Positions 1 through 56,119 of a stretch of 56,119 nt of DNA are shown here, one piece after another; within the stretch, counting starts at the first letter, position 1; each line of letters opens with the position of its first letter. Below the pieces are notes generated by a model, which was not told the origin of the DNA, searched no databases, and saw only the letters and a program-made list of their open reading frames with translations. The position numbers were made by a program, and so were the translations under genes. The DNA comes from Labilibacter marinus (GTDB lineage Bacteria > Bacteroidota > Bacteroidia > Bacteroidales > Marinilabiliaceae), in the NCBI RefSeq assembly GCF_001659685.2, contig NZ_LXYE02000061.1, forward strand, positions 1 through 56,119, written 5' to 3'.

Positions 1-172
1 ACTGATGTATGGTTTCGTAGCGGAATTCAAAGCAATAAAGTTCAAATTACGCAATGAGCCTAATTTGCCACCTTTAAAATAGTCAAATCGGCAGATTTGG
101 CGGAGCCCGAAAAGAGCTACACTGCTCAAAATTACTACAAAACCGCTATGAACTATACATTTTGTTAGCACC
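1..172. repeat. attC-like element a (left end cut by window edge)
   Basis: Imperfect inverted repeat with arms at 6-23 and 143-159 (one single-base gap and a few mismatches) around a central part with smaller hairpins, for example CAAATC-GGCA-GATTTG. The right outer box is GTTAGCACC at 164-172. The left AAC box would lie just outside the window. Complementarity of 164-172 with 745-753 marks the edges of the HEPN cassette. Confidence 0.55.
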
Positions 173-868
173 TGCTATTCTTTGTGAATGTTAGTCATTC
201 TTAACTTCATTAACATAGTATTTCCCCACTTCTGCAGTAAATTCACCGAGGTCGCTATAACTTATCTCTACTTCAAAGTTCTTATTTCCGTTTTTATTGT
301 TATTCCAAAACGTCAGTCTTGCGTTACTTACGTCAATTGAGAAATTAGCGTGTGCCAAAGAGTTTCTTAAAAGTCTTAAAAATTTGAGTGTGTCAATATC
401 TTCAGTATTTGCAGGCAGGTTAATAGTAAAATTTTTTCGTGTAGTGAATGCAAATTTAGTACTAGTCATTTCCCATATTTCTTTCGGGATAACCATTAAA
501 CCATACATAAGCAAAATAACTGTTCCTTGATTTTTTGTGTGATAGAAATTCAAATCTTGAATTCCTTGGTTGGTTTGAAACTTACTAAAAAACTCCGAAA
601 TTGTCATATCGGGATTTGTCTTCAGTTGTTCGTCAAATTGAAAAAGGAACTGTCCATTATACCAAGTCCATACTGGGATTTCTTCTCTTGAATTACTCAT
701 ATTATTTTGATTTTTCACAATGTATGTATGTTTGTTCTTTAGTTGGTGCTAACGTCTCGTATATGAAACGTTTGGCATTTATTGCACTATCTTTCAAAAT
801 ACGAAAAAATATTTTTACTTGTAATAACTTCAAATATAGCACTTTCCGCCAAATGTTATATATACATT
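164..868. mobile_element. Cassette 1: HEPN-like gene
   Basis: The unit runs from the GTT of element a to the GTT of element b and carries one gene on the minus strand. Read on the minus strand, it would instead run from 753 downward through element a, and the gene would be co-oriented with its attC. The two edge boxes are perfect 9-base reverse complements. Confidence 0.55.
191..700 (-). CDS. HEPN-like cassette protein, 169 aa
   Basis: I recognise no specific family. The C-terminal half has R112-N-S-L-A-H117, the Rx4-6H motif of HEPN ribonucleases and of HEPN toxin or defence proteins, in a predicted helical context. The N-terminus is rich in aromatic and charged residues, with no signal peptide or obvious membrane segment. 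The start is ATG at 700; an in-frame GTG at 718 would add six residues. The gene is the only one in its cassette, between attC-like elements a and b and next to two restriction-modification systems, which suggests a defence or stabilisation role. That role is inference from context and one motif. Alternatively it could be a cassette protein of unknown function in which RNSLAH occurs by chance. Confidence 0.6.
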   Translation of the reverse strand: MSNSREEIPVWTWYNGQFLFQFDEQLKTNPDMTISEFFSKFQTNQGIQDLNFYHTKNQGTVILLMYGLMVIPKEIWEMTSTKFAFTTRKNFTINLPANTEDIDTLKFLRLLRNSLAHANFSIDVSNARLTFWNNNKNGNKNFEVEISYSDLGEFTAEVGKYYVNEVKND

Positions 869-879
869 GTTGGCGGTTC
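745..879. repeat. attC-like element b
   Basis: The left box GGTGCTAAC (745-753) is followed by an arm at 760-777 that pairs imperfectly with 847-862. Pairing continues inward (TGC..TAT near 784 with ATAGCA near 836). The right box GTTGGCGGTTC is at 869-879. The structure is about 130 bp with unpaired bases along the stem, resembling a folded attC. Its left box is complementary to the right box of element a, and its right box to the left box of element c. Confidence 0.6.
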
Positions 880-913
880 GTTCTTTTTCCTTTCTTTGTT
901 AATCATTTCGTTA

Positions 914-921
914 TATATTTG
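914..921 (+). promoter_or_regulatory. Candidate -7 element for the C5 methyltransferase
   Basis: TATATTTG fits the Bacteroidota -7 consensus TAnnTTTG. A TTTG at 895-898 is a possible -33 box, but its 15-nt spacing is short. Transcription from here would start near 928, which favours translation from ATG 953 over the upstream in-frame ATG at 782. Confidence 0.35.
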
Positions 922-952
922 TAACCATTGTGTAAGGTTTAATAATGTGGTT

Positions 953-2203
953 ATGAGTGAATATATATCTCTTTCAGAAACAGCAGAATTAGTCGGGAAA
1001 TGTAAAGAAACCCTGAGAAGATGGGACAATGAAGGTATTCTAAATGCTGTTCGTGAGCCTGTTTCCAATTATCGTGTTTATAAAAAATCAGATGTCCATG
1101 CATTATTAGGAAATCTATTTGAGGATATTAAAGAGGATGAAGTTTCAAACTATGTTAAGCCTAATCATGATTATTCAGTTCTTGAGTTATTCGCTGGTGC
1201 TGGTGGTCTTGCTGTTGGTCTTGAAAAATCAGGTCTTAAATGTGTTGCTTTAAATGAAATCGATAAATGGGCTTGTAATACTTTAAGAAAAAATCGTCCG
1301 AATTGGAATGTTCTTGAAGGTGATATTAAGGACTTCAATTTCTCGAAATATAAAAATCAAGTTGATGTTGTTACAGGTGGTTTTCCTTGTCAAGCGTTTA
1401 GTTATGCTGGCAAGAAACTAGGTCTTAAAGATGCCAGGGGTACATTGTTTTATGAGTTTGCTCGTGTTGTTCAAGAAGTTTCTCCTGCTATTTGTATCGG
1501 AGAAAATGTCAGAGGACTACTTAGTCACGAAAAAGGGAAAACACTGCAAGGTATGATTTCTATTCTTGACGAAATTGGTTATAATGTTGTTCCTTTTCAA
1601 GTATTGAAAGCAATTAATTATAAAGTTCCTCAAAAACGGGAACGTTTAATACTAGTTGGCATTAGAAAAGATATTGACATCAATTATGAGTATCCAGAAC
1701 CTCATAAAAAAATATATAATCTTTCTGATGCTCTTAAAAAAGGCGAATTATTTGATAAAAATGTCCCAAAATCTGACGGAGCTAAATATCCACAATCTAA
1801 AAAGGAAGTTCTTGATTTAGTACCACCCAAAGGATATTGGCGAGATTTACCTTTAGATATTCAAAAAGAATATATGGGCGGTAGTTTTTATTTAGGTGGC
1901 GGAAAAACAGGAATGGCTCGTCGAATTGGTTGGGATGAGCCAAGTTTGACCTTAACCTGCAGTCCTGCTCAAAAACAAACTGAACGTTGCCATCCTGACG
2001 AAACTCGTCCGTTTACAGTACGTGAATACGCTAGGATTCAAACATTTCCAGATGAATGGAAATTTGTTGGTTCTATTGCTCAGCAGTATAAGCAAATCGG
2101 AAATGCAGTGCCAGTTAATCTAGGCCGAGAAGTTGGATACTCAATTGTTAATTTTCTAAATAAATATTATTCAATTAAAAATCAAAAAATGGAGAATTCT
2201 TAA
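953..2203 (+). CDS. DNA (cytosine-5-)-methyltransferase with N-terminal HTH domain
   Basis: Type II modification enzyme that methylates cytosine C5 with S-adenosylmethionine. From ATG 953 it has 416 residues. Residues 4-52 form a MerR/excisionase-like helix-turn-helix (ETAELVGKCKETLRRWDNEG). The C5-MTase motifs follow in order: I, LELFAGAGG at 77-85; IV, GGFPCQ with catalytic Cys146; VI, ENV at 184-186; VIII, QKRER at 227-231; and X, QIGNAVPVN near the C-terminus. The frame stays open upstream to ATG 782, but that extension runs through attC-like element b and was not used. The HTH may repress the enzyme's own promoter or that of the endonuclease, as in other HTH-fused C5 methyltransferases. 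The gene is convergent with the endonuclease and overlaps its 3' end by 29 bp. Confidence 0.93.
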   Translation: MSEYISLSETAELVGKCKETLRRWDNEGILNAVREPVSNYRVYKKSDVHALLGNLFEDIKEDEVSNYVKPNHDYSVLELFAGAGGLAVGLEKSGLKCVALNEIDKWACNTLRKNRPNWNVLEGDIKDFNFSKYKNQVDVVTGGFPCQAFSYAGKKLGLKDARGTLFYEFARVVQEVSPAICIGENVRGLLSHEKGKTLQGMISILDEIGYNVVPFQVLKAINYKVPQKRERLILVGIRKDIDINYEYPEPHKKIYNLSDALKKGELFDKNVPKSDGAKYPQSKKEVLDLVPPKGYWRDLPLDIQKEYMGGSFYLGGGKTGMARRIGWDEPSLTLTCSPAQKQTERCHPDETRPFTVREYARIQTFPDEWKFVGSIAQQYKQIGNAVPVNLGREVGYSIVNFLNKYYSIKNQKMENS

Positions 2204-2882
2204 TTTCTTCCTCTAAAGCATCGCATCCTTTATTTATAAAATCCTTTGTGTCAATGGTAAGAATACTTTTATGCAATTCATCTACTAGTCCTTCGTAAAA
2301 GTTTGGAAAACCAGTTAATCTATGCCAAAACTCTTTGCCAATAATCACTGGAAATTGTTGGTCTATTTTTTTGTAATGCTGACTCAATTGATTTTCCTCT
2401 CCGTATAAAACACCTAAAATTAAATCTGAATTATTGAGGTTCATTGAGTTTGTTCTTGCCAAGTTAGTAACAGTTGTAAATTTCTTTAGCAATGGATTTA
2501 CATCTTCAGAGTTAATGGTATTTGGACCAGATTTCAATTGACACCATTTTTGTCTGTTATCAATTTTATCGGTAAACTCAATATCCATTCCTTTTATTAA
2601 GGAGCCTTGTGCCAATCCAAGTTCAACAAACATATTTTGTATACGTGTTCCAAATGATGTATTTATTGAGGTTCCCAAAACTCTCGGGTAATATAAAGCC
2701 TTTGCAACGCCTTTCGCTGTATAGTCTTCTTCAAGTACTTTAGATAAATACTTCACAACAATCGGGTTGATGTTGTATGACTTTAACTTAGCATTATTTT
2801 TTAAAGATGCTTCAATATGATTTTTGAATATTTTGGTTTCAAAATACTCTACAATTTTTGCAATTAACTCTTTCTCTGTCAT
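2175..2882 (-). CDS. Type II restriction endonuclease, EcoO109I-like
   Basis: Protein of 235 aa, probably a PD-(D/E)xK endonuclease. The segment KGMDIEF (Asp100) followed by CQLKSGPNTIN (Lys117) matches the catalytic strand pair and the KxGPNTIN signature I associate with the EcoO109I/PmeII family. EcoO109I cuts RGGNCCY and is paired with a C5 methyltransferase, which agrees with the neighbour here. The target of this enzyme cannot be read from sequence. At 235 residues it is somewhat shorter than EcoO109I (about 270). ATG 2882 lies about 21 nt from a TATCTTTG promoter element. The gene faces its methyltransferase and shares a 29-bp 3' overlap, so the two messages are antisense at their ends. 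Confidence 0.8.
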   Translation of the reverse strand: MTEKELIAKIVEYFETKIFKNHIEASLKNNAKLKSYNINPIVVKYLSKVLEEDYTAKGVAKALYYPRVLGTSINTSFGTRIQNMFVELGLAQGSLIKGMDIEFTDKIDNRQKWCQLKSGPNTINSEDVNPLLKKFTTVTNLARTNSMNLNNSDLILGVLYGEENQLSQHYKKIDQQFPVIIGKEFWHRLTGFPNFYEGLVDELHKSILTIDTKDFINKGCDALEEEIKNSPFFDF

Positions 2883-2902
2883 AATAATCCTTGATAAAAA
2901 AC

Positions 2903-2910
2903 CAAAGATA
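2903..2910 (-). promoter_or_regulatory. -7 element for the EcoO109I-like endonuclease
   Basis: On the minus strand this reads TATCTTTG, a match to TAnnTTTG, 21 nt upstream of ATG 2882. No clear TTTG -33 box lies 19-21 nt further upstream, so the promoter may be weak or activated. Confidence 0.4.
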
Positions 2911-2948
2911 ACAAATTCATGATATTATTTACAGTTCGCTCTTTGAAT

Positions 2949-3089
2949 GACCGCCAACGGCCACTTATAAGCGTAGTGCGGGTTTCAACGCACTTTCCTT
3001 TCAAGTTACCGCTATCGTTGTTTATTTTACTTTTGTTTGAATTACTCACTTCGCCCCGCATTACGTTTATAATTTGTTGTGAGCAGTAC
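2949..3089. repeat. attC-like element c
   Basis: The arms 2965-2982 and 3055-3072 match at 16 of 18 positions, with weaker pairing towards the outer boxes GACCGCCAAC (2949-2958) and GTTGTGAGCAGTAC (3076-3089). About 70 nt separate the arms. It is the clearest hairpin of the four and is not explained by termination of either adjacent gene. Confidence 0.65.
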
Positions 3090-3099
3090 ATTCTTTATT

Positions 3100-4623
3100 T
3101 CATTTTAGAATATTCCTAATGACATCTGCATTTACTTTGGACAGTTCTCTTGGTTCTATTTTGTGCATTCCTCCACCATAAACACGCCCTTCATCCAATA
3201 ATTGACTATCTAAAATACTATTTAAAGCATCATAGATTAATCTCTTATTTTCAATATTCTCAGATAGAAAAGACTTTAGTTTATCTTTTGGATTCAAAAT
3301 TAAATATGAATTTGACACTATTGAATCAGAATGATTTAAAATAAATCTAAAGGTGTTTTTGTTTTTAGAGTTGGAACGTCCAATATAAGTACAATAGAAA
3401 CTGCTTGACTCTCTATTTTCTTGTGCATACCAAATTTTTCTATTCTTGCACAAATAACGATTTGAGACTCCTTTCTCAATACCAGTTTGAATATAGCTAT
3501 ACAGACTTGGATATCTACCTTCAATTTCGGTTAATGATAACTTGCAATCTAAAACAAATAGCTTTTGTTCAATAATTGGATTCCTATTTTCATCACTTAA
3601 AATCTCAGTTTCTTTAAGATATCTTGGACTTGGTAAAATAGGACGAAAATGTTCTAAAGGTAAGTTTAACCTATTGATTTCTTCTTTTGCTAGAATAAAG
3701 AAAGAATTATCACCTGTGGCTATTCCTCTTTTAATAGCAAAAAAATCACTGAGCATAGAATGGTTACTAGAGTCACGTACATTTTTTTGGGGAAACCTTG
3801 TCCATTTACTTTCTTTTTCTAAATCACTTCTTTTTATGGAGTTGGACATTAAAGGTGTTTCTATATTACCTCCAAAAGAAAAATTAACTTGATAGTCTGT
3901 AGTTGGTTTCTTATTCCTAATTATTACAATTGCAGAAGATACAAGTGCATCCGTAAATTGAATATCTTCTGGAGCAAATCTATGTATTTGAATTAACTCA
4001 ACTTTATTAAGTAAGTAGTTTTTTATTTCCTTTCCATAATTGACATCCATAAATTCACTAGGTATCAGCCAAACTCCAATTCCATCTGAATCCAACCATT
4101 TATGACTTATTGCGACGAAGTAACAATACAAGCCAGCAAGACTAGATAGTTTTATATTTGAAGACTTAACTGCATTTTCTTGAAGTACCTTTTTCTGACC
4201 ATTTAAATGATGATGACGAACATATGGAGGGTTGCAAACAATTAGGTTATATTTCTCATTTGATGAAATTTCTGCCTTGCAAAAATCATCAATTCTATAA
4301 TCAAGTTTTGATTCTCTCCATAATTCTTTTGACTCTAATGCATAATGTAGGTCGATTTCATAACCTGTAGCTGAATCTATTTTATTTAAAGGAAAGTTTT
4401 TTAATAATGCACTGTAAAATGAACCAGTACCAATTGCTGGGTCAAGAAAAGTGATTTTTGAATCCTTGTGAAAGAAATGCTTTGTATATGAAAGTATACT
4501 ATTTGACAATTCTATTGGTGTTGAAAACTGACCTAGTTTGTTTCGTTCCAAGCGTGTCTTCAAAGAATCCAACTTTAATTGTATTCCTTGACGTTTTTCC
4601 TCTATGATATTTAAACTATTCAT
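3100..4623 (-). CDS. Eco57I-like adenine-specific DNA methyltransferase
   Basis: Gamma-class N6-adenine methyltransferase of 507 aa, the modification partner of the XamI-like endonuclease upstream. The SAM-binding motif I is FLDPAIGTGSF at about 59-69. The catalytic motif IV is NPPY at 131-134, followed by YVRHHH as in Eco57I/TaqI-type methylases. An N-terminal segment QFSTPIELS (32-40) resembles the entry motif of this group. The C-terminal 250 residues probably form the target-recognition region. The gene starts 2 bp after the endonuclease stop codon, so the two form one operon. XamI (GTCGAC) is paired with an adenine methylase, which supports this match, but the specificity here is unproven. 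Confidence 0.9.
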   Translation of the reverse strand: MNSLNIIEEKRQGIQLKLDSLKTRLERNKLGQFSTPIELSNSILSYTKHFFHKDSKITFLDPAIGTGSFYSALLKNFPLNKIDSATGYEIDLHYALESKELWRESKLDYRIDDFCKAEISSNEKYNLIVCNPPYVRHHHLNGQKKVLQENAVKSSNIKLSSLAGLYCYFVAISHKWLDSDGIGVWLIPSEFMDVNYGKEIKNYLLNKVELIQIHRFAPEDIQFTDALVSSAIVIIRNKKPTTDYQVNFSFGGNIETPLMSNSIKRSDLEKESKWTRFPQKNVRDSSNHSMLSDFFAIKRGIATGDNSFFILAKEEINRLNLPLEHFRPILPSPRYLKETEILSDENRNPIIEQKLFVLDCKLSLTEIEGRYPSLYSYIQTGIEKGVSNRYLCKNRKIWYAQENRESSSFYCTYIGRSNSKNKNTFRFILNHSDSIVSNSYLILNPKDKLKSFLSENIENKRLIYDALNSILDSQLLDEGRVYGGGMHKIEPRELSKVNADVIRNILK

Positions 4624-4625
4624 TT

Positions 4626-5585
4626 TTAAAAACCAAACTTTTCTAAGTCTTCAATTCTATGTTCCCATACCCAATCAATTCCTTCTGCTGCTTCATAGCC
4701 TAGATATCCTGAATCAAAATAACCACATAAGAATAAATCAAAAGTTATTTTATCGCCATATGTATTTCTAAGCTGTTGCATTTTGATAGCTTCTTCTTTC
4801 CTTCGCTTATTTGTGTTTGTAAAATCACCTGCAGATTTGGCTTCAAAAAGTGCAGGAAAGTCACCTTGCTTGGACTCCTTCCTCATAATCACAGCATCTA
4901 CAGGTATATTCACACTGCGTCCATCTTCCAGTTTTACTGGTACGTTAAATCTGAATGAAAAAGTACCACTCGGCATTGATAAAAAATCATCTGCTTCTCC
5001 TTTTTTTAATTCGCGGTAACCACGGGCTTCAAGCCACAATTTCATCGCTTTTAATTGTCGTTGTTCTTGAGCGTTTCTTATAATTGGGTCAGCAACAGCT
5101 CCACATAGTCTGTCGGCAACAATAGTAGATGCACGATAAACTTCCTCTTTTGTACCTTTATCATTTCTTGACTTCCAAACAAAAATATCAGGGTCTGCCA
5201 TTGTTTCAATAATATTCCCAATATCTTTTAATTGATTTATTAGAAGCGGTATCTTCATTTTTGGGGGCATTCGATGCTCAATCTCCATATTTTTCACCAA
5301 GTTTGGTGAAACACCAGAAAGACCAATCAATCTGTCTCTAGCAATTGGAGGGCATGTAGTCATTCTAAGCATGGGTAGCACTGATGGGTGCTCCTGTAGG
5401 ACTTCAGGTTTAATATTTGTAAGATTTTCAGTCCAATTTAGTGCTTCTTCGACTTGTTTCGTTGTGTGTATTCTTGTGTCTCTATATGCTTTTGGAGCAA
5501 AGTGCATAAACCAATTATTATAAAAGTCCACTGATTTTGCAACATCTTCTTTCCAAATATCAACTTTATCTCTATTTACAGCCAT
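4626..5585 (-). CDS. XamI-family type II restriction endonuclease
   Basis: Protein of 319 aa resembling the RE_XamI family. Likely catalytic residues are Asp230 (NIPVDAVIM) and Glu248-x-Lys250 (FEAKSAGDF), a PD-(D/E)xK arrangement. Residues 77-140 contain TCPPIARDRLIGLSG and DPDIFVWKSRND, segments I associate with this family. XamI itself recognises GTCGAC. The gene is first in a two-gene operon and the methylase follows after 2 bp. Placing the endonuclease first is riskier for establishment in a new host than methylase first. A full TTTG-N19-TATTTTTG promoter sits just upstream, inside the cassette. Confidence 0.83.
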   Translation of the reverse strand: MAVNRDKVDIWKEDVAKSVDFYNNWFMHFAPKAYRDTRIHTTKQVEEALNWTENLTNIKPEVLQEHPSVLPMLRMTTCPPIARDRLIGLSGVSPNLVKNMEIEHRMPPKMKIPLLINQLKDIGNIIETMADPDIFVWKSRNDKGTKEEVYRASTIVADRLCGAVADPIIRNAQEQRQLKAMKLWLEARGYRELKKGEADDFLSMPSGTFSFRFNVPVKLEDGRSVNIPVDAVIMRKESKQGDFPALFEAKSAGDFTNTNKRRKEEAIKMQQLRNTYGDKITFDLFLCGYFDSGYLGYEAAEGIDWVWEHRIEDLEKFGF

Positions 5586-5608
5586 AAAATATTTTCCTTA
5601 TTTTTTTA

Positions 5609-5639
5609 CAAAAATACAATAATTCATTGGGTTCTCAAA
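5609..5639 (-). promoter_or_regulatory. Promoter of the XamI-like R-M operon
   Basis: On the minus strand it reads TTTG, 19 nt, TATTTTTG, a full match to the Bacteroidota consensus TTTG-N19-21-TAnnTTTG. It lies 24 nt upstream of ATG 5585 and inside the cassette, so the R-M genes do not depend on an integron promoter. Confidence 0.7.
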
Positions 5640-5648
5640 TTCAGCACC

Positions 5649-5771
5649 GTATTGCTCACAACTACCTAGGAAAACAACCTTAGGTGTTGTTATTTTTGTT
5701 TTAACAAAGCTAAAGGTGCACAATACATGCCATATAGGCAAGAATAACACACCTAAATATGTTAACTATGG
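5649..5771. repeat. attC-like element d (right boundary of the array)
   Basis: Outer boxes are GTATTGCTCACAAC (5649-5662) and GTTAACTATGG (5761-5771). The inner arms 5680-5698 and 5739-5756 pair well with small gaps. A second short hairpin (ACCTAGG near 5664 with CCTTAGGT at 5678) overlaps the left arm, so the fold is less regular than in elements b and c. If the array reads leftwards, this could be the attI-proximal site or a cassette relic. Confidence 0.5.
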
Positions 5772-5976
5772 TAATTTTAGCTAACTCAATAAATATGGAG
5801 GCAGTAACAAGTGCATAAATCATCTTCGGTTTTAGTGTTATCTCATAATAAATGGGGCGTAATCTAACCAAAAGTGTAATTGAGAGCTATGTTTTCACTC
5901 TTCAACTCTATATATATTGATTTCATTTCTTTAGTTTCAGTTTTTTTTTTAAAATTGGGGCACATTTTATAAAGAC
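5772..5976. other. Gene-free junction between island and chromosome
   Basis: No open reading frame, integrase remnant or clear promoter is visible here. A run of T at 5941-5950 is the only notable feature. The next gene starts at 5977 with GGGGCAC about 18 nt upstream and no obvious Shine-Dalgarno sequence. Confidence 0.4.
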
Positions 5977-6813
5977 ATGGCGGAGAAAGAAAAAGAAGAG
6001 CTTACCAGAATTGACATCGAGAAGGTTTTTAGAGATAAAAATCCAGGAGTTTTAAAATGGATTCCGAAGTTTGTAATTTCATATTTAAAAAAGGTTATTC
6101 ATCAAGATAGTCTTAATTGGATGCTCGAAAACTATGCAGATAGTTACAATGTAGATTTTGGAAGAGTTTGCATGGAGCATTTTGGAGTTAAAAGTAAGTG
6201 TATTGGCTTAGACAAAATTCCCACAGATGGAAGATATCTTTTTGTAGCAAACCACCCGCTTGGTGGATTAGATGGTATTATTTTTCTGACAGAAGTAGGG
6301 AGTGTTTTTAAAAATATTAAATTTCCAGTTAATGATATTTTACTGTTGTTAGGTAGGTATAATGATATCTTTGTTCCAATTAATAAACATGGCAGTCACT
6401 CCAGAGAAGCGGCAAAATTAATTGAAGATGCGTTTACTTCAGAAGCCCAAATGTTATTCTTTCCAGCAGGACTAGTTTCGCGTAAGCAAAAGGAAGGTAT
6501 AAAAGACCTTGAGTGGAAGCCAAATGTTATAAAAAAAGCAATTAAAACTAAACGAGATATTATTCCTGTGCATATTGATGGTAGAAATTCGAACTTTTTT
6601 TATAATCTATCTCGTCTCAGAAAGCTACTTGGGATAAAAGCTAATCTTGAAATGTTATATCTTGTAGATGAAATGTTTAAGCAAAAAGGTAAGCTTGTAA
6701 ATCTTCAATTTGGAACGCCAATTCCTTGGCAAGAATTACAAAATGGAGACTCTCCAAAAGCTTGGGCCGAAAAAATAAAGAAAACAGTCTACAGCTTACC
6801 AAAAATAATTTAA
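5977..6813 (+). CDS. glsA: Lysophospholipid-type O-acyltransferase (GlsA-like)
   Basis: Membrane-associated acyltransferase of 278 aa. FVANHPLGGLDG carries the catalytic pair His93 and Asp99, with the HPxGGLD spacing typical of the GlsA/OlsA-like subgroup. FFPAGLVSRKQ (about 167-177) is the second conserved acyl-acceptor motif. In Bacteroides thetaiotaomicron, glsA adds the second (O-linked) acyl chain to N-acyl-3-hydroxy-acyl-glycine, completing glycine lipids. The next gene, 28 bp downstream, looks like GlsB, the enzyme for the first acylation, and this pairing is the main reason for the specific call. The gene order is the reverse of the one I recall for Bacteroides. A generic PlsC-like acyltransferase is the alternative. 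Confidence 0.78.
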   Translation: MAEKEKEELTRIDIEKVFRDKNPGVLKWIPKFVISYLKKVIHQDSLNWMLENYADSYNVDFGRVCMEHFGVKSKCIGLDKIPTDGRYLFVANHPLGGLDGIIFLTEVGSVFKNIKFPVNDILLLLGRYNDIFVPINKHGSHSREAAKLIEDAFTSEAQMLFFPAGLVSRKQKEGIKDLEWKPNVIKKAIKTKRDIIPVHIDGRNSNFFYNLSRLRKLLGIKANLEMLYLVDEMFKQKGKLVNLQFGTPIPWQELQNGDSPKAWAEKIKKTVYSLPKII

Positions 6814-6841
6814 TTTTGTCTTTGCAAAAATCTATTTTTTT

Positions 6842-7798
6842 ATGGATTCAATAAAACCAATTATTGCTCCAATAGCTAAAGATAAGCTAGAAGCTGAGTT
6901 AACAAAAGATCGTTTTGTTCGGAATACAAACAAGGGCGGTAATAAAATATATGATTTCAGAGGCGACGAAGCTCCTAACTTATTGTTAGAAGTGGGGCGC
7001 TTAAGAGAAGAGTCTTTTCGCCAAGCTGGTGGAGGAACAGGAAAAGAAACAGACATTGACGACTATGATACTGCTGAAGTACCATATAGGCAATTGATTG
7101 TTTGGGATCCTGAGGAGAAAGAAATTTTAGGTGGGTACCGTTATATCATGGGAAATACTATACCTAGAGATAAAGATGGAAAAGTAACACTAGCTACATC
7201 AAGGCTTTTTAACCTTACCGATAAATTTCTCGACGAATTTCTTCCTAAAACAATTGAGTTGGGTCGATCATTCGTTCAGCCACAATATCAATCGAGTAAA
7301 CAAGGTGCTAAAAGCCTTTTTGCTTTGGATAACCTTTGGGATGGATTAGGCTCTCTAATCGTTAATAATCCAGAAATGAAATACTTTTTTGGTAAGGTAA
7401 CGATGTATACCCATTTTAATCAGGAAGCTAGAGATTTAATTTTGAGCTTTATGAATAGGTATTTTGGCGATCCTGATAACTTACTTTATCCAAAAGATGA
7501 ATTCAAGGTTAAAATTGGTTTGTCGGATGCAAAGATTGAAGAGATCTTTCAAGGCCCTACCTTTGTTGAAGATTACAAGGTTTTAAATCGTAGGGTTAGA
7601 GAATTAGGAGAAACAATTCCTCCTTTGGTAAATGCTTACATGAATTTATCTCCTTCAATGCGTTCGTTTGGTACAGCTATTAACGATAGGTTTGGAGATG
7701 TTGAAGAAACTGGAATTATTATTACCATTAATGAGTTCAACAAAACTAAAACAGAACGACATGTAGAGACTTATAATCCTAACGATCAGCATGATTAG
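6842..7798 (+). CDS. glsB: N-acyltransferase, GNAT fold (GlsB/OlsB-like)
   Basis: Protein of 318 aa from the hemolysin/OlsB-like acetyltransferase family. LLLEVGRLREESFRQAGGGTG (about 46-66), then LIVWDPEEKEILGGYRY, then ELGRSFVQPQYQ (about 140-151) are the acyl-ACP-dependent N-acyltransferase signatures. In Bacteroides GlsB makes N-acyl-glycine lipid precursors; in proteobacteria OlsB acylates ornithine. The substrate here is therefore glycine or ornithine, and glycine is favoured by lineage. The gene follows the GlsA-like gene by 28 bp and ends before a strong hairpin terminator, so the pair is probably one transcription unit. Confidence 0.78.
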   Translation: MDSIKPIIAPIAKDKLEAELTKDRFVRNTNKGGNKIYDFRGDEAPNLLLEVGRLREESFRQAGGGTGKETDIDDYDTAEVPYRQLIVWDPEEKEILGGYRYIMGNTIPRDKDGKVTLATSRLFNLTDKFLDEFLPKTIELGRSFVQPQYQSSKQGAKSLFALDNLWDGLGSLIVNNPEMKYFFGKVTMYTHFNQEARDLILSFMNRYFGDPDNLLYPKDEFKVKIGLSDAKIEEIFQGPTFVEDYKVLNRRVRELGETIPPLVNAYMNLSPSMRSFGTAINDRFGDVEETGIIITINEFNKTKTERHVETYNPNDQHD

Positions 7799-7830
7799 TG
7801 TTTAAGTTATTATTATTATGTAATATATTA

Positions 7831-7859
7831 AAGCATCTTTTTTAAAAGATGCTTTTTTT
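7831..7859 (+). terminator. Rho-independent terminator after glsA-glsB
   Basis: AAGCATCTTTT/AAAAGATGCTT forms a tight stem followed by a T run, 32 nt after the glsB stop codon. Confidence 0.85.
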
Positions 7860-7885
7860 GTTTCTGTAAATCCCTAATTGTTGGT

Positions 7886-7917
7886 ATTGATGGATTGGTT
7901 GAGGTAATTTACATTTG
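7886..7917 (+). promoter_or_regulatory. Promoter of the small CxxC protein gene
   Basis: ATTG at 7886-7889, a 20-nt spacer and TACATTTG at 7910-7917 fit the TTTG-N19-21-TAnnTTTG consensus with one mismatch in the -33 box. The predicted start near 7924 leaves a leader of about 80 nt before ATG 8003. Confidence 0.5.
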
Positions 7918-8002
7918 TATTTATAATTAATCTAAATAAAAATAAAACATTTTGCCTGAAAGCATTGTTTTAAATAAGATAATACAAATGAAGGGAGTTA
8001 AT

Positions 8003-8368
8003 ATGGAAATTATAGATATAAAAACATTACATGGCCATATTTTTACTTGCGATAAGTGCAGTAAAATTCATTTCGAATTTAATCAATTAGCGATAAACTT
8101 TTCTTCCTTAAGTATTATAGAGGACTTTTATAGTTATTTGAATAAGCTTGAGGGTGACGAGTTTGAGCGTATCAATAATCAGTCTCAATATATTCGTAAA
8201 ATTCAAATACCTTTTCCCAATACATCTATTAAAATGGTGCTTTCAAAAGCCGATTTAAAAGAGTTGAAAATACTTATGCAGATGTTTATTGTGGACTATA
8301 GAGAATTGGAACAAAAAAGTCAATTAATTAAAAAGCTATCTCACATCTCCGAAAAGCAACTCAATTAA
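8003..8368 (+). CDS. Small conserved protein with CxxC knuckle (DUF6686-like)
   Basis: Protein of 121 aa with TCDKCSKIHFEFNQLAINFS near the N-terminus: one CxxC followed by an IHFEF strand, and no second cysteine pair. I associate this with a Bacteroidota family of unknown function (DUF6686), though this is recall of a pattern. The C-terminus (KADLKELKILMQMFIVDY and onward) is predicted helical. ATG 8003 was chosen because AAGGGAG at 7991-7997 lies 5 nt upstream. In-frame starts also exist at 7988 (ATG) and 7952 (TTG). The gene stands alone between a terminator and pflB. Confidence 0.6.
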   Translation: MEIIDIKTLHGHIFTCDKCSKIHFEFNQLAINFSSLSIIEDFYSYLNKLEGDEFERINNQSQYIRKIQIPFPNTSIKMVLSKADLKELKILMQMFIVDYRELEQKSQLIKKLSHISEKQLN

Positions 8369-8442
8369 GGGCTCTACTGAAAATTTAACAAATATTAGCT
8401 TTTTAGGTAATTCAATACCTGTTTTACCTGATTAATAAAAAG

Positions 8443-8465
8443 ATATGACATGATAATGGTCATAT
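8443..8465. promoter_or_regulatory. Palindromic operator candidate upstream of pflB
   Basis: ATATGAC, 9 nt, GTCATAT is a perfect 7-base inverted repeat about 90 nt upstream of the pflB ATG. Its size suits a dimeric regulator of the Crp/Fnr family, which often controls pfl genes. The regulator identity is inference. Confidence 0.4.
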
Positions 8466-8524
8466 TTATTCCTCAACAAACCCACTCACAACAAGTTGGG
8501 ATTTTTTATGAAAGAAAATAGCTC

Positions 8525-8532
8525 TACTTTTG
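8525..8532 (+). promoter_or_regulatory. -7 element of pflB promoter
   Basis: TACTTTTG matches TAnnTTTG, 22 nt upstream of ATG 8554. The -33 region at the right distance is TTTT rather than TTTG, so activator help is plausible. Confidence 0.5.
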
Positions 8533-8553
8533 TGCAAAATTTAAAAAGCAACT

Positions 8554-10782
8554 ATGGAAACAAAAGACTTTGCTAAAGGAAATTGGTGTGATGCCATTGA
8601 TGTTAGAGACTTTGTTAAACAAAACATCTCTCCATATTCTGGAGATTACTCTTTCCTTGAAGGAGCAAGTCCTAAAACAAAAAAGCTTTGGGATGTTTGC
8701 CTGCAAGCATTAAAAGAAGAACGTGCTAATAATGGGTTAAGAAGTGTAGATACGGAAATTGTTTCTACTGTAAACTCTTTTGCGGCGGGTTATATAGATA
8801 AAGAAAGTGAAGTAATTGTTGGTTTGCAGACCGATGCTTTACTTAAAAGAGCTATGAAACCTTACGGTGGATTTAAGGTAGTTCAAAAAGCACTTTCGGA
8901 GCACGGTTTAAAACCATCTGCTATGGTTACCGAGGCTTTCGGAAAATATACAAAAACACATAACGACGGGGTTTTTGATGCTTATACAGATGAAATCAGA
9001 AAATTTCGTTCTTTAGGTTTCTTAACTGGTTTGCCAGATAACTATGCTCGTGGTCGTATCATTGGTGACTATAGAAGAGTTGCTCTATACGGTATCAACC
9101 GTTTAATTGAGGAGAAAAAACAAGACTTAAAAGGAATTAATGGTCCGATGACTGACCATACTATCCGTTTAAGAGAAGAAGTTGCTGAGCAGTTAAAAGC
9201 GTTAGGTCAAATGATTGATATGGGTAACCATTACAATTTAGATTTATCTCGTCCTGCAGAAAATGGTATTGAAGCTGTACAGTGGACTTACATGGCTTAC
9301 CTTGCTGCTGTAAAAGAGCAAGATGGTGCTGCAATGTCATTGGGTAGTGTTTCTTCTTTCTTGGATATATATATACAACGTGATTTAGAAGCTGGTTTAA
9401 TTACCGAGCAAGATGCTCAGGAGTATATTGACCAATTTGTGATGAAATTACGTATGGTTCGTCACCTTAGAATGGAAGCTTACGAGCAAATTTTTGCTGG
9501 AGATCCAACTTGGGTAACTGAGTCTATAGGTGGTATGTTAGTAGATGGAAGAAGTAAAGTAACTAAAACTTCATTCCGTTTCTTAAATACCTTATATAAC
9601 CTAGGGCCTTCGCCAGAGCCAAATATTACTATCCTTTGGTCTAATAGCCTTCCGCAAGGATTTAAAGAATTTTGTTCAAAAGTATCTATCGATACATCAT
9701 CTATCCAATACGAGAACGACGATTTAATGCGTTGTCACAGAGATAGTGATGATTATGGTATTGCTTGTTGTGTATCATTCCAGGAATTGGGTAAACACAT
9801 TCAGTTTTTTGGAGCACGTACCAACTTAGCTAAAACACTTTTGTTAGCGCTTAACGCTGGACAGTGTGAAAATACAGGTACTCAAATGGTAGATGGTATT
9901 CCATCGATGGCTAATGATGAGTATTTAGATTTTGACAAAGTAATGGCTAACTTCGAAATTGCCATGAGAGAAGTAGCGCGTGTGTACAATGAGTCGATGA
10001 ATATCATCCACTACATGCACGATAAGTACTACTACGAAAAAGCACAGATGTCTTTAATCGATACTAATCCAAAAATTAACTTGGCTTACGGTATTGCAGG
10101 ACTTTCTATTGTGGCCGATTCACTTTCTGCTATCAAGCATGCTAAAGTTAAACCAGTTCGTAACGAAGATGGCTTAACGGTAGATTTTGAGATTGAAGGA
10201 GACTTTCCAAAATATGGTAACGATGACGATAGAGTAGATTTAATTGCTCGTAGTTTAGTAAACCATTTTAGTGAGGAGTTGAAAAAGCTTCGTGTATATA
10301 AAGATGCAAACCCGACTTTATCGGTACTTACCATTACATCTAATGTAACTTACGGTAAAAAAACGGGAGCTACGCCTGATGGTAGAGCTAAAGGTATTGC
10401 CTTTGCACCAGGAGCAAATCCAATGCACGGGCGTGATACTCACGGTGCTATTGCTTCATTAAATTCAGTAGCTAAAATTGATTACGAAGATTCTCAGGAT
10501 GGTATTTCTAATACATTCTCTATTGTACCTAAATCATTAGGTTCAAACGAAGAAGATAGAATTGCCAACTTGGTAGCAGCTTTAGATGGATACTTTGGTA
10601 AAAATGCACAGCACCTTAATGTAAACGTTCTTAACAGAGAGCTATTAAAAGATGCTATGGAAAACCCAGAAGAATATCCACAGCTAACGATTCGTGTATC
10701 AGGATACGCAGTTAATTTTACACGTTTATCGCGCGAACAGCAGCAAGAAGTATTGTCTCGCTCGTTCCACGATTCAATGTAA
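8554..10782 (+). CDS. pflB: Formate C-acetyltransferase (pyruvate formate-lyase)
   Basis: Glycyl-radical enzyme that converts pyruvate and CoA to acetyl-CoA and formate without oxygen. It has 742 residues, close to the usual 740-760. The thiyl-transfer pair Cys405-Cys406 sits in GIACCVSFQ, and the radical Gly717 in [10 protein letters not shown] near the C-terminus. Both are intact, as is [15 protein letters not shown] after the cysteines, so this is true PFL rather than a glycerol- or choline-type lyase. Codon use is regular and highly expressed in style. The activase and formate channel follow on the same strand. A palindrome at 8443 and a -7 box at 8525 probably give oxygen-responsive control. 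A long stem-loop follows the stop codon. Confidence 0.98.
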
Positions 10783-10798
10783 AACAACATATTTTTAA

Positions 10799-10849
10799 GA
10801 CAAAAGTCGAAAGCTGAAAGTACTACTACTTTTGCTTTCGGCTTTTGTC
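10799..10849 (+). other. Long stem-loop between pflB and pflA
   Basis: The 16-base arms at 10799-10814 and 10834-10849 pair completely in RNA with one U-G wobble. No T run follows, and pflA begins 58 nt later. It may be a partial terminator, an RNase-stop stabilising the pflB message, or a processing site that lowers pflA relative to pflB. Confidence 0.7.
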
Positions 10850-10907
10850 GTTTGTAAGAAAGGTAATAACTTTCGAAAATTTCAATTTCAACTTTTAACA
10901 TTACTAA

Positions 10908-11645
10908 ATGTCAAAATTAAAAGTTCATTCCATAGAATCGTTTGGAACCCATGATGGTCCAGGCATAAGAATGGTTATCTTTTTACAAGGGTGTAACCTT
11001 AAGTGCTTGTACTGTCATAATCCCGATACCATCCCTTTAAAAGGTGGTGCGGAGCATGAAATTGAAGCTTTGGTAAAACGTGCAGAAAACATGAAATCCT
11101 ACTTCGGAAAACTAGGTGGAGTGACTGTATCTGGCGGAGAACCTTTAGTGCAAAGTAAAGCGCTCATTCCATTTTTTAAGGCCTTAAAAGAAAAAGGGAT
11201 TCATACTAATATTGATACCAATGGTTCTATATTAAATGATGATGCTAAGGAATTGATTGATAATTATGCCGATTTAGTGATGGTAGATATCAAACACACG
11301 CATGCTAAGGGTTATCATCAAATAACTGGTGTAGATAAATATGGCTCGTCGCTTAAATTTATTCAGCATCGCGAAAAATCAGGAAAGCCTGCTTGGTTAA
11401 GGTATGTTTTAATTCCTGGCCATACCGATATTCCAGAGGAACTGATAAAATTAGGTGAGCGATACAAAGGTTTTGATTGTATTCAAAAATTGGAGATACA
11501 ACCATACCATAAATTGGGTACCCATAAATGGGAAGCATTGGGCGAGGAATATCTTTTAAAGGATGCTATTGAAAACACACCTGAACAGATTGAAAGAGCC
11601 AAAGAAATACTTTCGCCTTACTTTAAAGAAATTAAAATAAACTAG
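10908..11645 (+). CDS. pflA: Pyruvate formate-lyase activating enzyme
   Basis: Radical-SAM enzyme of 245 aa (family length about 245) that abstracts hydrogen from the PFL glycine. The cluster motif is GCNLKCLYCHNP, with Cys29, Cys33 and Cys36 in the CxxxCxxC spacing of this family. SFGTHDGPGIR (11-21) and GGVTVSGGEPL (about 75-85, the SAM-binding GGE) are conserved. It lacks the extra ferredoxin clusters of the GRE activases for choline or glycerol lyases, which fits an activase for PflB. It is transcribed with pflB across a 125-bp gap that contains a stem-loop, and focA follows after 57 bp. Confidence 0.97.
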   Translation: MSKLKVHSIESFGTHDGPGIRMVIFLQGCNLKCLYCHNPDTIPLKGGAEHEIEALVKRAENMKSYFGKLGGVTVSGGEPLVQSKALIPFFKALKEKGIHTNIDTNGSILNDDAKELIDNYADLVMVDIKHTHAKGYHQITGVDKYGSSLKFIQHREKSGKPAWLRYVLIPGHTDIPEELIKLGERYKGFDCIQKLEIQPYHKLGTHKWEALGEEYLLKDAIENTPEQIERAKEILSPYFKEIKIN

Positions 11646-11702
11646 GTCGCACAACGACAACGAATAATTACAGACAATTCAATGTTCTCCCAGTGAGCAT
11701 TG

Positions 11703-12515
11703 ATGAAGCAAACTAATGACTATTTTATTATGACTTTATATTCTCCTCCTGAGATTATTAAACTGGCTGGACAAGCTGCTATTGCAAAAGACAAGTATTC
11801 AGCTAAAAAAGTACTTACCTTAAGTTTTATGGCGGGTGCCTATATTTCCTTTGGCGCCTTACTTTCTATCCTCATTGGAGGTGGAATGCCTGGTATTGCA
11901 GAAGAAAACCCAGGTATAGCTAAATTTGCTTTTGGGGCGGCCTTCCCTGTGGGACTGATGATGGTGGTTATGGCAGGAGCTGAGCTTTTTACGGGTAATA
12001 ATGCTTATTTTATGCCCAATGTTTTAAGTAAAAGACAAAGCTGGAAAGCACCACTTCGCAATTGGGGATTGGTTTATCTAGGCAACTTTGTAGGTTCTAT
12101 TTTTGTAGCTTATTTTCTTACGCACCTAACCGAGGTTGTATCTGCAGAACCATGGACTGATATGATTTTTAAAATTGCAGAGGGTAAAACATCTAATCCA
12201 TTTTATAAAACCTTTTTAAAAGGTATTGGCGCTAACTGGTTAGTTTGTTTAGCACTTTGGATGGGCATGTCGGCTCAACATACTACAGGTAAAATTTTAG
12301 GTATTTGGTGGCCTGTTATGGCTTTTGTTACTATGGGGTTCGAACACTCCATAGCCAACATGTACTTTATTCCATTGGCTATTTTTCAAGGAGCTGATAT
12401 TACCTGGACTAGCTTTGTGGTGGATAACTTAATTCCAGCTACTTTAGGCAATATTGTAGGAGGTGCATTTTTTGTAGGAACGCTATATTGGTATGCCTAC
12501 GAAAAAGAAGCTTAA
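11703..12515 (+). CDS. focA: Formate/nitrite transporter family channel
   Basis: Pentameric inner-membrane channel protein of 270 aa with about six membrane segments. AGAYISFGALLSILIGGG is an early helix, and FPVGLMMVVMAGAELFTGNN carries the FNT signature (AELFTGN). Two further signature-like parts are NWLVCLALWMG and MGFEHSIANMYFIP, the latter with the pore histidine. As third gene of the pfl cluster it probably exports the formate made by PflB and may re-import it. Start ATG 11703 is preferred over the overlapping TTG at 11700. The order pflB-pflA-focA differs from the focA-pflB order of enterobacteria. Confidence 0.94.
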   Translation: MKQTNDYFIMTLYSPPEIIKLAGQAAIAKDKYSAKKVLTLSFMAGAYISFGALLSILIGGGMPGIAEENPGIAKFAFGAAFPVGLMMVVMAGAELFTGNNAYFMPNVLSKRQSWKAPLRNWGLVYLGNFVGSIFVAYFLTHLTEVVSAEPWTDMIFKIAEGKTSNPFYKTFLKGIGANWLVCLALWMGMSAQHTTGKILGIWWPVMAFVTMGFEHSIANMYFIPLAIFQGADITWTSFVVDNLIPATLGNIVGGAFFVGTLYWYAYEKEA

Positions 12516-12642
12516 GCAATAAGTGGTCTTAAACATTCTCATCTTTGATTTTGTTTTAAAATTGACGTAGTTTTACCAGTAGATACTATTCTATGATATA
12601 ATGGGTAGTCTTTATTTCAATCTTTTTTAAACTTATTTCAAC

Positions 12643-13209
12643 ATGAGAAAACTAATTGTAGTACTTGCGTTGGCATTTATGGTAATAAACCTATCTGCAC
12701 AGTTATCTAATGATAGTATACAGCCAACTAAAACGCCTCAAAAGGTGAGTTTTAAGGATAAATTATATACGGGAGGTAGTTTTGGTTTATCTGGTAATTT
12801 TAGCGATTATATGTCTCTAAGGGTTAGTCCGATAGTGGGTGCACGTATTTCTCCTAAATTCTATTCTGGCCTTGGGTTGGAGTATATTTATACCAAGGAT
12901 AAACGATATAACAAAGATATATCAGCACATGATTATGGTGCACGTTTGTTTGGCCAGTATAATTTTATACCACAACTGTTTGCACATGCCGAGTTTGCAG
13001 GCTACAGTTACCAATCCTTTTTTATTAATGGACAAACAGCAGGAAGAAACTTTGTGCCATTCATATGGCTAGGAGGTGGTTATCGACAATATATTAGTAA
13101 TAAAAGTTTCTTTTCGGTGAGAGTGCTATTTGATGTATTACAAGATAAACACAGTCCGTATGATTCTGGAGAACCTGTTATTAGTGTGGGGTTTGGTGTA
13201 GGGTTATAA
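12643..13209 (+). CDS. Outer-membrane beta-barrel protein, 188 aa
   Basis: The N-terminal signal peptide MRKLIVVLALAFMVINLSAQ is followed by alternating aromatic and glycine-rich strands (LYTGGSFGLSGNFSDYMSLR, KFYSGLGLEYIYTK, LFGQYNFIPQLFAHAEFAGY). The C-terminus VISVGFGVGL fits a short barrel of about eight strands. I do not recognise a family with a known substrate. It lies 29 bp upstream of another outer-membrane protein gene and downstream of focA with 127 bp between, so it is probably not part of the pfl operon. Confidence 0.8.
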   Translation: MRKLIVVLALAFMVINLSAQLSNDSIQPTKTPQKVSFKDKLYTGGSFGLSGNFSDYMSLRVSPIVGARISPKFYSGLGLEYIYTKDKRYNKDISAHDYGARLFGQYNFIPQLFAHAEFAGYSYQSFFINGQTAGRNFVPFIWLGGGYRQYISNKSFFSVRVLFDVLQDKHSPYDSGEPVISVGFGVGL

Positions 13210-13238
13210 TTAGTAAATACGAAATTGATTTAGTCATT

Positions 13239-14576
13239 ATGAAAAAAATACTTCTAGTATTATATATATTATTCATTTCTATTAGTAGTTATGCGCAAGA
13301 TTTTGGAGGCGTTCATACCAGCAACTTTCTGCCTCTTCAGAATATAGCCAATGACCCAACAGGAATTGTTAGAGATTCTACTAAATGGAATATAAATGTT
13401 CTGTCCGGCCAAGTATTATTTTTGAATGATGGGCAGAGTCAGGAAACAGATGTTTTTCAGAAGCTGGCAAATACTGGAATTTTAAGTTTAGATAAATTAC
13501 TTGGCTCAACAAGTAATATAACGGTGGCTAATGGTAAAATCATATTTCCTTCCATATCTTATAAGTTTAATCATAAAAATGCCATTGCGGTGCACTTCGA
13601 TCTTAGAGGAAATGGAGTGTACAGAGCATCACACGAGAGTGTAGCTAAGCTTTTTAAAGATGTTGAATCTCCAGATGGTTTAGATGATTTACAAAACGAG
13701 AATTTAAATGGTATTGTTAATACCTGGACGGAGTATAATGTGACGTATTCTCGTTTGCTATTTGAAAATGATAAACATGAATTTGCTGGAGGTGTCACGC
13801 TTAAGTATCTGCAAGGTGGAGGTGCTGGGTATTTTAATATGGATGGAATAGATGTGAGTTATGATAAGACTCAAATTAATAATTTAGATTTTGACCTTAG
13901 TTATGCCGTTAATGAAACATTGTACGAAATTACTGAGGATGGAAAAGTTAAGTTTAATGGTGACAGTGGTTTAGGTGCCAATATAGGTTTTTCGTATATC
14001 TATAAAGATCCGAACCAGAAAGATAAACCATACTTGTTTAAAGCTGGCTTAACCATTAACGATATAGGGTCCATAAAGCACTCCAATAATAAAGGTAACA
14101 AAACCTATCATGTTTCTATGCAGGATGTACCGTACTCTAGATTTCAAGGTGTTGAGACTCTAGGTGCGCTTATTGATACGCTTAAAAATTCTGTTGATTT
14201 TAAAGAAATAGATGGGGACGATTATAGTTTAAGTTTACCTACCACATATGCGATTAATGCAGATTACTGTTATAGCAAAAATATTTATATCAATGCTAGT
14301 TTCTCGTATCAGCCAAGTGTTTACGGAAAGGTTATAAAAAGCTTTAAAACAAAGTCTGTAACTACCTATTTAACTCCTCGATTTGAAAATAAAACATGGG
14401 GATTTTATTTACCTATGCGCTATCATAATAAACTAGGAGCAAATGCTGGTTTTGGTGCTCGATGGAAAGGGTTTTATATTGGCTCTGCTACCGTAATTGG
14501 TAATTTGTTTAAAAGTGACAGTGAATCAAGCCAATTTTATTTTGGTGTTAATATACCTATCGGAAAAACTATTTAA
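13239..14576 (+). CDS. Outer-membrane protein, DUF5723-like
   Basis: Secreted protein of 445 aa. The signal peptide ends at SSYAQ. The next part, FLPLQNIANDPTGIVRDSTKWNINV (described in pieces here: ANDP then WNINV), has the pattern of Bacteroidota outer-membrane proteins annotated DUF5723. The rest is rich in beta strands with FGFSY-type and GLGANIGFSYIY repeats, and the C-terminal strand FYFGVNIPIGK fits a barrel of the PorV/FadL type. Function is unknown. It is probably co-transcribed with the preceding small barrel protein (29-bp gap). It may be a structural or gliding/adhesion-related barrel, but nothing in the sequence decides this. Confidence 0.75.
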   Translation: MKKILLVLYILFISISSYAQDFGGVHTSNFLPLQNIANDPTGIVRDSTKWNINVLSGQVLFLNDGQSQETDVFQKLANTGILSLDKLLGSTSNITVANGKIIFPSISYKFNHKNAIAVHFDLRGNGVYRASHESVAKLFKDVESPDGLDDLQNENLNGIVNTWTEYNVTYSRLLFENDKHEFAGGVTLKYLQGGGAGYFNMDGIDVSYDKTQINNLDFDLSYAVNETLYEITEDGKVKFNGDSGLGANIGFSYIYKDPNQKDKPYLFKAGLTINDIGSIKHSNNKGNKTYHVSMQDVPYSRFQGVETLGALIDTLKNSVDFKEIDGDDYSLSLPTTYAINADYCYSKNIYINASFSYQPSVYGKVIKSFKTKSVTTYLTPRFENKTWGFYLPMRYHNKLGANAGFGARWKGFYIGSATVIGNLFKSDSESSQFYFGVNIPIGKTI

Positions 14577-14621
14577 TACCGCCTAACCAGTACATTCTTT
14601 TTCTTTAGTAAAATATTGTAG

Positions 14622-17540
14622 ATGAATCCAGATAACACCTTGAATCAATTATCTTCCTTGTTAAAAGGGGAAGTATCTGTTAAAGATTTAGATCGCGCTC
14701 AGCACGCAACCGATGCTTCTGCTTATCGCGAAAAGCCTTTGGGAGTCGTGTGGCCTAGAGATAATGCCGATCTTCATCTAATTCTGGATTTTGCTTATAA
14801 AAATAAAATAGAATTAATTCCCAGAGGTGCTGGTACGTCATTAGCCGGACAAGTTGTTGGTAGTGGCTTGGTAGTTAACATGTCAAAGTACATGAACAAC
14901 ATTCTGGAATTGAATGTGGACGAAAAGTGGGTGATGGTTGAGCCTGGTGTGGTATTAGATGAGTTAAACAAATATCTGGCTCCACATGGTTTATTCTTTG
15001 GCCCTGAAACATCAACTTCAAATCGCTGTACTTTAGGTGGAATGGTGGGTAATAACTCCTGTGGTTCTCACTCGTTGGTTTATGGTAGTACAAGAGACCA
15101 TCTTTTAGAGGTACATGGATATTTAGCTAATGGAGATGAGGTTGTTTTTAAAGAGATTCAGAATTGGGAGTTTGATAAAAAATGCCAGCAGGAAGGGCTA
15201 GAAGGTGATATTTACCGAGAAATAAAAGACATCTTATCTAAACCTGAACATATTGCTGAGATTGATAAAGAATATCCGCATAAAAGCATACATCGAAGAA
15301 ATACAGGTTATGCCTTAGATTATTTAGCCGAAATGGTTCCGTTTAAAGAAGATGGTGATCATTTTAATATGTGTAAATTAATTGCAGGCTCAGAAGGAAC
15401 TTTAATGGTGGCTAACAAAATGAAGCTAAATTTGGTTTCAGTCCCACCAAAACACGAAGCGCTTATTTGTGTTCATTTTAATAGTCTCGAAGAGTCTTTA
15501 CAAGCCAATATAGCAGCGCTGAAACATTCGCCCAGAGCAGTTGAATTAATTGACGATAAAATAATTGATTTAGCAGGACAAAGTACAGCTCAGCAAAGCA
15601 ATCGTTTTTTTATATCGGGTAAACCCCAAGCTCTATTGGTGATTGAGTTTGCAGATAACTCTTCAGTTGCGTTGGAAGAAAAGATTCATCAACTGATTAA
15701 TGATTTTAAAGAGCAGAATCTAGGCTATGATTATCCCATTGTAGAATCGGAAAATATAAAAAGAGTTTGGGCACTCCGTAAAGCAGGATTAGGTGTTTTA
15801 TCCAATATGAAAGGGGATGACTTACCCGTTGCTGTGATTGAAGATACGGCTTTAAGACCTGAAGATTTGCCTGCTTTTTCAAAAGATATAAAGGACCTTT
15901 TGGGTGGGTTTAGTAAGGACTGTGTGTTTTATGCACACGTTGGAAGTGGTGAGTTACACCTGCGTCCGGTATTGAATTTAAAAGACCCTCAAGATGTAAT
16001 CATATTTAGGAAAATTGCCAAGGAAACAGCAGCCATTGTAAAAAAATATGATGGCTCGTTAAGTGGAGAACATGGTGATGGTAGATTGCGCGGAGAGTTT
16101 ATTCCGCTCATGGTGGGTGATTTAAATTATAAATTAATATTACGTGTTAAAAAGGTATTCGATCCAGAGGGACTTTTAAACCCTGAAAAGATTGTTAATA
16201 CCCCACAAATGAATACTTCCTTAAGGTATCGACAAGCGAATCCTTTGAAGAAGATAAATACCGTTTATAGCTGGCGCGATACAGAAGGGATTGTTCGTGC
16301 AACGGAAAAATGCTCGGGTTCGGGAGATTGTTTAAAATCGGAAGTCATTGGCGGAACCATGTGCCCTAGTTACATGGCAACTAAAGATGAAAAGCATACC
16401 ACACGAGGAAGAGCTAATATACTGAGAGAATATTTCACAGGAACCTTAGATTCGGATAATTTATATTTAGAGGATATTAATGAAGCGCTTAGTTTGTGCT
16501 TATCATGTAAGGCCTGTAAATCGGAGTGTCCTTCAGGGGTTGATGTAGCCAAATTAAAGGGTGAGTTTTTACAACATTATTATAGCCAAAAGGGAGTTCC
16601 TCCTAAAGCGATGATGATTGCGTATATGCCCGCTATAAATAAGTTGTTTTCAGTTTTTCCTTGGTTATACAATGGACTAACTCATGCGCCATGGATTAAA
16701 CGTATTGTGCCTAAAATGATGGGGTTTAATGCTTCTCGCTCTATTCCAAAGATGAATAATATTTCTTTGAAGACATGGGCTAAGTGGCATAAAAAATCAG
16801 CAGCCAAGCAAAAAACAGTATATCTTTTTGCGGATGAATTCACTAATTATTTAGATAGTGATACGGGTATAAAAGCTATTCTTTTGCTAGAGCAGTTAGG
16901 GTACCGAGTTGTGATTCCTGAACACTTGAGTAGTGGACGAACCTATATTTCGAAAGGGCTGATTAAAAAAGCTAAAAAAATTGCTAACCGAAACATAGAA
17001 CTGTTGGCACCCATGGTTTCATCTTTAAGTCCTATTGTTGGTATTGAACCTTCGGCTATTTTAACCTTCAGAGATGAGTATATAAACTTGGCAAAGGATG
17101 AGTTGTTAAGCGAGGCGCAGAAAATTAGGAAATGTACCTATACCATTGAAGAGTTTTTGGCCAATGAGATGAATAAGGGAAGGATTAAAAAGGAGCAGTT
17201 TACCAAGGAAGAGCGAAATATTAAATTTCATGGACACTGTTATCAAAAAGCCTTGTCTAACACAAAATACATAAGGCAAGCTTTATCTTTTCCAGAGAAT
17301 TATCACGCTGAGGAAATAGATTCGGGTTGTTGTGGTATGGCAGGTTCATTTGGTTACGAAAGCGATACTTACGCCATCTCCATGAAAATTGCTGAAATGA
17401 AGTTGCTTCCTGCGGTCAGAGAAACAGAAGAGAGTACTTATATTGCTGCTTCTGGTACTTCGTGTAGACATCAAATTAAAGATGGTACAGGAAGAACGGC
17501 AAAGCATCCTGTAGATATTTTATTTGAAGCTTTGGCTTAA
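14622..17540 (+). CDS. Fused FAD-linked oxidase and Fe-S protein (D-lactate dehydrogenase type)
   Basis: Protein of 972 aa joining a glycolate oxidase GlcD-like flavoprotein with a GlpC/LldE-like iron-sulfur part. The PCMH FAD-binding domain (about 35-275) contains IPRGAGTSLAGQVVGSGLV and GGMVGNNSCGSHSLVYG. The FAD-linked oxidase C-terminal domain follows, with SGEHGDGRLRGEF near 485. Two cysteine clusters (from Cys564, and CLSCKACKSECP near 627) bind Fe-S centres. Two CCG-type motifs (HGHCYQKAL near 872 and SGCCGMAGSFG near 903) close the protein. It probably oxidises D-lactate or a related 2-hydroxyacid and passes electrons to quinone. The substrate is not fixed by sequence; D-2-hydroxyglutarate is an alternative. 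Confidence 0.88.
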   Translation: MNPDNTLNQLSSLLKGEVSVKDLDRAQHATDASAYREKPLGVVWPRDNADLHLILDFAYKNKIELIPRGAGTSLAGQVVGSGLVVNMSKYMNNILELNVDEKWVMVEPGVVLDELNKYLAPHGLFFGPETSTSNRCTLGGMVGNNSCGSHSLVYGSTRDHLLEVHGYLANGDEVVFKEIQNWEFDKKCQQEGLEGDIYREIKDILSKPEHIAEIDKEYPHKSIHRRNTGYALDYLAEMVPFKEDGDHFNMCKLIAGSEGTLMVANKMKLNLVSVPPKHEALICVHFNSLEESLQANIAALKHSPRAVELIDDKIIDLAGQSTAQQSNRFFISGKPQALLVIEFADNSSVALEEKIHQLINDFKEQNLGYDYPIVESENIKRVWALRKAGLGVLSNMKGDDLPVAVIEDTALRPEDLPAFSKDIKDLLGGFSKDCVFYAHVGSGELHLRPVLNLKDPQDVIIFRKIAKETAAIVKKYDGSLSGEHGDGRLRGEFIPLMVGDLNYKLILRVKKVFDPEGLLNPEKIVNTPQMNTSLRYRQANPLKKINTVYSWRDTEGIVRATEKCSGSGDCLKSEVIGGTMCPSYMATKDEKHTTRGRANILREYFTGTLDSDNLYLEDINEALSLCLSCKACKSECPSGVDVAKLKGEFLQHYYSQKGVPPKAMMIAYMPAINKLFSVFPWLYNGLTHAPWIKRIVPKMMGFNASRSIPKMNNISLKTWAKWHKKSAAKQKTVYLFADEFTNYLDSDTGIKAILLLEQLGYRVVIPEHLSSGRTYISKGLIKKAKKIANRNIELLAPMVSSLSPIVGIEPSAILTFRDEYINLAKDELLSEAQKIRKCTYTIEEFLANEMNKGRIKKEQFTKEERNIKFHGHCYQKALSNTKYIRQALSFPENYHAEEIDSGCCGMAGSFGYESDTYAISMKIAEMKLLPAVRETEESTYIAASGTSCRHQIKDGTGRTAKHPVDILFEALA

Positions 17541-17548
17541 ATGGGTCG

Positions 17549-18985
17549 TTAATCTTCAACAGGCTTGAACGGTATGTTGATGTAAAATGTAGAGCCTATT
17601 CCTACACTAGAAACTAACTCAATAGAGCCGCCTAGTAACTGCGTATTTTCCTGAACGATGGCAAGTCCAAGACCCAGCCCTCCGTTTAGTTTAGACTTTT
17701 CAGGATCTGCTTGTTGAAATTTTTTAAAGATATTGTTTTGGTCTTCGTCTTTGATGCCAATGCCCGTATCTCTAACAAAAAATTGCAAAGTTTGCTGCTT
17801 GTCAATAATTTTGTAGCCAAACTTAATAGAGCCTTTATCCGTGAATCGGATGGCATTTTCAATCAGACAAGTCAGTATTTTATAGATCTTAATTTCGTCA
17901 ATCCAAACCCTGCTAGCATCATCATCAAGTTCTGTTTCTAAAGATAGCATTAGAGGTTTGTGGTTGAGTGTATTGCTAAATAAGGTGTGTATTTCATTAA
18001 GTTTGTTATTCAAGAATACACGCGACTCAAAAACCTTAACTTGTTTAGTGCCAAGCTTCGATATTTCAATGATGTTATCAATGATAAGGAGAAGTTGATT
18101 GCTGTTATTCTGAATCGTTTCGATATACGACCTCTTGATATCTTCCTCTATATCTTCCATATCTAAAAGTTGAGCAAATCCAATAATACCGTTCATTGGC
18201 GTGCGCACCTCATGCGACATGTTATTTAGGAATTCAGTTTTTAGTCGGTCACTTTCTTCAGCTTTGTTCTTTGCTATCTCTAGGTCTAAGTTCGTTTGTA
18301 CTAATGCTTCAGTAGTAGCTAAAAGTTCTTCGTTAGTGGCCCGTGCTTCTTCTTCCGAGCATAACAACTCCTTATTTTTTTCTTCTTTTTCAACCAGTTC
18401 GTTATTGGCTTTATTTATAGTAGAATCAATAAATTTACTGGTGTAATACATAATTAATGCAACACTTGTTAGTATGAGTGTGTGGTTCAGGTATGCATTA
18501 GTGAATAATGGTTGGTCGTTTGGTTGTAACTGGATGGCTAAATAATATATTCGAGAAGTAGTTATAAAAGTAAGTATGGAATTGATCAGTATTATGGGGC
18601 GTGAGGCATATAATACATTAAATACGATATATCCTAAAACAGAAACTTGGCCAAGTGCAAACTTATAAGTTACATCAATCTCTGGCTGAATAATATTCAT
18701 GAAAATAAGCAGAGAGATAACCGAAGTAAGGCTAAAGAAGTTTCCGGCAATCTGAATTCCTTTATTTTTTAATACAAATAGTGAGATAACTAAGATTGTT
18801 AAGGCCGAGGAATTGGACCAATAGGTAATCGAAAGGTTATCGTGTTTTTGAAATACGTTGGATAATATACCAATGGAGAGTATGACTATGCCTATAAAAC
18901 ATAGCTTTATGAACAGTTTGGTTTTTAACTCAGAAAAATAATCTGAATCCTGGTTAGGATGAAAAAACAAAAGAATATTTTTCAT
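17549..18985 (-). CDS. Orphan membrane histidine kinase with six-helix sensor
   Basis: Protein of 478 aa. Residues about 25-180 carry six hydrophobic helices, such as LCFIGIVILSIGILSNVF, SVISLLIFMNII and LILTSVALIMYYTSKF. A coiled coil (about 185-240) leads to HisKA with phospho-acceptor His258 in NMSHEVRTPMNG. The HATPase domain shows IENAIRFT (N box), VRDTGIGIKD (G1) and GGLGLGLAIVQ (G2). It has no receiver or large periplasmic domain, so it probably senses a membrane or intramembrane cue. No response regulator is adjacent; the nearest one in the window is the REC-PAS protein at 42156. It is convergent with the lactate dehydrogenase-like gene, 8 bp from its stop codon. Confidence 0.92.
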   Translation of the reverse strand: MKNILLFFHPNQDSDYFSELKTKLFIKLCFIGIVILSIGILSNVFQKHDNLSITYWSNSSALTILVISLFVLKNKGIQIAGNFFSLTSVISLLIFMNIIQPEIDVTYKFALGQVSVLGYIVFNVLYASRPIILINSILTFITTSRIYYLAIQLQPNDQPLFTNAYLNHTLILTSVALIMYYTSKFIDSTINKANNELVEKEEKNKELLCSEEEARATNEELLATTEALVQTNLDLEIAKNKAEESDRLKTEFLNNMSHEVRTPMNGIIGFAQLLDMEDIEEDIKRSYIETIQNNSNQLLLIIDNIIEISKLGTKQVKVFESRVFLNNKLNEIHTLFSNTLNHKPLMLSLETELDDDASRVWIDEIKIYKILTCLIENAIRFTDKGSIKFGYKIIDKQQTLQFFVRDTGIGIKDEDQNNIFKKFQQADPEKSKLNGGLGLGLAIVQENTQLLGGSIELVSSVGIGSTFYINIPFKPVED

Positions 18986-19143
18986 TTATGGCATTAGGTG
19001 TATATGATTTGTTTTCCAATTGTATTTTAATAACTAAATTCAATCTAAGGAGATAGAATTTAGTTATCAAGTTGCCATGTACGACAATAAAAAGGAAAAG
19101 TTTCTGTCTGCTAATAAATGAATGAAAAGAAGATGATGAATGA

Positions 19144-19965
19144 TTATTTTAATCGAGACAACTCTTTTTTAATATTTGATTTTTCCTTTTTGATACGCGC
19201 TATTTCTTTAAGTACAAATGATATTTCGTATCCATCGCTAATCGCTTCTTTGTCAAATTTCTCCATTACAATGTAGTAATGCTTTTTACCTATAAACTGT
19301 ACTTTTAATGGCTTAGAAGTGTTTTGCGCAATAAAGTCTATAATACCATTGTCGTTATTGTTTTTGTAATTAACAACTTCCCAATAAGTACCTTGATCTT
19401 CAAATTTTCTATTGTCAAAACCATCTTCAGGAATCTGCTCACTAGTAACCGATTGATCCTTATGATATACCTTTATTTTATTATGGTAGATGTAGTTCTT
19501 GCCAGAATATCTACTTGAGATATAGAAGTTACCTTCCATGTCCAGATGGGCACGCAAGTATGTTCTACTGTATGAGTTTTGTGGTTTCTGGCGTTTGTGA
19601 ATAAGTACTTCTTTTTTACCGTAATCGTTGCTTACAATAAAGTTTTTCATCAGTACTTTTAGTTCCTCTTCTTTCTTCACCAAAGCACTATCAAAGAATA
19701 CTAAGTTTCTTTCTTGTTCTCCAATTTTAATGGTTCGCATCAAGTCCTCAGCACGGGTTACAAACTCAATTTCTTTCGGAAAATTTTCTATGATGGAGTC
19801 TAATGCCACCTTAGCATCATTATATTTTTCTTGATTAAAAAGGTCATTTGCCTTTTCAAATTTCTCTTTGGCAATTTCTTCAGGTGTAGGTCCGCATGCT
19901 AATAAAAGTGCTGATAAGAATAATACCCAGATTGATTTATTTATAGTTTTATTTAGTGCGAACAT
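19144..19965 (-). CDS. Lipoprotein with N-terminal TPR-like and C-terminal coiled-coil segments
   Basis: Protein of 273 aa. SPII signal with lipobox LLAC (Cys24). Residues 34-70 (KFEKANDLFNQEKYNDAKVA, then LDSIIENFP) look like a single TPR unit. The middle (about 110-245) is a beta-rich region resembling a binding domain for an envelope component. The last 30 residues (EIARIKKEKSNIKKELSRLK) form a short basic coiled coil. I recognise no family. It is a single gene with its own space on either side and is presumably anchored in the outer or inner membrane facing the periplasm. Confidence 0.8.
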   Translation of the reverse strand: MFALNKTINKSIWVLFLSALLLACGPTPEEIAKEKFEKANDLFNQEKYNDAKVALDSIIENFPKEIEFVTRAEDLMRTIKIGEQERNLVFFDSALVKKEEELKVLMKNFIVSNDYGKKEVLIHKRQKPQNSYSRTYLRAHLDMEGNFYISSRYSGKNYIYHNKIKVYHKDQSVTSEQIPEDGFDNRKFEDQGTYWEVVNYKNNNDNGIIDFIAQNTSKPLKVQFIGKKHYYIVMEKFDKEAISDGYEISFVLKEIARIKKEKSNIKKELSRLK

Positions 19966-20020
19966 GTGATAAGTTATTAAGACCGTTTTTAATGTGTTGC
20001 TATAATTAGCAAAAATAAAA

Positions 20021-20043
20021 AAACCGACAATAAATGTCGGTTT
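20021..20043 (-). terminator. Terminator of ssb-like gene
   Basis: AAACCGACA and TGTCGGTTT form a perfect 9-bp stem. Read on the minus strand it is followed by a T run (TTTTTTTATTTTT), 25 nt after the ssb stop. Confidence 0.85.
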
Positions 20044-20067
20044 TTAGATCACTAAGTTTGAAAGGTA

Positions 20068-20388
20068 TTAGTTTAAAAATTCAAAATCCTTAACGGTAAC
20101 ATTAAGTGACGATTGAATTTCACCTTCTTTGGTTTTATATCCAGAGCTACTAGGTTCTCCTTCAATTAATACTTTTTTTCCTTTTTTAATGTAATCAGCA
20201 AATTTTGTATCGCTGTCTTTACCACGCCAAATGGATGCTCGTATCCATTCTGTTTTTTCTACTTTTTCACCTTTTGAGTTTTTGTAGTTTTTAGAAACAG
20301 CCACATCAAAATTAATTACCTTACCATTGCTGGTTTCCGTTACAGTGGCGTCATTTCCCACATTTCCGCTTAAAATTAGTTTTAACAT
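20068..20388 (-). CDS. ssb: Short single-stranded DNA-binding protein without acidic tail
   Basis: Protein of 106 aa that forms one OB fold: LILSGNVGNDATV, VINFDVAVSKNY, KTEWIRASIWRG, KKGKKVLIEGEPSS and LNVTVKDFEFL match the SSB core. It ends right after the OB fold (FEFLN), with no linker and no acidic DDDIPF-type tip, the partner-docking tail found in the main chromosomal SSB. It is therefore probably an accessory SSB paralogue, and the replicative ssb should lie elsewhere. It is transcribed downstream of rlmN with 71 bp between, and a terminator follows. Confidence 0.88.
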   Translation of the reverse strand: MLKLILSGNVGNDATVTETSNGKVINFDVAVSKNYKNSKGEKVEKTEWIRASIWRGKDSDTKFADYIKKGKKVLIEGEPSSSGYKTKEGEIQSSLNVTVKDFEFLN

Positions 20389-20459
20389 ATCTTTATAATT
20401 GTTTGATTAACATTATATCTAAGATAGTCATATTTAACTAAATATCCAGCTAACGCCGA

Positions 20460-21503
20460 TTAAAAATCTTTCTCTTTATCTTCGTTAAGTAATTTTTTGG
20501 TACTTAATAAACCACAAGCAGCATAAATATCTTCGCCTCTCGATTTTCGAATAGTGGTAATAATACCTTTCTTTTCCAGCACCTCTTTAAACTTTTCCAT
20601 GGTAGGATGAGATGACCCGCGAAGAGGAGTATCTGGTATCGGGTGAAACTTAATTAAGTTTACACGTGATTTTAATCCAGAAATTAATTTTACCAATTCT
20701 TTAGCATGTTGAACAGAGTCGTTAACACCTTCGAACATAATGTACTCAAATGAAATTCTACGTTGTCTACCAAAATCATATTCCTTAAGTATATCAATAA
20801 TTAATTCGATAGGATAAACATTTTCAATCGGCATTAATTCTTTACGCTGCTCGTTTAACGGTGTATGTAAGCTAATGGCTAAATGGCAGTCACTCTCTTC
20901 AATAAATCGACGCATGGCAGGCGCTACGCCAATAGTAGATACGTTTACTCTTCTTGGGCTCCAGGCAAATCCCCACTCAGCAGTAATAATTTCTAAGCTT
21001 TTTAAAACTTCCTCTATGTTATCCATAGGTTCGCCCATACCCATATAAACTAAATTAGTCAGTTCATCACTTTCAGATATGCTAACCATCTGGTTTAATA
21101 TTTCCCCCGCAGTTAGGTTTTGCTGAAAGCCTTGTTTACCTGTCATGCAGAATAAGCAACCCATTTTACAACCAACTTGCGAACTTACGCAAAGTGTTTT
21201 TCTAGTTTCGGAAGGTATATAGGCAGCTTCAATAAACTGTTTTGTTTTGGTATGGAAAAGATATTTTTTTGTGCCATCAACCGACTCTTGAACATTTTCA
21301 AAATTTCTTAACCCAATGTTATACTTTTGATTCAGTATATCTCTATTTTTTTTAGAGATATTATTCATATCATCAATTTGGGTTACTTTTTTTTGGTACA
21401 GCCAGTGCGCAAGTTGTTTTGCTATAAAGCCAGGAAAACCTAGTTCTTTAACTAATGCTTGAAGTTCTTTTAGGGTTTTGCCAAATAATGCCTCTTTTTC
21501 CAT
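20460..21503 (-). CDS. rlmN: 23S rRNA/tRNA adenine-C2 methyltransferase RlmN
   Basis: Radical-SAM methylase of 347 aa that modifies A2503 of 23S rRNA and A37 of some tRNAs. The cluster motif CKMGCLFCMTGKQGF (CxxxCxxC) is intact. The downstream SAM-binding GMGEPMDN and the catalytic C-terminal cysteine in AACGLL are present, and so is the N-terminal accessory domain (FPGFIAKQLAHWLY). The length matches the family. A TACCTTTG box lies 40 nt upstream of the ATG, and the ssb-like gene follows on the same strand. Confidence 0.97.
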   Translation of the reverse strand: MEKEALFGKTLKELQALVKELGFPGFIAKQLAHWLYQKKVTQIDDMNNISKKNRDILNQKYNIGLRNFENVQESVDGTKKYLFHTKTKQFIEAAYIPSETRKTLCVSSQVGCKMGCLFCMTGKQGFQQNLTAGEILNQMVSISESDELTNLVYMGMGEPMDNIEEVLKSLEIITAEWGFAWSPRRVNVSTIGVAPAMRRFIEESDCHLAISLHTPLNEQRKELMPIENVYPIELIIDILKEYDFGRQRRISFEYIMFEGVNDSVQHAKELVKLISGLKSRVNLIKFHPIPDTPLRGSSHPTMEKFKEVLEKKGIITTIRKSRGEDIYAACGLLSTKKLLNEDKEKDF

Positions 21504-21542
21504 ATTTTGCTTTCTGTTTGTTGCAGCTTATTTAATAAGGTG

Positions 21543-21550
21543 CAAAGGTA
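21543..21550 (-). promoter_or_regulatory. -7 element of rlmN
   Basis: The minus strand reads TACCTTTG (TAnnTTTG), 40 nt upstream of ATG 21503, giving a leader of about 30 nt. No TTTG -33 box is evident. Confidence 0.45.
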
Positions 21551-21727
21551 GTATTTCTTTTATTTTTGAAGTTAATTTGTTGTTTAGTTCAAGAGCTTGG
21601 TATGACCAAGGTAAATTTATTGGGTACTTAGGTTATCGCAGCTTCGATTTATATAAGCGAATCAACGTATGAAACCCCTGAAGTCTATAAATGTTTATAA
21701 CCCTTGATTCGAATTGTTAATAGAGAT

Positions 21728-22126
21728 ATGAAAAGGTTCACTAAAGAAATAAATATTAGGTATTTCGATATCGACATGAATAATCATGTAAATAACTCGG
21801 TGTATTTTACTTATATGGAAAATGCCAGAACGGAGTTATTAATGGATGATTTTTTAGCTGCCAAGAAAGATGGGTTGACCTTTGTGGTATCGGAAACATC
21901 ATGTAAATATTATAAGCCTATTAGGTTGGGAGATAGTATTATATGTGAAATGGTTTTTACCTTAAAGAGGAAGGTTCAGTTCTTGGTTACTTATACTTTT
22001 AAAGATAAAACAACACAAGAAATTTTTGCGGAAGGAGATACCATGGTTGTGATGATTAATGAGTCTAAAAATCGCCCCGTTGCTGTACCGCAGGCTTTTA
22101 TCAATAGTTATGTGAATGTAGATTAA
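21728..22126 (+). CDS. Acyl-CoA thioesterase, hotdog (YbgC/4HBT-like)
   Basis: Protein of 132 aa from ATG 21728 (an in-frame TTG at 21704 is possible). The 4HBT motif YFDIDMNNHVNNSVYFTYME contains the catalytic Asp in the DxxNHVNN context of this group. The fold continues through SCKYYKPIRLGDSII and the central strands to TMVVMINE. It probably hydrolyses short- or medium-chain acyl-CoA or acyl-ACP; chain preference cannot be read. Its 3' end overlaps the flavoprotein gene on the other strand by 4 bp. Confidence 0.88.
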   Translation: MKRFTKEINIRYFDIDMNNHVNNSVYFTYMENARTELLMDDFLAAKKDGLTFVVSETSCKYYKPIRLGDSIICEMVFTLKRKVQFLVTYTFKDKTTQEIFAEGDTMVVMINESKNRPVAVPQAFINSYVNVD

Positions 22127-22785
22127 AAGTATATTTCTGCCATTATATTTTCAAACGCTACCCCCTTTGATAGGATTATATCTCGAACGTCTACTACCAT
22201 CTCAGGATTACCGCAGAGGTAAAATTTGGTGTTTTGGGGTAATGATTCTTGAGATTTGAGCCAATTGCTTAGTCGCCCTTCTATAATACCCTCTCCTTTT
22301 TCTTTGGTGCAAAACCGTAGGTAGTCACTTTTAAGTTGGTTACTAATGTCATCCTGAAACAAGAAGTTATCTATTGTTCGGGAACCATGCAGTAGTTTTT
22401 GCGGTAGTTCGCTTCCTGATTCCATCATAGAAATAAAAGGTGCAATTCCAGTTCCTGTAGCTATCCACCATTCTTTATCTTGCGATGGTATAAATTTCCC
22501 AAAAGGTTTAGAAACGTATACAGTATCTCCCTTTTCTACCTGAGAAAGCGGAGGAGTGAGCTTCCCATCTGGTTTAACATCAAATAAAATTCTCATATAT
22601 GATGCTTTATTACTGCTGGCTATACTGTATAATCTAGGGTCGTTTTCTTTATTCAAAGTAAGAGCTACTACCTGCCCAGGAGTAAAGTCAAACTTTCTCG
22701 TAAAATTAACTGTGAAATATCCAGGTGTAATTTCAGTGATAGATTCAATTTTATGAGCAAAAAGTTCTTTGCGTTTTCTTGTCAT
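22123..22785 (-). CDS. Ferredoxin-NADP reductase-like flavoprotein
   Basis: Protein of 220 aa. The FAD-binding barrel (1-100) includes FTPGQVVALTL and the FAD-contact motif DPRLYSIASS (RxYS). The NAD(P) domain begins at ATGTGIAPFISMM (GTGIAP, about 112-120) and ends with FYLCGNPEMVVDV (CGNP), then AEIYF at the C-terminus, where terminal aromatics usually stack on FAD. It has no fused ferredoxin or oxygenase domain. It most likely moves electrons between NAD(P)H and ferredoxin or flavodoxin, which would suit PFL and radical-SAM chemistry in an anaerobe. The partner is not shown by context. Confidence 0.9.
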   Translation of the reverse strand: MTRKRKELFAHKIESITEITPGYFTVNFTRKFDFTPGQVVALTLNKENDPRLYSIASSNKASYMRILFDVKPDGKLTPPLSQVEKGDTVYVSKPFGKFIPSQDKEWWIATGTGIAPFISMMESGSELPQKLLHGSRTIDNFLFQDDISNQLKSDYLRFCTKEKGEGIIEGRLSNWLKSQESLPQNTKFYLCGNPEMVVDVRDIILSKGVAFENIMAEIYF

Positions 22786-22812
22786 GGTAATTATTTTGAA
22801 CTCAAAACGTAG

Positions 22813-22843
22813 AAAAGCCGCACTTTGTTTAAAGGCGGCTTTT
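22813..22843 (-). terminator. Hairpin between the SRPBCC gene and the flavoprotein gene
   Basis: AAAAGCCGC pairs with GCGGCTTTT (9 bp). On the minus strand it lies 49 nt after the SRPBCC-gene stop and ends in a short T run, so it most likely terminates that gene. Confidence 0.6.
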
Positions 22844-22891
22844 ATCTTTGTTTATAGTATATGTACTAATACTTCTGGGGCAATCAATAAA

Positions 22892-23908
22892 TTATTCGTT
22901 TATCGGTAAATAAACCTCAGTCACCCATTTTCTCGAATCTGTTTCCTCCATTGGGTTGGTAAGGTATAATTCGTATGGTGGTATTTTTTTGCTTTCGTTT
23001 AATTTGTAGGTTCTCGAATAAGTCATTCCTGCAGCCCAGGCGTTGCCAATGTGTTCGTAATCTCCTGTAAATCTAATCTTTAACGCTTTTATGGCTGGCG
23101 AGATGTCTCCATAATAAGGTTTAGCAATGCCCGTGGTATCTTTTACTGGTATTGCTGTGGTATAATCGCAATTACCCTTAATTAAATCAAAATCATGATA
23201 AACTGTTAGTGCTTTGTTGTATTGAATGTTGTTGGTAGCAGCATATTCATGTAACTTATTAAAAGAATTTTTCATGTTGTCACCCACTTCATCCATGTTA
23301 CAAGCCGTTCTTTCTCCCATGTATTTGATTTCTTCGGCATCAACAATTCCAATAATTTCAACCTTAGAAGCAACGTAACCTTTTTCGGCCAATTCTTTCA
23401 TCATCTTAAGACCTCTTTCGTAATCCATCCCAATCATAGGCTCCATCATTTCAGCCATAAATCTTACTATAAATGGCATTTCGCCTTTCATACCCCAGGT
23501 TACTTCGGTGGTTGAGTCGTTAATATTGCTGAATTCCCAGTAAACAAATGACGATGATTCCATCGGTTCTTTAAATACAATATCCTGATCAATTGATTTT
23601 CCATCCACAATTTTAACATGTTTCATTTCTCCAGAACCAACTAATTCACCTGTCCAAGCATAGGTGTCACCTACCTTTTTACCATTTCCAGAAATATTAA
23701 CTTCAGCTTCAGGCTCCATGCATAGCCATGGCGACCATGTTTTCCATTGGTTAAAATCTTGTACCAGGTTAAAAACTTCGGCGTTTGGTTTGTTGATGGT
23801 AATGGATCTTTTAACATCATACGATCCATCAAGTGTAGCTAGCCATATAGCAGCAGACCCAAGAGCAACGATCAATACTACAACTATAGTAATTAAAAAC
23901 TTTTTCAT
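22892..23908 (-). CDS. Membrane-anchored SRPBCC plus GyrI-like effector-binding protein
   Basis: Protein of 338 aa from ATG 23908, which begins MKKFLITIVVVLIVALG, a hydrophobic anchor or uncleaved signal. An in-frame ATG at 23977 would place 23 non-signal residues before it and is less likely. Residues 30-180 form an SRPBCC/START-like ligand pocket (DVKRSITINKPNAEVFNLVQ, then WSPWLCMEPE, then STTEVTWGMKGEMP). Residues about 185-338 resemble the GyrI/AraC effector-binding fold (VEIIGIVDAEEIKYMGERTA, then YPLYLTNP-like end with EVYLPI). Both domains bind small hydrophobic ligands or drugs. The role could be sequestration or sensing at the membrane; none is proven. Confidence 0.8.
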   Translation of the reverse strand: MKKFLITIVVVLIVALGSAAIWLATLDGSYDVKRSITINKPNAEVFNLVQDFNQWKTWSPWLCMEPEAEVNISGNGKKVGDTYAWTGELVGSGEMKHVKIVDGKSIDQDIVFKEPMESSSFVYWEFSNINDSTTEVTWGMKGEMPFIVRFMAEMMEPMIGMDYERGLKMMKELAEKGYVASKVEIIGIVDAEEIKYMGERTACNMDEVGDNMKNSFNKLHEYAATNNIQYNKALTVYHDFDLIKGNCDYTTAIPVKDTTGIAKPYYGDISPAIKALKIRFTGDYEHIGNAWAAGMTYSRTYKLNESKKIPPYELYLTNPMEETDSRKWVTEVYLPINE

Positions 23909-24125
23909 TATACAGGGTTTTAAATAATTATAAGTGATTATTAAGATAGGTTCAAAATAGTAAATATTTTCATCCAAGTCAATTTAAATCTGAATGGGGT
24001 ATAGGCGCAGCTGTGCTTCTGTTTGGTGGATAATATACTCTTTGTAATCAAAATCAATTTCTTATATTGTAACCTTATGGTGCGTTTAACGAACAAATAA
24101 AAACAACTCACACTTAAAATAATTT

Positions 24126-25709
24126 ATGAAGTTATTACGTAAATTTATTTGCATTGTAGCATTTTGTTTGTCTCTTGTTTCCTGCGATTTTCTTGAGCCA
24201 TCAGATAAAGTTCCTTCAGTTCCTTTGTTGTATTTTAATTTTAATGGAAATAATGAGTCTTCAGGTATCGAGCCTTTTAAAATATATGGTAATCAAACCA
24301 TGTCTTATTCAAAAGGAATTAAGGATTCATCATTAAACCTTACGGGAACTTCTTATTATAGAAAACCAATTGTGGTAGAAACCAAAGGGCATTTTATTCC
24401 ACAGCAGCAGAATGCTTTTGCCGTAATTGTGTGGGTAAATGTAGCCGAAGGAGATAATGAAGTATATGGAATCATTGGAAACAAAGGTGTGGGTACAGAG
24501 GATGAAAAAGGTTGGGTGGTATCTACAACAGATGAAGGAGCATGGCAATTAGAAGTTTCTGATGGTTTTGAACATCAAGTTTATCGAGCAACGCCTGTGC
24601 GCCAAAGAATAAATGATGGAAAGTGGCATCAGCTTGGTTTTATGATGGACAAAAATGAGAAGGTGGCCCGTACTTATTTTGATGGAAGATTGGTTGGAGT
24701 GATGAGTTTAACAGGGATTCAAGGTTTTGATGCAGATTATAATTTATTTATTGGTTGCAATCCTGCTTCGCTCGATTATACGATGGATACCTTTAATGGT
24801 AAATTAGATGAGATAGGCGTTTGGTCGCAGAGGTTATCTGATGAGCAGTTTAAGCAGGACTTTGTGAGTATAAAGAAAGAACGAATGAGTGCTCCTCCTC
24901 AGGCCAGCGATTCTATTAGAGTAATGACCTGGAATATTTGGAATGGCGGAAGACAGCAAGGTAAAAGAGTGGGTTTAGATAGAATTGCACACTGTATCAA
25001 AGAAAATAAGGCGGATATTATTGCTTTGCAAGAAGGTTTTGGGTCTGGTGAATATTTGGCAGATAAACTAGATTATTATTTTTATAGAAGAAGTCATAAT
25101 CTATGCCTTTTGAGCAGGTTTCCCTTAGGGAGAAATTTAAACATGTATAAACCTATTAATTTAGGTTGTGTTGAGGTGCTTTTAAATGAAGATGATGCGG
25201 TAATAATGTGTCCGCTTTGGTTGAGCTTTAAGCCCAATATTAAAGGCCTTTTGATGAATGAAACAGTTAGTAATGATACCATTCTAAAACTCGAAAATTC
25301 TTCTCGTGGTAACGAAATGACATTTATTTTAAGTGAGCTCAATCAATTGAATAATGAATTAAAAAAGACCTCCGTTATTGTTGCTGGAGATTTTAACAGT
25401 GGTTCGCATCTTGATTGGACTGAAAGAAATAAAGCCAATAAATACAATAAAATAATTCCGTTTCCGGCCAGCAAAAAAATTGAAAATAAAGGATTTAAAG
25501 ATGCCTACCGAGAAGTATGGACGAATGAAGTAGAAAAGAGTGGAAATACTTATTCTCCTATTTTTAAAGAAGGCTATAAGGATAGAATCGATTTTATCTA
25601 TTATAAAGGAAATCATATTAAGGCTACCAATGCAGCTATCGTTGATAGCACTACCGCATTATTCCCTTCAGATCATGCCGCAGTTCTAGTAACTTTTCTA
25701 TTGCAATAA
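24126..25709 (+). CDS. Lipoprotein: LamG-like domain fused to endonuclease/exonuclease/phosphatase domain
   Basis: Protein of 527 aa with lipobox LVSC (Cys20). Residues about 35-250 form a concanavalin-like LamG-3 domain (AFAVIVWVNV, then KWHQLGFMMDKNEK, then KLDEIGVWSQRLSDEQF). Residues about 260-527 form an EEP domain: VMTWNIWNGG, ALQEGFG (metal Glu), GDFNSGSH, DRIDFIYYKG and SDHAAVLVTF cover the five catalytic motifs. EEP domains hydrolyse phosphodiesters in DNA, inositol phosphates or sphingomyelin. A surface lipoprotein with a glycan-binding type module suggests an extracellular nuclease or phosphodiesterase acting on a polymer-bound substrate. Confidence 0.88.
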   Translation: MKLLRKFICIVAFCLSLVSCDFLEPSDKVPSVPLLYFNFNGNNESSGIEPFKIYGNQTMSYSKGIKDSSLNLTGTSYYRKPIVVETKGHFIPQQQNAFAVIVWVNVAEGDNEVYGIIGNKGVGTEDEKGWVVSTTDEGAWQLEVSDGFEHQVYRATPVRQRINDGKWHQLGFMMDKNEKVARTYFDGRLVGVMSLTGIQGFDADYNLFIGCNPASLDYTMDTFNGKLDEIGVWSQRLSDEQFKQDFVSIKKERMSAPPQASDSIRVMTWNIWNGGRQQGKRVGLDRIAHCIKENKADIIALQEGFGSGEYLADKLDYYFYRRSHNLCLLSRFPLGRNLNMYKPINLGCVEVLLNEDDAVIMCPLWLSFKPNIKGLLMNETVSNDTILKLENSSRGNEMTFILSELNQLNNELKKTSVIVAGDFNSGSHLDWTERNKANKYNKIIPFPASKKIENKGFKDAYREVWTNEVEKSGNTYSPIFKEGYKDRIDFIYYKGNHIKATNAAIVDSTTALFPSDHAAVLVTFLLQ

Positions 25710-25777
25710 AAAAACGTAATTTTAGGGTAGGGGTAAATACATGTTTACATTGTCCTATATTAAACGTTTAGTATTGC

Positions 25778-26344
25778 ATGTTATCAAAACTTAAAAATAA
25801 TAGTGCCGAAAATCTTTTTGGGCTCATAAAGCAAGGCGACGAAAGCGCTTTTGAAGAGTTGTTTAGACTGCATTATGTCAGCCTGACTGCTTTTGCCAAT
25901 AGTTTTATGCATGATTTAGATATAGCTGAAAGTATCGTGCAAAACGTTTTTGTTAAGTTATGGGAGAAGAGGAGTAAATACGAAATTAACTCTTTAAAAT
26001 CCTATTTAATGATTGCTGTTAGAAATAGCTGTCATAACGAACTAAAAAGATTGCAGCACGAACGTAGTTATAAGAAAACCATTACGAGCGAAGATGTTAT
26101 TGCGGAAGTAAATTATTCCGATTCTGGAGTTATGGAAAGAATTTCTGAAACCATAAATCAGTTACCTGAACAAAGAAAACGGATATTTAAGCTAAATAGA
26201 TTAGAAGGATTAAAATATAGAGAGATAGCGGAGAGGCTTAATATCTCGCCAAAAACGGTAGAGGTTCAAATGGGCAAAGCTCTAAAGTTTTTAAGGGAGA
26301 ATTTACTTGAATTAAAGAAGCAGGTATATAATATTCTTTTATAA
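25778..26344 (+). CDS. ECF RNA polymerase sigma factor, FecI-like
   Basis: Protein of 188 aa. Region 2 covers about 22-90 (FEELFRLHYVSLTAFANSF, then AESIVQNVFVKLWE). Region 4 covers about 125-178 (LPEQRKRIFKLNRLEGLKYR, then EIAERLNISPKTVEVQMGKAL). This is the Bacteroidota family-1 type usually paired with a FecR anti-sigma. The FecR-like gene starts 38 bp downstream and an STN-domain protein follows, so the three probably form an envelope-signalling operon. Confidence 0.95.
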   Translation: MLSKLKNNSAENLFGLIKQGDESAFEELFRLHYVSLTAFANSFMHDLDIAESIVQNVFVKLWEKRSKYEINSLKSYLMIAVRNSCHNELKRLQHERSYKKTITSEDVIAEVNYSDSGVMERISETINQLPEQRKRIFKLNRLEGLKYREIAERLNISPKTVEVQMGKALKFLRENLLELKKQVYNILL

Positions 26345-26382
26345 AAAAAGAGGTTTCAGACGGATTGAAAGAAATACAAGGT

Positions 26383-27354
26383 ATGATGAAGAAGAAGCAA
26401 AATATAGATTGGGAGTTGGCAGCTAGGGTGCATTCTGGGGAAGCGTCGAAGAGTGAGATGGAGCAATTTGATGCGTGGGCGAAGGTTCCTGAGCATAAAG
26501 CAGAATGGGATCAGCTGGTTGAACAACTAGGACAGGTGGATCATGCTTTAGTCGCCGAAAAAGTAAATATTGACTTGGCTTGGGAAAAAGTTAAAGGTAA
26601 AACCAAACAAAAAACTAGGCGAGTAAAAATGGTATCTAAAATGTGGTATTCAGCAGTTGCTGCTTCTGTAATTGTTGCTTTTACTTTGTTTCTAAACCCA
26701 TTTGAAAAATCGGCTACCCTTCAACATTTAGTTGTTAATGAAACTATGAATAATCAGGAGGAAGTTAATTTAGCAGATGGTTCTATGGTTGATTTAAATC
26801 GTCATAGTAGTATTCAATATCCTGAAACTTTTAATGATAATACTAGAATGGTAACGCTTGACGGAGAAGCGTTTTTTGATGTTGCGGCGGATAAAAATAA
26901 ACCATTTTTAATTGATGCTGGCCAAATTCAAGTGAAAGTGGTGGGTACTTCTTTTAATGTTAAAGCATATGCCGATTCTGAATATAAAGAGGTTAGCGTT
27001 AAAAGTGGTGTCGTTCAGGTTCTTTCTCAAATGGGAGATAAACCCATTGTGGTACTCGAAGCTGGCGATAAGGCTGTTTTTAATGTAAAAAATAATTCCT
27101 TGATTAAAATGAAGAGTGAAGGAGATAATTATTTAGCTTGGAAAACAAAAGATATTACTTTTAAGAAGGAGAACCTTAAGGATGCTATTTCTTTATTAGA
27201 GGACGTTTATAATGTCGAAATTGATATTCCTGATAACTTTAAGCTTGACAGTGCTGAGATATCGGCTACATTTCATAAAAATAGTATTGACTTTATTTTA
27301 GATGTACTTGATAAAACGTATAATGTAGATTTTAAAATAGTAGAAAAGGATTAG
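26383..27354 (+). CDS. FecR-like anti-sigma factor
   Basis: Protein of 323 aa from ATG 26383 (an upstream in-frame TTG at 26365 is possible). The cytoplasmic N-terminus (WELAARVHSGEASKSEMEQF, about 10-30) binds sigma. One membrane helix (about 88-106, WYSAVAASVIVAFTLFLNPF) follows. The periplasmic FecR domain runs about 115-215 (VNLADGSMVDLNRHSSIQYP, then GEAFFDVAADKNKPFLI, then VVGTSFNVKAY). The last 80 residues form the DUF4974-like C-terminal domain (ITFKKENLKDAISLLEDVYN) that pairs with STN domains. It controls the preceding sigma factor. Confidence 0.95.
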   Translation: MMKKKQNIDWELAARVHSGEASKSEMEQFDAWAKVPEHKAEWDQLVEQLGQVDHALVAEKVNIDLAWEKVKGKTKQKTRRVKMVSKMWYSAVAASVIVAFTLFLNPFEKSATLQHLVVNETMNNQEEVNLADGSMVDLNRHSSIQYPETFNDNTRMVTLDGEAFFDVAADKNKPFLIDAGQIQVKVVGTSFNVKAYADSEYKEVSVKSGVVQVLSQMGDKPIVVLEAGDKAVFNVKNNSLIKMKSEGDNYLAWKTKDITFKKENLKDAISLLEDVYNVEIDIPDNFKLDSAEISATFHKNSIDFILDVLDKTYNVDFKIVEKD

Positions 27355-27397
27355 GTAAAACAATTATTAGCTACTTTTAGTATTCAATTAAAAATGG

Positions 27398-28915
27398 ATG
27401 GGAATTTATTTGCGTTACTTATATCTGATTGTTTTAATTGGTCTAGGACAATTGTGTAAAGCACAAGATGTTTTAGATGAAAATGTAAGTGGACATTATA
27501 AGAACCTAGGAATTGGAGCTATATTAGATTCATTGCATCATCAATATGAAATAGATTTTTCCTACGACCCATCTATACTTCGCACAGATTCTGTTATTAC
27601 CATTTCTTTTACGGAAACTGCTCTTGACACCGTTCTGAATGATATTTTTCAGCAAAAGGACTTAAGTTTACAATCGATAGACCGTCAGGTAATTATATCT
27701 ATTTATAAACGAGATGTTTCTGTTAAGAATTATATAACACTTAGTGGTGAAGTTACTTCTCAGCAAAATTATCAGAAAATACCACTGGTAAATATTAGTG
27801 TTAAAGGACGGCCGATCGGTACAACTACTAATATGGAAGGAAATTATGTTTTCTTGATTCCGAAAGAATATGTTGGAGAGGAGTTGTACATGTCTGCAAT
27901 TGGTTATCGATCTGAATTATTTCAAGTTCCACTTGCCGATACAGTATTAAATGTTAGACTAAAACAGGAAACGATTCAAATTAAGGAAATTAAAGTACGT
28001 TTTATTAGACCGGATGAAATTGTTAAAAATTTCATTCGGAATATAGATCAGAATTATTTTACAGAGTCTATGCTTTTAACCGGGTTTTTCAGAGAATCCA
28101 TTAAGCAGGATGATAGGTACGTTGAAGTGTCTGAAGCCGTTTTAGATATCTACAAAAGTTCTTACCTAAAGACCTATGATATAGAAGAGGCTCGATTTGT
28201 GAAAGGACGAAAGAAAGTGGAGAATAAAGGAGTTTCTATAGCACGTTTAAAATTAGCTGGTGGGCCTGCTTTGTTTTCAGGACTTGATGTGGCGAAGCAT
28301 CTTGATTTTATGTCGGCTGATAATGATGCTAATTACTTTTATACTTATAAAGGAAAAGGAATTGTGCATGACAGAGTGGTATACAAAGTAGGCTTTAAAC
28401 CCATATTTGAAGTGGGCGATTTATATTACGAAGGAGAGTTTAGTATTGACGTAGAAAGCTTTGCTCTGATTAGAGCCGACTTTAGAATGACAAAAAGAAC
28501 CTTAAGGAATAGTGATCAGATATTAATTCAAAAGCACGCTCGAAAGGTAAAATCAAATCCTATATTTACTAGTTATATGGTTGATTATAGGCCGTATAAA
28601 GGCAAGTGGATATTAAATAGTGTAAAGGGAGAACTGATCATTGATATGCACGATAAACGAAAGAAAATTAAATCACAATACCATGCCATAGCGGAATTAC
28701 TCATAACCAATGCCCAAGATGGAGAGGGGAGAAGAATCAAGAATTCTGATAGATTCAAAACCAACTTTGTTTTGGCGGATAAAATCATAGGTTATGATCC
28801 TATGTTTTGGAAGGACTACAATGTAATTCGCCCCGAGGAAGAGCTGGAAAAGGTTTTTAAATCCTCCGCTGTAGAAATCAACGTGGTACCTATACCAAAA
28901 AAAACCAAGCCTTAA
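27398..28915 (+). CDS. STN plus carboxypeptidase-regulatory-like domain protein (no TonB barrel)
   Basis: Protein of 505 aa with a signal peptide ending near LCKAQ. Residues about 32-110 are an STN domain (LGAILDSLHHQYEIDFSYDP, then IDRQVIISIYK). Residues about 113-200 are a carboxypeptidase-D regulatory-like domain (LSGEVTSQQNYQKIPLVNIS, then GTTTNMEGNYVF). The last 300 residues contain repeated beta elements and DKIIGYDPMFWKDYNVIRPE. They resemble the C-terminal part of Bacteroidota CarboxypepD-reg proteins and not a TonB plug or barrel. Placed after FecI and FecR, it sits where a TonB receptor normally is, so it probably transmits a signal to FecR from a non-receptor partner. The last codons also form a terminator stem for the opposite strand. 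Confidence 0.82.
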   Translation: MGIYLRYLYLIVLIGLGQLCKAQDVLDENVSGHYKNLGIGAILDSLHHQYEIDFSYDPSILRTDSVITISFTETALDTVLNDIFQQKDLSLQSIDRQVIISIYKRDVSVKNYITLSGEVTSQQNYQKIPLVNISVKGRPIGTTTNMEGNYVFLIPKEYVGEELYMSAIGYRSELFQVPLADTVLNVRLKQETIQIKEIKVRFIRPDEIVKNFIRNIDQNYFTESMLLTGFFRESIKQDDRYVEVSEAVLDIYKSSYLKTYDIEEARFVKGRKKVENKGVSIARLKLAGGPALFSGLDVAKHLDFMSADNDANYFYTYKGKGIVHDRVVYKVGFKPIFEVGDLYYEGEFSIDVESFALIRADFRMTKRTLRNSDQILIQKHARKVKSNPIFTSYMVDYRPYKGKWILNSVKGELIIDMHDKRKKIKSQYHAIAELLITNAQDGEGRRIKNSDRFKTNFVLADKIIGYDPMFWKDYNVIRPEEELEKVFKSSAVEINVVPIPKKTKP

Positions 28916-28929
28916 AGTAAAGCTTGGTT
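28903..28929 (-). terminator. Terminator of the ACP-like gene, inside the 3' end of the STN gene
   Basis: AACCAAGC and GCTTGGTT form an 8-bp stem. On the minus strand it is followed by eight T residues, and it lies 30 nt after the ACP-like stop codon. The same bases encode the lysine-rich tail of the STN protein on the plus strand. Confidence 0.8.
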
Positions 28930-28958
28930 CCTCGTTATTTTTAATCTGACATTAGGTA

Positions 28959-29198
28959 TTAAGCACAATGCTTTTGAAGAAATTCAATGGTGGATCCAAC
29001 AGAAGATAACTTCGTTAATTCCGAATTTTGAATCTCTAGTTCAAACTTAGTTTCCAATAGAAATAAAAAACAAGTTACATCAATTTCATCCATTAAAAGT
29101 TCTTCTTTTAATGTTGCATCCTCCACAATCTTATTTCTAGGCACGCCTGTTTTTCTTAAAACTTTGTATAAGTTTCTTCTAATTCTTTCTTGCTTCAT
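28959..29198 (-). CDS. Acyl-carrier-protein-like protein lacking the carrier serine
   Basis: Protein of 79 aa with the length, helical pattern and end of an ACP: NLYKVLRKTGVPRNKIVEDA, then LKEELLMDEIDVTCFLFLLE, then TKFELEIQNSELTKLSSVGS, then TIEFL. Where ACPs have D-S-L with the phosphopantetheinyl serine, this has D-E-I, so it cannot be loaded in the usual way. It may be a structural or regulatory ACP homologue, or a non-carrier adaptor. The assignment rests on the fold-like pattern. A dedicated terminator follows. Confidence 0.7.
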   Translation of the reverse strand: MKQERIRRNLYKVLRKTGVPRNKIVEDATLKEELLMDEIDVTCFLFLLETKFELEIQNSELTKLSSVGSTIEFLQKHCA

Positions 29199-29396
29199 AA
29201 CTTTGTATTATTTGGCTTTAAAGCACATTCTGCATATATGACAATCTCCTATGAAATAACACGTATAAAAAAGTGAATTTTATTTAAAAATGTTCAAAAA
29301 TTGCCATTGCATAATTGTATCGCTCAGGGATAGAGGTGTTTGTGGTGTTTGTGAAAAGAAAGTTTTAAGAATCATTTTTTATTGCATGAACACTAT

Positions 29397-29404
29397 TATC
29401 TTTG
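29397..29404 (+). promoter_or_regulatory. -7 element of the DUF4494 gene
   Basis: TATCTTTG matches TAnnTTTG, 33 nt upstream of ATG 29438. It lies over the codons of an in-frame TTG start at 29402, which argues against that earlier start. No good -33 box is visible. Confidence 0.5.
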
Positions 29405-29437
29405 TTTCCCTCAGAAAATAATATAAAAAGTATCGCA

Positions 29438-29974
29438 ATGAATACGTGGTTTGAATGTAAAGTGAAGTACGAAAAAATAGACGAGCAAACAGGAAAACAG
29501 AAAAAAGTTAACCTGCCCTATTTAATTGATGCCGTCTCATATACCGAAGCGGAAAGTAGAATTCATGCCGAAATGGAGCAATATGTTTCGGGAGAGTTTG
29601 CTGTGCCTGCCATAAAAAAAGCCAATTACACCGATTTATTCTTTTATGATGATGGAGATAAATGGTATAAGTGCAAAGTAATGTTTGTTACTATTGATGA
29701 GGAAGCTGGAAAAGAAAAGAAAGTGGCTAACCAAATGTTGGTATTGGCAAACGACTTAAAAGAAGCTCACGAAAGAATTGATGAGTCGATGAGTGGGATG
29801 ACGGTGGATTATGACATTGTTGCCATTATTGAGAGTAATATTGCGGATGTATTTCCTTATTTTAAGGATGAGGTGGATGAAGCTATTCCAGGTCATTTAA
29901 CGCCATTGTCTGAATATGAGTCTAATGAAGAGAAAACGGTAGTGGATGAGACTCCAGAAGCTTCGTTTGAATAA
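29438..29974 (+). CDS. DUF4494 protein with internal duplication
   Basis: Protein of 178 aa of a Bacteroidota family of unknown function (DUF4494). Residues 4-46 (WFECKVKYEKIDEQTGKQKK and following) and 76-118 (WYKCKVMFVTIDEEAGKEKK and following) are clear repeats of one another, each followed by an EAxxRI helix (EAESRIHAEM, EAHERIDESM). A 27-residue linker joins them, and the C-terminal 50 residues are acidic. It has no signal peptide, so it is cytoplasmic. The two-copy structure suggests a symmetric binding site or an internal pseudo-dimer. Confidence 0.85.
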   Translation: MNTWFECKVKYEKIDEQTGKQKKVNLPYLIDAVSYTEAESRIHAEMEQYVSGEFAVPAIKKANYTDLFFYDDGDKWYKCKVMFVTIDEEAGKEKKVANQMLVLANDLKEAHERIDESMSGMTVDYDIVAIIESNIADVFPYFKDEVDEAIPGHLTPLSEYESNEEKTVVDETPEASFE

Positions 29975-29997
29975 GATTTAAATTATAGCGAATTATT

Positions 29998-30030
29998 GAG
30001 AGGGTTTTACTTTGTAGAATCCTCTTTTTT
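29998..30030 (+). terminator. Terminator after the DUF4494 gene
   Basis: The arms at 29999-30010 and 30014-30025 pair with one A-G mismatch and a wobble, followed by TTTTT, 25 nt after the stop codon. Confidence 0.75.
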
Positions 30031-30485
30031 ATTTTCACTTCCTCTTTTATTAGACTCAATGCTAATAATATTCAATTCATTATTTATTAATGTAAATACC
30101 ATGTTTTAGGTATTCACAAAACCATAAAAATGACTTAAATTTATACTTTACTTTTATGTTGTAATTAAACAGCATAAATACCTAATGTTTTTGATTGTGT
30201 TTTAAATAGCAATCTTAAATTAAATCTTTACATTTTTTAAGAAAACATGTTATTGAACCTATTTAGATTTCAAATTGTAGATTTTAAGGCGTGTTTAGTA
30301 ATAAAGCATTAATTGAGTAGGATAATTTTGTGCTTAAATGAAGAAAAATATCTTTAATTGATTAATTTTGGCAAGCGCTATTTAAAAATGTATTTAACTC
30401 CTTTTGTTATGTTCTTATTATTAGAGCAATAAGGAAAGTGAGTTGTGTAATAGTGACAAAAGAAAGAAGAAGACTTATAAATCAA
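30031..30485. other. Gene-free leader upstream of the PPi-PEPCK-like gene
   Basis: About 450 nt of AT-rich sequence. I see no coding frame, tRNA, riboswitch signature or clear TTTG/TAnnTTTG promoter. The upstream frame of the next gene opens at a GTG (30438). Its promoter must lie here but was not identified. Confidence 0.4.
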
Positions 30486-33400
30486 ATGATAATGAAAGAG
30501 GAAGTATTCAATTTAAAACCGACAAAGAAGGATCGTAGAGATATGATCCAGTACATCAATCTTCAATTGGCTGCACTTGGGCAACCTTTGTTTCAGGATG
30601 AAACGGATGCTCAAAAAAAACTCTCTAATACTAAATTTTTAGAATTAACAGAGGGGCTAATCAGTAGCTTTAGAGAAAAAACAAGATTGCTGTCAGACCA
30701 CCTTTCTCCGGTAGATACGAGAATACAAGACTTTATCGATGATTATCTGAAAGATGTCAAAATTGATAAATCACTTCGTATTCCGAATAATACTTTAGTG
30801 CTGAACCAAAAAGGTATGGCACGAGAAATTAGTTTACCTCCTAATGGAGATATCTTTAAGAATGAATTAGTAACCTCTCATAGAGTAAAACAAGGTATTC
30901 TTAATAACCCACTTCATGATAAAAGAACCACAAAAGGTACTTTTCATATTGTAGAGGGAGGTATGCCTGTGCCATTAGATAAAAAGGAAGTGCCAAAGAT
31001 TGCTTTTGCGCATTTATTAAATTCTGCATTAAATCCACCAAAGGAATATAAGGTTTTACCTTTTACATCTAACCAAGATAAGCAAGCAGAAGTGATTTTG
31101 TCATTATTATTACGCCCTGTAGTTTGTCCTAAAGTAGAAGGGGTAATTGAGGAAAAAAGTATGGAGATCCGCTTTTTTGCTCCTGGTTGTTTAGCTAGTA
31201 ATCTTGACTTTGTTGAGAATATTTTTGGTAATGCAGGTGACCATAACTTAGCTGAAAATGATGCTGCTTTAGATGTAGAGCACTGGACTGGTACTACAGG
31301 TACAGTTATTTTAGCACCTCAGTTAATTAAGTTAAAGAAAAAAGATGTTGGTCTTCCACATATTTCTGAAGCAACAGAGCGTCAAAAGAAAGACGGTATG
31401 TGCTATGAAAAAGAAGATGAATTATATAATGATGGTGGAGCGTTTAAATTAACTTGTAGAGATGATCGTGGTGTTGTGGTTACTTTAATTGCCGACAACT
31501 ATTATGGATACTCTAAAAAAGAGGTTAAAACACAAATCGGATACTCAGCTAACCTTTATGGTTTGGTAGAAGAGGAGCATGCAGGTGGTGCTGTAGCTTA
31601 TCCTCGTGGTATCATGAGTGAAAATGTATTTGGATCAGACTTCTCATCTAAGTTCGATTATAAGTATAACTTTTCTGAGGCAATGTCTTTAATTGCTAAT
31701 AAAGCGGATGTTAAGCCAGAAGGTTATGCAATAGATAAGAAATACCCATCTATTGTTTATATACCAGAGCATGCAGATATTGATATCCAAAAGAGTTCTA
31801 TTAGCTGGGATAATAACGGCAAAGAGTTTTCATTAAAACTTTCTCCTGAAAAAACATATGTACATCCTACTGGAGATAAATTTCAGTTGGTGAAGCATCC
31901 TGCTCAGCCATTATGGAGAATTGTTCATACCAATGCAGAAGGGATGTTCTGTCATAAACCATGTACGGTTTCTGGTGGAGGTAAGTCTGAGATTTCAAAG
32001 TCTCTACAGAATGCTATTAAGTATGGTAATTTTAATATCCAAAACTTAGAGGAAGACTTTAAATTAGCAGATAAAATTATCGACAAAGATTACTCTAATC
32101 GTTGGAAAGAGCACAATCCAAAGGCTGCAAAGCACGATGCGCGTAGCTTCTTAAGTCCAAAACGTACTTTAGGATCTGCCGTTAAGTTGTTAACGCCTTC
32201 TGATCAGTATAACGATGAGTACAACGAATTCTTAAATAATATTCCAGAGCACATTCGTACTTTAGTTCTTTTTGTAAAACGTCTTTACAGGAATGATCAA
32301 GAGCATGGAAATTGGAAAGATTATATGACTGTTGAGGTAGTTAATGGTCGTCAAGGAACTACTTTAATGTATAAAAACAACCCAGTAATTGGTTCTTACG
32401 TTCGTATCGGATTTAGTAAGGATGAGAACTGGTTAGTACATAAGTTACGTTCTGACTTTGTGCCTAGTCATAAAATTCAAATGGAAGATGATATTACAGC
32501 ATCCATTGTCCTTCCTGCGGATAAAATTAAGCACTTAAATCCTGAGTATACTAACCCAAGTGTTAAAGTTACTAAGAACTGTGAGAGTCACCTATTCCAA
32601 CGTCCAGATGAGGCTGTAATTAGAGGATATGATGTAGGTGCTGAGTTGGATATTGTTCAGCCAGGTACTTTCTTAACTAACTATGAACCATTGCGTAAAG
32701 CTGATGCCATTGAATTAGTTGAGGATGCGATGAGTTTTGATAGATATACGCAGCCTGTAAAAGATTTAATTCTTAAGGTAGCTGAAAGTGAGAAGGATGG
32801 TTATTTTGTTACTCCGTCACACACTCGTGTTGTTGCTGATGGTCCTACTAAAAACCCTCGTTATCTGGAGAAAAATAGATATGCTGTTGAAACTGAGGAT
32901 AGCTATTTAGCTGATGTTGGTGTTCGTTTAAGAAGAAGAATTAAGGAAAATGAACCTGTAATCACAACTGTAAATGCTGTGTTACCGGGGCGTAGAAATA
33001 ATCCTGCGGATAGAAAAGCTGGTATACGTTCATTGAGTGTTTATAACCCAATTCACTATCAAGAGTTACCTGAGTTATTTATGGATTTCATCTGTAGTTT
33101 AACAGGTAAATCTCCATCAACAACAGGGGCTGGTTCTGAGGGTGCTTTAACAAAAGGTCCTTTTAATATGTTATCGCCTACTTCCGATTTAAATAACGCC
33201 TTGCTTTCGTATATTTTAACGGAGTATCAAGGTTTCAGTTCGGCTGCAGGTTATGTGGGTAACGATAGATTCGATCATGATATCAGTTTGTTAATTCCTG
33301 AAATTTGGGCTCGTTTAGTACCTGAGGATAGAGATCCTAAGTTATTGATTGAAACAGGATGTTTGGAGAAGTTAGAAGACTTTGAGCACGAAGGACAGAA

Positions 33401-33968
33401 AGTATTAGCAAGTCGTTTAGGTTATAGAATTACAGATAATTTTGCATTCAGATGTATGAACCGCCTGTTTGATGAGCCACAAGCTGTATTTAATGATGAA
33501 ATGCTTAAGCCTGAACTTCAAGGTATGGATGACTTTGTGGATGGAATCAATAATATTGTAGAGGCACAAAAGAAAGTGGCTTTAGCATATTTCGAAGATG
33601 GTTCTGTTGAGGCAGCTATTCCTCCATTGAAAATTCTTTTAAGCATCATGGCTTATGGAGAGTACGAAGGTAAGCAGATTAGTGATCCTGAATTGCGTAA
33701 GTGTTTTGAGCGCGAAACTGTTATCAATAGTGATTGGTATAAAGAGCGTTTAGCTTTAAAACAAACTAAGGAGCTTAAGTTTACAGCTAAGCAATTAGCA
33801 AGTTTAGAGGATTTTGCAGGTAAGTCAGAAAATGCTTTATTAGTTGAGCAAATGGATATCGATAATAGAATTAATGTAGCTAAAGATAGATTGGCTTACG
33901 TTAAGTCTGATGCTTATGTAGCAGATATTACTGGTACTATTGGAGCGGATCCATTATATAGAAAGTAA
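30486..33968 (+). CDS. Probable pyrophosphate-type phosphoenolpyruvate carboxykinase
   Basis: Cytosolic protein of about 1160 aa; starts are also possible at 30438 (GTG) and 30492 (ATG). Its size and several motifs match my memory of PPi-type PEPCK of Entamoeba and Propionibacterium: CHKPCTVSGGGKSEISKSL (GGGKSE at about 497-502, a P-loop-like phosphate site), GKSPSTTGAGSEGALTKG, DLNNALLSYILTEYQGFSSA, and DHDISLLIPEIWARL. That enzyme interconverts oxaloacetate and PEP using PPi and Pi in place of ATP or GTP, and homologues occur in Bacteroidota. No ATP- or GTP-PEPCK lies in this window. It has no signal peptide or membrane segment. It is a single gene between a terminator-ended unit and its own terminator. 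The call rests on recall of motifs. Confidence 0.68.
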   Translation: MIMKEEVFNLKPTKKDRRDMIQYINLQLAALGQPLFQDETDAQKKLSNTKFLELTEGLISSFREKTRLLSDHLSPVDTRIQDFIDDYLKDVKIDKSLRIPNNTLVLNQKGMAREISLPPNGDIFKNELVTSHRVKQGILNNPLHDKRTTKGTFHIVEGGMPVPLDKKEVPKIAFAHLLNSALNPPKEYKVLPFTSNQDKQAEVILSLLLRPVVCPKVEGVIEEKSMEIRFFAPGCLASNLDFVENIFGNAGDHNLAENDAALDVEHWTGTTGTVILAPQLIKLKKKDVGLPHISEATERQKKDGMCYEKEDELYNDGGAFKLTCRDDRGVVVTLIADNYYGYSKKEVKTQIGYSANLYGLVEEEHAGGAVAYPRGIMSENVFGSDFSSKFDYKYNFSEAMSLIANKADVKPEGYAIDKKYPSIVYIPEHADIDIQKSSISWDNNGKEFSLKLSPEKTYVHPTGDKFQLVKHPAQPLWRIVHTNAEGMFCHKPCTVSGGGKSEISKSLQNAIKYGNFNIQNLEEDFKLADKIIDKDYSNRWKEHNPKAAKHDARSFLSPKRTLGSAVKLLTPSDQYNDEYNEFLNNIPEHIRTLVLFVKRLYRNDQEHGNWKDYMTVEVVNGRQGTTLMYKNNPVIGSYVRIGFSKDENWLVHKLRSDFVPSHKIQMEDDITASIVLPADKIKHLNPEYTNPSVKVTKNCESHLFQRPDEAVIRGYDVGAELDIVQPGTFLTNYEPLRKADAIELVEDAMSFDRYTQPVKDLILKVAESEKDGYFVTPSHTRVVADGPTKNPRYLEKNRYAVETEDSYLADVGVRLRRRIKENEPVITTVNAVLPGRRNNPADRKAGIRSLSVYNPIHYQELPELFMDFICSLTGKSPSTTGAGSEGALTKGPFNMLSPTSDLNNALLSYILTEYQGFSSAAGYVGNDRFDHDISLLIPEIWARLVPEDRDPKLLIETGCLEKLEDFEHEGQKVLASRLGYRITDNFAFRCMNRLFDEPQAVFNDEMLKPELQGMDDFVDGINNIVEAQKKVALAYFEDGSVEAAIPPLKILLSIMAYGEYEGKQISDPELRKCFERETVINSDWYKERLALKQTKELKFTAKQLASLEDFAGKSENALLVEQMDIDNRINVAKDRLAYVKSDAYVADITGTIGADPLYRK

Positions 33969-33990
33969 TCTTAATTACACAATAATATGG

Positions 33991-34018
33991 AAGGTAGTCT
34001 CTTGAGGCTGCCTTTTTT
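33991..34018 (+). terminator. Terminator of the PPi-PEPCK-like gene
   Basis: AAGGTAGTCTC and GAGGCTGCCTT pair fully in RNA with two wobble pairs around a TT loop, followed by six T, 22 nt after the stop. Confidence 0.85.
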
Positions 34019-34256
34019 GTTTCCTATTATTTTACCTTAAAATAGAGAAACGAAAGATAAGGTGGATACTAGTATAGGTATTATGAGATGTTTGATTTCG
34101 TAATGGTTGAAGCGAGGAAAAAGGAGGAGGAGAGTAGGTGATGTTATCTCAGCTTGTTTTAATACGATTAGGATTCTTCTTATATATTGCTGTAGCTCTA
34201 ATATCTATATAAGGGTGCATTTAAGAGAGAACTAGCACTTGTGCAGGGAATTGTAT
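34019..34256. other. Gene-free spacer between convergent units
   Basis: No coding frame or recognisable RNA is visible. It separates the terminators of the PPi-PEPCK-like gene and of ppiD, which face each other. Confidence 0.4.
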
Positions 34257-34297
34257 AAACAACAAAGGCTATCGAATTTCGATAGCCTTTGTTGTTT
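34257..34297 (-). terminator. Terminator of the coaX-ppiD operon
   Basis: A perfect 19-bp stem (arms 34257-34275 and 34279-34297) with a 3-nt loop, 20 nt after the ppiD stop, read on the minus strand. Confidence 0.88.
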
Positions 34298-34316
34298 ATA
34301 TGGTAAGAGGTATTTT

Positions 34317-36407
34317 CTAGAAATACTTTAATCTGTCATCTTTAATCTCAGCCTTCTCTTGAATTGAAGGAGTTAAGCTGTATGATTTTCTGCTGTTGTT
34401 TTGCTCTAGCTGAGTTTTTGTTGTATTTGTCTCAGGTGTATCATTGATAGCCTCTGAAGTTACTTTTACAACATATACGCCGTTACTTCCTTTAGCAGGG
34501 ATAGAAATCTTATCTACATCGCTTAATGAAGCTAAAGCAACTAAAGCAGGCTCAACACCAGCTCCAGGAACTTGGAAAGAACCAAAGTTAATATTTGTAG
34601 CTGACTGAACGTTACTATTCATCTTTTGAGCTAAAGAAGATAAACTTTGACTGCTAGCTGTATTGTCTTTAAACTTCTTCATGATGATCTCAGCTTTTTT
34701 ATCTCTAGCTAAAATCTCTTTAATAGTAGAAGTAACAGATGCTGAAGATACATCTTGGTATCCTTCTTCTGATGCTTCAGTAACTACAGCAATTACAAAT
34801 TGGTTTCCAAATTCGTAAATAGTAGGAGACATATCGTTAACGCCAGCCTCAAAAGACCATTGTACAAGTCTTCTTGAGCTTTCTAAGCCATTTACATTTC
34901 TATCATTAGCACTTAAAGTAGCAAAACGAGGCGTTAAGTTCTCGGTTTTAATACCTTCAATAAACTTATCAGCGGTATTGTTTGTAGCTGCAAATTTATT
35001 GGCTTGCGAGTAAATTTGTTGATATGTTTTAGAGCTGTATTTAACTTCTCTTCCAAGTGTAGCAATATTGTACTTAGTCACTAATTTACCAACAGCTTGA
35101 ATTTCGATGATGTGAATGCCAAATTGTGTTTGAACCTTAACGATATCGCCTTTTTTACCATTGAAACAAGCGTCGTTAAAAGGTTTAACCATAGCACCTT
35201 CTTTAAACCAGTTTAAGTCACCTCCATTGATAGCAGAACCAGTGTCTTTAGAGTTTTCTCTTGCTACTTTAGCAAAGTCACCACCTTTTTTAACTAAGCT
35301 CATTAGGCTATCCGCAACAGCATTTCCTTTAGCAGGGTCTTGCTCTTGTATTAGGATGTGACGTGCTTTAACTGAATCAGGCATTTGCTTGATACTTGCT
35401 ACACGACTTAACTTGTAAGTCTCATCCTCAAAGTAAGGTCCAAATACATCGCCTTCTTTTGCAGTCTCAACAAAGCTTTTTAACGAGATTCTTACATCTT
35501 CAGCTTTTAAATTTTGATCTACATAAGGAATGTCAGAGTTCATAGTTACAAACTGTGCTGCATCCGTTTCAGGTGCTGAAAACTCAGTTTTTGTATCAGT
35601 AATCCATTTCTCCGCAAGTTGCTTATCTTCTTCTGATGGGTTTACCACGAAAGTAACATACTGAATAGTACGTTCTGCATCTTGTTTGTAATCATCCTTA
35701 TTGTCGTTGTAATAAGAATTGATTTCACTGTTTGATACTTCAATTGTGCTATCCGAAATAGTACTGTAATTTACAGCTACAAAGTCAAAGTCTACATTTC
35801 TTAGCTTAGCATTCGCTTCGCTGTTTACTTGACTTGAAGTTACATAAAAACCTTTTTGAAATAGGTTAGTGTACTTTGTTCCTAGCTTTTCACTAACTAA
35901 AGACTTTTGTAAGAAGTGCCAGTAAAAGTTAGCATTTCTATCATTCTTTCTGTTTCTCAAAAAGTTGATTACCGCTGATTGGTCAAAGATACCTGTTTGA
36001 GGATCTGTAAACATCTGGCGAATTCCAGGATGTGGATTCTTTCCAGTTGCCATATCAATCACTTCGTCCATGGTTACTTCAATACCTGTTTCCTCGTATT
36101 TCTCTCCCATAACAATGTCCATCACCATCTGATTCCATACTTGTTCTCTGATTTGGAACTGCATGTTCTCGTCAAGGCTAGTTTGTCCTGAGCTTAATTT
36201 ACGGAAATCTTCGGCTTGGGTAATTTCGTTTTGAAGAGCTTCATAAGATATAACGGTTCCGTTTACTTCACCAACTTCCATGCTGCTTGGCTGACCGCCT
36301 CCTTTATTACTAAAGAAATCTGTTAATATAAAAGCAAGTAAGGCGAAACCTACCATAAAAGCGACAAGGACTCCACCTTTTTTTCTAATTCTCTCTAATG
36401 TTGCCAT
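34317..36407 (-). CDS. ppiD: PpiD-like membrane peptidyl-prolyl isomerase
   Basis: Protein of 696 aa. From ATG 36407 it has one N-terminal helix (about 13-31, GVLVAFMVGFALLAFILTDF), a SurA-N-like part (QFQIREQVWNQMVMDIVMGE), and a rotamase domain roughly at 345-440 (VKARHILIQEQ, then GGDLNWFKEGAMVKPFNDAC, then TQFGIHIIEI). An ORF start at 36473 adds 22 residues that do not fit the family and was rejected. It is a periplasm-facing chaperone tethered to the inner membrane, helping outer-membrane protein folding. It is last in the minus-strand string coaX-OMP-TPR-lptC-CNNM-ppiD, which would couple envelope biogenesis genes. Confidence 0.93.
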   Translation of the reverse strand: MATLERIRKKGGVLVAFMVGFALLAFILTDFFSNKGGGQPSSMEVGEVNGTVISYEALQNEITQAEDFRKLSSGQTSLDENMQFQIREQVWNQMVMDIVMGEKYEETGIEVTMDEVIDMATGKNPHPGIRQMFTDPQTGIFDQSAVINFLRNRKNDRNANFYWHFLQKSLVSEKLGTKYTNLFQKGFYVTSSQVNSEANAKLRNVDFDFVAVNYSTISDSTIEVSNSEINSYYNDNKDDYKQDAERTIQYVTFVVNPSEEDKQLAEKWITDTKTEFSAPETDAAQFVTMNSDIPYVDQNLKAEDVRISLKSFVETAKEGDVFGPYFEDETYKLSRVASIKQMPDSVKARHILIQEQDPAKGNAVADSLMSLVKKGGDFAKVARENSKDTGSAINGGDLNWFKEGAMVKPFNDACFNGKKGDIVKVQTQFGIHIIEIQAVGKLVTKYNIATLGREVKYSSKTYQQIYSQANKFAATNNTADKFIEGIKTENLTPRFATLSANDRNVNGLESSRRLVQWSFEAGVNDMSPTIYEFGNQFVIAVVTEASEEGYQDVSSASVTSTIKEILARDKKAEIIMKKFKDNTASSQSLSSLAQKMNSNVQSATNINFGSFQVPGAGVEPALVALASLSDVDKISIPAKGSNGVYVVKVTSEAINDTPETNTTKTQLEQNNSRKSYSLTPSIQEKAEIKDDRLKYF

Positions 36408-36633
36408 TCTATTGTTTGTTAATTTTAAGTTCTCAAAAATTAGGTTACGAATATACAAAAAAAAGGGTAACACGGTGTGTGGAAGCAGGCCTAATGAACA
36501 ATTTCAGAAAAAAAACCTTCTACCATATTTTTTGTGCATATGGGATGATGGAAAGTGGTTGCTATACAGGCTTATAAGAGGGTGGTTCGAGTGAGGGGTA
36601 GGTGCGTTTTATTTTCACTTTTGCGTGAAAAAA

Positions 36634-37896
36634 TTAAGAATTACCCATTAAGGAGAGATTTATCAAGTCTATTCTATTGTCAGAGGCAACTTGAATCTTC
36701 ATTTTATAGTCATCTATAATAATTTCTTCTCCATTTTTAGGGATGGATTGATTGTGATGTAAAATATATCCAGCAATGGTTTCAAAGTTGTCTGATTCGG
36801 GTAAATCTAAATCATATTTTTCATTGATATAATCAATCTCAACACGACCAGAAAATACAAACTCGCTTTCTGAAATTTGCTTCTCCACTAAATCAGAAAC
36901 ATCATGCTCATCATCAATCTCACCAAATATTTCTTCTAAAATATCCTCCATTGTAACGATGCCGGCAGTTCCGCCAAATTCATCTACCACAAGGGCTATA
37001 CTTCTGTGCTCTTGTGTAAAAACTTCTAGGAGCTTATTGGCTGTCATTGTTTCGGGCACTATGGATAGTGGATTAATGGCGTTTTTAAGCTGCTTTGGTT
37101 TTTTAAAGAGTTCAGAAACATGAATGTATCCAATTATATTATCGATGGAGTCTTTGTAAACTAAAATCTTTGAGTAGCCCGTTTCTATAAATCTTTGTTT
37201 AACCACATCAAGCCCTTCGCTAACCTCTATAGCTGATATCTCTGTTCGGGGAATGATACATTCTCTTACCTTGACTTTAGAGAAATCTAATGCGTTTTTG
37301 AGCAATTTAACCTCTTGCGCTACATCATCATCATTTTCTAATTTTTCGTGATGGTGTGATATTAGATTGCTTAAATCTATTCGTCCTAAAACTATATTTT
37401 GAGTGGTCTGTACGGGTGTTTTAAGCACTTTATTCATCAATAAATTGCTTAAGGTTACCGTTAGCTTTGAAATGGGGTAAAATATTATATAGAAAAGCAA
37501 TAGTGGTAAGGCCGCTATATTTAAAACTAATATGGGGTTAATTCGGAATAGAATCTTAGGCAAAAACTCGGCCGTAACTAAAATAAGCAAAGTGGATAGT
37601 GCAGTTTGGGTTAGTAGCACGCCTGTTGCAGAAGTAATGTAAACCTCAATAAGCGGTTCTAGTATTTGCGCCATCTGTAAACCATATACAACTAGTGCTA
37701 TGTTATTACCTATAAGAAGAGTTGAGATAAATATTCCTGCATTTTGAATAAATATATCGATAACCTTACTTAAAAATGGAAACTTCTTTTTATTGAGCTC
37801 TATGAGCAGTTTATTCGAAGAAATAAATGCCATCTCACATCCTGAAAAGAATGCCGAAAAAAGTAGAGTAAGAAGAATTACTGTATAGTGATCCAT
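36634..37896 (-). CDS. CNNM/CorC-like membrane protein with CBS pair
   Basis: Protein of 420 aa. Residues 1-190 form the CNNM domain with hydrophobic helices (LLTLLFSAFFSGCEMAFISS, then LLIGNNIALVVYGLQM, then ILVTAEFLPKILFRINP). Residues about 205-330 form a CBS pair (RECIIPRTEISAIEV, then SIALVVDEFGGTAGIVTMED). The CorC/HlyC C-terminal domain follows (SEFVFSGRVEIDYINEKYDL). The family exports or senses magnesium/cobalt. In Bacteroidota such proteins are often called GldE-like; this one carries no gliding context. It lies between lptC and ppiD. Confidence 0.9.
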   Translation of the reverse strand: MDHYTVILLTLLFSAFFSGCEMAFISSNKLLIELNKKKFPFLSKVIDIFIQNAGIFISTLLIGNNIALVVYGLQMAQILEPLIEVYITSATGVLLTQTALSTLLILVTAEFLPKILFRINPILVLNIAALPLLLFYIIFYPISKLTVTLSNLLMNKVLKTPVQTTQNIVLGRIDLSNLISHHHEKLENDDDVAQEVKLLKNALDFSKVKVRECIIPRTEISAIEVSEGLDVVKQRFIETGYSKILVYKDSIDNIIGYIHVSELFKKPKQLKNAINPLSIVPETMTANKLLEVFTQEHRSIALVVDEFGGTAGIVTMEDILEEIFGEIDDEHDVSDLVEKQISESEFVFSGRVEIDYINEKYDLDLPESDNFETIAGYILHHNQSIPKNGEEIIIDDYKMKIQVASDNRIDLINLSLMGNS

Positions 37897-37981
37897 TAAA
37901 TGATGGGTTCGATATTATATTTCTAAATTAATAATAATAGGGACTTGAGTGAAAATATAGAGATTTTTTTTTAGAATGAGG

Positions 37982-38563
37982 CTACTCTTCATCTATACCA
38001 ATGGTGCCGCTCATTTTCTTCAAGTTGTATTTACGCATATTTTCTTTGGCTGTTAAACCATAACCCGTAATAATTTCATCTTCGGTAGTTATTTTTACAA
38101 ACTCCTCGGTATAAATATCTCCATTTTTATGATCCCAGAATAACTGTTCTGTATTAAAAATTACCCCATCTGAGTTAATAGCTTCTACGTTATTTCGTAA
38201 ATCCCATATAGCTGCTTTTTCCGTGTATATGGCATATTTGCATTTAATCTCTGAGGAAATTATTTGAGCTGTGTCGTAAGTGATAATATGACCGCCTTTA
38301 GGATATTCCTGATATGGCTCTTCAGCTTTGTCGTAATTTAGTAGTAGTGGTGTGGTAACATGATACTGCACCTTCCCAGAGTCAGAAATGAAAGTTTCAA
38401 AATCTACTCTTTCTAATGAAGGAGTATTTTGATTTGCTTCAATAGCTTTGATTTCTTCAGGTTTATTTGAAGTACAGGCTAGTGTAAAAAATAAAACTGC
38501 AAATAGCATAGCTATTGCAGTTTTATTTTTGATGATATTTTTAAAAAATGAAGTCATTTTCAT
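37982..38563 (-). CDS. lptC: LPS export protein LptC (lipoprotein form)
   Basis: Protein of 193 aa with lipobox TLAC (Cys30), which replaces the usual membrane anchor. The LptC beta-jellyroll is recognisable in ISDSGKVQYHVTTPLLLNYD, YEEYP-like PKGGHIITYDTAQ, IYTEKAAIWDLRNNVEAIN, and VIFNTEQLFWDHKNGDIYTE. It would bridge the LptBFG transporter to LptA in lipopolysaccharide export. Lipidated LptC is common in Bacteroidota. The TPR gene upstream ends 11 bp before its start. Confidence 0.92.
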   Translation of the reverse strand: MKMTSFFKNIIKNKTAIAMLFAVLFFTLACTSNKPEEIKAIEANQNTPSLERVDFETFISDSGKVQYHVTTPLLLNYDKAEEPYQEYPKGGHIITYDTAQIISSEIKCKYAIYTEKAAIWDLRNNVEAINSDGVIFNTEQLFWDHKNGDIYTEEFVKITTEDEIITGYGLTAKENMRKYNLKKMSGTIGIDEE

Positions 38564-38574
38564 TTAAATAGTCA

Positions 38575-39942
38575 TTATTTCTTTGCTCTAACTTTTGTGC
38601 TAGCGCCAATCCATCCACCAACAGAATAACTGTTTCCTACGGTTAAGCCTTCGAAGAAAATTTCTTCAGTTCCAGGGAAGTGCTTAGAGTAAATAGCAAT
38701 TAATTCGTTTGCCTTATCTGCTATAGCAGGATCAACTTGTTTTGCTTTGTAATACATATCTACTGCAACCCAGTATGCCGTTTTGTGCTCGAATTCTTTA
38801 GTTCCAAAGTTTTTAGCTGATGTAGCATATAAGTTACCAATTAAGATGTATGGCTCACCCCAATCTACTCTTAAAGCGATGGCTTCTTTAGCAAATGTTC
38901 TTGCTTCAAAAAGTTTACCTTGTGTAGATCTAATTAAACCTAACTGGTAATAGTATTTTGCTTTTGATTTAGCATCATCTTCAAGGTCGATAGCTTCTAA
39001 GTAAAATTTACTCGCTTTGTCTAAATCACCATTTTTTAAGTTTGTAATAGCAATACCATAAGCAGAAGATGCAGAAGGTTCAATGTCATGAAGGCTTAAA
39101 GAAACGTCATATAATAAAGCAGCGTCTTCACATTCCGCACGTGCTAATAATTTGTTAACCATTTTTAACCAGTCGTGGTTAGTTTTGTTTTCTGCTAATT
39201 GAGGGCCGAAAATCTTTTCAATTGTTTCACAGTCTGCTGCTCCACTGGTTGCAAAAAGTCTCTCTACATTTTCTTTAACGTCAACTAAAACCTTTGTTGT
39301 AGATTCTTTTGTTGAAGCTTTGATGCGCTGGTTTAATAAATCGTTTACCAATAAATAAGTTGTTACAACTTTCTCGGCATCAACATCACCTGTTTTATAC
39401 ATAGCAACAGTGTTCGTCATGCAAACAGCTAGTACAGGTATTTCACTTTTAACTTTTTGCCCTGCTATAGATTTATCGAACAGCTCTTGAGCTTGCTTTC
39501 TATATTCTTTATCTTTCTTTTTGTAATAAAGCATTTTTGTTGCTTTACGACCAAGAATATAGTTTTCGTTATACTTTCTATGATTACCGAAGTACTTAAT
39601 ACGTGTATCGTAAACACCCATTAATTGCTCAAAAAGCTCGTCTTTTTTTGCTTTGTCCTTTTCTTGCTTAATACGCCAATCCATAATTTTTATACCTTCA
39701 GTATAAATTTTTGAACTTGCTAACGGACATTCGTTGTAGGCAATTTCCCACGACTCAACAGCATCCGCATAACTTTTTTGTTTTGCGTATTCAATGAATA
39801 ATGATAAGTTTTGAAGACATCTAATACTGTCTTCTCCGTGGCCGTATTTCGACCCGTCTTCTACTCCTTTTTGGCTAAATGCTTGTGCACCAATAAGAGT
39901 GATCAATCCCGTTATGAAAATCTTTGTAAAAATTCTTGACAT
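38575..39942 (-). CDS. Secreted TPR-repeat protein
   Basis: Protein of 455 aa with a cleavable signal (LITLIGAQAFSQ). Clear TPR-like helices occur at about 45-60 (SYADAVESWEIAYNECP) and at 295-350 (SSAYGIAITNLKNGDLDKAS, KSKAKYYYQLGLIRSTQGKL, FEARTFAKEAIALRVDWGEP). It is probably a periplasmic scaffold. It lies between the outer-membrane protein and lptC in a conserved Bacteroidota string. A specific role is not known to me. Confidence 0.88.
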   Translation of the reverse strand: MSRIFTKIFITGLITLIGAQAFSQKGVEDGSKYGHGEDSIRCLQNLSLFIEYAKQKSYADAVESWEIAYNECPLASSKIYTEGIKIMDWRIKQEKDKAKKDELFEQLMGVYDTRIKYFGNHRKYNENYILGRKATKMLYYKKKDKEYRKQAQELFDKSIAGQKVKSEIPVLAVCMTNTVAMYKTGDVDAEKVVTTYLLVNDLLNQRIKASTKESTTKVLVDVKENVERLFATSGAADCETIEKIFGPQLAENKTNHDWLKMVNKLLARAECEDAALLYDVSLSLHDIEPSASSAYGIAITNLKNGDLDKASKFYLEAIDLEDDAKSKAKYYYQLGLIRSTQGKLFEARTFAKEAIALRVDWGEPYILIGNLYATSAKNFGTKEFEHKTAYWVAVDMYYKAKQVDPAIADKANELIAIYSKHFPGTEEIFFEGLTVGNSYSVGGWIGASTKVRAKK

Positions 39943-39966
39943 GGTGTTATAGGTTTAAAATAATTG

Positions 39967-41274
39967 TTAATCAAATTGTCTTTTGTAGAACCAAAGCTCG
40001 TGCAAACTAAAGTTGGCAGTTACTCTACCGTACGATTGCTTATAGTTTAAATCGTATACGGCCTCTTTGGTTCCTAATTCTAAGGAAAGGTTGATTGAGC
40101 TTCTAGATCTCTTTAATGGTATTCCTACACCAAAAGTTATGCCATAATTGTAATAATCGGTGCCATACACATTAATATTATCTGTTTTATAGTAAGCACC
40201 ACCGCGATAACGTATTCTGGATATGTAGCTGTCAGCCGATCTATCATCTGGAATATATTCAGCTCCTACAGAGTAACTAGAACTGTTTACATATCTAAAT
40301 GATTCATCAAAATGAGCTGCATCAGACCATAATTCAGTTTTGTAATCAAAACCTACGATTAGTTTATCTTTTATCTCATATGAAACACCAAAGCCAATAG
40401 CTGAAGCATATTGTAGTTCTCCGTTATCAAATTTATTATTATCGTAACGTAAAGTATCTACTCCTCTAGGTGTATAGAATAAATTGTTATCATCTCCAAA
40501 TTCACTTCCTCGTGCAATGTAAGATGTGGTGTCTCCTTTTAGGTTAATGTTAGGGCGATAAGTCAATCCAAAAGTAATAGACTTCTCTTCCCCTATCTCA
40601 CGAGTATATTGTGCACCAAAGTTGTATAATACACTTGCAATTCTAGTTTCCTTAAGGATACCATGATTTAATCCACTGGAAGAACCTCCAAAGCTCGACT
40701 TGGAAATGTTTCTGAGATTACCAAAGGCATAGGAAATATCAGCACCTAATGATAAATTCTTTGTGGCTTTAAAAGCTAGACTTAAGTATGCTGCTGTTAA
40801 ATTCCCATTACCAGTAATCTGTGAATAGGATTCTGTCCCATCTTCTTGATCTTCTATAATAACAAAATTATAACCGCTAGAGGTTAGTGGTTTAATTCCT
40901 ACGGATGAAGAGATTTTGGGAGATACAGAGAAAGCCAAGGCAAAATAATCAAAAACTATATTACTGTTTTTAAGTGTTAATTCACCAATTTCTTGTCTTT
41001 GCCAAAAGTAGCTAAATCCACCATCAAAATAAAAAGACATTGAATCTAATGCGGTTAAAGAAGCAACGTTTTGGTTGTTGATACCATAAGCAGATCTCAT
41101 TCCTATACCGGTATTAGCCATTCCACTTGTTCCTGAATAACCAATATTCTGAGTTTCGCCTAAACCAAAGCGAGAAAAAGGAGAATATGTCCTTTCTTGA
41201 GCCGATAAGTTAAAGAACGAATTGAATGTTATTAGTGTTACCGCAACAAGCGCTAATTTATTTATTTTTAGCAT
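39967..41274 (-). CDS. Outer-membrane beta-barrel protein (PorV/FadL-like architecture)
   Basis: Protein of 435 aa with a signal peptide ending at FNLSAQ. ERTYSPFSRFGLGETQNIGY (25-45) and the later GTSGMANTGIGMR carry the gatekeeper-loop look of OmpP1/FadL-like proteins. The remaining residues alternate in beta strands (ISYAFGNLRNISKSSF, LSLELGTKEAVYDLNY). The first 17 bp overlap the end of coaX, so the two are translationally coupled. The transported or bound substrate is unknown. Confidence 0.82.
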   Translation of the reverse strand: MLKINKLALVAVTLITFNSFFNLSAQERTYSPFSRFGLGETQNIGYSGTSGMANTGIGMRSAYGINNQNVASLTALDSMSFYFDGGFSYFWQRQEIGELTLKNSNIVFDYFALAFSVSPKISSSVGIKPLTSSGYNFVIIEDQEDGTESYSQITGNGNLTAAYLSLAFKATKNLSLGADISYAFGNLRNISKSSFGGSSSGLNHGILKETRIASVLYNFGAQYTREIGEEKSITFGLTYRPNINLKGDTTSYIARGSEFGDDNNLFYTPRGVDTLRYDNNKFDNGELQYASAIGFGVSYEIKDKLIVGFDYKTELWSDAAHFDESFRYVNSSSYSVGAEYIPDDRSADSYISRIRYRGGAYYKTDNINVYGTDYYNYGITFGVGIPLKRSRSSINLSLELGTKEAVYDLNYKQSYGRVTANFSLHELWFYKRQFD

Positions 41275-42001
41275 TATATTCTAATATTGTATTTAAACCG
41301 GTTAGTACCAAATTAAGATGTACAAAGATGGGATTTTTTAGATTTTTGGCAAAAAAATATGCATCTCCACCTGTTAAAATAGTTTTTGTGCTGTTATTCA
41401 GTTCGTTAAAGTGATTAATGTAGCCCTCTACTTCAAATAATATACCATTTTGCACCCCCGACCAGATCGCTTCGTCCGTACATAAGCCCATAAATGGCGA
41501 ATGATCATGTTGATTTAGCAAAGGAAGCTTCTCCGTATTTTGATGGAGTGCATTAAAACGTGTTTGTAATCCTGGAGATATATTTCCTCCTAAAAATGTT
41601 CCGTTTTCATTTAAATAATCAACCGTAATAGCCGTTCCTGAATCGATAATTAAAAGAGGTGTGCTTGGGTATAATTTAAATCCACCAACCAGAGCTGCAA
41701 TTCTATCCTTGCCCATGGTGTGTGGTGTTTTGTAATTATTTTTTATGGGTAAAAAGGAAGATGCATTTAAGATATGCGAAGTATTTATATTACTAATGTT
41801 AAATTTGTCAAGAACATCATTTACTTTCGTATAATCAGTTTTAACTGATGAAATGATGAGTTGATCAATACTAAAACTCTGTTGGAGTTTAGAAAAAAGA
41901 CTTTTATCAGGATTTTTGCTAGAATCGGAATGAATCAAGTCCCCCTTGTCAAAAACACCAATCTTAGTAAATGTATTTCCCTCATCAATGACTAAATTCA
42001 C
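41258..42001 (-). CDS. coaX: Type III pantothenate kinase
   Basis: Protein of 247 aa, family length. The ASKHA motifs VIDEGNTFTKIGV (phosphate 1), TPHTMGKDRIAALVGG (pantothenate/substrate loop), LLIIDSGTAITVDYL (phosphate 2), and GGNISPGLQTRFNAL are all present. It makes 4'-phosphopantothenate, the first step to CoA, and needs a monovalent cation. It leads the minus-strand envelope operon. Confidence 0.96.
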   Translation of the reverse strand: MNLVIDEGNTFTKIGVFDKGDLIHSDSSKNPDKSLFSKLQQSFSIDQLIISSVKTDYTKVNDVLDKFNISNINTSHILNASSFLPIKNNYKTPHTMGKDRIAALVGGFKLYPSTPLLIIDSGTAITVDYLNENGTFLGGNISPGLQTRFNALHQNTEKLPLLNQHDHSPFMGLCTDEAIWSGVQNGILFEVEGYINHFNELNNSTKTILTGGDAYFFAKNLKNPIFVHLNLVLTGLNTILEYNAKNK

Positions 42002-42155
42002 GATTATTTATTTTAAGAGTTGCACTATTTTGTACGAGTGTATTGTGTTGAATATTAATCGTGTATATTGATTAAATATTCCTTAAATTAGATTTGTTTG
42101 ATTGCAAAACTAGTAAAAAAGCTTTGTATCGGAAAGGATTAAACGAGCACAGATT

Positions 42156-43229
42156 ATGAGAAAAATATTTATAGTAGAAGACGACCGCTTTATAACTGCC
42201 ATTTTTACCATGTTTCTTCGCGATTTAGGACATGAGTTAGTAGGTAAAACAAGTTCTGGAAAAGAAGCTATTGAAATGTGTAAAGAGCTAAAGCCAGATG
42301 TTATTCTGATGGATATTCATTTGGATGGTGATTTAGATGGCATTCAGACGGCTGAAATGTTAAAGCGCGAAATAGAAGTGCCTATTATATATATATCTAG
42401 TGACACAACTTCACCTGTTATTGAGCGTGCCATAGTATCAAATTCTTATGGATACCTAGTTAAGCCTATTAATAAAAAGGAATTGGGCATTAGTATCGAT
42501 TTGGCTTATTTTAAGCACAAGGTTGATCTGGAGCAAAAGGAAAGAGAGCAAGGGTATAGAGAGTTTATTTCTGACTCACCTATGGCTATAGTGGTTGTTA
42601 ATGAAGGTAAGATTACTTACCTCAATAGATTAGGCTTAGATGTATTCAGAACACATTATATTGAAGACGTAATGGGCCTTCCGATTAAGAATTTTGTGGC
42701 GGAAAAAAGCATGGATGAGTTTTGCGAAATTCTTGAATCGACGATGACGGATGATAAACGTATTAAACCATTCTTAGCAAAAATGAAATCGGTGCACGGA
42801 GATTACTATTGGGCTGAGATTACAGGATCGAAGGTGAAGTTTAATAATCGTCAATCTGTTCAACTTCTTTTTAGAGATGTATCTGAACGTAAGTCTAGCG
42901 AAAGAAGAAATAAAGTTTATGAAAAAGCTTTGTTCGATAGAGAAAAAGCCTGTTTCGTTTTAAATCATAGAGGAGAAGTTACAAGAAGTAATAACTATAC
43001 TGAAAAGCTATTGGATCAAGGGACTATTGATGGTGCTAAATTAGAAACCTTGCTAGCAGATAATAACGAATGGTTATCCATTTTTAGCAGTAAGGAAACT
43101 ATAATTGAAGATCAGCAAAAAGTGGTTGCTATTCTAAAAAATGATCAAGAAATTGAATTTGATTTATTTTTAATGAATGATGTAAATGGCGAATTACACG
43201 AAGTTATCTTAACCGAGAAATGCGAATAA
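42156..43229 (+). CDS. REC-PAS response regulator without DNA-binding domain
   Basis: Protein of 357 aa. The receiver (1-120) has the acidic pair Glu8-Asp9-Asp10, phospho-acceptor Asp53 in ILMDIHL, and Lys108 in GYLVKPINK. A PAS domain (about 130-250) follows (SPMAIVVVNEGKITYLNRLG, then LFRDVSERKSSERR). The last 100 residues look like a second, weaker PAS (CFVLNHRGEVTRSNNYTEKL). No HTH, kinase or cyclase domain is present, so it may act by protein contact. No kinase is adjacent. It is convergent with mfd and the two stop codons abut. Confidence 0.9.
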   Translation: MRKIFIVEDDRFITAIFTMFLRDLGHELVGKTSSGKEAIEMCKELKPDVILMDIHLDGDLDGIQTAEMLKREIEVPIIYISSDTTSPVIERAIVSNSYGYLVKPINKKELGISIDLAYFKHKVDLEQKEREQGYREFISDSPMAIVVVNEGKITYLNRLGLDVFRTHYIEDVMGLPIKNFVAEKSMDEFCEILESTMTDDKRIKPFLAKMKSVHGDYYWAEITGSKVKFNNRQSVQLLFRDVSERKSSERRNKVYEKALFDREKACFVLNHRGEVTRSNNYTEKLLDQGTIDGAKLETLLADNNEWLSIFSSKETIIEDQQKVVAILKNDQEIEFDLFLMNDVNGELHEVILTEKCE

Positions 43230-46200
43230 TTATTTCTCGGTAAAGATTGAATCGTGGATATCGTCAAAAATAGTTTTTACAGAAGTGATGGTATCAATAA
43301 TTGGAAATACCATACTGAGTTTTCCACCTTTTTCTTTCATCTTAACATCTTTTGATTTGGTTTGTAAATAACCAAGGATGCCCGTAAAAACAGGAGACTG
43401 GTAATAAGGAGATTCTTGATTTGATACAAAGTAAATAATCAACTTGTTGTTTTTAAAGATGATTTTCTCAATGCCAAGATCGATAGCCTTCCATCTTATT
43501 TGAACAACCTGTATTAATTCCATACTTGTTTCAGGGATTTGTCCAAACCTATCGGTTAGTTCATTTTTGAAAGCATCAAGTTCATCTTCATTTTTTAAGC
43601 CATCCAGTTTACGGTATAATTGCATTCTTTCAGCCACATTTTCTACATAATCATCTGGTAATAATAATTTGGCATCAGTTTCAATAGTGCAATCCGAAAC
43701 AAACTTGATGTTTTTATCTATGGCTTGATTGATTTCTTCTTTATATAAATCTTTAAACTCCGTTTCTTTTAATTCAAGAATAGCTTCATTTAAAATACGA
43801 TGATAAGTTTCAAAACCTATGTCTGCAATAAATCCACTTTGTTCTCCTCCCAATAAGTTACCTGCTCCACGAATATCTAAATCCTGCATAGAAATGTTAA
43901 AACCACTTCCTAAGTCAGAAAATTCTTCAATGATCTTAAGTCTGCGTCTAGCTTCTTGTGTTACGGAGGTTAGTGGAGGAGCTAATAAATAACAGAATGC
44001 CTTTTTGTTCGAACGACCTACTCGTCCGCGTAACTGGTGTAGCTCACTTAAGCCAAAGTGATTTGCATTGTTTATAATAATAGTGTTGGCATTAGGTATA
44101 TCTAACCCCGATTCAATAATAGTGGTAGCGATAAGTACATCATAATCACCATTAATAAAATCGAGCATTATTTTTTCTAATTGACCACCTTCCATTTGGC
44201 CGTGCGCCACAACTGTTTTAACCGTTGGCATAATTCGGTTAACCATGGCTTCAACCTCAAAAATATTTTGAACCCTGTTATGAATAAAAAATACTTGCCC
44301 GTTTCTATCTATTTCGTACGAGATAGCCTCCTTAATTATTTCATCATTAATCGTATGAAGTTCGGTAAGAATGGGATGTCGATTCGGAGGAGGAGTGTTT
44401 AATATAGATAAGTCACGCGCTCCCATCAACGAAAATTGCAAAGTACGAGGTATTGGAGTTGCTGTTAAGGTTAAGGTATCAACGTTAATTTTTATCTTTT
44501 TAAGTTTTTCCTTAATACTAACTCCAAATCGTTGCTCTTCATCAATAATAAGAAGTCCCATATCCTTAAATTCTACATCTTTTCCGATGAGGCGATGCGT
44601 ACCGATAAGAATATTTACTTCTCCATTTTTTAAGTTATTTAACGCCTGCTTTATTTCTTTTGGTTTACGCAATCTACTCACATAATCTATCTCACAAGGG
44701 AAATCTTTTAAGCGCTCCCTAAAGGTATTGTAATGCTGCATGGCCAAGATGGTGGTAGGTACTAATACTGCAACTTGTTTGTTATCTGCCACAGCTTTGA
44801 AAGCCGCGCGTATGGCAATTTCAGTTTTTCCAAAACCTACATCACCACAAACTAGCATGTCCATCGGAGTTTCTTTCTCCATAGCTTCTTTTACCAGTCG
44901 AGTGGATTTTTCCTGATCAGGAGTATCTTCATAAATAAAAGAAGCCTCAAGTTCTGTCTGTAAATAGCTGTCGGGAGAAAAAGCATAACCAGGTTCCTGC
45001 TTGCGCTGTGCATATAATGCTATGAGCTCGCGAGCAATATCTTTAACCTTTTTCTTGGTTTTATCCTTTACTTTTTGCCAAGCGGCTGTACCTAATTTAT
45101 TAATACGTGGAGGTTCGCCTTCTTTACTTTTGTATTTACTAATACGATGTAAAGAGTGAATGCTGACAAGTAAAACATCATTGTCTCTAAAAACCAATCG
45201 TATGGCTTCTTGTCTTTTTCCATTTACTTCCTGATTCACCAAGCCTCCAAATCGTCCAATTCCATGATCGATATGAACCACGTAATCACCTGGATTTAAT
45301 CGGCTAATTTCTTTTAAAGAAATAGCTTGCTTGGCTACTCGTGCTTTATCTGTTCTAAGGCTGAATTTATGATACCTTTCAAATATTTGATGGTCGGTGT
45401 AAAAACAGTTTTGCTGGTCGTGATCGATAAATCCTTCGTGCAAAGTTTTGGACTGAGCTGTGTAATGCACTTTGCTCTCTTTGTCTTCAAAAATAGCCGT
45501 TAAACGCTCGTGCTGCTTGGGGTTGTCGGCTAAAATAAAGCAAGTGTAGCCACCCTCTTCTTTGCTTAATAAATCCTCTTCCAGTAAATCAAAGTTTTTA
45601 TTAAAAGCAGGTTGAGGAGTTGTTTTAAATTTTATTTCGCACGCATCTTTATAATAGCTCTTTTTTCCGAACTGAATGCTTTGTTTTGAAGCAAGTTGTT
45701 TTTGTAAATCATCTCCATTTACAAATTGGTTTGCAGAAGGTATGGTTTCGTCCTCAGATTTCTGACTGTTTCGATGTACTATTTTTAGGTGTGCATCTTT
45801 TATTTTTTCTATGATGAAATCAATATCATAAGCCCATATTTTAGTTTCTGTATTTAAGAATTCTAAAAGTGGTATATGCTCCAAACCATCTCCTGTACTT
45901 AAGTTTGGAATAATGGCTATGTCATTCAGTTTGGTTTTTGAAAGTTGGTTTTCTAAATCGAAGGTGCGAATAGAATCTACTTCATCACCAAAAAAATCAA
46001 TACGATAAGGATCTTCATGTGCAAATGAATATATATCAATAATGCTACCTCTGACTGAAAACTGCCCAGGTTCATATACAAAATCTACTCGCTCAAACTG
46101 GTACTCATTTAATACCTCGGTAACAAATGAGATGTCCAACTGCTCACCTGTTTTAATATTTAGCGTAGCATCTTCTAGTTGTGAATTCGTGGGTACCTTC

Positions 46201-46583
46201 TCAAACAAAGCCAATGGGTAAGTGACTACAATACCAGCCTTTTTTGTGTTGGCTAAATAATTTAACGCCTCTGTACGTAATATTATATTAGAGGATTCTA
46301 AATTTCCATATTCTGGCGATCGTTTGTAAGTAGAAGGTAAAAAGTATACCACGTCTTCGCCTAAAAGTTGAGCCAAATCATTATAAAAATATGCAGCCTC
46401 TTCCTTATCATTTAAGATAGCTAAGTGAGCATTGTTTTCTAGCGTCTTAGCAAGAACTACACTTTTAAAAGATCCTGTTGTTCCGGAAACAAATATATGT
46501 TGTTCCTTTTTGTTAATGGCATCTTTTAATTGCTCAAAAATAGGATTGTTTTGGTACTCGGAAAGTATATTGGACTGATTCAC
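43230..46583 (-). CDS. mfd: Transcription-repair coupling factor
   Basis: Protein of 1117 aa with the full architecture. There is a UvrB-like N-terminal part with a degenerate ATPase motif (VSGTTGSFKSVV). The RNA polymerase-interacting (CarD-like) domain follows (NPGDYVVHIDHGIGRFGGLV, then VSIHSLHRISKY). The helicase core shows CGDVGFGKTEIAIRAAFKA, DEEQRFGVSIKEKLK, TLTATPIPRTLQFSLMG, and RGRVGRSNKKAFCYLL. The C-terminal TRCF domain closes the protein. It displaces stalled RNA polymerase and recruits UvrA. A TACTTTTG box lies just upstream of the start. Confidence 0.98.
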   Translation of the reverse strand: MNQSNILSEYQNNPIFEQLKDAINKKEQHIFVSGTTGSFKSVVLAKTLENNAHLAILNDKEEAAYFYNDLAQLLGEDVVYFLPSTYKRSPEYGNLESSNIILRTEALNYLANTKKAGIVVTYPLALFEKVPTNSQLEDATLNIKTGEQLDISFVTEVLNEYQFERVDFVYEPGQFSVRGSIIDIYSFAHEDPYRIDFFGDEVDSIRTFDLENQLSKTKLNDIAIIPNLSTGDGLEHIPLLEFLNTETKIWAYDIDFIIEKIKDAHLKIVHRNSQKSEDETIPSANQFVNGDDLQKQLASKQSIQFGKKSYYKDACEIKFKTTPQPAFNKNFDLLEEDLLSKEEGGYTCFILADNPKQHERLTAIFEDKESKVHYTAQSKTLHEGFIDHDQQNCFYTDHQIFERYHKFSLRTDKARVAKQAISLKEISRLNPGDYVVHIDHGIGRFGGLVNQEVNGKRQEAIRLVFRDNDVLLVSIHSLHRISKYKSKEGEPPRINKLGTAAWQKVKDKTKKKVKDIARELIALYAQRKQEPGYAFSPDSYLQTELEASFIYEDTPDQEKSTRLVKEAMEKETPMDMLVCGDVGFGKTEIAIRAAFKAVADNKQVAVLVPTTILAMQHYNTFRERLKDFPCEIDYVSRLRKPKEIKQALNNLKNGEVNILIGTHRLIGKDVEFKDMGLLIIDEEQRFGVSIKEKLKKIKINVDTLTLTATPIPRTLQFSLMGARDLSILNTPPPNRHPILTELHTINDEIIKEAISYEIDRNGQVFFIHNRVQNIFEVEAMVNRIMPTVKTVVAHGQMEGGQLEKIMLDFINGDYDVLIATTIIESGLDIPNANTIIINNANHFGLSELHQLRGRVGRSNKKAFCYLLAPPLTSVTQEARRRLKIIEEFSDLGSGFNISMQDLDIRGAGNLLGGEQSGFIADIGFETYHRILNEAILELKETEFKDLYKEEINQAIDKNIKFVSDCTIETDAKLLLPDDYVENVAERMQLYRKLDGLKNEDELDAFKNELTDRFGQIPETSMELIQVVQIRWKAIDLGIEKIIFKNNKLIIYFVSNQESPYYQSPVFTGILGYLQTKSKDVKMKEKGGKLSMVFPIIDTITSVKTIFDDIHDSIFTEK

Positions 46584-46602
46584 GCTTCTATTTATTTTTG
46601 TG

Positions 46603-46610
46603 CAAAAGTA
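46603..46610 (-). promoter_or_regulatory. -7 element of mfd
   Basis: The minus strand reads TACTTTTG (TAnnTTTG) 20 nt upstream of ATG 46583. No TTTG -33 box is evident. Confidence 0.45.
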
Positions 46611-46650
46611 ATTATTCTATTGGAAAATGTAGGGTCAGTTATTTATAGCT

Positions 46651-47640
46651 TTACTCCACTTTAATCACCACACCCGAAGCTTGCACTTTTCCTTTGGTAT
46701 TAACAGTGCCCGATATGTAAGGTTTATCATCCAAATAAATTTGAATATAATACAAACCTTTCTTTTTGAATGTGAATGGTAATGGAGTATAGCCTTTCGT
46801 GTTTTCTGTGTTTAAATCCCATGGAAGAATTTGTTGAACCATATCATTGGTGAAATCACTGTATTCCATTATTCGATTAATGGTAGCTGCTGACATTTTG
46901 GAAGGAGATTTTTCGTAATATGCCAGAGCCATATGGAAATATTTCCCTTTTACAGGTTTAACTGGAATAGAAAAAGATTGATTACTTTTGACTTTACGTG
47001 GAAAATCTCCAAACTCAATATAATTATCCAAAAATTCTTCATAATACCTAAATTCACCCTGGTGAAGGTAATAGCCTAAGCCAACATAGTTATGAAAAAT
47101 ATTTATGCAGTTTTTCTTATGACCATCGTTAGGTCTCCTCTCAGCCATAAACGAATTATGGGCTTGTTGCATATACGAGTGAATGTCCTTGGTGGAAGAA
47201 GGGAGAAAATCATCAGAACGCAAAGCAGCTGCGTTTTCAGAAACATGAGCAGTTCCTCCTGCAAAGGCAAACCTATGATAGGGTGATTCTCCTTGCTTGT
47301 TAAAATGCCCCATAAAACCATTAAGAGCTGCTTGTTTGGCAATTTTATTTGCAACCCTACAAGCTAAAATATCTAATTTTACCAACTGAACCTGATGTTT
47401 TTTACGTGATGCATTAATGTGTGCAAGCTGATTTAGTTTAATGAGGATAGCAGTTTTGTCATCTTTGTATTCGCTCAATCGTTGTTCTTTGTCGTTTAAA
47501 TCTAAATAATATTCCATATCGCTATTGGAGATGGTGTATTCTGCGACTTTGGACTTGCTACGAGATTGAGCATAACCTGCTATTGAAAAGGTAAGCGTAA
47601 ATAGTAGTATGTAAAAATTAGATGTTTTCATTCTCTTCAT
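46651..47640 (-). CDS. Secreted CAP-domain (SCP-like) protein
   Basis: Protein of 329 aa with a signal ending at AGYAQ. The CAP fold is seen in CRVANKIAKQAALNGFMGHF (the His of the first helix), AGGTAHVSENAA (SENAA, conserved Glu) and KKNCINIFHNYVGLGYYLHQ (the final His and GVGY-like strand). A C-terminal beta domain of about 100 residues follows (GLYYIQIYLDDKPYISGTVN). It begins 23 bp inside the end of the histidine kinase gene, so the two are one operon. CAP proteins bind or process extracellular ligands; the target here is unknown. Confidence 0.86.
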   Translation of the reverse strand: MKRMKTSNFYILLFTLTFSIAGYAQSRSKSKVAEYTISNSDMEYYLDLNDKEQRLSEYKDDKTAILIKLNQLAHINASRKKHQVQLVKLDILACRVANKIAKQAALNGFMGHFNKQGESPYHRFAFAGGTAHVSENAAALRSDDFLPSSTKDIHSYMQQAHNSFMAERRPNDGHKKNCINIFHNYVGLGYYLHQGEFRYYEEFLDNYIEFGDFPRKVKSNQSFSIPVKPVKGKYFHMALAYYEKSPSKMSAATINRIMEYSDFTNDMVQQILPWDLNTENTKGYTPLPFTFKKKGLYYIQIYLDDKPYISGTVNTKGKVQASGVVIKVE

Positions 47641-48970
47641 GCATAGGTATTATAAACGAAAATTTGCTACCAATATTTTTACGACTCTCAATTTGTAACT
47701 TGGAGTGGTGTTTTTTTAGAAGGTCGTTACAAATTACCAAGCCAATGCCAGCCCCTTTTTCATTGTAGGTACCTTCCTTGGTAAAGTGCTGACTCGGATT
47801 AAGAATCATTTTAATATCTTCATCTGAAATACCAATGCCATCATCTATTACGGCCAGTTCCATTTTGTTTTCATCTACTACAATACCTTTCAAATAGATA
47901 TTTCCACCCGCCTTGGTAAATTTTATGGCATTAAAAATAAGATTTCTAATAATTGTCATCACCATTTCCTTGTCGCAATATACGCTTGCATTGTCAGGGA
48001 AATGATGAGAGATAACGATTTCTTTTTGATTCGCAATTTCTTTGTAAAGCAATTCGTTCTCAATAAAAATGTCATTTAAGTTGTATTGTTTGGGTTCAAA
48101 GGTGTACTGATCAAGTTGAGCTTTACTCCAATTTAATAAGTTGTTCAGTAGGTTATACGTGCGTCGTGTGTGCAGATAAATTTTCTGAATATCATCTTTT
48201 TTTACCTTAAACTCTTTGTCTTTATTTCGTAATAGTATTTCAAAATATCCAATTAGTGCGGTAAAGGGACTTCGTAAATCATGAGAAATAATACTAAAAA
48301 AACGATCCTTGGTATCATTTAAATTTTCAAGTACATCATTCTGATTAACTAACGAATCTTTTTCAAGAGAAATACCTTTCTGTGCTTTGTATAGCTTAAA
48401 CGAGAACCTTTCTATTACAATGCTTATAACCACAAACATTCCCGCAGCTTCAAGTATATATTTTGTGGAACGGATAAATAAGTGTGAATCGTGAATGTGT
48501 AGTTGATGAACCAGACAAGATACTAGAATAAAAGAACCAGCAGATATTATGGCGTAAATAACAACAATGCCAATACAACTCATTGAGAGCCCAAGGGTGG
48601 CCAAAGTAATCATTAGTCCAGAATAATATGTGTCCAGCGCAACTGAATTTGCATCTATATTGGCATAAATATATACCACATTCAAATTCATAGCTAATAA
48701 TGCTGTTGCATTGATGATACGTATGTATGGCCTAAGCTTTTTAACGTAACTTAAAATGTACGCCGTTATTAAAAAGGGTACACCAACAAACATTTGAAAA
48801 CTGATGACGGAAGCCTCTGTGTTGGGATAGGTGTAGTAGTCGAGTAAAGCAAAGATGGGATAGAAGCATGTATATAACAAAAGCAAATTACGTATATAAT
48901 GCTTGTTGCTTTCAAAAAGCCACAGAATATAATCCAACCTGCTTTCTCCCTTATCCCTATTATACTCCAT
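47618..48970 (-). CDS. Membrane histidine kinase upstream of the CAP protein
   Basis: Protein of 450 aa from ATG 48970. An in-frame start at 49015 lies upstream of the predicted transcription start and was rejected. Six hydrophobic helices occupy about 25-185. His230 lies in IISHDLRSPFTALIGY. The HATPase motifs are IRNLIFNAIKF (N), VIDDGIGISDE (G1) and EKGAGIGLVICNDLL (G2). No response regulator is adjacent. Its 3' end overlaps the start of the CAP gene by 23 bp, which suggests the CAP protein is its output or ligand handler. Confidence 0.92.
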   Translation of the reverse strand: MEYNRDKGESRLDYILWLFESNKHYIRNLLLLYTCFYPIFALLDYYTYPNTEASVISFQMFVGVPFLITAYILSYVKKLRPYIRIINATALLAMNLNVVYIYANIDANSVALDTYYSGLMITLATLGLSMSCIGIVVIYAIISAGSFILVSCLVHQLHIHDSHLFIRSTKYILEAAGMFVVISIVIERFSFKLYKAQKGISLEKDSLVNQNDVLENLNDTKDRFFSIISHDLRSPFTALIGYFEILLRNKDKEFKVKKDDIQKIYLHTRRTYNLLNNLLNWSKAQLDQYTFEPKQYNLNDIFIENELLYKEIANQKEIVISHHFPDNASVYCDKEMVMTIIRNLIFNAIKFTKAGGNIYLKGIVVDENKMELAVIDDGIGISDEDIKMILNPSQHFTKEGTYNEKGAGIGLVICNDLLKKHHSKLQIESRKNIGSKFSFIIPMHEENENI

Positions 48971-49001
48971 TACTAATATTCCCAAATGTACGTTCTGTAG
49001 G

Positions 49002-49034
49002 CAAATATACGGCATTTAAGTAATTGGATGCAAA
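49002..49034 (-). promoter_or_regulatory. Promoter of the histidine kinase-CAP operon
   Basis: On the minus strand it reads TTTG, 21 nt, TATATTTG, a full match to the Bacteroidota consensus. It overlaps the end of the fbp terminator region. A second TACATTTG box lies at 48983-48990. Confidence 0.6.
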
Positions 49035-49071
49035 AATCCATCTCAACAATTACTGCTGTTAAGATGGATTT
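49034..49071 (-). terminator. Terminator of fbp
   Basis: AAATCCATCTcAACA and TGTTaAGATGGATTT pair at 14 of 15 positions. On the minus strand the hairpin is followed by a short T run, 12 nt after the fbp stop. Confidence 0.82.
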
Positions 49072-49082
49072 AGTTTCTTTTA

Positions 49083-50096
49083 TCAGCCAAATACCCTAAT
49101 AAACTCTTCTACTTTATTCACCATGTTAGTTGAACCGCAATAAAATGGAGTTCGTTGATGTAATGAAGTAGGCGTTAGTTCCATGATTCGTTGATTCCCA
49201 TCAGTAGCTTTTCCGCCAGCTTGCTCAATAATAAAAGCAATGGGGTTGCATTCGTATAGTAATCTTAATTTTCCCTTAGGAGCACTATCTGTAATAGGAT
49301 ACATAAAAATACCTCCTTTTAGCAAATTTCGATGTACATCAGAAACCAATGAACCAATATAGCGAGATGAGTAGGGGCGATTTGTGGCGGCGTCTTTCTC
49401 CTGGCAATACTTAATATATTGCTTTACGCCAGCAGGAAATTTTAAATAATTACCCTCGTTTAACGAATATATAACACCATCTTCTGGGTTCTTAATTAAC
49501 TTATGAGAAAGACAGAATTCACCAATAGAAGGGTCTAAAGTAAATCCATTGATGCCCTGACCCGTAGTGTATACTAGCATAGTAGAAGAACCATATAAAA
49601 TGTATCCTGCAGCAACTTGTTCTGTTCCTGGCTGAAGAAAATCATCCATGGTGGCCTTTTCTCCCACCTTAGTTTTTCGTTTGTAGATAGAAAAAATAGT
49701 ACCAATAGAAACATTAACGTCTATATTAGAAGAGCCATCCAGAGGGTCCATTAGAAAAACGTATTTACCATTTCTGGCCACATCATCATCAAAAAGGATA
49801 AAGCTTTCGTTTTCCTCCGAAGCTATGGCGCAAACTTCTCCACAGGAGTGCAGGGAGTTAATAAAATGATCATTGGCAAAAATGTCGAGTTTCTTTTGAT
49901 CTTCACCTTGCACATTAGACGTGCCCATTTCTCCTAGTATATCTACTAGTCCTGCTTTGTTTACTTCACGGTTAACAATTTTGGCTGCCGTTCCTACGTG
50001 GTGTAATAGGTGCGATAAGTCCCCTTCGGCTTGCGGGAATTGTGATTGACTATTTAAGATAAACTCACTCAGCGTTACAACTTCAAATTGATTCAT
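49083..50096 (-). CDS. fbp: Class I fructose-1,6-bisphosphatase
   Basis: Protein of 337 aa, family length. Metal-binding and catalytic motifs are intact: the loop ASEENES (Glu), [19 protein letters not shown], and the substrate segment [23 protein letters not shown]-site residues cannot be judged by eye. It catalyses the last irreversible gluconeogenic step. A PPi-PEPCK elsewhere in the window could supply PEP for the same pathway. It is divergent from aspartate kinase with 158 bp between, so both promoters must lie there. Confidence 0.97.
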
Positions 50097-50219
50097 AAAA
50101 TTGATTTTATTTTGGGTAATTTATTTCGGTATTATAATACGTAAATATTTTTCGTTCTTAGATGATAATAATCACAAACTAAGTTTGAGTAATATCAATT
50201 ATTAAAGTCTTGTAATTAT

Positions 50220-50227
50220 TACCTTTG
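50220..50227 (+). promoter_or_regulatory. -7 element of the aspartate kinase gene
   Basis: TACCTTTG (TAnnTTTG) lies 27 nt upstream of ATG 50255, giving a leader of about 20 nt. The TTTG at 50184 is too far (32 nt) to be its -33 box. Confidence 0.45.
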
Positions 50228-50254
50228 ATAAAGGTTTAATAATTTGTTTGTGTT

Positions 50255-51526
50255 ATGATACAAGTTTATAAGTTTGGAGGAGCTTCAGTAAAAGATGCAA
50301 AAGGCATTAAAAATGTTTGTAACATTATAAATAACTGCCAAAATAATTTGGTTGTAGTTATTTCTGCCATGGGTAAAACCACTAATGCTATGGAAGAATT
50401 AGTGGATGCTTTTATAAAGCAAGATCAAACTCATATAAAAATAGCATATGAAACCGTTGTCAACTATCATAACCAAATTGTAAACGATTTGTTTGAGTCG
50501 GATGATCCATTTTTAGCTCAGTTTGATGAACTCTTAAATAAATTATGGCAACGTGTTCAACAGCACCCCGGATTGGATTATGATTTTGAATATGACCAGA
50601 TAGTTCCGTTTGGGGAAATATTGTCTACACAAATAGTAAGTACTTACGCCCGTAAAATAAAAATTAATAATACTTGGTTGGATATAAGAAAGCTGATAAA
50701 GACCGATGAAAATTATAGAGATGCAGGTATTAATTGGGGCTTAAGTTCTCAGTTTGTAAAGTCAAAAATAAAGTTTGATGATAATAGTGTTTTTATAACT
50801 CAAGGTTTTATTGGTTCAACCATTAATAATATTACCACAACGCTGGGGCGAGAAGGGTCGGATTATTCGGGTGCTGTATTGGCGCATATATTAGATGCCA
50901 ATAGCTTGACGATATGGAAAGATGTTCCTGGCGTGCTGAATGCTGATCCTCGCTGGTATCCATTTGCTGAAAAGCTCGATGAAATTTCATATCCCGAAGC
51001 CATTGAGTTAGCATATTATGGAGCCCAGGTTATTCATCCAAAAACTTTAAAGCCTTTGCAGAATAAGAATATTCCGCTATTCGTAAAATCCTTTGTCGAT
51101 GACCAGGCGAGAGGAACGGTCATACAATCGGTTGAGTTGAGTGGGGTAGAGGTTCCTGTTTTTATCCTAAAGAAAGATCAGCTTTTTATTACCATCTCAC
51201 CGAAAGATTTTTCGTTTATATTGGAAGATAATTTAAGTGACATATTTACATTTTTCAGTAAACATAAAGTCAAAATTAATTTAATGCAGAATTCTGCACT
51301 TAATTTCTCTGTCTGTGTAAATAATGTGCGTAATGTATCTAAGCTGATAGAAGCTTTGCAAAAAGACTTTGTAGTTAGATATAATGAGAATGTAGAATTG
51401 GTGACTGTGCGAAACTATACTGATAAGGCTGTGGATAAAGTGACAATAGGTAAAGAAATAGTTGATGCGCAATTGAGTCGCAATACCGCACGCTATGTGT
51501 TGAAGTGTAGTGAGTGGAAGTTTTAA
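50255..51526 (+). CDS. lysC: Aspartate kinase, monofunctional
   Basis: Protein of 423 aa. The kinase domain starts at VYKFGGASVKDAKG and contains FITQGFIGST, TTLGREGSDYSGAVLAHILD, IWKDVPGVLNADPRWYP, and ELAYYGAQVIHPKTLKP. The C-terminal 130 residues form paired ACT domains that normally give feedback control. No homoserine dehydrogenase domain is fused. It starts the lysine, threonine, methionine and diaminopimelate branch. Confidence 0.96.
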   Translation: MIQVYKFGGASVKDAKGIKNVCNIINNCQNNLVVVISAMGKTTNAMEELVDAFIKQDQTHIKIAYETVVNYHNQIVNDLFESDDPFLAQFDELLNKLWQRVQQHPGLDYDFEYDQIVPFGEILSTQIVSTYARKIKINNTWLDIRKLIKTDENYRDAGINWGLSSQFVKSKIKFDDNSVFITQGFIGSTINNITTTLGREGSDYSGAVLAHILDANSLTIWKDVPGVLNADPRWYPFAEKLDEISYPEAIELAYYGAQVIHPKTLKPLQNKNIPLFVKSFVDDQARGTVIQSVELSGVEVPVFILKKDQLFITISPKDFSFILEDNLSDIFTFFSKHKVKINLMQNSALNFSVCVNNVRNVSKLIEALQKDFVVRYNENVELVTVRNYTDKAVDKVTIGKEIVDAQLSRNTARYVLKCSEWKF

Positions 51527-51527
51527 C

Positions 51528-51560
51528 TTGAAAGGCCAAGTCATTTAACTGGCCTTTCAA
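51528..51560. terminator. Hairpin between convergent lysC and the ene-reductase gene
   Basis: TTGAAAGGCCA and TGGCCTTTCAA form a perfect 11-bp stem (arms 51528-51538 and 51550-51560) right after the lysC stop and 10 nt beyond the ene-reductase stop. T runs are weak on both sides, so bidirectional termination is inferred. Confidence 0.65.
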
Positions 51561-51569
51561 TATATAATA

Positions 51570-52649
51570 TTACACTTCGTTGGCCGTTTTATAATCCGTA
51601 TATCCTTTTTCATCTGGCGAATAAAAGGAGTCGAAGTCGCCTTCTTTTAGGGGAATGCTTTTCTTAAAACGTTCAAGCAAGTCTGGGTTAGAAATAAAAG
51701 GGCGTCCAAAGGCAATCAAATCAGCGTTGCTGTTTTTAAGATCTTTTTCAGCCGTTTCAGAGTTGTAGCCACCGCAATGAATGATAGTTCCCGAAAATGC
51801 TGCTCGTATTTTTTCTTTTACTGACACAGGAACTTCCGGAGCTCCCATGGCTGAATGATCCACCAAATGAATATAAACGATGCCAATCTTATTCATCTCT
51901 TGGGCTAAAAACTCGTATGTTTCTTCTATATCATCAAAGGCAGTCATATCATTAAAAACACCATAAGGCGAATAACGAATACCCGTTTTATCTTTACCAA
52001 TAGCCAATGCTACTTTCTGAGCTACTTCAATCACAAAACGACACCTATTTTCTATACTACCGCCGTAATTATCATTTCGTTTGTTGGTGCAAGGGTTAAT
52101 AAATTGATCTAGCAAGTAACCATTGGCGCTATGCAGTTCAATGCCGTCTATTCCAGCTTTAATAGCATTAACTGAAGCTTGCACAAATTCATTTTGAGCT
52201 TCTTCAATATCACTTAATGTCATTTCTTTTGGAGTAGGGTAGCTTTGCATTCCATTTTTATCCGTATGTACTTCCCCACTTAAAGCCACGGCCGAAGGTG
52301 CCATGATGCAAGTACCTTCTTCCATATTGTCTGGGTGAGATACTCTGCCAGTATGCATGATTTGCATAAATATTTTACCTTCCTTTTGGTGGACTTGGTC
52401 TGCAATTAAGCGCCATCCATTAATTTGTGCATCATTAAATATGCCAGGTATTCGAGCGTATCCCAATCCATTGGGCGAAGGAGCAGTACCTTCTGTAATA
52501 ATTAAACCAGCGCCCGACCTCTGTCCATAATATTTAGCCATTAATTCATTCGGAATATTTTTGATAGCGCGGTTGCGTGTCATAGGAGCCATTACTGCTT
52601 TGTTTTTTAGAGTAATGGTACCCAATTGATAGTTGGAGTATAATAACAT
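51570..52649 (-). CDS. Old Yellow Enzyme ene-reductase (NemA-like)
   Basis: Protein of 359 aa, TIM-barrel flavoprotein. VMAPMTRNRAI (19-29), TEGTAPSPNGLGYARIPG, FMQIMHTGRVSHPDN, GIDGIELHSANGYLLDQFIN (with the HSANGYL substrate/FMN site) and FGRPFISNPDLLERF match the OYE family. It reduces activated C=C bonds with NAD(P)H. It is monocistronic, and the real substrate is unknown; in anaerobes it often serves electrophile stress. Confidence 0.94.
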   Translation of the reverse strand: MLLYSNYQLGTITLKNKAVMAPMTRNRAIKNIPNELMAKYYGQRSGAGLIITEGTAPSPNGLGYARIPGIFNDAQINGWRLIADQVHQKEGKIFMQIMHTGRVSHPDNMEEGTCIMAPSAVALSGEVHTDKNGMQSYPTPKEMTLSDIEEAQNEFVQASVNAIKAGIDGIELHSANGYLLDQFINPCTNKRNDNYGGSIENRCRFVIEVAQKVALAIGKDKTGIRYSPYGVFNDMTAFDDIEETYEFLAQEMNKIGIVYIHLVDHSAMGAPEVPVSVKEKIRAAFSGTIIHCGGYNSETAEKDLKNSNADLIAFGRPFISNPDLLERFKKSIPLKEGDFDSFYSPDEKGYTDYKTANEV

Positions 52650-52816
52650 GATAATAATTTTAAATAAGATTCTACATGAGAGAACTTAATTTAAAACAGC
52701 ATGCTTTAGTAAAAGTTTTGAGAGAAATGTAGATTATAAGTTGAGGGTGGTTAGGAAAGATATAACCATAATAATCGAAAGTTTATCTAAATAGTTGGTT
52801 CAGCTTTACTTTATAA

Positions 52817-53326
52817 TTAAAAGTCTTTTAAATAAAAAGCGGCTTTGTAACCTCTGAGTTCGTTGTAATCGTTGTATAATTCATAAGCAATCAGGATAGA
52901 ATGAATTCTCTTTTCCAGCCTTTTTGAATCTTCGTTGTAAACCCAGGTTTCCTTAAATTGTAGTTTTCCAACTCTATCTCTATTAAAGTTGATGTCATCT
53001 TCCAAGGCTTTAATATCATCTATATCTAAAGCTTCATTGTTGTAGTAGTGGTATGCTTTTTTCTTTCCGGTATATACCATCTCAAAAAGACTATTCACCA
53101 AATCTGCTTGTCGAACATCTTTTACTTTTAAGGATTCCCATTGGTTCAAACTATCAGGGTTGCTAATCAGAACCTCATAGGTAATGGTATCTGCCCACAC
53201 AATATCAGATTGTTGATAGGAAGTTTTTTCAGACTTCCTATCATTACATCCTGTAGCGCAAAAAAGTAGAAAAGTAAAAAATGTAATACATTTAATAGTG
53301 GTACGATAGTTAACCTTTCTCAACAT
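52817..53326 (-). CDS. Lipoprotein of unknown function in the pyrC operon
   Basis: Protein of 169 aa with lipobox ATGC (Cys27). The rest carries no domain I recognise. A segment KETWVYNEDSKRLEKRIHSI faintly resembles gliding-motility GldN-type proteins, but not enough to assign it. The gene starts 12 bp after pyrC in the same operon and is followed by about 165 bp without genes. Confidence 0.75.
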   Translation of the reverse strand: MLRKVNYRTTIKCITFFTFLLFCATGCNDRKSEKTSYQQSDIVWADTITYEVLISNPDSLNQWESLKVKDVRQADLVNSLFEMVYTGKKKAYHYYNNEALDIDDIKALEDDINFNRDRVGKLQFKETWVYNEDSKRLEKRIHSILIAYELYNDYNELRGYKAAFYLKDF

Positions 53327-53338
53327 GCGATTCTTATT

Positions 53339-54682
53339 TTATTGTTTTCTGAAACTTAATCGTTCACCTTTTTTATCGTCGTTAAAAATACCGTTGTGGT
53401 ATGCAAGGTGTCCATTCACAAAAGTGTGACTCACGTAATGTGAAAAATCCTGTCCCTCAAAAGGGCTCCATCCACATTTCGAATATAGGTTACCTTCGGC
53501 AACGGTCCATTTCGATTCTGGCTCTACAATAACCAAATCGGCCTTGTAACCTTCTCTAATGTATCCTCTGTCTTCAACTCTAAATAAAACAGCAGGGGCA
53601 TGACTCATTTTATCCACCACCTGTTCGTAAGTGAAAACACCTTGGTTTACCATTTCTAACATGGCTACCATGGCGTGTTGAACTAAGGGGCCTCCTGATG
53701 GAGCTTTAAAATATGTGCCTTGTTTTTCTTCTTTAGTATGAGGTGCATGGTCTGTAGCAACAACATCTAGGTTACCATTTTTCAATGCAGCCCTTAAGCT
53801 ATCTCTATCCTTTTTCGTTTTGATGGCAGGATTCCATTTTATCTTGGCTCCATGTTTTTTGTAATCTTCATCGCTAAACCAAAGGTGGTGTACACAAGCT
53901 TCTCCAGTAATTTTCTTATCTTCCAAAGGCATGTCTTTGTCTAAAAGTTCAAGCTCTTTAGCAGTAGTTAAATGCAAAATGTGCAAACGAGCTCCGTGTT
54001 TACGTGCTAGGGTCGATGCTTTTAATGATGATTTATAACAAGCCTCTTCCGAACGGATTAAATGATGCATCTCAAAAGGAACTTCTTCACCATACTTTTC
54101 TTTATAAGCTGCCATGTTAGCAACAATAGTATCTTCATCTTCGCAATGTGTGGCTATTAATGTAGGTGCTTTGGAAAAAATTTCGGCTAATGTTTTTTCA
54201 TTATCTACCAACATATTACCAGTAGAAGAACCCATAAACACTTTAACCCCACAAACTTTTGTTGGGTCTGTTTTAATAATCTCGTCTACATTATCATTGG
54301 TAGCTCCTAAATAAAAAGAGTAATTAGCAATAGACCTTTGCGAAGCTAGGGTGTATTTATCTTCTAAAACTTCATGCGTAGTAGCCTGAGGTTTGGTGTT
54401 GGGCATTTCCATAAATGAGGTGATGCCGCCAGCAACGGCTGCTCTTGCCTCCGTAAAAATTTCAGCCTTGTGTGTTAGGCCTGGCTCTCTAAAATGAACC
54501 TGATCGTCAATAGCGCCAGGAAGCAATAGTTTACCTTCTCCGTCTATTATATTATCAGCAACAGGTAAAGACTCGCCCTCTTTATATATACGTTCAATCT
54601 TATCCGCCGCAATTAAAATGCTACCCACATATGAGGTGCCTTCATTTATAATTCTAATGTTTTTGATTAATGTCAAGCTCAT
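53339..54682 (-). CDS. pyrC: Dihydroorotase with QVH metal motif
   Basis: Amidohydrolase of 447 aa that closes carbamoyl-aspartate to dihydroorotate in pyrimidine synthesis. GITSFMEMPNTKPQA, KVFMGSSTGNMLV (with the metal-bridging Lys in GVKVFMGSS), IATHCEDED, ARLHILHLTTAKE and VVATDHAPHTKEEK are typical. The first metal motif reads IDDQVHFREPG, so the usual HxH is QxH, as I recall for other Bacteroidota DHOases. The gene lies between a glycosyltransferase (51-bp gap) and a lipoprotein gene (12-bp gap). Allantoinase is less likely. Confidence 0.9.
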   Translation of the reverse strand: MSLTLIKNIRIINEGTSYVGSILIAADKIERIYKEGESLPVADNIIDGEGKLLLPGAIDDQVHFREPGLTHKAEIFTEARAAVAGGITSFMEMPNTKPQATTHEVLEDKYTLASQRSIANYSFYLGATNDNVDEIIKTDPTKVCGVKVFMGSSTGNMLVDNEKTLAEIFSKAPTLIATHCEDEDTIVANMAAYKEKYGEEVPFEMHHLIRSEEACYKSSLKASTLARKHGARLHILHLTTAKELELLDKDMPLEDKKITGEACVHHLWFSDEDYKKHGAKIKWNPAIKTKKDRDSLRAALKNGNLDVVATDHAPHTKEEKQGTYFKAPSGGPLVQHAMVAMLEMVNQGVFTYEQVVDKMSHAPAVLFRVEDRGYIREGYKADLVIVEPESKWTVAEGNLYSKCGWSPFEGQDFSHYVSHTFVNGHLAYHNGIFNDDKKGERLSFRKQ

Positions 54683-54733
54683 ACTACCTATTTGTTAACG
54701 CTTTAAATGAATTAGTTTAGTAAAATCCAGTAA

Positions 54734-55465
54734 CTATCGTTCGTATTTTTTAAACCAACTAGCTACTTTCATTTTAATCACTCCCCAAACGGCTTCGTTA
54801 AAAATACCACCGCTCATTTTCGAAGTTCCTACTTGTCTATCTGTAAAAACAATCGGAACCTCCGAAATGTTGAATCCATATTTCCAGGTAGTAAATTTCA
54901 TTTCAATCTGAAAAGCATATCCTTTCAATTTAATCTTATCTAAAGGAATGGTTTCTAAGGTGTGTCGTTGGTAGCATTTAAAACCTGCAGTAGTATCCAT
55001 AATCTTCATGCCAGTAATAAAGCGAACATAAACCGAAGCAAAATACGACATCAATACTCTGCCCATAGGCCAGTTAACCACATTAACACCCGATTTGTAT
55101 CTCGAACCAATCGCCAGATCTGCACCTTCTTTACAAGCTTCATATAGTGCAATCAGTTTCTCAGGAGGGTGAGAGAAGTCTGCATCCATCTCAAAAATGT
55201 AATCATACTTTTTGTCAATGGCCCATTTAAAACCAGTTAAGTATGCCGTTCCCAAACCTAGTTTTCCTTTGCGTTCTAATATATGTAGTTTGCCCTCGTA
55301 CTTTTCTGTCATCAATCGTTTAACAATGTCCGCAGTTCCATCGGGCGAATTATCTTCAATGATTAAAATATGGAACTCTTTAGGTAAGGCAAATACAACA
55401 TCAATAATAGATTCAATATTTTCCTTCTCGTTGTAGGTAGGTATAATAACTAAACTATCGCTCAC
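54734..55465 (-). CDS. GT2 polyprenol-phosphate mannosyltransferase-like glycosyltransferase
   Basis: Protein of 243 aa if translation begins at GTG 55465, giving MSDSLVIIPTYNEKENIES, the start typical of the family. An in-frame ATG at 55495 adds ten residues and cannot be excluded. The GT2 motifs are PTYNEKENI, IIEDNSPDGTADIV, KGKLGLGTAYLTGFKWAID, EMDADFSHPPEKL (DxD metal site), and GVNVVNWPMGRVLMSYFASV. It makes polyprenyl-phosphate mannose for envelope glycan or lipoprotein glycosylation. It leads the operon with pyrC and a lipoprotein gene. Confidence 0.92.
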   Translation of the reverse strand: MSDSLVIIPTYNEKENIESIIDVVFALPKEFHILIIEDNSPDGTADIVKRLMTEKYEGKLHILERKGKLGLGTAYLTGFKWAIDKKYDYIFEMDADFSHPPEKLIALYEACKEGADLAIGSRYKSGVNVVNWPMGRVLMSYFASVYVRFITGMKIMDTTAGFKCYQRHTLETIPLDKIKLKGYAFQIEMKFTTWKYGFNISEVPIVFTDRQVGTSKMSGGIFNEAVWGVIKMKVASWFKKYER

Positions 55466-55555
55466 TTTATATGACTTTATATTAAAAGAAAGCACGAATA
55501 TAATAACAACCGTAGTAACATAGTATGATTTTATACAATTTTCTTTAGGGCGTTC

Positions 55556-55742
55556 CCCTCAATCAGATATCTTTCCATAGGTGAAACGCGTATTTCGGGG
55601 CGGGCTTTACGTTACTACTCCTCGCTAAGTTTTATGAGCGAGGAGTGCTAGTATTATATAATGTAGCGGTATATATGTAATGTAGTATATATATGGAATA
55701 GCGCTGTGGGGTATTCTCTTCAATCCCTAACGCAGGGGGGAA
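55556..55742. repeat. REP-like intergenic element with hairpin
   Basis: ACTCCTCGCT (55617-55626) and AGCGAGGAGT (55637-55646) form a perfect 10-bp stem. It is preceded by CGGGGCGGGCTTTACG and followed further on by CAATCCCTAACGCAGG. The layout recalls GC-rich repeat elements I have seen between genes in Bacteroidota. Only one copy lies in this window. A partial direct repeat (TAATGTAG with TATATATG) follows at about 55657-55695. Confidence 0.45.
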
Positions 55743-55902
55743 GCATAAAATAAGGAGTGTTTTGTATATGCTTATATTTAAAATATCCAGTATTAAATGT
55801 TTGATTTTTTTTAGATGAAAAAAAAATATCGCCCTAAGTGTTTGTTTTCGAGGGAGTAATTATCGAGGATCTTAAGGATGTGAAATAAAGTGAGAATAAA
55901 AT

Positions 55903-55934
55903 TTTGAAAACAAATAAAAAGTCACTTATCTTTG
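55903..55934 (+). promoter_or_regulatory. Strong promoter P1 of a probable downstream rRNA operon
   Basis: TTTG, 20 nt, TATCTTTG (55927-55934) matches the Bacteroidota consensus fully and is followed by CACCCGCTTT. The leader continues with GAAAGG and CAAACTGA and recurs 146 bp downstream with few changes. Confidence 0.8.
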
Positions 55935-56047
55935 CACCCGCTTTAAAAGAAAGGCGCTATTCAAACTGACTTATTGAGCTCTTGTGTTGATTGAAAAAAC
56001 AATCAAATATGAAGAGTAAAATTTTTTCAAAAAAAAGTAAAATATTT

Positions 56048-56080
56048 TTTGGAAGTTAAAATGAAAAGTGTTTATCTTTG
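56048..56080 (+). promoter_or_regulatory. Strong promoter P2 of a probable downstream rRNA operon
   Basis: TTTG, 21 nt, TATCTTTG (56073-56080), then CACCCGCTTT and the same short leader as P1. Tandem near-identical promoters with TATCTTTGCACCCGC are, to my knowledge, typical of Bacteroidota rRNA operons. The window ends about 40 nt later, before any rRNA. Confidence 0.8.
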
Positions 56081-56119
56081 CACCCGCTTTGAACGAAAGG
56101 TGTGATACAAACTGAGATG

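Follow-up and report, generated by a model that had tools for sequence, protein, structure and literature searches.

An integron-like cassette array in Labilibacter marinus and a Bacteroidia tyrosine recombinase family without the IntI additional domain

Three cassettes and an attI-like site at the start of the contig

The window analysed here is the whole stretch of 56,119 nucleotides at the start of contig NZ_LXYE02000061.1 of Labilibacter marinus. Read on the minus strand, its positions 1-5771 lead from an attI-like site through a cassette with a XamI restriction-modification (R-M) system, a cassette with an EcoO109I R-M system and a cassette with a HEPN gene to the end of the contig, and in all likelihood they represent the attI-proximal end of an integron-like cassette array.

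Cassette 3, the first in the array (2958-5662, minus strand), adjoins the attI-like site. It contains genes for a XamI type II restriction endonuclease (4626-5585, minus; Pfam PF09572, E 2.6e-116; PADLOC REase_II, E 9.6e-107) and an Eco57I/N6-adenine-type DNA methyltransferase (3100-4623, minus; PF07669, E 4.6e-17; PADLOC MTase_II, E 1.4e-125), and it ends in attC3 (2956-3078, boxes 2950-3084, minus; 54.4 bits and E 3.5e-13 with the covariance model R1), a relative of which in genome G001 has 91% identity. Cassette 2, the second (753-2958, minus), ends in attC2 (751-871, boxes 745-877, minus; R1, 63.3 bits, E 1.3e-15) and encodes an EcoO109I-family type II restriction endonuclease (2175-2882, minus; PF14511, E 5e-26; no PADLOC match at E<=0.001) together with a C5-cytosine DNA methyltransferase with a MerR-like N-terminal HTH (953-2203, plus; PF00145, E 1.5e-84; PF13411, E 3.2e-6; PADLOC MTase_II), for which the Pfam scan used the open reading frame 782-2203 and the start ATG at 953 was read off the sequence. 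The third, cassette 1 (1-753, minus), extends from its GTT (AAC on the plus strand, 751-753) to attC1 and carries a gene for a pEK499_p136-like HEPN protein of 175 aa (191-718, minus; PF18736, E 1.9e-10; no PADLOC match at E<=0.001). The site that ends it, attC1 (1-166, minus; R1 match 1-167, 20.6 bits, E 4.6e-4; GTT 164-166), is cut by the contig start and is thus truncated and weakly scored. The predicted type II pairs, EcoO109I endonuclease with C5 methyltransferase and XamI endonuclease with N6 methyltransferase, and the HEPN gene agree with the original prediction of three units with two complete type II R-M systems and one HEPN-like gene.

The edges of the cassettes are reverse complements, exactly as had been claimed, when they are read directly: GTTAGCACC at 164-172 pairs with GGTGCTAAC at 745-753 in cassette 1 (9/9, with A at position 8 after GTT), GTTGGCGGT at 869-877 with ACCGCCAAC at 2950-2958 in cassette 2 (9/9, and 6/6 in a scripted test), and GTTGTGAGCAGTAC at 3076-3089 with GTATTGCTCACAAC at 5649-5662 in cassette 3 (13/14). 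The single mismatch in cassette 3 lies at position 8 beyond the GTT, which is a signature of the family. Folding of the four single window elements as single-stranded DNA was modest (z -1.29, -2.98, -1.04 and -2.32).

Four attC-like hairpins had been proposed, three of which are recognized as attC by model R1, the next best match in the whole 56-kb window having an E value of only 1. The fourth (5663-5768, minus) is not matched by the model and is instead attI-like: 104 of its 106 positions (98%) are identical to the sequence that comes after the stop of the tyrosine recombinase gene at the end of another contig of the same genome, C13, which stops immediately before the cassette GTT (5660-5662 for cassette 3 in the window). 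The C13 recombinase has a 381-aa frame without stops. Further attI copies in the genome lie on C32 (78%) and C29 (79%), and copies without a recombinase are found on C58, C32 and C29. The window contains no integrase, as had been noted, so that its array has no adjoining recombinase; since C13 ends at the junction, the two are linked via the shared attI only. An insertion of the array between mraZ and an acyltransferase gene was also considered. In five congeners that were read, mraZ-rsmH lies directly upstream of the acyltransferase gene in four (G002, G003, G004 and G008) and not in G007; the mraZ of the genome itself is on C41 behind other genes, and therefore no empty site is claimed.

The attC family and the ends of the cassettes

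Model R1 was trained on other genomes only, so that the window sites were not in the training set; 26 of the 71 listed chain-detected attC were left out because their length was outside 124-140 nt or because they were near-duplicates, and the list held no sites running off contigs. For the detection of arrays the arm scores were relaxed, since strict ones overlooked most of the sites in the window. The sites are mostly structured hairpins of about 122 nt with compensatory changes, arranged in tandem so that each cassette has an attC predicted to fold; base pairing was 92.1%, compared with 29-43% in slid controls. The bottom strand is predicted to be more stable in 98 of 105 sites, whereas for the two complete attC of the window the top strand has a slight advantage (-19.3 and -14.4 versus -18.2 and -14.1 kcal/mol). 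The absence of such hairpins around unrelated genes in this or related genomes would have refuted the original proposal, but they are widespread: the genome itself has 26 matches at E<=0.1, two of them in the window, and attC were detected in 177 of 247 sampled Bacteroidia genomes. Specificity was checked with 50 kb of E. coli, which gave no R1 match at E<=1, and with the eight places with other recombinase matches in the Labilibacter genome (L088-L095), which gave no attC.

Most cassettes have complementary ends of the form G^TT R N5 x A ... C x N5 Y AAC. The edges matched at 6/6 in 68 of 81 units (shuffle mean 1.36; 0/1000 shuffles); for units in which neither attC had been picked by the edge-aware detector the fraction was 13/16 (shuffle mean 0.92), and for those in which one had been picked it was 6/14 (shuffle mean 0.73). 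Of 81 unit starts, 80 have an A at position 8, as do all 70 with intact edges; in the same 70 cassette starts position 1 is invariably R, while position 2 is A or G in about half. Classical attC boxes are RYYYAAC/GTTRRRY, and the 70 starts disagree with that consensus, as had been foreseen. The N6 box is highly variable (56 distinct boxes among 70 cassettes), and the inverted repeat reaches past the GTT, positions 9-12 matching in 48-79%. In the Labilibacter genome single attC sites are scattered, and of 13 pairs of consecutive attC only 7 have edges of at least 5/6.

The low fraction of intact edges, together with the truncated attC1 and the window attI without an adjoining recombinase, would fit a fossil array, which was once such an integron and whose cassettes are now immobile in this genome. 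We regard this as unlikely, although it is the most serious of the alternatives, because all three window cassettes retain complementary ends and the position-8 A, and the open recombinase frame and the nearly identical attI remain. It is very improbable that a transposase, instead of hairpin recombination, moves the cassettes as non-autonomous transposon-like units, each bounded by terminal inverted repeats around an internal palindrome: the repeats past the GTT, the scattered single attC and the attI copies without recombinase are compatible with such units, but the cassettes stand in head-to-tail arrays of one orientation 3' of one recombinase, and with N6 varying between cassettes a transposase would have no constant terminal repeat.

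The recombinase and its linkage to the arrays

Relatives of the C13 recombinase share one layout, in which the recombinase gene is followed by attI and by tandem attC of about 122 nt with their cassettes. Around 50 recombinase loci, 108 of 109 attC matches were downstream (242 kb) and one was upstream (110 kb), and all 109 were on the strand of the recombinase. Of 24 loci with at least 2.5 kb downstream, 22 had an attC and 20 had two or more, leaving two without. In 17 of 22 listed loci the GTT of the first cassette was found 27-318 bp 3' of the recombinase stop, and two plasmids diverge exactly at this junction; in the other five loci no such GTT was close to the stop. In the class sample the recombinase was present in 128 of 247 genomes, and attC were found in 118 of these, compared with 59 of the 119 others; thus 10 recombinase genomes had no attC, and in 59 of the 247 attC were present although no recombinase reached E<=1e-50. 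Among 31 recombinase-attC pairs within 20 kb, 28 were downstream on the same strand, none was upstream on the same strand and three were opposite. At the level of sequence, the recombinase gene, attI and array are therefore co-located and have a common orientation. This pattern, with breaks at GTT, supports the suggestion of a new Bacteroidota integron type. A tyrosine recombinase associated with IS91 on C42, with one attC upstream, was discarded as a driver, as there is no array downstream of it. Plasmid-borne copies of the system exist; one scan of viral contigs revealed no recombinase, and phage records gave 28 partial matches, the best 10 of the 28 at about 39% identity.

In the passages of PMC9668308 and PMC2426708 that define integrons, the integrase is IntI with an additional domain around patch III. 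A recombinase of this type had been expected and was looked for, but what was found is a XerA/IntI-like tyrosine recombinase without that domain. Its core consists of a SAM-like core-binding and a catalytic domain. The distance between the KGxKDR and HxLRH motifs is 64-65 aa in 45 of 49 family rows (those in which both motifs were found) versus 106 aa in six of seven IntI rows, the seventh being mis-framed; five of the 12 IntI loci fetched had no usable frame and were left out. Consistent with this, the phmmer alignment to IntI4 (2a3v) passes over the insert, and six family members reached 185-216 bits with TIGR02249, in two stretches and below the cut-off of 265, compared with 460 bits for a genuine IntI (L136). 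With NF040815 the six members scanned scored 217-223 bits around the cut-off of 220, two of them above it, and the best PDB sequence match is 4a8e. In the phylogenetic tree, from which 15 of 59 recombinase rows were left out as partial, long-branched or mis-framed, six IntI formed one clade with support 100 that included no family members; a single clade of the 35 family rows was not rejected (p-AU 0.669), and the deep branches received no firm order.

The attC anatomy, with boxes, GTT, hairpin and bottom-strand bias, resembles classical sites, and true IntI is frequent in the phylum outside this class (TIGR02249 scores above the cut-off in 105 of 395 genomes sampled), but a divergent classical integron, in which an IntI elsewhere serves the arrays and the recombinase family is a mere neighbour, is already largely refuted and has hardly any probability left, since the Labilibacter genome has no TIGR02249 match over the cut-off, only one of the 105 IntI genomes (G185) belongs to the class of the window (the share of this class in the 395 not being given), model R1, at a threshold of E<=0.01, had no match in the 262 kb surrounding 15 genuine IntI loci, taken without regard to whether they carry arrays, and both the proximity of the first cassette to the recombinase stop and the motif spacing single out the other enzyme.

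The N-terminus may, on weak evidence, contain one or more HARP-like domains. A beta-beta-alpha-beta-beta-alpha unit is predicted, as in SMARCAL1 HARP (PF07443, 4o66); two of 10 recombinase N-termini matched Pfam HARP, both below the cut-off, in a profile search 4o66 (E 0.015) ranked below an unrelated protein, and Foldseek gave a probability of 0.82 and an E value of 0.77 with a model of mean pLDDT 60. The similarity stays below curated cut-offs and is confined to few members, and any function in the recombinase is conjectural.

Cassette exchange, putative mechanism and cargo

Comparison of related genomes revealed that whole cassettes differ with breaks at GTT, in line with the expected boundaries. 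A cassette of 1290 bp that ends at GTT is identical in two genera (G066 and G028), and the homologue of attC2 in the congener G008 diverges at window position 751. The plasmids NZ_CP041688.1 and NZ_CP094530.1 have attI in common and diverge exactly at G^TT, with 100/107 identical positions from the recombinase stop to the crossover and 9/40 thereafter; the second has no attC match in the 19 kb examined.

Most probably, the Bacteroidia recombinase inserts and excises cassettes at the site 3' of its own stop codon. It would cleave attC at GTT/AAC, on the bottom strand in its folded form, and join this strand to attI; the N6 box, variable yet complementary, would re-pair in the circular cassette and thereby complete the outer (R-type) box for integration; and a HARP-like domain, standing in for the IntI patch, might help to bind or stabilize the hairpin. 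The C13 enzyme could act in trans on the window attI. We can envisage, as a tentative proposal that is somewhat less probable than its opposite, that the capture of cassettes through hairpins has emerged, or been re-engineered, for a second time in a distinct tyrosine-recombinase lineage of Bacteroidia, that a HARP-like structure-specific DNA-binding domain replaces the IntI additional domain, and that one recombinase serves several dispersed chromosomal attI-headed arrays in trans.

As far as sequences can tell, the system would behave as an integron, yet it falls outside the definition based on IntI; recombination itself is what we infer. Shared with integrons are a tyrosine recombinase, attI adjoining its gene, cassettes in tandem that each close with a folded attC, the junction at GTT, a largely uniform gene direction (here 51/54), complementary cassette ends, and defence genes among the cargo; a bottom strand predicted to fold better is a further resemblance in most sites, though not in the two complete window attC. 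Unlike integrons, the recombinase has the extra N-terminal domain(s) and no IntI additional domain, the cassette starts are GTTRN5xA instead of the generally known GTTRRRY in its usual orientation, the array lies 3' of the recombinase gene, and attI-headed arrays without recombinase occur in the same genome. XerA/Xer proteins (NF040815, 4a8e, 5hxy) have the same core and the NF040815 scores lie near the cut-off, whereas they have neither the extra N-terminal domain(s) nor linked attC arrays. The window array resembles a CALIN, described in the relevant part of PMC9024848 as an attC cluster without integrase, in having no adjoining recombinase, but it retains an attI-like site and the matching recombinase is elsewhere in the genome.

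For Bacteroidetes, the part of PMC9024848 dealing with this phylum reports no more than In0 and a single complete integron, that of Salinibacter ruber. No integron without IntI was indicated in the titles and abstract starts among the literature matches listed (bioRxiv and most subscription journals being outside the search). If functional, the system would be a major means of gene exchange in Bacteroidia that has escaped notice, and it offers a natural test of which integron parts are essential; tools that require the IntI domain should miss such integrons.

It had been suggested that the array type is specialized for defence. The scan of cassette cargo, which comprised 62 open reading frames (at least 80 aa) of the 68 cassette frames of at least 60 aa, detected R-M, CBASS, GmrSD and reverse transcriptase genes within a mixed cargo, and the mixed content of cassettes elsewhere thus does not support such a specialization.

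The recombinase and the array in the window

The window represents the whole of contig C58 in a genome of 6.03 Mb and 81 contigs, and the array (1-5771, read on the minus strand) reaches the contig end at base 1. Its gene content, originally predicted to be two restriction-modification (R-M) systems and a HEPN gene, was borne out by Pfam, which identified a HEPN pEK499_p136 protein, a C5 methyltransferase with an EcoO109I endonuclease (the methyltransferase also named by PADLOC), and an Eco57I-type methyltransferase with a XamI endonuclease (both also named by PADLOC). The N-terminus of the C5 methyltransferase is a MerR-like HTH, and its gene overlaps the endonuclease gene convergently (953-2882).

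An IntI-type recombinase, envisaged in the original prediction, was not detected in this genome, in which no protein exceeded the cut-off of the integron-integrase profile TIGR02249; the highest-scoring match below it was a tyrosine recombinase frame of 381 aa, located where contig C13 ends. The stop codon of this recombinase is followed by a copy of window positions 5663-5768 (104 of 106 nucleotides identical), and C13 stops immediately before the GTT that opens the first cassette of the window. Because of this near-identical copy, 5663-5768, which had been counted as a fourth attC hairpin, is interpreted as the attachment site (attI) of the recombinase, and the C13 enzyme is predicted to serve the recombinase-less array. 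Two further attI-like copies, at G000:C32:205955-206071 (L175) and G000:C29:90505-90609 (L178), are 78% and 79% identical and adjoin attC sites, with no recombinase gene directly behind. The shared part of the copies starts at about TTAAC in most cases, and therefore attI may travel as a module. An acyltransferase gene (5977-6813) adjoins attI in the window; its neighbour is mraZ-rsmH in four congeners, and it lacks this neighbour in G007 and in the L. marinus genome, where mraZ is on another contig (G000:C41:97017-97463), five congeners having been compared on that side.

Structure of attC sites and cassettes

Relatives of the C13 recombinase occur in Aquimarina, Epilithonimonas tenax and one Saprospiraceae MAG. 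Among 149 related genomes, 75 had a match at E<=1e-40, a threshold passed by shorter, more distant recombinases as well. Fifty recombinase loci (416 kb in total) were analysed with an array detector based on GTT/AAC, arm complementarity and edge complementarity. Scores reached 82 downstream of the recombinase and stayed at or below 8.5 in controls from window positions 6000-54000; on upstream flanks a lone hairpin gave at most 15, and the sole two-hairpin chain scored 6.5. An alignment of 45 sites from 14 loci, with the L. marinus genome excluded, contained double changes in all 16 predicted pairs, the detector having favoured exact complements, and was used to build the covariance model R1. 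In the window, R1 matched 745-877 (E 1.3e-15), 2950-3084 (E 3.5e-13) and the truncated site 1-167 (E 4.6e-4).

At E<=1e-3, the 50 loci yielded 109 R1 matches, 108 downstream and one upstream, all on the strand of the recombinase. Where at least 2.5 kb was available downstream, 22 of 24 loci had a match (none at L073 and L102); in 15 of the 50 loci the contig ends within 600 bp of the recombinase. R1 had no match in the 262 kb surrounding 15 genuine IntI loci (E<=0.01; loci selected by their IntI gene, irrespective of arrays), in a 50-kb stretch of E. coli (E<=1), or in L088-L095, the stretches around other recombinase matches of the L. marinus genome. A single attC was found by R1 at the locus of an IS91-associated recombinase (L005, the 3.1-kb contig G000:C42), where the site, at 576-709, is upstream of an IS91-like transposase that has a tyrosine recombinase of its own.

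Most attC sites are about 122 nt long, and a second class measures about 160-190 nt (L083, L086, L104, L015 and others), with cassette ends like those of the 122-nt class. The median cassette length is 804 bp (n=70), and the main ORF points towards its own attC in 51 of the 54 cassettes that contain it. Over the 109 sites, 92.1% of cells were paired, versus 29-43% with slid partners, and G-U pairs were few. Of 105 sites folded as DNA, 98 were more stable on the bottom strand (p 1.8e-16); in the two complete window sites the top strand folds slightly better.

In 68 of 81 units between consecutive attC sites, the six bases after GTT are complementary to the six before the next AAC (shuffled mean 1.36; none of 1000 shuffles reached 68). 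As part of the sites had been picked by the edge-using detector, units were split by origin: complete complementarity was found in 13 of 16 units with neither attC picked by the detector (shuffled mean 0.92), in 6 of 14 with one (shuffled mean 0.73) and in 49 of 51 with both. An A occupies position 8 after GTT in 80 of the 81 units. All 70 units whose edges score at least 5/6 have this A, and in 57 of them it stands opposite C, giving a conserved top-strand mismatch whose bottom-strand counterpart is a T-G wobble; pairing resumes at positions 9-12 in 48-79%. The six-base box itself is distinct in 56 of these 70 units, and it varies between cassettes even with nearly identical attC, while both ends remain complementary. 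In the L. marinus genome, position 8 is A in 27 of 30 junctions, and edges of at least 5/6 were found in only 7 of 13 consecutive attC pairs. By sequence reading, the complementary unit edges of the original prediction proved exact, and complementary ends with A at position 8 are found in each of the three window cassettes, the lone mismatch of the edge scored 13/14 falling at that position.

Relationship to integron integrases

The recombinase comprises a SAM-like core-binding domain, a Phage_integrase domain and an N-terminal extension. One to three copies of a W-x6-8-W/Y/F motif, some of them loose matches, were found in 26 of 28 extensions scanned, the motif being absent from L086 and L087. 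Two of 10 extensions matched HARP, at E 4e-5 and E 0.11, neither reaching the curated cut-off, and a four-row profile matched the SMARCAL1 HARP domain (4o66) at E 0.015, with an unrelated protein ahead at 0.008. A beta-beta-alpha-beta-beta-alpha unit is present in the structure predicted by AlphaFold2 for the E. tenax enzyme (mean pLDDT 60; about 65-79 in the N-domain), and Foldseek returned 4o66 at probability 0.82 and E 0.77, ranked well behind XerA and IntI4. The agreement of these weak sequence, profile and fold signals indicates that the N-terminal domain is likely to be HARP-like.

The distance from KGxKDR to HxLRH is 64-65 aa in the family rows in which both motifs were located (45 out of 49) and 65 aa in the IS91-associated recombinase, whereas it is 106 aa in IntI. 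In the phylogenetic tree IntI stands apart from the family with support of 100. A single clade for the family passes the AU test (p-AU 0.669), and the tree gives no clear order of the deep branches. Passages of PMC9668308 and PMC2426708 define IntI by an additional domain, and a recombinase survey describes the IntI insert as not fully conserved within an "integron-like" subgroup. The original prediction put forward a possible new Bacteroidota integron type. The system shares attI, cassettes, folded attC and exchange at G^TT with integrons, but the recombinase falls outside the definition of IntI. Because the anatomy is that of an integron and the enzyme is not IntI, we call the system integron-like: judged from sequence, it would work like an integron while failing the IntI definition.

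Distribution, cargo and cassette exchange

For Bacteroidetes, the excerpt of PMC9024848 lists In0 and one complete integron, in Salinibacter. Among 247 Bacteroidia genomes, attC was present at E<=1e-6 in at least 177, which is a lower bound because scoring covered 13 candidates in each genome; the recombinase reached E<=1e-50 in 128. Both were found in 118 genomes, attC only in 59, the recombinase only in 10 and neither in 60 (Fisher odds ratio 12, p 2.7e-14, related genomes being counted as independent). None of the 13 G-numbered genomes used to train R1 was among these matches, a statement that does not extend to E. tenax. The 149 attC places listed include 31 pairs within 20 kb of a listed recombinase, of which 28 are downstream on the same strand, none upstream on the same strand and three on the opposite strand.

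The array had been proposed to be specialised for defence. This does not extend to the cargo elsewhere, which is mixed and includes an rRNA dimethylase, a TonB receptor and a carbonic anhydrase beside CBASS, R-M and GmrSD genes. Nor is defence cargo what is new here, since ordinary integrons are known to carry defence cassettes, according to the excerpt of PMC12409362.

Among the 22 loci listed, 17 have the GTT of the first cassette 27-318 bp past the stop codon of the recombinase, and in several an inverted repeat is visible by eye just before this GTT. The Chryseobacterium plasmids NZ_CP041688.1 and NZ_CP094530.1 are identical at 100 of 107 positions from the stop codon to the crossover and at 9 of 40 just after GTT. 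The former has four attC sites downstream on the strand of the recombinase and one further strong attC elsewhere, and the latter had no match at E<=0.05 over the 19 kb analysed. A 1290-bp block common to G066 and G028, genomes from two genera of the family, is 100% identical, ends at (C)GTT and GTT, and differs between the two in its neighbours on either side; it was recovered a second time. Window unit 2 (753-2958) has a copy of 84% identity in a congener, and the match breaks off exactly at 751, the GTT of attC2; the attC3 side is not informative, because the match ends about 40 bp short of attC3.

It should be noted that the cassette start GTTGGGAAAAAT occurs four times in NZ_CP041688.1 (L206, near 10148, 12243, 14624 and 17693), with at least two copies resembling a short gene-less unit, and that an element of IS91 type containing a tyrosine recombinase (L207, 10969-12911) lies downstream of the recombinase on a C. 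oryzae plasmid.
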